The notes beneath the pieces were generated by a model. It did not search any database. It worked only from the letters and a program-made list of their open reading frames with translations, and was not told the DNA's origin. Of a stretch of 25,382 nt of DNA, positions 1 through 25,382 are shown piece by piece (position 1 is the first letter of the stretch; each line of letters begins with the position of its first letter). The translations under genes were made by a program, and so were the position numbers. This DNA comes from a virus, in the IMG/VR virus record IMGVR_UViG_3300036712_000019, positions 1 through 25,382 of that record, one strand, 5' to 3'.

Positions 1-57
1 GTAGTGCCGTGCCATGTCCAGGCGTGATCCGGTCCCGGGACCGTAGAGGCGCGCCAT
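1..57 (-). CDS. 5' end of a virion-module gene, cut by the window edge
   Basis: An ATG at 57-55 overlaps the TGA of the upstream tail gene (59-57, a TGATG junction). The frame stays open for 19 codons to the window edge, starting MARLYGPGTGSRLD. The same overlap pattern occurs elsewhere in this operon, which supports a real, translationally coupled gene. Too little is visible to name it; in this position one expects a tail or tail-assembly protein. Confidence 0.5.
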   Translation of the reverse strand, partial: MARLYGPGTGSRLDMARHY

Positions 58-788
58 CAGAAGACCACCGCGTGTTCGTTCCTGGCAAACATCACCGCAA
101 ACTGCAGGCTGGTGAGTCCACCGGTCGTGGTCGTGACGACCCGCAGGTACTCATCGACGTTCCCGGCGACCGCGACCCTCTCCCATGTGGGAGCTGAACC
201 GGTCGCTACCGGTGTGAACGACACGAGGTCCGTCCATGCTGCGTCATCGGGAGAGTCCTGCACGGTGATCGTCACGTCCGTGGCCGTGCACGCGAGCAAC
301 TGCAGATAGGCCTGCCCGCCGAACGCTGTCGATGCCGCAGCGTCGTGGACGGACGCCCCGTCGGTAGCGGCAGTGTCTGTCCTGTCGCCGGCGGTGAGCT
401 GGACGCCCCAGTCGCCCGCGTACTGCGCGCCGACGGACTCGACATCCATCGCGAGCGCCCCGTCGTTGCCCCGTTTGGGGTCGTACGAGGTCTGGATGGC
501 CTGGTGGGAGAACGCGGGTGCTCCGAGGATCGCGGACCGGCAGTATGTGGCCAGGATGTTCGACGTGGGGAGCGCGGACAGGACGGGGTGTGCGCCGGTG
601 GGGTTCCACCAGGATTTCCACGTGATGGTGGAGTCCCGGATGGCCCCGGTGCGTTCGACGGCGCTGGAGGGGAGCCCGGTGACGTCGAGGGTCGCGTTCG
701 AGCACGAGACCTGAACGTCGTTGGAGTCCCCGGACAGGTCATAGCCGCTGACGAAGAGTCGGTCTCCGAGTCCGGATTGCTTGGCCAT
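57..788 (-). CDS. Probable major tail (tube) protein
   Basis: This 243-residue protein is probably the subunit that stacks into the siphovirus tail tube. The N-terminus MAKQSGLGDRLFVSGYDLSG, then a VTGLPSSAVERTGAIRDS stretch and a WWNPTGAHPVLSALP segment, resemble a tail protein family I know from actinobacteriophages. A later part (about residues 175-243) has the look of a jelly-roll-like binding region (QDSPDDAAWTDL, EYLRVVTTTTGG). It follows the tail terminator gene after a 16-base gap, where a tube protein is expected. The start has the Shine-Dalgarno-like sequence GAAGGGGAACC just upstream. The family call is from recognition, not alignment; it could instead be another virion protein. 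Confidence 0.65.
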   Translation of the reverse strand: MAKQSGLGDRLFVSGYDLSGDSNDVQVSCSNATLDVTGLPSSAVERTGAIRDSTITWKSWWNPTGAHPVLSALPTSNILATYCRSAILGAPAFSHQAIQTSYDPKRGNDGALAMDVESVGAQYAGDWGVQLTAGDRTDTAATDGASVHDAAASTAFGGQAYLQLLACTATDVTITVQDSPDDAAWTDLVSFTPVATGSAPTWERVAVAGNVDEYLRVVTTTTGGLTSLQFAVMFARNEHAVVF

Positions 789-804
789 GGTTCCCCTTCC
801 TTCG

Positions 805-1263
805 TCAGGGTGTCTGGGTCAGGTCGTCGGCGTCCGCGAGGAGCAGCGGCACGGTCACCGTCCCGGTCCGGTAGTCGCGGTCGTCGATCCGCACGTACCC
901 CAGCTGCGCGGACACCGAGGTCCCGGCAGCACCGAGGAGATCCACGCACTCAACCTGCGCACCGAGCTCGAAATCTCCATGCAGGAGCGTCATCACCGTC
1001 AGGACGGCGTCGACGACGAGGGCCTCGACATTGTCGAGGGGATCCTCCAACGGCACGTAGATCGTGACGAACACAGTCAAACGGAGCTTTGTCGTGGCCA
1101 TCCCGGATTGGTACGGGGAGACGTCTACGGGTCCGGCCCAGATCGCCGCCGTCACGGGACTGGTGGGCTGGGCCAGGGGCTGGTGCCCGTCCACCGCCCC
1201 GAACGCCCCGGACGCCAGGAGATGGTCGCGGATCTTGTCGCGGATCGTCGCGTACGCGATCAT
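805..1263 (-). CDS. Probable tail terminator / tail completion protein
   Basis: This 152-residue protein begins MIAYATIRDKIRDHLLASGAFGAVDGHQPL. That start, plus a central segment with VFVTIYVPLEDPLDNVEALVVDAV, is the usual look of actinophage tail-terminator or minor head-tail proteins, which cap the tail tube before joining the head. It lies between the neck protein and the tail tube gene, the standard position. Its ATG at 1263 directly follows the stop of the upstream gene (1266). The assignment rests mainly on gene order and general resemblance. Confidence 0.5.
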   Translation of the reverse strand: MIAYATIRDKIRDHLLASGAFGAVDGHQPLAQPTSPVTAAIWAGPVDVSPYQSGMATTKLRLTVFVTIYVPLEDPLDNVEALVVDAVLTVMTLLHGDFELGAQVECVDLLGAAGTSVSAQLGYVRIDDRDYRTGTVTVPLLLADADDLTQTP

Positions 1264-1265
1264 CG

Positions 1266-1652
1266 TCAGTCCCCCAGCCGTGCCACGTAGCGGGCGACCG
1301 CCGCGTCCGCGAAGTCCTGGAGCTGGGGTGCGATCCAGGCTTCGGTGTCCCGGAACTGGTGGTAGCCCTTGAACCGGGACCGGGCGTTCTGCGAGGAGAC
1401 GCCCTCCAACCAGGGGCCGTAGGACACGCCACGGTCGTGAATCCTGACCTGCCCTGGTGGGTGGTCGAGGGTGATCTGGGTCTCGTAGTACGGGGTGGGG
1501 TGAACGATGCGCTGATCGAGGATCCGGTGCACGTGCTCGATGGCGGCCTGCCCGGCCTGGGTCAGCGCGTACGCCAACGCCTCCTCGACAACCGTCTCAG
1601 GGCGCCCTCGCAGGACTCCCCCGAGAGCCACGTGCACGTCGAACGACAACAC
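1266..1652 (-). CDS. Head-to-tail connector / neck protein (HK97 gp10-like)
   Basis: This 128-residue protein contains DRGVSYGPWLEGVSSQNARS followed by RFKGYHQFRDTE, a signature I associate with small actinophage head-tail connector proteins. I chose the GTG at 1652-1650, giving VLSFDVHVALGG. The frame extends further upstream, but that part is Arg/Pro-rich and lies inside the coding frame of the adaptor gene. The upstream adaptor gene stops at 1654, one base before this GTG, and a G-rich Shine-Dalgarno-like run precedes it. It sits between the adaptor and the tail terminator, as expected for a neck component. Confidence 0.6.
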   Translation of the reverse strand: MLSFDVHVALGGVLRGRPETVVEEALAYALTQAGQAAIEHVHRILDQRIVHPTPYYETQITLDHPPGQVRIHDRGVSYGPWLEGVSSQNARSRFKGYHQFRDTEAWIAPQLQDFADAAVARYVARLGD

Positions 1653-1653
1653 G

Positions 1654-2742
1654 TCAGATCGCCCCCATCCGCGTGGACAGAGCGTACGTGGAGGTAACCA
1701 GATCCAGGAGGTAACCGGCCCCGGCCCCGATGACGCCGGCTTTCTTGGCGCCCCCGGACGGGCCCGCTGGGGAGGCGTAGCCGGCAGTCTGGTCCAGGAC
1801 CTGCGTGATCGCGGATGCGATAGTGGCCTGCTCGACCAGACCCCGGGGAGTGTGCGCCGAGACCGGCGTGGACGCGGCATGCGCCACAGCGGTAGTACCG
1901 AGCAGGCCGCGTTCCACCGTCAGCGACCACGGCGCCAGGACGGCGTCACCACCAGCGTGCGAGGCCAGCACCGTGCCGTGCTGGGCCCGGGCCACCAGCA
2001 GGCTCGCCGCCCCCAGGACATCGACGACCAGGAGCTTCTCGCCCCCGACGATGATCCACTGTCCGGGGGCCAGGCCCGTCGTGGACGTCACAGGCAGAAC
2101 CGTGGCCTGAGCGGACGCTGCCAGGCCCCCGACCCCCACATCGATGGTCGTATCCACCCAGGACGCCCCGGTGATCAGGACGATCTCGTCCTCGATGGCG
2201 AGGATGCCCCCGACGTCGGCCCGGAGCGGCTGGGACACGGCGCCCAGGAGCAGGGTGGTGGCGCTGTCCGTGATCCCGGCAGCAGTGAGTGCCCCCGCGG
2301 GGATCGTCTTGTCTGCTCCGTGTCCCCACAGGCCCTCGATCGTCACCGCGTCCTCGACACCGGTGGTGGGGCTGGTCGACCAGTAGCCGGGCAGCGTGTC
2401 CTGATCGAGCAGGACGGTGTCGTACGGTGGCCCGCTGATGGGTCGCAGATGGTACGAGCCCGCCGTAAGGACAGTACCGGCGACGGTGATCGCAGTGACC
2501 TGGGTGAGAGGAGCAGACCACAGGTGGAGACGGCGCCCCGTGTAGGCCTCGGCATCCGGCCAGTCCCACGACCGGGTACCCCACCAGGGGTAGAAGAATT
2601 TTCCGCTGGCGTGTTCTTCGACGATGATCGAGGCTGCGGTCAGGGCCCGGTCGATCGCAGCGGCCAGGCTGGGGGTAGGGGTGGTGTCGAGCGCGTGGAT
2701 GACCATGCCCCGGGTCGCGTACCAGGGACGGGACGTGGTCAT
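1654..2742 (-). CDS. Head-tail adaptor (gp6-like) with internal beta-repeats
   Basis: This 362-residue protein is the likely first connector ring below the portal. The N-terminal half has the adaptor pattern: helical start with LAAAIDRALTAASIIVEEHA, then RRLHLWSAPLTQVTAITVAG, YHLRP and TIEGLWGHG. After about residue 165 the protein is longer than a minimal adaptor. It holds at least two related beta-type units of the type IxIxDE(I/K)(V/L)x... ending in RAQHGTVLASHAGG and ERGLLGTTAVAHA, typical of phage surface-exposed repeats. A short hydrophobic, Gly-rich C-terminus follows. It is 22 bases downstream of the small zinc-ribbon gene. The role is inferred from order and pattern. Confidence 0.65.
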   Translation of the reverse strand: MTTSRPWYATRGMVIHALDTTPTPSLAAAIDRALTAASIIVEEHASGKFFYPWWGTRSWDWPDAEAYTGRRLHLWSAPLTQVTAITVAGTVLTAGSYHLRPISGPPYDTVLLDQDTLPGYWSTSPTTGVEDAVTIEGLWGHGADKTIPAGALTAAGITDSATTLLLGAVSQPLRADVGGILAIEDEIVLITGASWVDTTIDVGVGGLAASAQATVLPVTSTTGLAPGQWIIVGGEKLLVVDVLGAASLLVARAQHGTVLASHAGGDAVLAPWSLTVERGLLGTTAVAHAASTPVSAHTPRGLVEQATIASAITQVLDQTAGYASPAGPSGGAKKAGVIGAGAGYLLDLVTSTYALSTRMGAI

Positions 2743-2764
2743 GACCGGATCCTACGGGACCGGA

Positions 2765-2947
2765 TCATCGTGGTCGCCACCCGTCGAACGGACAGTACCT
2801 GGTCGTGCCGTCTGGTCCGCCGTCGCGTAGGGGGGTACCGCAGTGTGGGCAGTCCACGGGGTCACGGTCCCGGGCGTCCTCCTCTTCCTGCAGAGACCGG
2901 GCTTCCTCCAGGATCCCTCGGAGGGTCCCCCATCCTGAGTCGGCCAT
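2765..2947 (-). CDS. Small zinc-ribbon virion-module protein
   Basis: This 60-residue protein starts MADSGWGTLRGILEEARSLQ, an acidic helix, and ends in a zinc-ribbon-like segment with CPHCGTPL and YCPFDGW, i.e. three cysteines and likely one more ligand. Similar small proteins lie between capsid and adaptor genes in other actinophages; their function is unknown to me. The ATG at 2947-2945 overlaps the stop of the upstream gene (TGATG), so I rejected the longer 86-codon version. The preceding gene, minus-strand 2947-3735, is in a different frame. Confidence 0.7.
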   Translation of the reverse strand: MADSGWGTLRGILEEARSLQEEEDARDRDPVDCPHCGTPLRDGGPDGTTRYCPFDGWRPR

Positions 2948-3735
2948 CAGGAGATCCTCGTGACCCTGATCCAGGATCCGGCATCGACCACGGCATCGGA
3001 GACGTCCGCTGTGGCCTGGGCCCACCGGACCTGCAGGGACCCAGCGGCAGCCGCTGTCGTGAGCAGACCATGGGCCTGAGCGACGACCTGGGTACCAGCT
3101 GCCACCGCTCCGATGGTCAGCACAGCGGCATCTCCGAGGGCCCCGATCTGCACGGTGTGAGCGTCCGTGACGGCCGAGGCCCCGGCGGGAAGCGCCTCGA
3201 CGATCAGAGGCAGGGTTGCCCCGGCTGGGCCGGTGACCGAGAGCTGGAGATCAGCGGCGGCGGCCGCTGAGTACAGCAGCCGGACCTCCACCGAGTACAC
3301 CGCTCCCGCTACCACAGGGACCACGAGGTCGTCGTCGTCCTGGAGGACGTCGACATTGTTGATGGTCTCAGCGGACGCCTTGATGACGGCCTGGTCGCCG
3401 GTGATGGTGGTGAGGGTCCCGGACAGGACCAGGACCCCCTCCGCTGTGCGGGTGAGGGTCACGTCTCCGGTACTGCTGCCGGAGCTCCAGGTCACGGATC
3501 CATCGGAGCCGACAGTGATGCGGGGGGCACGGTCGGCCCTGGTGGCACGGATTTCCAGGCCGGTGCCGCCGGCGACGTCGAGGGCCGGGGCAGTGGTGTT
3601 CTCGGTGGTGATGGTGGCTCCACCGCCGGTGCCGGCGGTGGCTGTCTGGGTGACGGCGAGTGCTGGGTGGTTGGTGGTGCCGCCGGTGGGGTCGAGGTGT
3701 GCTGTGACAGCGGCCCGGTCAGGTCGTCTCTCCAC
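2947..3735 (-). CDS. Putative capsid/fibre-like structural protein
   Basis: This 262-residue protein is low in cysteine and rich in Gly, Thr, Ala and Val. It has a PALAVTQTATAGTGGG start, repeating short beta-type segments (ALDVAGGTGLEIRATRADRAPRITV, GDVTLTRTAEGVLVLSGTLT) and a C-terminal half that resembles a beta-sandwich (YSVEVRLLYSAAAAADLQL, ending WIRVTRIS). I place the start at GTG 3735, which has GAGAGGGG seven bases upstream. The frame runs open to 3879, but that extension is a proline-rich shadow of the zinc-ribbon gene. The two genes overlap by 17 bases. It may decorate the capsid or form a fibre; no family was recognised with certainty. Confidence 0.55.
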   Translation of the reverse strand: MERRPDRAAVTAHLDPTGGTTNHPALAVTQTATAGTGGGATITTENTTAPALDVAGGTGLEIRATRADRAPRITVGSDGSVTWSSGSSTGDVTLTRTAEGVLVLSGTLTTITGDQAVIKASAETINNVDVLQDDDDLVVPVVAGAVYSVEVRLLYSAAAAADLQLSVTGPAGATLPLIVEALPAGASAVTDAHTVQIGALGDAAVLTIGAVAAGTQVVAQAHGLLTTAAAAGSLQVRWAQATADVSDAVVDAGSWIRVTRIS

Positions 3736-3922
3736 CACTGGTCCCCTCTCTGGGTCTCGCGGTGGTGTAGCGGCGGGTTCTGGAGCGTGTTGTGCGGCCT
3801 GCTTTGCTGGTGGTGAGGGCTGTCTGGGTGGTGGTGGCGCGGGAGGTGGTGCGGCAGGTCGGGCAGGCTGGGGCGCCACGGCGGTAGACCGTGGCGCACC
3901 TGCTGCAGGTGACGGTGTCCAT
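3719..3922 (-). CDS. Small zinc-finger-like protein
   Basis: This 67-residue protein begins MDTVTCSRCATVYRRGAPACPTCR, a compact C-x2-C ... C-x2-C zinc-ribbon knuckle. A basic, Thr/Arg-rich tail follows, without obvious structure. The ATG at 3922 lies two bases after the TGA of the upstream capsid-associated gene (3927-3925). A second, in-frame upstream extension to 3979 would run through that gene and is unlikely. The tail overlaps the start of the next gene. The four-cysteine knuckle and junction spacing are the only evidence; function is unknown. Confidence 0.55.
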   Translation of the reverse strand: MDTVTCSRCATVYRRGAPACPTCRTTSRATTTQTALTTSKAGRTTRSRTRRYTTARPREGTSGGETT

Positions 3923-3924
3923 GG

Positions 3925-4386
3925 TCAGGCCGCAGCCACGGATGCGCCATTGTCGATCGGGACGTACCACAGATCCCATTTCACGGAGCCGGTGTTAGTG
4001 GCTGCGCAGTGCAGGTCGATGGTTCCTTCCGGGATCACGAGGATGTTGCGGGGGAGGACGGTGGCTCCGGCGCCGCCACCGACGAGGGCATCAGAGGCCA
4101 GGCCGGTGATGCCGTACAGGCAGCCGACCTCGTCTGCCGTGATGTCCAGCACAGCACACAGATCGACATCCGACCCGGTGGTGGGGTTCGAAACGATTTT
4201 GGTTTCGTTTGCCTGGGTCTGGATGACGGTGGTGACCTCACCGATGAGGGCGGTCACGCCCACGATTCCACCGGACACGGTGAACAGTGCTTCGGCTGTG
4301 CTGGCGGGCAGGGCGGCGGTGGCCCGTGCGACGTGCAGGCCCAGGAGGCCCTTGGTGAAGACCTCGCCCGGAAGATAGACGGACAT
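3925..4386 (-). CDS. Capsid-associated virion protein
   Basis: This 153-residue protein begins MSVYLPGEVFTKGLLGLHVARA and ends WDLWYVPIDNGASVAAA. Its middle (VTALIGEVTTVIQTQANETKI, then NPTTGSDVDLCAVLDITADEVGCLYGITG) suggests a beta-rich virion component. It lies directly after another capsid-associated protein and downstream of the major capsid gene, where decoration or head-stabilising proteins are found. A strong Shine-Dalgarno sequence, TAGGAGGAACCC, precedes the ATG. The neighbouring gene 4401-4916 also ends in a W-x-YIP-like motif (CCLYIPHDLK), so the two may be distantly similar folds. The exact role is not known to me. Confidence 0.55.
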   Translation of the reverse strand: MSVYLPGEVFTKGLLGLHVARATAALPASTAEALFTVSGGIVGVTALIGEVTTVIQTQANETKIVSNPTTGSDVDLCAVLDITADEVGCLYGITGLASDALVGGGAGATVLPRNILVIPEGTIDLHCAATNTGSVKWDLWYVPIDNGASVAAA

Positions 4387-4400
4387 GGGTTCCTCCTATC

Positions 4401-4916
4401 TCAGGCCGTGAGCCACTGGGGCATGGACGCTGGGGCCCGCTGGATCTTCAGGTCGTGGGGGATGTACAGGCAGCAGCCGAGCTGGGCGTTGCTGCCGACG
4501 TCGGCCACGCTGACGTTGATCCACTCGTAGCCGTCCGTCAGGTCGTCGTCCTCGACGGTGAAGGCGATGATCTGCTGCTCCTCGGCCGATGTCTCGGCAC
4601 CGCCGGGGTCGGTGATGGTCGCTGCGGCGGTCTGCGTGTACTCGACCCACTGCTCGTCACCGTCGAGGGTTGCTTCTGCTTTGAGCCAGTATTTGTCGAT
4701 TGCGACGAGGTTGGCGCTGGTGCCGCCGGTGTAGGCGGTGTGTTCCTGGAGGGTGATGACCGGGTCGTCGCCGCCGGTCCCGACGGCCTTGAACACCACG
4801 ATGGTGACGGCTCCGCAGTCGCGCATGTGGAATCTCTTGCCGGTGTTCGCGGCAGTCTGCATGTCGACCGGAACGAACCCGACCGACAGATCGAACAGGC
4901 GTCCGAGGGCATCCAT
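4401..4916 (-). CDS. Capsid-associated / decoration-like protein
   Basis: This 171-residue protein begins MDALGRLFDLSVGFVPVDMQ and includes GKRFHMRDCGAVTIVVFKAVG, DDPVITLQEHTAYTGG and a C-terminal IPHDLKIQRAPASMPQWLTA. The composition is that of a soluble beta protein with acidic loops (FTVEDDDLTDGYEW). It follows the major capsid gene by 25 bases and has a clear AGAAGGAGA Shine-Dalgarno sequence before ATG 4916. I recognise the type from actinophage head modules but cannot give a tested function; head decoration or stabilisation is the natural inference. Confidence 0.55.
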   Translation of the reverse strand: MDALGRLFDLSVGFVPVDMQTAANTGKRFHMRDCGAVTIVVFKAVGTGGDDPVITLQEHTAYTGGTSANLVAIDKYWLKAEATLDGDEQWVEYTQTAAATITDPGGAETSAEEQQIIAFTVEDDDLTDGYEWINVSVADVGSNAQLGCCLYIPHDLKIQRAPASMPQWLTA

Positions 4917-4941
4917 GGGTGTCTCCTTCTCAAGGTCAGGC

Positions 4942-6306
4942 TCAGACGAGACGGTCTGCGAGCGTCACGTACGCGGACAGAGCAGAACCAGCGTTTTTCG
5001 GGGTGATCGACGAGATCAGCGAGGGGCGTCCATCGACCCGCTGGATGAAACGCCACACGGTTTCGTCTGTGTCGAACGAGAAATGAGCGGACGACTCAGC
5101 CATCATGATTTTCCGGTCGCCGATGATGTAGTACCCAAGATCAACGAAGGAAATGTCACCTTCATTTCCGATTGTCGGAGTTTTCTCGGTGAAAATGACA
5201 GGACGCCCCAGAATGGACAGGGCCGGGGACGCAGTTCCCCCGCCGTACCCGAACATCACCGGCCCACCACCGGTCCCCACCGTCATCCCCATCGTGAACA
5301 ACTCTGGGAATGTATCGATGCTTGCGATCCACACTGCGCGTCCCAGCGACGACGGAAACATCCGCGCATACATGTCGACCAGGTTTTCCCAGACGATCGT
5401 GTTCTTTGCCTGGCCAGTCTTTTTCGCCACGGTGGCCCTGGACGACGCCTTCAGGACGCCGAGAGGCTTCCCGACACCATCCCCGGTCAGGAACGCGGAG
5501 TCCTCTGCATGAGTGATGGCCTTCGGGTACGCCGTGGTGATGAACTCCACGAACGCCGGCAAGGCATCGGCAATGAATTCGTTCGGAACCCCGGCAAAGG
5601 CCGCCAACTTCGCGGCCTGCAGGAGGATCCGGCCGAACTTCGCGGAGCTGGGTGTGAGGGTCTCACCCTCAGCAGCCCACTGCGTCGTAATACCACCGAA
5701 CACGGATCCCACGTGCGTGTTGACGTCGACGGCCGGGAACGCCAACGTCTGTGTCGTCATGGGGACCACGACGGCCCGCGGCCGAACAACCGCCGTCTCC
5801 AGCGACATTTGCATCAGCTGCGACGACAGAGTCTCCGGCAGAAGGAACCCGCCTTCCGAAGGCACCGTGCTTCCATAGTCGTTCCGGTACCGGCCACGAA
5901 GTTCGTTGATCTTGGGGTCGGAATCGAACCGGTGCGAGGACATCCTCGCGAAGTCGCCCAGCGACAGGCCGTGCTTGTCGAGGGCAGCGCCGGGGGCGTC
6001 GGGCCAGTACGACGCGGTGCGCTGCGCCGAGGATTTCGCGGCAGAGGGCCGGAGATCCAGAGGCGTGCGCTGCGCGGGCAGGACCCCACCGGTCTTCGCG
6101 GCCCGCTGCTGGAAATCGACGATCCCGGCCTCGACGGCTTCGTCGATCTGGGCCTGGAGGTCCTTCGTCATGCTCGCGTCGGTGTAGGCCCGGATGAAGG
6201 CCCGGAATTCGGTGGGGTCTCGCAGGACCTCGGCCATACGCGTGGTGTCGCCGAGCAGTTCTTCCAGCTCGGCGGGGTTGGTGGGGATGGGGGTGCGGGT
6301 CGGCAT
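4942..6306 (-). CDS. Major capsid protein, HK97 fold
   Basis: This 454-residue protein is the shell subunit. Residues 1 to about 130 form a charged, partly helical delta-like scaffolding region (PAELEELLGDTTRMAEVLRD, SMTKDLQAQIDEAVEAG), expected to be removed by the neighbouring protease. The conserved coat core follows: STVPSEGGFLLPETLSSQLM (about 146-165), TQTLAFPAVD, WAAEGETLTPSSAKFG, NEFIADALPAFVEF, then ILGRPVIFTEKTPTIGNEGDI and VWRFIQRVDGRP. Length is typical for an HK97 coat with fused scaffold. A GAGGAGATGAC ribosome site precedes ATG 6306. The DNA of the core is visibly less GC-rich than the flanking genes, which may reflect selection on an abundant protein or a different ancestry. 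Confidence 0.9.
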   Translation of the reverse strand: MPTRTPIPTNPAELEELLGDTTRMAEVLRDPTEFRAFIRAYTDASMTKDLQAQIDEAVEAGIVDFQQRAAKTGGVLPAQRTPLDLRPSAAKSSAQRTASYWPDAPGAALDKHGLSLGDFARMSSHRFDSDPKINELRGRYRNDYGSTVPSEGGFLLPETLSSQLMQMSLETAVVRPRAVVVPMTTQTLAFPAVDVNTHVGSVFGGITTQWAAEGETLTPSSAKFGRILLQAAKLAAFAGVPNEFIADALPAFVEFITTAYPKAITHAEDSAFLTGDGVGKPLGVLKASSRATVAKKTGQAKNTIVWENLVDMYARMFPSSLGRAVWIASIDTFPELFTMGMTVGTGGGPVMFGYGGGTASPALSILGRPVIFTEKTPTIGNEGDISFVDLGYYIIGDRKIMMAESSAHFSFDTDETVWRFIQRVDGRPSLISSITPKNAGSALSAYVTLADRLV

Positions 6307-6307
6307 G

Positions 6308-7111
6308 TCATCTCCTCAGGGTGGCGAGCGCGGCGCGGAGGTCCGAGACCCGCTGCTCTGTGCTGATGGTGTCCGGCACTGGGTGTTTCAGTGCGGCGAT
6401 GAGCCGTGCCGGGGGCGGTGCAGCGTCGCGGCCTTTCCACCGCCAGTCCGCCATGAGCTCGCGGACGATGGCTTCGGTCGCGGCCTCTTCGTCGGGGCTG
6501 GGCTCACCATCGGTCCCATCACCGTCACTGCTGCTCTGTGGTGGTTTCTTCGTCCCGCAGCTGGCCTCTACGCGGGTGGCGAGACCGGCGGTGACGGCTT
6601 CGTCGGCGGTCAGCCAGGTCTCGTCGATCATGGCCTGCCGCCACGTGGCGACGTCACCGCCAGCCTGGGTGACATAGACGGCAGCGATGCCGTCGGAGAT
6701 GACGTCGAGGGAGTCAGCGGTCTTGCGGAATTCAGCGGCGCTTCCGGATGCCCACAGCTTCATGGCGTCGTGGATCATCATCGTGGATCCCGGGCGCATG
6801 ATGATGTCGTTGCCGGCCATGGCCACGATGGACGCGGCGGAGGCTGCGAGGCCCTGGACGTCGACGGTCACGTCGGCCGGATGGGCTGCGAGCGCGTTGT
6901 ATATGGCGATCCCGTCGAACGCATCGCCACCGGGGGAATTGACGTAGACGCTGATCGTCGTGGCGGTGGATTGCCCGATGGTCGACATGAGTTCTTCGGT
7001 CCAGATATCCCAGCCGATGACGCCGTACAGGTCGATCTGGAGCGTGTCGGCGTCGTCTGTCAGGGCCATGGGCCGATGGCTGGTGAGGCCACGAAGCGCG
7101 CGCAGATTCAC
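6308..7111 (-). CDS. Prohead protease, ClpP-like (S14 family)
   Basis: This 267-residue serine protease is expected to cleave the capsid scaffold region during head maturation. Visible family motifs are VYVNSPGGDAFDGIAIYNAL (SPGGD at about 59-63), the nucleophile region GLAASAASIVAMAG (Ser about 91) and MMIHDA (His about 114). The C-terminal part after about residue 185 is charged and variable (SSSDGDGTDGEPSPDEEA), then helical. I chose GTG 7111-7109, which overlaps the portal stop as GTGA and has AAGGAG upstream; the longer frame to 7183 is Arg-rich and lies inside the portal gene. It lies two bases before the capsid gene, the standard order. Confidence 0.88.
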   Translation of the reverse strand: MNLRALRGLTSHRPMALTDDADTLQIDLYGVIGWDIWTEELMSTIGQSTATTISVYVNSPGGDAFDGIAIYNALAAHPADVTVDVQGLAASAASIVAMAGNDIIMRPGSTMMIHDAMKLWASGSAAEFRKTADSLDVISDGIAAVYVTQAGGDVATWRQAMIDETWLTADEAVTAGLATRVEASCGTKKPPQSSSDGDGTDGEPSPDEEAATEAIVRELMADWRWKGRDAAPPPARLIAALKHPVPDTISTEQRVSDLRAALATLRR

Positions 7112-9324
7112 AGGGGTTCTTTCTCCTTCCACTTCGTGGTGTCCTCTCCGGGACGCCAGACGACGACGACGGTGCCACGGCACCGTGGACCGCCCTCACA
7201 GTCGACGTACCCTCCGGACGGGTACAGGCGACGCACCATGGTGAGGTCGTTCCCGAGCCACCGCCGGTCGACCTCCCGACACGCCGGGCACGTATTGCTG
7301 TCGAGAACCTCGGAGGCGTAGTACGCGGGAATCGGGGCATCCGGCTGCTCCGCGGCCGCCGCGAACGTCGCCAGCCGTGACTGATTCTGGGCAGCGGTCA
7401 GAGCGGCCCCGAGGGCTAGGCGGGGTTGGGCATCGGTCAGATCATCCAGGGCTACGCGGACGGCTGCTGCGACCTCGTCCCCGGACATCCCGGACTGTGC
7501 CAGCGGCAGAGCGGTTCGAGCAGCGGACACCGCGAGCGTCAGGCCCAGGAGCGCCACCACGACCTGGGCGTGCTCGGTGATCCAGGTCTCGTCGACCGGG
7601 GCAGGGTCGGCCGGGACGTTCTGGGCCTCGACTTCATCGGCAGCGGTGCTGGCAGCAGTCTCAGCGATGCTGGTCAGGGCCGCGACGAGCACGGCGAGGG
7701 CCTGCCCGGTAGGGGTGGAGAGGTTGGTGAGGTTGGTGAGGTCTCCGCTGTCGATGGCGTCTCTGACCTGCCGGGTCAGATCGGCGTACTGGGCGGCGAG
7801 GACCGGGCCCCATTCGTCGAGGACGTCGTCGAGGTGTCGGAGCCAGGCTGCCTGGACGGCGTCGAGGTCGGGGTCCTCGGAGAGTTCGGCTGGGATGCCT
7901 TCGGGTGGTTCTGGGAGATCTGCCTGCGCCGTGTGGTGGGTGGTGGCATGGTGGTGGTGAGGTCCCTCTGCTGCTTCTGCTGGCGTCGTGTCTACCCCCC
8001 TAGGACGTTGTCGCCGGCCGGTGTTTCTCTCGTCAGCAGAGGGGCCTCCACCATTACCGTCCCCGTCAGTGGTGTCTGTCCGTTTCCCGATCGTGGTGGT
8101 CGTGGTGGTCGTGGTGGCTGTGGGGCCGACCCACTCCATGGCTGGCAGATCGACCGTGGTCAGGACGTCTTCAGGATGCCAGCCGGCTTCGACGAGGGTC
8201 CGGGCGGCGGTAGCGCGGATGGCCAGGCCCGCGTTCTCCAGCTCCTCGTCCGCGCTGACGGGGTTCTCGAAGTCAAACTCGAGGTGATCGGCCCCGGCGT
8301 ACTGGGTCAGGAGTCCGCGGTTCAGGACGCCGCGGAGGCGCTCGACCAGGGGGAGCGTGATTTCGGATTGGCGGATCGCGACGGCGGCCTGCGCGGTCGC
8401 CCTGTTCACGTCGGTCGTGGTCCCCAGGAGCGGCAGCGGGTACCGGAAGGCCTCGCGGATCGCTTCGCTACTGATGCGGCGTAGCTCGGTGAACTGCATA
8501 TCCCGCATGCTGTAACTGGCGTTGACCCATTTGCCGCCGCCCTCGATGGTCGCGACCCTGTGCGCGTTCCGAACGCCCTTGTGGGAGGCACGCCAACGTT
8601 TCTGCTGGGTCTCCCACTCGGCATCGGACAGGACACGCTCGTACTCGATGACCCCACCAGGCGTCGCGGAGTTCAGGAAAAAGTTCCGATTCCACTCCGC
8701 CGAGTAGGCGGCTGATTCGGTCTCGACCATGACCGACTGGAGTACACCGATACCGTGGTAGGGGTCCCAGGGGTTGGGGGCTCGCCAGCAGATGACGTCC
8801 TCGACGGGCAGGCGCGTGATCGACCCGTCCGGGCCCCGGTACTCCCAGGCCTCGATGAAGTCGAGCTTGGAGGGGACGGGGTTCATGCGGTCGGGGCGGG
8901 CCGGCCAGATCTCGACCGGGACGCGGCCCAGCCGTGTCAGGATCCCGTACGCCTCACCGACCAGCTCGTAGTGCAGTGTCCACATGGACACCAGGTCGGT
9001 CCAGGACATGTGCGGGTTCGGCCGGGCCATGACCGCGAGCGCCGGGTGGGTGGTGATCTCAATGCGGTCTTCGGGAAGTCCGGAGGGCGAGGACCGGTAG
9101 AGGTGCCAGCGGACGGCGGCTACGGAAGACACGATGCCGTCGAGGACGGCTGTCAGTGTCCCGGAGCGGCCCATGGACGTGCGGAGGATCTCCTCGCGGT
9201 GGGCGAGGCTGGCACCGCCATCGCCGGTGAGGAGGCCGCCGAGGGCGGGGTTGACGTAGGCGATGGGGGCCTGCGCGGACGGGTTGCGTCTCCTGGGAAG
9301 GATGCTTCTCCAGGTGATCGCCAC
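7108..9324 (-). CDS. Portal protein fused to a MuF-like domain
   Basis: This 738-residue protein is much longer than an ordinary HK97-type portal (about 400-500). Residues about 1-410 are the portal, the dodecameric DNA gate: IVSSVAAVRWHLYRS, HPALAVMARPNPHMSW, DVICWRAPNPWDPYHGIGVL, NRNFFLNSATPGGVIEYE, TTDVNRATAQAAVAIRQSE. A low-complexity linker follows, with a Thr run, an acidic Gly-rich stretch and a His cluster. Residues about 490-738 resemble a MuF/minor head protein, ending with a metal-site-like ASEVLDSNTCPACREVD (Cys 679, 682), YPSGGYVDC and CEGGPRC. The start is GTG 9324 (VAITWRSILPRR), preceded by AGGATCAGGAC. MuF proteins act in early head assembly or are injected. Confidence 0.88.
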   Translation of the reverse strand: MAITWRSILPRRRNPSAQAPIAYVNPALGGLLTGDGGASLAHREEILRTSMGRSGTLTAVLDGIVSSVAAVRWHLYRSSPSGLPEDRIEITTHPALAVMARPNPHMSWTDLVSMWTLHYELVGEAYGILTRLGRVPVEIWPARPDRMNPVPSKLDFIEAWEYRGPDGSITRLPVEDVICWRAPNPWDPYHGIGVLQSVMVETESAAYSAEWNRNFFLNSATPGGVIEYERVLSDAEWETQQKRWRASHKGVRNAHRVATIEGGGKWVNASYSMRDMQFTELRRISSEAIREAFRYPLPLLGTTTDVNRATAQAAVAIRQSEITLPLVERLRGVLNRGLLTQYAGADHLEFDFENPVSADEELENAGLAIRATAARTLVEAGWHPEDVLTTVDLPAMEWVGPTATTTTTTTTIGKRTDTTDGDGNGGGPSADERNTGRRQRPRGVDTTPAEAAEGPHHHHATTHHTAQADLPEPPEGIPAELSEDPDLDAVQAAWLRHLDDVLDEWGPVLAAQYADLTRQVRDAIDSGDLTNLTNLSTPTGQALAVLVAALTSIAETAASTAADEVEAQNVPADPAPVDETWITEHAQVVVALLGLTLAVSAARTALPLAQSGMSGDEVAAAVRVALDDLTDAQPRLALGAALTAAQNQSRLATFAAAAEQPDAPIPAYYASEVLDSNTCPACREVDRRWLGNDLTMVRRLYPSGGYVDCEGGPRCRGTVVVVWRPGEDTTKWKEKEPL

Positions 9325-9355
9325 GTCCTGATCCTACGGGCGCGGATGAGGTACG

Positions 9356-10705
9356 TCACCACAGGTCGCGGATCTGTACTCCGCGGGGCTGCCGGGCCCA
9401 CATGGCCGCGTACCGCATCGCGTCGCACCCATCGTCCAGGAGCTTCACGGGCTGTTCGCGTTTGGTGGGGTCGTCCCAGATGTAGCCGGGGATCTCCTCG
9501 GCGGTACACGTGGGGGCGACGGCCTCGACGAGGGCGGGGTCGCGGTGGCGGACGGCGTCCCGGTGGACGACGAGCATGGGCCGGGGCCGGTGGTCGGAGT
9601 GGGCCGTGGGATCGGTCGGGATCCGTAGGGCCTGCTGGACGACTTGGATTCCTTCGAGGACGCGTTTGTCGGCGGGGGTGGTGGATTGGCCGAGGAGGGT
9701 TTCGAGGCGGGCTCGGCTCTCGGCGTCGTGGTCGCAGACGATGGCGGCCGGGCGGGGTTCGAGCCACTGGCCGGTTGCTGGGTCGGTGACCTCGGAGAGG
9801 ATCTGGGCTGCGTGTTGGTCGATGGTCCAGCCGGTGCGGTAGTGCTCGGCGTACAGGATCATGCGGCCGTCGGGGTCGACGGCCCACCGCTGGAGGACGA
9901 ACGGGTGCAAGTAGCCGAAATCGACAGACCACAGGTGGGTCCAGGATTTCGGGAGGGGCCGGGGGTCGACGACGTGGATGGCGGGGTCCCATTCGTCGTA
10001 GATCTGGCCTTCGGCGGCGACCCACTGGCCCAGGCGTAGGCGCTTGTGGCGGACGCCGGTGAGGTTGTCCAGGCGGGCGAGGTACACGGTGCCCTCGGGG
10101 GTGGGCTTCTTGGTGTCCTGGTCGACGAGGCGGGGGTTGTCCTCGTGGTGGCAGGCGATGAGCCGGGTCCGGCCCTGGTCGCACCGGGTCTTGAGCCAGT
10201 GGGAGGGTTTGTCGGGGTTCGTGTCCGCGATGATCTGCTGGTAGGACACGCGGCCGTTGCGCAGGCGGGTCGTCAGGTGCTCCCAGTCCGTCTGCGTGAG
10301 CTCGATGGCCTCCTGGACGAAGATCAGGTCGTACTCGGAGGACATGATCTTCGTGGCCTTGTCCATGCCACCGACGAGGACCCGGGCCCCGTTGCTGAAG
10401 ATGTATGCCGGCGGTTCCACGCTGCTGCCGCCGTAGTAGCGGACGACGCCGGCGGCCAGGACCTCGGCGGCGACGTGCTCACGCCACGTGACCAGACCCG
10501 TCGACGACAGGGACGCCAGGGTTTTCCGGACCAGGAGCGCCCTCGCCCTGGGCACGGACAGCATGACCGCGAGGACTTTCTCCAGGCAGGCCCGGGATTT
10601 CCCGGTGCCGGCGGGCCCGGACAGGAGGACCTCGTCGTCGCGGGCTGTCATGAGGGTCCGGGCGGCGCCGTAGGGCGAGTACTCGTGGACCAGGGACAGG
10701 CCCAT
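9356..10705 (-). CDS. terL: Terminase large subunit
   Basis: This 449-residue motor packages DNA into the prohead and cuts concatemers. The Walker A motif is GPAGTGKS at residues 30-37; a Walker B-like strand is YDLIFVQEA near 125-133, and the coupling motif ADTNP is at 160-164. The RNase H-like nuclease half has WSVDFGYLHPF (Asp 262), AIVCDHDAES (Asp 325, 327) and KLLDDGCDAMRYA (Asp 424, 425, 428). The Q before the Walker B glutamate is a little unusual. ATG 10705-10703 overlaps the small-subunit stop (TGATG); the longer frame to 10927 is a Pro/Arg-rich shadow. A 31-base gap separates it from the portal gene. Confidence 0.92.
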   Translation of the reverse strand: MGLSLVHEYSPYGAARTLMTARDDEVLLSGPAGTGKSRACLEKVLAVMLSVPRARALLVRKTLASLSSTGLVTWREHVAAEVLAAGVVRYYGGSSVEPPAYIFSNGARVLVGGMDKATKIMSSEYDLIFVQEAIELTQTDWEHLTTRLRNGRVSYQQIIADTNPDKPSHWLKTRCDQGRTRLIACHHEDNPRLVDQDTKKPTPEGTVYLARLDNLTGVRHKRLRLGQWVAAEGQIYDEWDPAIHVVDPRPLPKSWTHLWSVDFGYLHPFVLQRWAVDPDGRMILYAEHYRTGWTIDQHAAQILSEVTDPATGQWLEPRPAAIVCDHDAESRARLETLLGQSTTPADKRVLEGIQVVQQALRIPTDPTAHSDHRPRPMLVVHRDAVRHRDPALVEAVAPTCTAEEIPGYIWDDPTKREQPVKLLDDGCDAMRYAAMWARQPRGVQIRDLW

Positions 10706-11124
10706 CAGGTGAGCTGGTCGAGGTCGATGCCGTTCAGGCGGATCTCGACGGTGTGGATGGGCGCGGTGTCGCGGAGCTGTCCGGTCTCCTCGGCGGCCTG
10801 CCGGATCGCCTGGAGGCGGAGCCGCCACAGCTGGGCCCGGTCCTCGGGCTGGGCGTCGAGTTGGGCGTCGAGGTCCTCGATGGTCTGCTGGATCTCGGCG
10901 AGGCGGTCCCGGCGGCGGCTGACCCACAGGGCGGCGGTGTCGTCATCGAGGGCCTGGCGGGCATCGAGGATCGCGAGCTGGTGCCGGGCGGCGAACATGC
11001 TGATGGCGGATCTGGTGACTCCGTGACGGCGGGCGATCTGGGCGTAGGACTCGGTGCGGCCCGCGATCTCGTGGATGAGGCGGGCTCTGAGGCGGCCCCG
11101 GTCGAGGCGTCGTGTGTCTGTCAT
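10705..11124 (-). CDS. terS: Terminase small subunit
   Basis: This 139-residue protein should bind the packaging site and recruit the large subunit. A helix-turn-helix lies near residues 25-48 (ESYAQIARRHGVTRSAISMF), followed by a long helical region suited to oligomerisation (RRRDRLAEIQQTIEDLDAQL) and a C-terminal tail ending IRLNGIDLDQLT that could contact the motor. I chose ATG 11124, with AAGGCGG upstream; a GTG at 11133 would add three residues. A perfect 32-base palindrome stands 34 bases before the start. Assignment rests on domain layout and adjacency to terL. Confidence 0.78.
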   Translation of the reverse strand: MTDTRRLDRGRLRARLIHEIAGRTESYAQIARRHGVTRSAISMFAARHQLAILDARQALDDDTAALWVSRRRDRLAEIQQTIEDLDAQLDAQPEDRAQLWRLRLQAIRQAAEETGQLRDTAPIHTVEIRLNGIDLDQLT

Positions 11125-11157
11125 GTCGATCACCGCCTTCAGTATGGGGTCATGGGT

Positions 11158-11189
11158 CTGCCCCCGCCCGGGATCCCGGGCGGGGGCAG
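11158..11189. repeat. Perfect 32-base palindrome upstream of terS
   Basis: The two 16-base halves, starting CTGCCCCCGCCCGGGA, are exact reverse complements. It stands between the zinc-ribbon gene (stop at 11203) and terS (start 11124). No run of T follows on either strand. It could be a U-less terminator of the upstream unit, a structured leader of the virion operon, or a terminase recognition site. Confidence 0.75.
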
Positions 11190-11202
11190 GAACCGTGTGC
11201 TG

Positions 11203-11403
11203 TCAGAACTGGCCGAGGTCGCGGTGGAGAGCCCGACGGGCTCTCTCATTGGCCTGGAGGCTTCGCGCCATCCGGTGCTGCCAGTAGTAGGTTCGCAAGT
11301 GGATGTCTTTTCTCACCTGGCAGCGCCAGCACCAGCCGTCGGTGTCACCGATGCTGAAGATCAGAATCGTGTCGCAGCGTGGGCACCGTTGCTTTCTCCT
11401 CAT
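11203..11403 (-). CDS. Small zinc-ribbon protein
   Basis: This 66-residue protein begins MRRKQRCPRCDTILIF and contains WCWRCQVRKD: two C-x2-C knuckles about 15 residues apart, a classic zinc ribbon. A basic helical half follows (RTYYWQHRMARSLQANERAR). It may bind nucleic acid. ATG 11403 has an AAAGGGAAGAC ribosome site, itself preceded by the recurrent AACCACCAC leader motif at 11415-11423. Upstream is the ERF-associated gene, downstream the 32-base palindrome and terS. No specific family known to me. Confidence 0.72.
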   Translation of the reverse strand: MRRKQRCPRCDTILIFSIGDTDGWCWRCQVRKDIHLRTYYWQHRMARSLQANERARRALHRDLGQF

Positions 11404-11430
11404 GTCTTCCCTTTGTGGTGGTTGCGGTGG

Positions 11431-12051
11431 TCAGGTGATGTTGGCGATTTCTTCCAGGACGGCATTGGCTGCCGCGATCGTTTCGGCGGACTTGCCCTTC
11501 CTGCGCAGGACCAGCCTGGGCCGTGCCTTGACCGGCGTCAGGCCCGGGACGTCCTCCACGAGGACCTCACCGGTCTCGACGTCGACCAAGTCCACGGTCT
11601 CGCAGACCGTATTGCAGACGGCCTGGGACAAGGCCCAGGCCCTTCCATCGGCCGTGAGGTCACGGCTGACCTTCACGGATCCGAAGGGACCGAGGAGGTC
11701 CTCGGCGAGCTCACAGAGCTCGTCAAGGTACGAGATCGGAATAGTGATCGACGCGGTCGCGTACTGGTCGATCTCGTCTGTCGGCGTCACCTCGGCCAGT
11801 GACCGGACGAGGTCGTCCTCGTCCGTGATCTGGGCCTTGGGCTGAGCAGCCCAGGCGTCGAGGGAGACCACCGTGCCGTCGGTGGTGCGCCAGGACGGGG
11901 CTGCCCCGTCGGACGCGGCCTGCTCGGTGAGCAGGCGCAGCGTGTGCGCTCGCAGGGCATCCGAGCGCGCTTTCGCCACGGTCAGGTCCTTGTCGGCCTG
12001 AATGATCATTTCAGTGAGCTCGGCCATCGTCTTCTTCCCGGTGTGTTCCAT
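11431..12051 (-). CDS. Conserved-looking phage protein downstream of ERF gene, function unknown
   Basis: This protein of about 206 residues starts with a helical, Lys/Glu-rich segment (MAELTEMIIQADKDLTVAKARSD), then a DGTVVSLDAW unit. The middle is soluble and acidic (ITDEDDLVRSLAEVTPTDEID), and the end reads RPRLVLRRKGKSAETIAAANAVLEEIANIT. I take ATG 12051, with GGAGGGACT upstream; ATG 12027, after GGGAAGAAG, is an alternative. Similar proteins accompany recombination genes in actinophages. A recombination accessory role is possible but not shown. Confidence 0.6.
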   Translation of the reverse strand: MEHTGKKTMAELTEMIIQADKDLTVAKARSDALRAHTLRLLTEQAASDGAAPSWRTTDGTVVSLDAWAAQPKAQITDEDDLVRSLAEVTPTDEIDQYATASITIPISYLDELCELAEDLLGPFGSVKVSRDLTADGRAWALSQAVCNTVCETVDLVDVETGEVLVEDVPGLTPVKARPRLVLRRKGKSAETIAAANAVLEEIANIT

Positions 12052-12113
12052 ATGAGTAGTAGTCCCTCCGACGTGGTGGTTGTGGTGGTCGTGGTGGTGA
12101 TGGTGGGTTTTCC

Positions 12114-12160
12114 GTGGGGCTGGTGGCCGTCCCCAGAGGGGGGAGGGCCACCAGGCCCAC
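12114..12160 (-). terminator. Hairpin terminator after the ERF gene
   Basis: Arms 12114-12128 and 12146-12160 pair as a 15-bp stem with one mismatch (GTGGGCCTGGTGGCC on the minus strand) around a 17-base loop. It lies 26 bases after the ERF stop. No proper U-run follows, as is common for actinobacterial terminators. The 12052-12185 interval holds this and a (GGT)-rich simple-sequence leader, no gene. Confidence 0.5.
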
Positions 12161-12185
12161 GTCGTGCTATGAGGGGGGTGGAGGG

Positions 12186-13028
12186 CTATTGGCCTTCGGC
12201 CGCGGCCTCGGCGCCGTCCAGGTCCTCGGCGCCGTCCATCTCCCCCATCTCCTCGATCGCGGAGTCGGGAGGGGCAACGAGCTCGGCAACGGTCCTGTCC
12301 GTGGACTTCACCGCAAATCCGATGGCGTTGAGGGCGTCTTCGACCGTGAGGCGAGGTTTGGCCATGTCGAGTCCGGCGGCCCTGAGGCATCGCCGGTGGT
12401 GATCCGTCAGCTGCGACAGGGGCAGCTGAGCTGACCTAGGCGCGGTCTTCCACGTTCTCACGTGCCAGTCTCGATCTGTCGTCTTCAGCGCCTCGTCCAG
12501 GATCCTGACGATGTCCTGGGGCTGTGCCGCCGTCTTGGGCTGGCGGCGTGGGCGGTGGTCCTGGGGGGCCGGGCGCTGCTGCTGGGGGGCGGCGACCGTG
12601 GCGGCCTGGGCGGCCGCACTGTCGTCGTCCTCGTCGTCGGGGGCGATCCCGACCATGGAGCAGAGGGCGTAGCGCCGGGCGTAGGTCAAAGCACTGCCGA
12701 GTTCCTGGGGCGTGCACATGCTCGGGAGCGGCATTTCGCAGGTTCTGGACTCGCTGACGTGGGCCAGCTCGCAGCGCAGCACGTACCGGCCGTCCTCGCG
12801 GATGGTGGGCATGGTGATCCAGGCCAGGCCGTGCCGGGACAGGACCGGGAGGATGGCGGCGTGGATGTCGGCCAGGGACGCGTAGGAGTACTGGTAGCGG
12901 TGGCCGGTTTTGGTCTGGACGTTGGCCGTCTCGGCCTTCGCGACTCTGGGCATCTCGCCCTGGGCCGTGGCGAGGGCCGCGATGAAGCTGGGGTGCTGGA
13001 GTGGGGTCTTGGCTGTGGTTGCTGTCAT
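12186..13028 (-). CDS. ERF-family single-strand DNA annealing protein
   Basis: This 280-residue protein should pair complementary single strands during phage recombination, acting in the cytoplasm with an exonuclease. The ERF core lies at about residues 10-135: FIAALATAQGEMPRVAKAE, then SYASLADIHAAILPVLSRHGL (about 48-68) and TPQELGSALTYARRYALCSM (about 106-125), ending in GIAPDDEDDD. A Gln/Pro-rich linker and a second helical region (DIVRILDEAL, LTDHHRRCLRAAGLDMAKPR) follow, with an acidic tail. I chose ATG 13028; the frame to 13187 covers the leader, including a GC-rich hairpin. The conserved promoter-like element at 13107-13134 lies about 80 bases upstream. Confidence 0.87.
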   Translation of the reverse strand: MTATTAKTPLQHPSFIAALATAQGEMPRVAKAETANVQTKTGHRYQYSYASLADIHAAILPVLSRHGLAWITMPTIREDGRYVLRCELAHVSESRTCEMPLPSMCTPQELGSALTYARRYALCSMVGIAPDDEDDDSAAAQAATVAAPQQQRPAPQDHRPRRQPKTAAQPQDIVRILDEALKTTDRDWHVRTWKTAPRSAQLPLSQLTDHHRRCLRAAGLDMAKPRLTVEDALNAIGFAVKSTDRTVAELVAPPDSAIEEMGEMDGAEDLDGAEAAAEGQ

Positions 13029-13106
13029 ACTGGGTCTCCATCGCAGGTGGTCTTCAGGTGGTGGGGGGCCGGGGCCTTGCCGCTCCGGCCCTTTCCTGTA
13101 CCCCAC

Positions 13107-13134
13107 CATGGTAACACGTCTCATACGTTTACGG
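13107..13134 (-). promoter_or_regulatory. Conserved promoter/operator element, copy 1 (upstream of ERF gene)
   Basis: On the minus strand this reads CCGTAAACGTATGAGACG followed by TGTTACCATG. It matches copy 2 at 16614-16642 at nearly every position. TATGAG is a good -10 candidate, and its TGA is the stop codon of the upstream helix-turn-helix gene. No clear -35 was seen. Confidence 0.5.
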
Positions 13135-13552
13135 CAGGCGGGTCCTCGATGCTGCGCAGGACCCGCCCCGGCGCATCCGCCGGCCACCAGTACGTCCCCC
13201 CGTCAGCGACAGGGGCGTAGTGCTCCTGGAGGGCCTGCCGGATCCGCCTGGTCGAGACGGTCCCGATCCCCAGCTCGCGGAGCTGTCGAAGGACGGCTGC
13301 CCGCACCTGGCTGGTAGACAGCAGCCCCTGCAAGGCAATCCGGCCGTCGATCCACCGCTGGACCGACGACCGCTCCCAGAGCGGCCACCCGGACGTCTCC
13401 CCGTGGGCATCGGGCTCGGGAAATCCCCCCAGGGAACCCTCCGCCCGGACGACCCGGAGCCTCTCCGAGGTCATGAGAGTCCCGTGCCGGGATCTCCAGC
13501 CCGAAGAGTTGATCATCTCCACTACCTGTCGGGTGCCGAGCAGATCTGTCAT
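13121..13552 (-). CDS. Helix-turn-helix DNA-binding protein
   Basis: This 143-residue protein has an N-terminal MerR/excisionase-like unit, with DLLGTRQVVEMINSSGWRS (about 3-21) and then GGFPEPDAHGE ... PLWERSSVQRWIDGR, the pattern of winged DNA-binding modules that read an operator or recombination site. A second unit, STSQVRAAVLRQLRELGIGT then STRRIRQALQEHY, may be another. ATG 13552 has AAAGGACG upstream. The promoter region at 13650-13692 carries two palindromes, so it may be regulated by itself or by a repressor. Its 3' end carries the promoter of the next operon. Confidence 0.65.
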   Translation of the reverse strand: MTDLLGTRQVVEMINSSGWRSRHGTLMTSERLRVVRAEGSLGGFPEPDAHGETSGWPLWERSSVQRWIDGRIALQGLLSTSQVRAAVLRQLRELGIGTVSTRRIRQALQEHYAPVADGGTYWWPADAPGRVLRSIEDPPAVNV

Positions 13553-13572
13553 CGGTGCGTCCTTTCATGGGT

Positions 13573-13599
13573 GTGCCCCCTCCGGGGTGGAGGGGGCAC
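13573..13599 (-). promoter_or_regulatory. Leader hairpin before the helix-turn-helix gene
   Basis: A perfect 11-bp stem (GTGCCCCCTCC / GGAGGGGGCAC) with a 5-base loop ends about 20 bases before ATG 13552. It lies between the probable promoter at about 13670 and the gene. No U-run follows, so a leader structure affecting translation or decay is more likely than a terminator. Confidence 0.6.
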
Positions 13600-13650
13600 G
13601 TCGTACAGCAGGAGGAGGCTCAGCGCATCCAGGTGAGGGAGGCTCCTCTC

Positions 13651-13668
13651 ATGGTGTGACTACACCAT
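13651..13668. promoter_or_regulatory. Operator-like inverted repeat 1
   Basis: ATGGTGTGACTACACCAT is a perfect 7-bp inverted repeat with a 4-base centre. On the minus strand it lies immediately after a TATGATA -10-like hexamer (around 13667-13674) that would drive the gene at 13121-13552, a typical position for a repressor site. Confidence 0.5.
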
Positions 13669-13679
13669 ATCATACGCCC

Positions 13680-13692
13680 TACCACAGTGGTA
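13680..13692. promoter_or_regulatory. Operator-like inverted repeat 2
   Basis: TACCACAGTGGTA is a perfect 6-bp palindrome with one central base, 11 bases from operator-like repeat 1. Both share GGT(G)/(C)ACC-type half-sites, so one protein could bind both. The 13600-13727 interval contains only these control signals. Confidence 0.5.
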
Positions 13693-13726
13693 TCACATTG
13701 ACCGAACACTCCCAACACGTCACCAT

Positions 13727-14038
13727 ATGATCATGGCCGCTGTGTCCAGATGCTGCACAGCCGGTGAGCACCACGTGTGCACCGGCTGCGACTGCCCCTG
13801 CCACACCACCGCCATGCCCGACTGGTTCCGCGCCGTCGTCACCGCGGCCCAGAAGACCACGGACCCGCTCCCGCTCCCGGACCCGGTCCATCGCTTGGCC
13901 TGTCGTCACCGCCGACAGGTCTGGACCCGCCCACCGATCCATCGACGCCGCCCAGCTCGTCGTGGATGTCCTGCACAGAGATCCCGAGGCGCCGCAGGAG
14001 GGCCTCGACAGCCGGCAGGGCCATCAGCCGCGCGATGA
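13727..14038 (+). CDS. Possible Cys-rich small protein, convergent with membrane gene
   Basis: The frame opens MIMAAVSRCCTAGEHHVCTG, then CDCPCHTT. A closely spaced Cys/His cluster like this is a known feature of small actinophage proteins. It then reads MPDWFRAVVTAAQKTTDPLPLP before turning into Arg-rich sequence antisense to the minus-strand gene at 13839-14195. The first 40-45 residues look real; the remainder looks like a shadow. Either the gene is real with a non-conserved tail or a frame change shortens it. No good ribosome site is visible. Confidence 0.3.
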   Translation: MIMAAVSRCCTAGEHHVCTGCDCPCHTTAMPDWFRAVVTAAQKTTDPLPLPDPVHRLACRHRRQVWTRPPIHRRRPARRGCPAQRSRGAAGGPRQPAGPSAAR

Positions 14039-14195
14039 CGACCGACGCCATCACCAGGCCCCCGACCACACCACCGGTCCCCTCGAGGCCGAGGGCCTGG
14101 ACAACCTGCGGAGCGGCTACGGCGATCACGACGGCCGCGACGAGGACACCGTGCAGGATCGTGCGGGCCGCGGCCCGTCCATGATGGATTCTCAT
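13839..14195 (-). CDS. Small membrane protein, holin-like
   Basis: This 118-residue protein begins MRIHHGRAAARTILHGVLVA, leading into a hydrophobic helix (VLVAAVVIAVAAPQVVQALG). A second helix follows (GGVVGGLVMASVVIARLMAL), then PAVEALLRRLGISVQDIHDE and a Gly/Pro/Ser-rich tail. Two membrane spans with short termini fit a holin or other small phage membrane protein. It is not next to a visible endolysin. I chose the ATG at 14195; another is at 14204. A terminator at 14229-14266 separates it from the upstream gene, so it needs its own promoter. Confidence 0.5.
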   Translation of the reverse strand: MRIHHGRAAARTILHGVLVAAVVIAVAAPQVVQALGLEGTGGVVGGLVMASVVIARLMALPAVEALLRRLGISVQDIHDELGGVDGSVGGSRPVGGDDRPSDGPGPGAGAGPWSSGPR

Positions 14196-14228
14196 GGAAC
14201 CCATGATGAGTCTGTGTGGTCCGCTACC

Positions 14229-14266
14229 AAAAAGGGTGTAGCCCCGACCTTGATCGGGGCTACACC
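14229..14266 (-). terminator. Intrinsic terminator
   Basis: A perfect 13-bp stem (GGTGTAGCCCCGA, six-base loop, TCGGGGCTACACC) is followed on the minus strand by CCTTTTTGG. It lies downstream of the gene at 14365-14562 and should end that transcript. Confidence 0.85.
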
Positions 14267-14364
14267 GTGTGCTGAACGCCATCAGTATAGGTCACAGGCC
14301 GTCGGGCCGGTGATCATGCGGGTTCCTTCCGGTCGTGGTGTCGAGTCCGGCCGCGGGCGACGGC

Positions 14365-14562
14365 TCATATACGGTTCCTGGGGCGGGCGGCGTGTGCTGC
14401 CCGGACCGCGGCCGCGTCGTACCGGGCCTCGGGACGCCCCGAGGGACCCAGCACGTACCGGAGGGGGCGGACACCCCACCGGGACAAGGTCTTCCGAGTA
14501 GATCCCAGGCTCGCCGCCCCCAGATAGTCTGCTATCTGCTGGTAGTCCCATTCCTGTTCCAT
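14365..14562 (-). CDS. Small helix-turn-helix / excisionase-like protein
   Basis: This 65-residue protein is MEQEWDYQQIADYLGAASLG followed by TRKTLSRWGVRPLRYVLGPS and RYDAAAVRAAHAARPRNRI. The run QQIADYLGAASLG(S)TRKTLSRW is a winged-helix recognition unit, and the GRPEARYD strand plus AVRAAHAAR helix match small excisionase or MerR-like regulators. ATG 14562 has an excellent AGGAGGG site seven bases before it. A strong terminator follows. No integrase is visible in the window, so a recombination directionality role cannot be tested here. Confidence 0.7.
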   Translation of the reverse strand: MEQEWDYQQIADYLGAASLGSTRKTLSRWGVRPLRYVLGPSGRPEARYDAAAVRAAHAARPRNRI

Positions 14563-14630
14563 CTTTCACCCTCCTCATGGTGATGGCCCGTCTGGCCCCT
14601 GAGGGTCAGGCGAGCCGTTACCAGTACCAG

Positions 14631-14951
14631 TTACTCGAAATCGTGGGACATCACGATTTCGGCGATATCCACGGTCTCTGTGAGAGCAACACGGATTTGC
14701 TCCATCAGATCCGGGTTACCGCACGATTCGTACGGTCCGGTGATCTCGTCGCCCGAGAGGATGATTTCCTCGGGGAGGGCGTTCTGGAGGGCGGAGACGT
14801 AGTCGTCCACCATGCGCTCGAAAGCGCCGTTCTCGACGGCGCGCTCGCACCACTCGGTGCCGGCGCCGGAGATGTAGGATGTGACGACGTCAGCGGGGTT
14901 GCGGGCGCTGAACTCGAAGTTGTTGAAGTATCCGTATACGGTCCTAGCCAT
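14631..14951 (-). CDS. Acidic small protein under a palindrome-controlled promoter
   Basis: This 106-residue acidic protein is MARTVYGYFNNFEFSARNPA, then DVVTSYISGAGTEWCERAVE, a helical middle (FERMVDDYVSALQNALPEEI) and an end reading ETVDIAEIVMSHDFE. I do not recognise a family; acidity and size recall phage anti-host or regulatory proteins, which is only a guess. ATG 14951 has AAGGAGAAGACACC upstream. The promoter at 14985-15013 is one of the clearest in the window. The 14563-14630 gap shows no clear hairpin. Confidence 0.65.
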   Translation of the reverse strand: MARTVYGYFNNFEFSARNPADVVTSYISGAGTEWCERAVENGAFERMVDDYVSALQNALPEEIILSGDEITGPYESCGNPDLMEQIRVALTETVDIAEIVMSHDFE

Positions 14952-14984
14952 GGTGTCTTCTCCTTGGTGGTTGGTGTTGCCACC

Positions 14985-15013
14985 ATTATGCCTCACGTGA
15001 GGCACCATGGCAA
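14985..15013 (-). promoter_or_regulatory. Sigma70-type promoter with an operator palindrome in the spacer
   Basis: On the minus strand: TTGCCA (15013-15008), 17-base spacer, CATAAT (14990-14985), 34 bases before ATG 14951. The 16-base perfect palindrome TGCCTCACGTGAGGCA (14989-15004) fills most of the spacer and touches the -10, so a dimeric regulator bound there would block polymerase. Confidence 0.75.
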
Positions 15014-15021
15014 GCCCACCA

Positions 15022-15057
15022 CAGAAACAGAAAGGGCCCCGGTTCTCACCGGGGCCC
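15022..15057 (-). terminator. Intrinsic terminator after the HAD-like gene
   Basis: Stem GGGCCCCGG (15049-15057 with 15034-15042) around a six-base loop, followed on the minus strand by TTTCTGTTTCT. It lies 24 bases after the stop of the gene at 15081-15440 and just before the promoter of the next gene. Confidence 0.85.
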
Positions 15058-15080
15058 CTCCACAATACGGCAGCACCTTG

Positions 15081-15440
15081 TCAGAGGTTCCGGGGGGCGG
15101 CCCCCTTCTCGAAGACCCCGACGATCCTGTCCGGGTCATCAGGACGTGTCTCCTTGAACCAGTCCTCAGCCTTCTGCAAATGGCTGCGGCCGTCATCGAT
15201 GATCGTGATGAGACAGACCGGGATCCGGTACTTTTCAAGCCAGGCGTGAAGTACTGGCTGGTCGGCTCTCGAGGCGAGGTCGGTGGACACGATGATCCGG
15301 CCGTCCCCCCTCAGGAGCACCCTCATGAGGCTGACGTGCCCATGATCGGGTTCTCCCCAGTCGATCGTCCCATCGTCGCTGCGGGTCGCGTACGGGGCGA
15401 TAAGGCCCTCGAGCTGGAAGATCCAGGCAAGGCGTGGCAT
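15081..15440 (-). CDS. Degenerate HAD-like protein (catalytic aspartates replaced)
   Basis: This 119-residue protein starts MPRLAWIFQLEGLIAPYATR. The segment IFQLEGLIAP has the shape of HAD motif I (IFDLDGTLAP), but the nucleophile and acid/base aspartates are Gln 9 and Glu 11. A motif II-like strand RIIVSTDLASR (about 48-58) and a helix WLEKYRIPV (about 67-75) follow, then IDDGRSH. The order and spacing fit a small HAD phosphatase, but catalysis by the normal route is not possible. It may bind a ligand or partner. ATG 15440 has AGAGGAG upstream; a terminator follows. The fold call is inference. Confidence 0.5.
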   Translation of the reverse strand: MPRLAWIFQLEGLIAPYATRSDDGTIDWGEPDHGHVSLMRVLLRGDGRIIVSTDLASRADQPVLHAWLEKYRIPVCLITIIDDGRSHLQKAEDWFKETRPDDPDRIVGVFEKGAAPRNL

Positions 15441-15454
15441 GGATTACTCCTCTG

Positions 15455-15790
15455 TCAGCGGGTTCGAGGGGCTGCTCGCCCGTGGCGGACGAGCCGGTAT
15501 CGGACCAGCGACCGGGACACGGGCGTCCCGGTCGTACGGGACAGCTCCCGCGCTATCCCGGCCTGGGACAAGCCCAGGTCGTGAAGGACGAGGATCTCCT
15601 GGTCGGTGATGTCCCCACGGTCCGGGTGGCCGGGGGTCCGGCCGCCGGCGCCGTAGCGGCGGCTGACGGTCCTGGGGTGGAGTCCCAGGACCGCCGCTAC
15701 CTGGTAGGTCGTGGCGCCGGCCGCGAGCGCTGCGGTGGGGGAGGTCCGGTGGTCGGCCAGTCGCCGGAGGGCTGCGTCCGCTGCCGTCAT
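15455..15790 (-). CDS. DNA-binding protein with two helix-turn-helix units
   Basis: This 111-residue protein begins MTAADAALRRLADHRTSPTA. The first unit is ATTYQVAAVLGLHPRTVSRR (about 26-45) and the second LSQAGIARELSRTTGTPVSRS (about 75-95), each with the A-x3-G-x5-V spacing of a helix-turn-helix. Two linked units suggest binding of an extended or repeated DNA site, e.g. a phage regulator or a recombinase-like DNA reader without catalytic domain. ATG 15790 starts two bases after the upstream gene's stop (15795-15793), so the two are cotranscribed. The longer frame to 15829 was rejected. Confidence 0.65.
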   Translation of the reverse strand: MTAADAALRRLADHRTSPTAALAAGATTYQVAAVLGLHPRTVSRRYGAGGRTPGHPDRGDITDQEILVLHDLGLSQAGIARELSRTTGTPVSRSLVRYRLVRHGRAAPRTR

Positions 15791-15792
15791 CG

Positions 15793-16152
15793 TCAGCTGG
15801 TGGGCCGAACCCTGCCGAACTTTTGGCATCCGATGGGGGTCCGGAGGTTGTCCGACGTACGGATGATGTTCTCGGGGTAGACGAGATCGGTCCGCTGGGG
15901 CTTTGCCTCGCAGGTCATCCTGGACACGATCAGGATGACCCCGGGCTGCGGGTCCGGCAGATCCGTGACAGTGGAGCTGAGGGATCTGACAACGACTTCA
16001 ACGTCGAGGTCGTTGACGCCGTCGTGGAGAAAGCCATCGGTGTTCTCGACCGTGGTGACTCTGGGCGGGGGACCGTCTACGGGGTAGGTGGTCCGGGTGT
16101 CGCCCTGGATCAGGGTGACGGAGTGGGGGGTGAGGTTGCGGAAGATGGCCAT
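15793..16152 (-). CDS. Conserved phage protein with RNLTPH start, function unknown
   Basis: This 119-residue protein starts MAIFRNLTPHSVTLIQGDTR. It has LPDPQPGVILIVSRMTCEA in the middle and ends near RTPIGCQKFGRV. I recall this pattern (RNLTPH, xPxPxPGVxxIVS, a Cys/Gly end) from many phages and mobile elements of high-GC hosts, but no function is known to me. ATG 16152 has AAAGGAG upstream. A 100-base gap to the upstream gene holds an A/C-rich leader (AAACCACCC) and no gene. It is cotranscribed with the two-HTH gene. Confidence 0.68.
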   Translation of the reverse strand: MAIFRNLTPHSVTLIQGDTRTTYPVDGPPPRVTTVENTDGFLHDGVNDLDVEVVVRSLSSTVTDLPDPQPGVILIVSRMTCEAKPQRTDLVYPENIIRTSDNLRTPIGCQKFGRVRPTS

Positions 16153-16253
16153 GGTGGTCTCCTTTTGTGTGGGTTGGGTGGTTTCGTGCTCGGCTAGGTC
16201 GTGGGCCTGCGGCGCCTGCGCGCAGCCGAGCTGGTTCCTGTTGGCTGACCGGT

Positions 16254-16616
16254 TCAGTCGGTCGGGTCGTCCCGGCAATCGGCGACCGTCGGCCTCGTCA
16301 CCGCGAGGATTCTTTTGATGATCCGGTCGAGTGGCACGCCTTTGATCACGAACCTGACGTAGTCGACCGTGGTTTCGTACTCGTCCGGGTCGCTGTAGAT
16401 GATGTTGCCGACGATCCCGACCAGAGCGGCGAATTCCGGGACAGGGCACTGCGTCTGGAGGGCGTAATCGCAGGCCGCCTCGTATGCGGCAACGATGGAC
16501 CGGATCTCGACCGGAGCGGCAGGAGTGTCGAGTTCCTGCAGCTTCTTTTCCACAGATTCACGGATGTTCTCGTGCTCCATGATTTGCTTCCAGGTGCACA
16601 TCTGAGTGGTGGTCAT
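16254..16616 (-). CDS. Small helical protein of unknown function
   Basis: This 120-residue protein begins MTTTQMCTWKQIMEHENIRE and is largely helical (RESVEKKLQELDTPAAPVEI, EAACDYALQTQCPVPEFAAL), ending IIKRILAVTRPTVADCRDDPTD. No family was recognised. The ATG at 16616 is only about 11 bases downstream of the -10-like TATGAT of the conserved element, so the message could be leaderless or nearly so. An internal ATG (residue 13) has a weak GGAAG upstream and is an alternative start. It lies just after the replication-type protein gene. Confidence 0.55.
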   Translation of the reverse strand: MTTTQMCTWKQIMEHENIRESVEKKLQELDTPAAPVEIRSIVAAYEAACDYALQTQCPVPEFAALVGIVGNIIYSDPDEYETTVDYVRFVIKGVPLDRIIKRILAVTRPTVADCRDDPTD

Positions 16617-16642
16617 GGCAACATCGTATCATACGCTTACGG
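16614..16642 (-). promoter_or_regulatory. Conserved promoter/operator element, copy 2
   Basis: On the minus strand: CCGTAAGCGTATGATACG then ATGTTGCCATG, the last ATG being the start of the 16254-16616 gene. It matches copy 1 (13107-13134) almost base for base. TATGAT is a likely -10, and its TGA is the stop codon of the upstream gene (16629-16631). CGTATCATACG (16625-16635) is a perfect palindrome. Confidence 0.55.
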
Positions 16643-17537
16643 TGCGGGATGCTCTCACAGCCGCACGAACCCCCTCTGCCAGACCAGCCACCCGCTCCGC
16701 CGGAGCGCTCACCCGCTCACACTCCCGACACCGACCCGCCGGCTGTCCCGGATGCTCCGGACACTCCGGCGGTCCCACCGCTGCCCGCACCACCAGATCC
16801 CCCGGGCGCAGGCCCTGCACGTACCGGACCACCGCCCCCACCCCAGCACCTGCCCACTCACGCGCCCCACACGCCCTCCGGAGCATCACTGGAGACACCC
16901 CGGCACGTCCCAGACACCGCACAGCGGCCCGCAGCGCCCCAGACGCCCTGAGAGGCGCCGCCAGGTCCTGGCGTCCCACACCGTCGATCACGGTATCCAG
17001 GAGGTCGTCGTGCGCCGGAGATGCCTGGGACGAGGCCTCGTCCCCGCCTTGGATCTCGATCGTTTGCTCCCTCCCTCCTGCTTCTTCTGCCTCATCTGGT
17101 GAGACGACAGGCGGTGGGAGGGAGGGTTTGTTTCTACTCCCAGTCTCTACCCCCTGTAGGAGGCCTGGTCGACCGACGGCTGGTCGACCGGCGGCTGGTT
17201 TCCCGTCGTCGGTGTGACCTGCACTCTGGGAGGCCTCCCGTAGGGGGGTGTCCGACAGGTCCCACCCGGTGCGGATCCTCCCGAGGTCGTCCCGGACCCG
17301 GGTCCGCACGAGGTATCCGGCGGTCTCCAGCTCTCGCAGGGCCGTGCGGATGGCGTCCCGGCCCTCGGCGCCGGGGCGCTCGCGGGCGAGCTGCTCGGCG
17401 GAGGTCCGCCAGTCCAGGGGGCGGGACAGGACCGCGACGAGGATGCCGACGGCCCGGTAGGACAGGCGCGGGTCCTGGAGGGCGGCCCGTTGGAGGACCG
17501 CCACGGTGTCGCCGGTGATGGCGCTACGCCGGATCAC
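16629..17537 (-). CDS. Replication-type winged-helix protein with a C-terminal Cys/His knuckle
   Basis: This 302-residue protein matches the initiator/helix-turn-helix type common in actinobacterial phages and plasmids. Residues about 22-100 form a winged helix: DPRLSYRAVGILVAVLSRPL, then WRTSAEQLARE, DAIRTALRELETAGYL and a beta wing (VRTRVRDDLGRIRTGWDLSD). A long flexible Gly/Pro linker follows, then a helical C-terminal part and a metal knuckle CPEHPGQPAGRCREC (Cys 259, His 262, Cys 270, Cys 273). The start is GTG 17537 with only a weak ribosome site. It likely loads the replication machinery or binds the phage origin. No separate DnaA-box cluster was seen. Confidence 0.68.
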   Translation of the reverse strand: MIRRSAITGDTVAVLQRAALQDPRLSYRAVGILVAVLSRPLDWRTSAEQLARERPGAEGRDAIRTALRELETAGYLVRTRVRDDLGRIRTGWDLSDTPLREASQSAGHTDDGKPAAGRPAVGRPGLLQGVETGSRNKPSLPPPVVSPDEAEEAGGREQTIEIQGGDEASSQASPAHDDLLDTVIDGVGRQDLAAPLRASGALRAAVRCLGRAGVSPVMLRRACGAREWAGAGVGAVVRYVQGLRPGDLVVRAAVGPPECPEHPGQPAGRCRECERVSAPAERVAGLAEGVRAAVRASRTVSV

Positions 17538-17617
17538 CGAACACCACCCACGAAGATCGATTCGCGGTTTTCATCACGTTCGTATACTCTTGTCATCACA
17601 CACCTTGTTTTGGTAGT

Positions 17618-17654
17618 GATCTGGCCCCCCTGCCGAGGGGGCCAGATCTGTTTT
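17618..17654. terminator. Strong hairpin terminator between two minus-strand operons
   Basis: A perfect 12-bp stem (GATCTGGCCCCC / GGGGGCCAGATC, 7-base loop, 17618-17648). A T-run (TGTTTT) follows on the plus strand only. Genes on both sides are on the minus strand, so it may end the operon 17698-18854 without a U-run, or block antisense reading. Confidence 0.7.
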
Positions 17655-17697
17655 GCCGTGCAGGCGTGTGCCCATACTAGGTCATATGCGCACACAC

Positions 17698-18339
17698 TCA
17701 GACGCCGGGCGTACCGTCACCATCACCCTCCACGGGCCTCACGGCCCCGAGCTCGCGGCTCTCCTCCCGGACGCCCTCCTGGACGTCGCCGAGGTCCACG
17801 ACCTCCGCGTACCACGGCCCAGACACCGTCCGATCGATCCACTCCCAGGCGGCATCATCCGCCGGGCACAGAGACGGAGACGCAGCCGACGCGGCCTCCG
17901 AGGACGATCCTCCGCCAAGCTCATCCTGCGCCCCGGGCAACGATGATGGCCCCAGCATCCCCAGGATCCGATCAGCCAGGGCCGCGGCCTCGTCCTGTGA
18001 CAGGGCGTCGTCTCCGCCCGTGGTGCACCCGGTCCGCTGCGACGGAACCGGAATCCACCAGAGTTCTTCTTCGGTCAGGTCCGGGGTCCACCGGTCCGGG
18101 AGAACCACGACGTTCTCGGTAGCCGCCGGCACCGGCGCCGGCTCCGGAAGGATCCAGGCCGCTGTGAGCTCATCCGGTCCGGTCCGGTGCCGGGGCTGCC
18201 GGAGCGCTTCGGAGACCCAGACCATGATGAGCGTACCCAGGCCCCCGATCACGCATCCGACGACCAGGGCGACCCAGATCAGGCCGAGGGCGTACAGGGC
18301 CGCGACGAGCACGGCGAGGGTCTCAGCCATGGTGTCCAT
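17698..18339 (-). CDS. Membrane-anchored protein with long soluble tail
   Basis: This protein of 213 residues (or 210 from ATG 18330) has a hydrophobic N-terminus: MDTMAETLAVLVAALYALGL then IWVALVVGCVIGGLGTLIMV, one or two membrane spans. About 170 polar, acidic residues follow, with TEEELWWIPVPSQRTG, DEAAALADRILGML and AAWEWIDRTVSGPWYAEVVD. The tail would be cytoplasmic or exported; the sequence does not decide. It overlaps the upstream membrane gene by 17 bases. The plus-strand frame over its 3' end looks like a shadow. The terminator at 17618-17648 follows. Function is unknown. Confidence 0.6.
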   Translation of the reverse strand: MDTMAETLAVLVAALYALGLIWVALVVGCVIGGLGTLIMVWVSEALRQPRHRTGPDELTAAWILPEPAPVPAATENVVVLPDRWTPDLTEEELWWIPVPSQRTGCTTGGDDALSQDEAAALADRILGMLGPSSLPGAQDELGGGSSSEAASAASPSLCPADDAAWEWIDRTVSGPWYAEVVDLGDVQEGVREESRELGAVRPVEGDGDGTPGV

Positions 18340-18700
18340 CCCGGAGGAGGGCGTCGAGGACCCGTGCGACGAGCACGGTGTCGACGGGCTCGGTCACCAG
18401 CATCCTGTCCGGCGGCAGCCCCAGAGGCGTGGTCTCGGTCTCGCCGGCTGATAGCCGGTCTGCCAGGACTACTACGTCCTGGCCCAGGCCCTGGTCGGCG
18501 TCGGGGATCCCGCTGGCCGGGTGGTGGCCCGGGCGTCGGACGTGGCGTCCGGAGCTGGAGGGCCGGATGGCGTGGTACAGCAGCCATCCTGCTCCGGACG
18601 CCATCGTCCGGGCCAGGACGATGAGGGGGATCACGACGATCAGCCAGGCCCCCGCGAGCGCGAGGGCGAGGACGATCCAGTGGGTCGTTTCCCTACTCAT
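18323..18700 (-). CDS. Small membrane protein
   Basis: This 125-residue protein begins MSRETTHWIVLALALAGAWL and continues IVVIPLIVLARTMASGAGWL, a strong N-terminal membrane hairpin. A polar C-terminal part follows, with VVVLADRLSAGETE and DRMLVTEPVDTVLVARVLDA. ATG 18700 lies inside the last codons of the ribbon-helix-helix gene (ATGAGTAG overlap), with GGCAGGTG upstream; a GTG at 18709 is an alternative. This protein and the next may be paralogous in design (N-terminal span, polar tail), perhaps partners. Function is not known. Confidence 0.62.
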   Translation of the reverse strand: MSRETTHWIVLALALAGAWLIVVIPLIVLARTMASGAGWLLYHAIRPSSSGRHVRRPGHHPASGIPDADQGLGQDVVVLADRLSAGETETTPLGLPPDRMLVTEPVDTVLVARVLDALLRDGHHG

Positions 18701-18854
18701 GGAGTTCACCTGCCTTGAGGTCGGCGATGTGCCGCTCCAGCAGGAGCTGCAGGTAGGAGGTCATGGATCGTCGATCCTCCTTGGCGGCCTGCATCACCGC
18801 AGCGTGGAGTTCGGATGGGACCCGTATCGTGATGACCTTCATTGGCTGTGTCAT
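18693..18854 (-). CDS. Ribbon-helix-helix DNA-binding protein (53 aa)
   Basis: This gene is short and easily missed. It reads MTQPMKVITIRVPSELHAAV then MQAAKEDRRSMTSYLQLLLE and RHIADLKAGELHE. A beta strand (KVITIRV) followed by two helices (SELHAAVMQAAKEDRR, SMTSYLQLLLERHI) is the ribbon-helix-helix fold of MetJ/Arc, ParG/CopG and antitoxin-type repressors, which bind DNA as dimers. It starts at ATG 18854 close to a TACTAT -10-like hexamer. It is the first gene of a minus-strand operon with two membrane proteins, and the likely autoregulator. The divergent plus-strand operon lies just beyond, so it may also control that. Confidence 0.82.
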   Translation of the reverse strand: MTQPMKVITIRVPSELHAAVMQAAKEDRRSMTSYLQLLLERHIADLKAGELHE

Positions 18855-18891
18855 GCTGACATAGTACATCATTGTGCTAGCATGCTTGGTA

Positions 18892-18938
18892 GGGACTGAA
18901 AAGGGTGTGCGCCGTTGTCACGGCGCACACCCAGTCCC
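18892..18938. promoter_or_regulatory. Compound hairpin in the divergent intergenic region
   Basis: An inner perfect 13-bp stem (GGGTGTGCGCCGT / ACGGCGCACACCC, loop TGTC) is extended by an outer stem (GGGACT 18892-18897 / AGTCCC 18933-18938) with a five-base bulge. On the minus strand the inner stem is followed by TTTTCAG, so it may be a terminator towards the minus genes, or a plus-strand leader structure. Confidence 0.7.
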
Positions 18939-18964
18939 ACAACCACCACGAAAGGGACGGGAGC

Positions 18965-18986
18965 ATCGTCCCACAATCGTCCCACA
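18965..18986. repeat. Tandem 11-base direct repeat
   Basis: ATCGTCCCACA occurs twice head to tail; a third partial copy (GTCCCACA) lies at 18934. It sits between the compound hairpin and ATG 19006. The repeat could be a binding site in the leader of the plus-strand operon. Confidence 0.6.
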
Positions 18987-19005
18987 CGAAAGGACGACCG
19001 ATCGG

Positions 19006-19242
19006 ATGTCCCACCTCATCATCATCTCGGCCATCGCCATCCCCCTGTACCTCATCATGAGGCGCCTGGACCTCGGACGTCTGTCGTCCCAGATCGTGGC
19101 CGTGGGCGGCCCCGGGATCGGGTTGATCTCCGCCTGCGCCTGGACGGCGCACCCGCTCGCCGGGATCGGGATGCTCATTCTGTTGTTCCTGGCGATGACC
19201 ACAGCACTCTTCGTCATCATCTCGGCCGAGATCGACGACTGA
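19006..19242 (+). CDS. Small membrane protein, first gene of the plus-strand operon
   Basis: This 78-residue protein begins MSHLIIISAIAIPLYLIMRR. A second segment, QIVAVGGPGIGLISACAWTA, and a third, GIGMLILLFLAMTTALFVII, give about three hydrophobic stretches. It ends SAEIDD. ATG 19006 has AAAGGACG upstream; the longer frame from 18874 would run through the compound hairpin and was rejected. Small proteins like this recur next to DUF2637-type genes in actinobacterial plasmids and phages, where a role in transfer or membrane association is suspected but not proved. Confidence 0.68.
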   Translation: MSHLIIISAIAIPLYLIMRRLDLGRLSSQIVAVGGPGIGLISACAWTAHPLAGIGMLILLFLAMTTALFVIISAEIDD

Positions 19243-19315
19243 TCCTTGCGGCCGCCGGGCGTAGCCCTCCAGCACCGCCCGGCGGCCCCCCTCGCTCACA
19301 CGAGAGGACCCCAGC

Positions 19316-19873
19316 ATGACACCCCTCCCCCCCCTCCTGGGGATCACCACCGCCCCAGCCCAGGAGCCCTCCTGGCAATGGGACTGGACCGTCCCCCCCT
19401 CCGCCGCCGTCATGTCCGGCTGCGCCGCCCTCGCGCTCGCGGCCGTCTTCGATTACTTCGGGATCGGACCCGACCACTGGTGCGACCGGATCGCCGCCAT
19501 CCTCGTGATGACCGGCCTCTCGCAACTCTTGGTCTTCAGCCCTGGCCAGACCAACATCATCCTGCTCCAACAGCTCCACATGCACGCCCTCTGGGCGGCT
19601 CTGGTCACCGATCTGATCGGGCTCATCGCCTTGGCCTTCTTGGCCGGATCCCTGCTCCCCAAGAAGTGGAAGAACAAGGCCGGGCGCCTAACCCGCTTCG
19701 AGCTCAAGCGGAAGACGGCGAACGCTCGGTGGAATCCCAAGGTCTGGATCCTTCCGGCGTTCGTCGGGGCCTTCCCGATGACCTCCGGCCTTGTCGGCGC
19801 CGTCACCTACCCCGTGATCGCCCTCCTGTGTAATGCCGGGTCAGCGGCGACGTACTTCCTGGTCGGCTACTGA
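19316..19873 (+). CDS. Polytopic membrane protein
   Basis: This 185-residue protein has hydrophobic segments at about 31-52 (AAVMSGCAALALAAVFDYFG), 62-80 (ILVMTGLSQLLVF), 90-112 (ALWAALVTDLIGLIALAFLA) and 148-185 (two more, ending SAATYFLVGY). A basic loop (KKWKNKAGRLTRFELKRK) separates the halves. Four to five spans predicted by eye. ATG 19316 has GAGAGG upstream. The stop overlaps the next start. It is likely part of the same membrane cluster as its neighbours. No family is named. Confidence 0.65.
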   Translation: MTPLPPLLGITTAPAQEPSWQWDWTVPPSAAVMSGCAALALAAVFDYFGIGPDHWCDRIAAILVMTGLSQLLVFSPGQTNIILLQQLHMHALWAALVTDLIGLIALAFLAGSLLPKKWKNKAGRLTRFELKRKTANARWNPKVWILPAFVGAFPMTSGLVGAVTYPVIALLCNAGSAATYFLVGY

Positions 19874-20025
19874 TGATGAGCCGCCAACGTCAACGCCGCG
19901 CCGTCATCATGGCGGCCCTGCTCATCTTCGGCGCCGGTGCGCTCGCCCGCCTCGGCGAGCGCGCCGGTGACGTCCTCTGGGACACCCGGTACGCGCCCCT
20001 CACCACCCCCACGGCTACCCCGTGA
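19873..20025 (+). CDS. Short membrane protein (50 aa)
   Basis: This frame is too short for most gene callers. It begins MMSRQRQRRAVIMAALLIFG, then AGALARLGERAGDVLWDTRY: a basic N-terminus, one hydrophobic segment (about 11-25) and a Thr/Pro-rich end. Its ATG at 19873 overlaps the previous stop, and its TGA (20023-20025) overlaps the next GTG start at 20022. The double overlap is the best evidence that it is real. Function unknown. Confidence 0.6.
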   Translation: MMSRQRQRRAVIMAALLIFGAGALARLGERAGDVLWDTRYAPLTTPTATP

Positions 20026-20642
20026 GCTGGCTCCAGGCCCTCCGGGACGTCCTCCCGGCCGAGGAACGGGAGGGGGGGGTTCACCCCTCCCCTCCCCCAC
20101 CGGCACGGACCCCCATCAGTGCCCCCATCAGGGGAAACAGGGGGTCCACCCCCCGCCGTGAACCCTCCGGTGAACCCCCCGCCGTGAACCCCCCCGGCCC
20201 CGTGGACCCTGTGGACGAGGCGTGGTGGTCCCGCCGCCGGATCCTGTGGGCCACCCGGGGCGGGGACGTCATCGACGCCACCACCCTCATGATCGCGGAC
20301 CCTCGTCACGAGGGCGAGCGCACCACCCCCTACGTCCTGGTCGCGTCCGGCTGGGACCGGGACGACGTCCTGGCCCTCATCGACCCCGCCCCCGAACCCG
20401 ACGACGACGAGGACCAGGACGACGAGGAGCCTGGCGAGGACCGCGAGCGCGTGGGCCTCGACGAGCGGGTCCGCTGGCTCCTGGAGCGCCTCGACCAGGC
20501 CCCCCTCGACGCCCCCATCGTCGTAGCCCGTCTGGCGCACGCCGTCCGGGAACGGTTCGCGGGGATGTCGGAATCAACTGCCCGACGCCTGGCCCGCCAG
20601 GCGCGAGACATCAAGGAGACCGAGGAGACCGATGATGAGTGA
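20022..20642 (+). CDS. Soluble protein with Pro-rich linker and C-terminal DNA-binding-like helix pair
   Basis: This 206-residue protein begins at GTG 20022 (VSWLQALRDVLPAEEREGGV). A Pro/Arg-rich linker of about 50 residues (to about residue 65) overlaps GTGAACC repeats in the DNA. The middle has WWSRRRILWATRGGDVIDAT and YVLVASGWDRDDVLALIDPA, then a highly acidic run. The end reads VARLAHAVRERFAGMSESTA and RRLARQARDIKE, resembling a helix-turn-helix. A DNA-binding role coupled to the membrane genes is inferred. It overlaps the next gene by 11 bases. Confidence 0.6.
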   Translation: MSWLQALRDVLPAEEREGGVHPSPPPPARTPISAPIRGNRGSTPRREPSGEPPAVNPPGPVDPVDEAWWSRRRILWATRGGDVIDATTLMIADPRHEGERTTPYVLVASGWDRDDVLALIDPAPEPDDDEDQDDEEPGEDRERVGLDERVRWLLERLDQAPLDAPIVVARLAHAVRERFAGMSESTARRLARQARDIKETEETDDE

Positions 20643-20943
20643 CCCCTACGGGATGACTGACCCCTATGACCCGGGTGACCCCCAGGGTCACGACCCTCGT
20701 GACCCGAGTGACCCGATGACCCCTGACCCCCAGGGTCACGACCGAGTGACCCGTGACCTCCATGACCTCCGTGACCGGTTCACGCCCTGGGTCATCGCGA
20801 CCATCGTCATCTTCACGCTGATGCTGACGCAGAGGGTCATGACCCCCCGACCCGACCCGGTGACCCGTGACCCGGGTGACCTGGTGACCCCCACGGTCAC
20901 GGTGACCCACCAGGTGACCCCTAACCCGGTCGTGACCCCATGA
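20632..20943 (+). CDS. Single-span membrane protein with DP-repeat arms
   Basis: This protein is 103 residues from ATG 20632 (or 102 from 20635). Its N-terminal arm is repeats of DP (SDPYGMTDPYDPGDPQGHDP) and the C-terminal arm is PDPVTRDPGDLVTPTVTV. One membrane segment, TPWVIATIVIFTLMLTQRVM, lies between (about 51-70). The arms are produced by a DNA-level array of TGACC units, so their protein-level meaning is doubtful. Both ends overlap neighbours (ATGA junction at 20940). See repeat block 1. Confidence 0.6.
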   Translation: MMSDPYGMTDPYDPGDPQGHDPRDPSDPMTPDPQGHDRVTRDLHDLRDRFTPWVIATIVIFTLMLTQRVMTPRPDPVTRDPGDLVTPTVTVTHQVTPNPVVTP

Positions 20944-20945
20944 CC
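20640..20945 (+). repeat. TGACC(C) repeat array, block 1
   Basis: About 21 plus-strand TGACC units plus several reverse copies (GGTCA) occur in 306 bases, apart from a gap at the membrane-span codons. Many are GTGACCC or TGACCCG. Unit-to-unit distances are mostly 7 to 9 bases. Two 15-base palindromes TGACCCCCAGGGTCA (20676, 20724) are 48 bases apart. The array lies entirely in coding DNA. Confidence 0.9.
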
Positions 20946-21965
20946 CCCCCCGCGACTCCCCGACCCAGGGTCATCTCACCGGTCATGGCCCTGGCCCTCA
21001 CCGGAGTCCTAGTAGTCGTCGTCGCCGGCGACGTCTGGTCGTTCCGCGAGCAGACCGACCTCGCCCACGATCTGGCCTTCGATCTCCCCTGGCTTCTCCC
21101 CGTCGTCCTCGACGGCCTGGCCGCCGCTCTCGCCGCCGTGGCCTTCGCCGCCTCCCTCGACGGCCGCCCGGCCCTCGGAGCACGCCTCGGCACCGCGCTC
21201 GCCGTCACCGCGAGCGCAGCCTCGAACCTCTCCGCCGCCGCCCTACGCCTGGGCACCGAGTCCCCCCGGGACCGGATCGCGCTCGCGATCGCCGCGGGAA
21301 TCCCGGTCGCGGCGAACCTCGCGTGGGAGGTCATCCTGGGGGAGCTGCGTCGGCAGGTGATGCGGCGCCGGGGGCTGCCGGCTCCGGTGCCGGTCCCGTG
21401 GCCCAGGGTTGTGCGGGTGGTCCTGGCCCCGGTGTCGACGATCAGGTCGTGGAGGAGGGTCGTGCTGGGGCTGACTGACCCTGCGAGGGGTCATGTGACC
21501 GGTGACCCGATGACCCGTGACCGGGGGGTCAGTGACCCGGTGACCCACCGGGCCGTGACCCGTGACCTGGTGACCCCTCGGGTCAGTGACCCCCGTGATC
21601 CGAGTGACCCGGTGATCCGTGACCCGGGTGACCCCAGGGGTCACGGCCGAGTGACCCCCCCTGACCCGGTGACCCCAGGGGGTCATGACCCGGTGACCCC
21701 TGACCCCGTGACCCCTCGGGTCAGTGACTCCCCTGACCCCGTGACCCCAGGGGTCGTGACCTCCCTGACCCGTTCCACGGCAGACATCGACGCCTGGGTT
21801 ACCCAGGCGCTCACCAGTAGGGCCACCAGGTCACGGATCATCCGCGCGGCCATGACCGGTGACCCCCTCGACGGAGCCGGGCCCATCCCCCGGACTGTCT
21901 CCGAGTCCACTATCAAGCGCGCCCTCCGACGCACCACCACCACCCGACAGGAGCACACAGCATGA
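20940..21965 (+). CDS. DUF2637-like membrane protein with repeat insert and C-terminal HTH-like region
   Basis: This 341-residue protein has a membrane half with VMALALTGVLVVVVAGDVWS (15-34), LPWLLPVVLDGLAAALAAVA (49-68), LGTALAVTASAASNLSAAAL (83-102) and IALAIAAGIPVAANLAWEVI (113-132), the layout of the DUF2637/spread-type proteins of actinobacterial conjugative plasmids and phages. Residues about 178-278 are a low-complexity DP/VT-repeat insert from array block 2. The C-terminal part (STADIDAWVTQALTSRATRS, then VSESTIKRALRR) resembles a helix-turn-helix. It starts at ATG 20940, overlapping the previous stop, and ends overlapping the kinase start. A role in plasmid-type spread or segregation is inferred; no TraB-like ATPase is visible. 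Confidence 0.68.
   Translation: MTPPATPRPRVISPVMALALTGVLVVVVAGDVWSFREQTDLAHDLAFDLPWLLPVVLDGLAAALAAVAFAASLDGRPALGARLGTALAVTASAASNLSAAALRLGTESPRDRIALAIAAGIPVAANLAWEVILGELRRQVMRRRGLPAPVPVPWPRVVRVVLAPVSTIRSWRRVVLGLTDPARGHVTGDPMTRDRGVSDPVTHRAVTRDLVTPRVSDPRDPSDPVIRDPGDPRGHGRVTPPDPVTPGGHDPVTPDPVTPRVSDSPDPVTPGVVTSLTRSTADIDAWVTQALTSRATRSRIIRAAMTGDPLDGAGPIPRTVSESTIKRALRRTTTTRQEHTA
21476..21771 (+). repeat. TGACC(C) repeat array, block 2
   Basis: About 25 plus-strand TGACC units in under 300 bases, spaced mostly 7-10 bases or about twice that (15-16), with interleaved reverse copies. A perfect 17-base palindrome GTGACCCCAGGGGTCAC spans 21628-21644. Several units read GACCCGGT or GACCCGGG. The array forms the insert of the DUF2637-like gene. 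Confidence 0.9.
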
Positions 21966-22450
21966 CCGACCCCTACAAGACAGCCAGCAAGATCGCAGCA
22001 TCCAACTATTACTGCTTGATCATCATGCGGGGCCTTCCCGCCTCCGGGAAAACGACCTTCGCCCATGACTTTGTCAGGGCGAGGGCCGCGGAAGGAAGAT
22101 CAGCGTTCCGGATCGGCAGGGACGACCTCCGAAACCTCCTGTGTGTGGGAAGCGTCCCACGCAAAAAATGCATTGGGACCCGTGAACAGGAAGACACCGT
22201 CACTGAGCTGGAGAAGACGATGATCCCCCTCATGTTCGCTAGCGGAGCACGCTGGGTCGTCGAGGATTCAACGAATCTCCACCCTGCCAGCATTGCCAGA
22301 CTGGAAAGTCTAGCTAACGACCTCAACATCCCATCAGTTGTCATCGAGCTCGATGTTCCCGTCGAGAAGTGTGTGGCACGCGACGCGCTCCGTGAGGACA
22401 GCGTCGGCGAAGACGTCATCCGGGTGATGGCCACCGCCATGGGAAAGTAG
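21962..22450 (+). CDS. Polynucleotide 5'-kinase (P-loop, T4 Pnkp kinase-like)
   Basis: This 162-residue enzyme is expected to phosphorylate 5'-OH ends of RNA or DNA using ATP. The P-loop GLPASGKTT spans residues 24-32. The acceptor/base region RIGRDDLRNLL has Asp 54/55 and Arg 57, as in T4 Pnkp. EDSTNLHP (101-108) is the second active strand, and the lid CVARDALRED has Arg 140 and Arg 144. ATG 21962 has CAGGAGCACACAGC upstream and overlaps the previous stop. The DNA is visibly lower in GC than the preceding gene. It lacks the fused phosphatase domain; that activity is encoded separately at 22902-23324. Confidence 0.8.
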   Translation: MTDPYKTASKIAASNYYCLIIMRGLPASGKTTFAHDFVRARAAEGRSAFRIGRDDLRNLLCVGSVPRKKCIGTREQEDTVTELEKTMIPLMFASGARWVVEDSTNLHPASIARLESLANDLNIPSVVIELDVPVEKCVARDALREDSVGEDVIRVMATAMGK

Positions 22451-22456
22451 CGCCCG

Positions 22457-22877
22457 ATGACGCTCGGCACGGTGTTCGCTGCCCTGTACGTGGGCAACGT
22501 CGTCGCGGACCACTGGCTCCAGACCGGACAGCAAGCCATGACGAAGTGTCTTCCCGGGCTCCGTGGTGTCCTGGCCTGCGCCCGGCATGCCGCCGTCGTC
22601 ACCCTCACCCAGGCCGCCCGTCCTGACCTCAGCGGCCTGGACCACCGGGGGCAGGCTCGACCCCGACAGCGTCATCCTGGGCCTGGCCCTCACCGCCGGG
22701 ACGCACTGGTGGGCCGACCGCCAGTACACCCTGCGAGCGCTCGCCCGCTGGGTAGGCAAGGTCGAGTTCTACGAGCTCGGGGACCCGGGGGTCGCGCCGT
22801 GCGGTACCGGGGCGTACGCCCTGGACCAGGCGTGGCACATCGCCTGGCTCTGGATCACCACCCTCATCATCACCTGA
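22457..22877 (+). pseudogene. DUF3307-like membrane gene with an apparent +1 frame change
   Basis: The N-terminal family pattern MTLGTVFAALYVGNVVADHW, then LQTGQQAMTKCLPG and LACARHAAVVTLTQA, is in the frame from 22457. The C-terminal family pattern, VILGLALTAGTHWWADRQYT, then ALARWVGKVEFYELGDPG and GTGAYALDQAWHIAWLWITT, is in the next frame (+1), ending at TGA 22875-22877. The switch lies between about 22615 and 22645. One short indel, sequencing error or programmed +1 frameshift would explain it. Product and function of the family are unclear; it is a polytopic membrane protein of actinobacterial elements. It separates the kinase and phosphatase genes. Confidence 0.72.
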
Positions 22878-22901
22878 AATGAACCACCACGGAGGAAAAC
22901 C

Positions 22902-23324
22902 ATGAGTACCTGGATCGTTGACGTAGATGGCACCCTCGCCCTACGCGGCGAGCGCGGACCCTACGACTGGGACCGCGTCGGAGAAGACACCGTAAATCGT
23001 CCCGTGGCTGAAATCGTCACAGCCCTACAAAACACAGGACACACGATAATCATCGTGTCCGGGCGGATGGAATGCTGCCGGACCGAGACCATCCAGTGGC
23101 TCGCCCACTGGGAAATCCCCTACTCAAGGCTGTACATGCGCAGGGAAGGAGATCGAAGAAAGGACGCGATCGTCAAGAAAGAAATCTTGGATGAGATCCA
23201 GAGATGGATGGCAGCCGAAGGAAAACCGGACGATCTCAGGTCCATCGATGACCGCAAACAATGCGTAGACATGTGGCGGTCCAACAACTTCTTCTGCGCG
23301 CAAGTCGCGCCAGGAAACTTCTGA
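22902..23324 (+). CDS. Polynucleotide 3'-phosphatase (HAD, T4 Pnkp phosphatase-like)
   Basis: This 140-residue HAD phosphatase removes 3'-phosphate or 2',3'-cyclic phosphate ends. The motifs are complete: motif I DVDGT (Asp 7, Asp 9), motif II VSGR (Ser 53), a basic motif III region (about 81-93) and motif IV IDDRKQCVDMWR (Asp 116, 117). The end CAQVAPGNF matches the T4 Pnkp phosphatase end. ATG 22902 has GGAGGAAAACC upstream, itself preceded by the recurrent AACCACCAC. Together with the 5'-kinase it would convert broken ends to 5'-phosphate and 3'-OH for ligation. No RNA ligase is visible in the window. Confidence 0.82.
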   Translation: MSTWIVDVDGTLALRGERGPYDWDRVGEDTVNRPVAEIVTALQNTGHTIIIVSGRMECCRTETIQWLAHWEIPYSRLYMRREGDRRKDAIVKKEILDEIQRWMAAEGKPDDLRSIDDRKQCVDMWRSNNFFCAQVAPGNF

Positions 23325-23351
23325 CCACAGGTTCTCTCACCACTGAGCCTG

Positions 23352-23441
23352 ATGGTCGACGCAGGCGTAGGCGTCGACCTCGACGAGGCCACGCGTTCGC
23401 TCCTGGAGGCCATCGGGTGGACCCCCCCGGACCCGACATGA
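23352..23441 (+). CDS. Possible 29-residue ORF
   Basis: The frame reads MVDAGVGVDLDEATRSLLEA then IGWTPPDPT. The helix VDLDEATRSLLEAIGW looks like genuine protein sequence, possibly the end of a decayed gene. No convincing ribosome site is visible. It lies in the 23325-23823 intergenic interval. Confidence 0.25.
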   Translation: MVDAGVGVDLDEATRSLLEAIGWTPPDPT

Positions 23442-23459
23442 CCATCACGGAACCTGTGG

Positions 23460-23503
23460 CGTGGCAGGGCCATCACCGCTGAGTCGGTGCTGGCCCTGCC
23501 ACG
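23460..23503 (+). terminator. Long hairpin after the end-healing genes
   Basis: A 19-bp stem with one mismatch (CGTGGCAGGGCCATCACCG / CGGTGCTGGCCCTGCCACG) around a 6-base loop. It most likely ends the 19006-23324 operon, although no U-run follows. Confidence 0.6.
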
Positions 23504-23823
23504 TATCGTGACCCCCATGAGAGCTTTCTACCCGCCGGCGAAGCTGCTGCTGGTCCCGTAACCTGGACGAGCGCCGTAAGGACGGCCCAGCTGCTCTATC
23601 CTGAGAGGACAGGGGCAGCTTCCTCAGCACGGCACGGTGCTGGGGCTCCCTCGATCGCGCCGAGTGTCACAGCGTGAGCCCCTGGTCGGCGGATCGGCCG
23701 ACGTGCCAGAACCCCCCGCCCCTGGCCAGCTCGACACAGAGGCGGGGGGGTCGTCGTCCCCCAGGGGGCTACTGGGACAGGCCGGAATTGCAGATCGCCA
23801 GCAATCCAAATAGGATTGAAAGC
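23504..23823. other. Non-coding stretch with GC-rich hairpin and exonuclease leader
   Basis: I see no convincing gene or tRNA here. A 10-bp stem (ACCCCCCGCC with GGCGGGGGGT) lies near 23708-23748, and a small inverted repeat AATCCAAATAGGATT lies about 8 bases before the exonuclease ATG, overlapping its AGGA ribosome site. Confidence 0.5.
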
Positions 23824-24618
23824 ATGGTGAATCAACTCGAAGACGCGAGATCGAGGTTGCTCCGGGCAGCCGAGCTGCTCACAGCGGACACCTGGACAGA
23901 GGACGGCCTCTGTCAGCATGCCGAGGAGCACGCCGTCCTCGGACTCGACACCGAGACCACCGGTACCAACACGGCGACCGACCGGATCGTCACGATCAGC
24001 CTGGTCCTGGTCTCCGCCAGAGGCCTCCTGTGGGAGGCCACCTGGCTCGTGAACCCCGGAGTCGACATCCCGGATGCTGCTACGGCAGTCCACGGGATCA
24101 CCACCCAGCAAGCCGCCGCCGAGGGCACCAGCCCGGACGTGGCCCTCGACGGCGTCCTGTCGCTGCTGTACGCGGCGACACACCACAAGAAGCTCGAAAG
24201 TCTGCCTCTCGTCGTGTTCAATGCCCCGTTCGACCTCGGCCTCCTGGAGGCCGAGGTCGAACGGCACTGCGGTCTGAGCTGGAAGATGCCCAAGCGCTTC
24301 CGTGTCCTGGACCCCCTGGTCCTGGACAAGCACCTGGACCCCTACAGAAAGGGCAAGCGGACCCTCTCCGCACAGGCAGAACTGTACGGAGTGGAGTTGG
24401 TGGACGCGCATTCCTCGGCTGCTGACGCGGCAGCGTCCTGCCAGATCGCCCTCCGGCAGCTGCGAGACCCGGGCCTGTCCACCCTGACGCCCGTGCAGCT
24501 GCACGAGCAGCAGATCAACTGGGCTGCTGCCCAGCGCAGCTCGTTCGCTGGGTGGCTCAGGCGTCAGGGCCGGATCAAGGACGCCGCCGAGGTCCTGTCC
24601 CGAGGATGGCCCCTGTGA
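23824..24618 (+). CDS. DEDDh 3'-5' exonuclease
   Basis: This 264-residue exonuclease of the epsilon/RNase T superfamily should degrade single-stranded ends. Motifs: ExoI LDTETTGT (Asp 42, Glu 44), ExoII VFNAPFDLGLLE (Asp 137) and ExoIII DAHSSAAD (His 196, Asp 201), the H-x4-D of the DEDDh class. An N-terminal helical extension (1-35) and a C-terminal tail with LHEQQINWAAAQRSSFAGWL follow the pattern of phage exonucleases. I chose ATG 23824, with ATAGGATTGAAAGC upstream; the earlier frame start at 23674 runs through the hairpin region. It may pair with the ERF annealase or process ends made by the kinase/phosphatase set. Confidence 0.8.
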   Translation: MVNQLEDARSRLLRAAELLTADTWTEDGLCQHAEEHAVLGLDTETTGTNTATDRIVTISLVLVSARGLLWEATWLVNPGVDIPDAATAVHGITTQQAAAEGTSPDVALDGVLSLLYAATHHKKLESLPLVVFNAPFDLGLLEAEVERHCGLSWKMPKRFRVLDPLVLDKHLDPYRKGKRTLSAQAELYGVELVDAHSSAADAAASCQIALRQLRDPGLSTLTPVQLHEQQINWAAAQRSSFAGWLRRQGRIKDAAEVLSRGWPL

Positions 24619-25265
24619 GGGTCATCGCCCTGGACACCGAGACCACGGGTCTCGACTGGCGGGCGTCCGTGTGGGAGATCGCGGTCTGTCCGTGTCTCAG
24701 CAGTGGGCCAGGAGAGGTCGAGGCAGTCTTCGTCCAGCCCGTCGGGCCCTACGACTATCTGCGGCTTCCCTCCTATTTTCGGAGGGATTACGAGAGCAGG
24801 TACGACTCGGGAGTTGCCCTCGACCGACCAGAGGCAGCTGCCTGGTTGGGGAAGATCTTCACCCCCGACTCGGACGGAAAACCGATCCTTGTCGGGGCCG
24901 TGCCAGGATTCGACGATCGGATCATCCGGCAGTCCCTTCCCAGCTTCAAGCCGCCCTGGCATTACCACGTCCAGGATGTGGAGACGCTCGCTGTCGGCTA
25001 TCTGAGGGCCCTGCAGACAGCCGTGATGACGGATCCTGAGCGGGACGCGCTCCGCCGGATCCTGACCCCGCCGTACGACTCGACGGCCCTATCGCGGGCT
25101 GTCGGTGTCGAGCCTCCCGGGCAGGGTGTCAGGCACACCGCCGGCGGAGACGCCAGATGGGCGGCGGAGATGTGGGATGCCGTGCATCGTGGTGATCCCC
25201 GTGTGCTCTCCCAGCACTGGCAGCATCGTATCTGGGAGGCCGCCGCCGAAACCCTGGAAACCTGA
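24606..25265 (+). CDS. Second DEDDh-type exonuclease
   Basis: This 219-residue protein overlaps the first exonuclease by 13 bases. ExoI is ALDTETTGLD near the N-terminus (MAPVRVIALDTETTGLDWRA), an ExoII-like VPGFDDRIIRQS lies mid-protein, and the end has HTAGGDARWAAEMW with the H-x4-D of DEDDh enzymes. The region between (HYHVQDVETLAVGYL) resembles the related substrate-binding segment. It is compact and lacks the N-terminal extension of its neighbour. ATG 24606 is preceded by CGAGG only. The pair may be ancient paralogs with different substrates. Confidence 0.72.
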   Translation: MAPVRVIALDTETTGLDWRASVWEIAVCPCLSSGPGEVEAVFVQPVGPYDYLRLPSYFRRDYESRYDSGVALDRPEAAAWLGKIFTPDSDGKPILVGAVPGFDDRIIRQSLPSFKPPWHYHVQDVETLAVGYLRALQTAVMTDPERDALRRILTPPYDSTALSRAVGVEPPGQGVRHTAGGDARWAAEMWDAVHRGDPRVLSQHWQHRIWEAAAETLET

Positions 25266-25382
25266 CCTGCCCGGCCCCGGTCCGGTGGGTCACCGGGTCA
25301 CCGGCCACCGGCTGGAGCGGGCCTGGTCTCGGGCCGGCGGGCGGCCCGCACCCCCCCCGCCCCGGGGCGGGCCGCCCCCCGC
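25266..25382. other. G/C-rich structured end with TGACC-type motif
   Basis: GGGTCACCGGGTCACCGG (25287-25304) repeats the motif of the coding arrays in reverse. An 11-bp inverted repeat (GGGCGGCCCGC 25339-25349, GCGGGCCGCCC 25367-25377) brackets a C8 run and CCCCGGGG. No gene. It may be a terminator, a packaging/cohesive-end region or a contig end. Confidence 0.6.

Follow-up and report, generated by a model that had tools for sequence, protein, structure and literature searches.

Genes and repeats at the locus

The window (the whole stretch of DNA that was analysed, a virus record of 25,382 bases) carries a dense array of TGACC units in two coding genes, ORF A and ORF B (Table 1). A plus-strand operon runs from ~19,000 onward, with small membrane proteins coming first, and the portal, terminase and ERF genes all lie on the minus strand. 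While the first-pass annotation spoke of a DUF2637-like gene of plasmid-spread type, the portal and terminase identify the window as a phage fragment and not a plasmid.

Table 1. Positions of the genes, array blocks and other repeats discussed in the text.
Feature	Position	Strand	Family or basis
Portal protein	7108..9324	-	gene match
Terminase large subunit, marks the window as phage	9356..10705	-	
Replication initiator	16629..17537	-	PHROG replication initiation / HTH families
15-bp direct repeats, 2.3 copies, inside initiator gene; candidate iterons apart from the TGACC array	17165..17199	.	
P0003, 206 aa	20022..20642 (start uncertain, 20184 possible)	+	no Pfam family above cut-off
ORF A, 103 aa, one predicted transmembrane segment (aa 52-72), repeat-encoded tails on either side	20632..20943	+	
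Array block 1a, TGACC units, ORF A N-terminal tail	20640..20794	+	
Array block 1b, TGACC units, ORF A C-terminal tail	20835..20945	+	
ORF B: membrane domain, linker, C-terminal helical domain	20940..21965	+	DUF2637 PF10935
Array block 2, 24 TGACC + 6 GGTCA, encodes low-confidence linker aa ~180-279	21476..21774	+	
C-terminal helical domain coding sequence, putative DNA-binding domain	21777..21962	+	predicted structure
Two more TGACC units, within C-terminal domain coding sequence	21853..21866	+	

ORF B belongs to DUF2637, matched over aa 18-176 with an E-value of 4.3e-26 (92.2 bits against a gathering score of 22.8). Its AlphaFold model, built from a 7-sequence alignment, is of low confidence overall (mean pLDDT 49). 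The helices of the membrane domain are placed within residues 14-144, the linker has a pLDDT of ~29-41, and the C-terminal helical domain reaches ~72-76 in most blocks. Fold searches with the helical bundle of ORF B as query, which left the C-terminal part outside, returned generic helical bundles and nothing specific. The array had been described as interrupting a DUF2637 gene, but it instead fills the linker between the membrane and C-terminal domains as well as both tails of ORF A. As the words are confined to these tails and the linker, a few units of ORF B aside, they occupy stretches that tolerate almost any peptide.

The first TGACC unit of the array is the TGA stop of P0003, and the last unit of block 1b overlaps both the stop of ORF A and the start of ORF B (ATGACC). 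The last helix of P0003 (SESTARRLARQ) is similar to the end of ORF B (SESTIKRALRR); the structure model of P0003 was of too poor quality for use. A second repeat, TGAACCCC-like and present in 3-4 copies and one inverse copy, is found in the part of P0003 that is disordered (~20070-20195), and also in the sister phage G002. Downstream of ORF B on the same strand are an AAA_33 kinase (21962-22450) and a PNKP-type phosphatase (22902-23324), possibly the split end-repair pair of a phage. No Rfam family matched anywhere in the window.

The same TGACC array is found in two sister contigs, G001 (33.2 kb) and G002 (36.7 kb), and is common to these three phages only, whose ORF B proteins are 91-92% identical. 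G002 ends in an exact 127-base terminal repeat (L010 1-127 and L011 17613-17739) and is therefore a complete circular genome of 36,612 bases, with closure probably at the assembly k-mer. It encodes a portal, a terminase and an O-like initiator, and no tyrosine integrase was detected in the closed genome (36.6 kb). In the phage collection, phages of Thermobifida and Streptomyces have the nearest terminases (≤58% identity), and the nearest genomic DUF2637 proteins are in Micromonospora. Since these relatives are all actinobacterial, the host is presumably some actinobacterium. When ORF B, the array region and the relative L219 were compared with the phage and plasmid collections, at the DNA and protein levels, there were no matches.

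The TGACC array exceeds codon-based expectations

On the plus strand, ORF A has 20 copies of TGACC and ORF B has 28, of which 24 lie in the linker; reverse copies number 5 and 10, respectively. This agrees with the about 46 units described in the first-pass annotation, and the spacing of 7-9 bases or doubles of it was likewise reproduced, as the units are mostly spaced by 7, 8 or 9 bases, or else by 15, 16 or 18. The density of TGACCC is ~138 times that of the remaining window, and the G+C content of the array region is ~71%. A few further TGACC/GGTCA units (TGACCCGGTGACC, minus strand) are located at 25263-25300, near the contig edge.

Two codon-preserving null models were compared with the observed counts. 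When synonymous codons were permuted within the gene, 11.6±1.7 copies were expected in ORF A and 14.0±1.8 in the ORF B linker, and with genome codon usage the expectation fell to 4.6±1.8 and 3.7±1.7, against 20 and 24 observed. Codon shuffling, which had been named beforehand as a possible way of explaining the array away, thus leaves the motif density of both regions above the nulls. The DUF2637 core of ORF B shows no TGACC excess (1 copy vs 1.6 expected under the codon null). Codons ending in T precede GAC in 12 of 15 cases in ORF A and 15 of 23 in ORF B, compared with 122 of 1288 elsewhere.

Both permissible reading frames are in use, as claimed earlier. ORF A reads 12 units as Asp-Pro type and 8 as Val-Thr type, ORF B reads 14 of each, and neither gene has a unit in the TGA frame. 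The TGA-frame copies at 20640, 20941 and 21963 are the genuine stop codons of P0003, ORF A and ORF B.

The word is conserved between sister phages and the peptide is not

The comparison of the three sister phages shows how the array changes. Between the window and G002, the aligned array of ORF B differs by 19 substitutions, of which 2 fall in the TGACC core against 10.4±1.9 by random placement, and 26 of 27 TGACC sites are kept against 17.8 expected. For the window and G001, 5 core substitutions were found where 14.1±2.1 were expected. The pair G002 and G001 shows weak avoidance of the core, with 11 substitutions vs 12.5 expected when compared one way and 7 vs 11.6 when compared the other way; however, the number of sites kept exceeds expectation in every comparison. 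At third codon positions, pooled counts from these three sequences, which are not independent, give 7 differences at 182 core positions vs 16 at 118 spacer positions.

The peptide behaves differently. Changed codons in the array are mostly nonsynonymous (nonsynonymous/synonymous 12/6, 16/7 and 13/5), which is the opposite of the membrane domain (6/17, 8/12 and 5/17). In ORF A of G002, whole segments flip between the DP and VT readings with the TGACC word kept. The outcome that would have spoken against the array as a DNA element, peptide repeats conserved in relatives without the DNA motif, is thereby reversed, as the peptide changes freely and the word stays. It is well supported that constraint or maintenance of the TGACC array acts on the DNA and not on a peptide repeat, in line with the earlier suggestion of selection or expansion of the DNA itself: the nulls are exceeded, the peptide varies and the word is kept between sisters. 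Gene conversion or concerted evolution among the repeats could mimic or help the conservation of the cores.

Arrays in other DUF2637 genes

Other DUF2637 genes were screened with the same codon-null test as ORF A and ORF B. DUF2637 genes of other mobile elements bear multi-frame arrays of their own, with the words TGAGCC, CGAAC, TGAAC, CGACC and GCGCA, and the TGACC array is one case of this wider pattern. In the phage G003, which encodes portal, terminase and tape-measure proteins, the DUF2637 linker (L009 2700-3190) has 10 TGAGCC copies vs 2.3 expected, and its TGAGCC/GAGCC repeats are spread over three frames with a period of ~11.6 bp. The word of L219/L292 is GCGCA, with a period of 11.4 bp. 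No significant periodicity was found for L218, and for L222 one of five words reached P 0.047. The words TGACC, TGAAC, TGAGC, CGAAC and CGACC fit YGAVC, a post hoc consensus without statistics, and GCGCA does not.

Five family-level relatives carry 28-30 copies of a word, i.e., CGAAC in L286, L289 and L290, TGAAC in L287 and CGACC in L288. Forward copies per frame are 0/11/10 for TGAAC, 4/9/7, 5/7/8 and 4/10/9 for CGAAC, and 4/6/10 for CGACC. Hence, the TGAAC and TGACC arrays skip just the stop frame, and the CGAAC and CGACC arrays use all three. Skipping of the stop frame by the TGA-containing words alone is as predicted from maintenance at the DNA level.

Arrays are not a general property of the family. 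Many DUF2637 genes have none, including three with TraB-like neighbours (L295, L311 and L319), and no array was found in the Streptomyces-type DUF2637 genes tested. Among control phage genes, 1 of 39 was clearly above z 3, in a single frame. The DUF2637 gene of L318 (G006:C2), which has no TraB-like neighbour, has 18 CCGGCA copies vs 6.7 expected, mostly in one frame, and this is perhaps a peptide repeat. Among the matches listed in a pattern scan of IMG/VR, most were single matches, in-frame 6-bp repeats or AT-rich contigs with seemingly non-coding repeats. Four contigs with 31% G+C (L110, L113, L186 and L187) contain dense, apparently non-coding arrays of the GC-rich GGTCAC, spaced by 7-10 bp and located beside ordinary genes.

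The genome G413 holds two integrated elements, L286 and L287, which are 94-97.5% identical over ~11.5 kb. Their TraB-like proteins are identical at 757 of 760 residues, whereas their DUF2637 proteins share 238 of 421 aligned residues, and the word differs as well: L286 has 28 CGAAC and 3 TGAAC copies, and L287 has 8 and 30, respectively. The switch extends to both sides of the membrane domain. As the TraB-like proteins are nearly identical while the DUF2637 gene and the word differ, the word travels with the DUF2637 gene, as observed in this one pair, among relatives outside the phage group of the window. The two elements differ mainly in this gene and its word, and look as if their words had been switched to avoid cross-talk.

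A candidate binder and a proposed explanation

The C-termini of DUF2637 relatives give weak profile matches to the helix-turn-helix (HTH) of known PDB regulators (best E 0.013), and the DUF2637 protein of L290 matches LexA_DNA_bind with an E-value of 4.9e-5 and 23.5 bits, just under the cut-off of 23.7. The putative recognition helices of the CGAAC proteins share an STA motif (STSTAH, SSSTAW and APSTAH), and the corresponding segments are SVGTVH in the TGAAC protein and SKTVAN in the CGACC protein; with five proteins, this covariation of HTH and word is too small for a test. The C-terminus of ORF B in the window gave no significant alignment to the HTH of the relatives (hhalign probability 2.5). 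Nevertheless, its position at the C-terminus, the SESTIKRAL motif and the analogy with the relatives suggest that this domain of ORF B may bind DNA, and the TGACC array would be its likely target.

We propose that the array provides sites for the C-terminal domain encoded by the same gene and thereby tethers the element to the membrane, an explanation that we consider evenly balanced between right and wrong. The repeats would be clustered binding sites for a sequence-specific DNA-binding protein, stored on either side of the membrane domains of the DUF2637 gene and of its partner ORF, in coding stretches that are disordered and tolerant of sequence change. The likeliest binder would be the DUF2637 protein itself, through its small C-terminal helical domain, so that one gene might form a self-contained cassette of a membrane-anchored protein and its own address label. 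With many units bound, the phage or integrative element would be anchored at the membrane, which may serve partition, spread or transfer, and elements that coexist might escape cross-talk through a change of word. The proposed tethering function is inferred from the membrane domain, from SpdB2 of pSVH1 and from repeat-based maintenance sites such as the parS of RedRock.

Alternative explanations

The array might instead be a neutral, minisatellite-like expansion, in which short GC-rich units spread by slippage or recombination and survive where the protein is disordered. Array indels between the sister phages, the relaxed peptide constraint and regular GTGACCCG tandem repeats in unrelated actinobacterial chromosomes would fit such a process; the chromosomal repeats look like ordinary minisatellites and were set aside. 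However, the units here are irregularly spaced and occur in both orientations, their cores are conserved above the spacers, also at the pooled third positions, and arrays recur in DUF2637 genes but clearly in only one of the control genes, there in a single frame. Together with the word switch on both sides of the membrane domain in G413, this makes neutral expansion distinctly unlikely. Selection on the peptide (DP/VT repeats) or on a structure in the mRNA is highly improbable. Relatives also have low-complexity linkers, and the fold of the linker RNA is more stable than those of dinucleotide shuffles (z -3.75). Yet two or three frames are in use at once, nonsynonymous changes outnumber synonymous ones in the array and the DP/VT switch in ORF A of G002 keeps the word, all of which argue against the peptide. 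The gain in folding is expected from the reverse copies of the word, and the absence of an Rfam match speaks against an mRNA structure.

The remaining alternatives concern other binders. The first-pass annotation had suggested a clt-, iteron- or partition-like site and the search for TraB/FtsK, ParB and Rep genes. The array does resemble clt, parS and iterons, and a replication initiator is present, but no FtsK/TraB, ParA or ParB was detected in the window or the sister phages. Origin iterons for the initiator would be in keeping with the O-like/HTH initiator of the phage and with the in-gene iterons known from lambda (PMC5043065). However, the TGACC array lies in genes other than the initiator gene and has a high G+C content. 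By BLASTP, the initiators of the window and G002 are unrelated in their N-terminal parts, with 54% identity in the C-terminal parts, while both phages keep the same array word; the array is therefore unlikely to be the iteron set for that initiator, and TGACC was rejected as such. The initiator genes of the window and G002 (L010:14896-15903) each hold short direct repeats of their own, in G002 at 15245-15308, and overall an iteron function is very unlikely. A reading with more in its favour, though still unlikely, is that a TraB/FtsK-like translocase loads at the array as at the clt of conjugative plasmids in Streptomyces. All strong chromosomal arrays (L286-L290 and L292) lie within a few kb of a TraB-like protein that is hydrophobic in its N-terminal part, has Walker motifs and matches a winged helix at its C-terminus, and known clt sites are short repeats, one of them partly within a tra gene, with TraB recognising 8-bp repeats (PMC3583192, PMC4170104). 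The phage would then have acquired the array with an spd-type gene, or would borrow the translocase of another element or the host. Against this, searches with PF01580 and a TraB-like profile, the latter added because PF01580 misses the divergent TraB-like proteins, gave no match in the window, G001, closed G002 or phage G003; the word switches in G413 when the TraB-like protein does not; and three TraB-like loci (L295, L311 and L319) lack arrays. A clt function may still apply to the TraB-bearing elements and is not the best account for the phages. As to partition, neither PF13614 (ParA) nor PF02195 (ParB) matched at E 0.1 in the window and sister phages, and ParA is missing from the families of the 56 ORFs of G002.

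Significance and comparison with known systems

If binding by the DUF2637 protein itself is correct, a single DUF2637 gene would supply a membrane-bound, sequence-specific binder together with its own many-copy array in disordered coding stretches, with words mostly of the form YGAVC that are used in all frames free of stops. Each element would then have a private address, so that near-identical elements could coexist in one cell, and the specificity of each element could be read from the array without experiment. Tentatively, self-addressing membrane tethers of this kind, whose word and binding domain would change in step, may represent a class not described before from the phages and integrative elements of actinobacteria. 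DUF2637, a family without an assigned function, has a single mention in the open-licence literature searched, and binding arrays in its mobile-element members would give the family a testable job. The TGACC, TGAAC, CGAAC and CGACC arrays can also be seen as a clean case of DNA-level selection overriding the peptide, and the pair of elements in G413 makes word specificity directly testable.

Among known systems, the lambda origin within gene O is alike in that repeats bound by the initiator lie in the coding sequence of their own binder (PMC5043065). However, lambda has a few 19-bp iterons by an AT-rich region and a replication initiator as binder (PMC5043065), whereas the TGACC array consists of dozens of 5-7-bp words placed in a GC-rich stretch, in tails and a linker around membrane segments, and its proposed binder is a membrane protein. 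The mycobacteriophage RedRock is likewise an actinobacteriophage with short-repeat arrays, as its parS comprises two sites of eight direct 8-bp repeats for prophage maintenance (PMC7157519). Unlike the window and its sister phages, in which none were detected, RedRock has ParA and ParB, and no statement that its parS lies within coding sequence was found. The clt sites of Streptomyces share the clustering of short repeats in actinobacterial mobile elements, adjoining or partly within transfer genes; the clt of pWTY27 has four TGACACC copies (PMC3583192) and TraB recognises 8-bp repeats (PMC4170104). They differ in that no translocase was detected in the phages here and that the word goes along with DUF2637 rather than with the TraB-like gene. 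SpdB2 of pSVH1 is a DNA-binding membrane protein for which binding was reported as non-specific (PMC4170104), and in being a membrane protein that binds DNA it resembles what we propose for ORF B.
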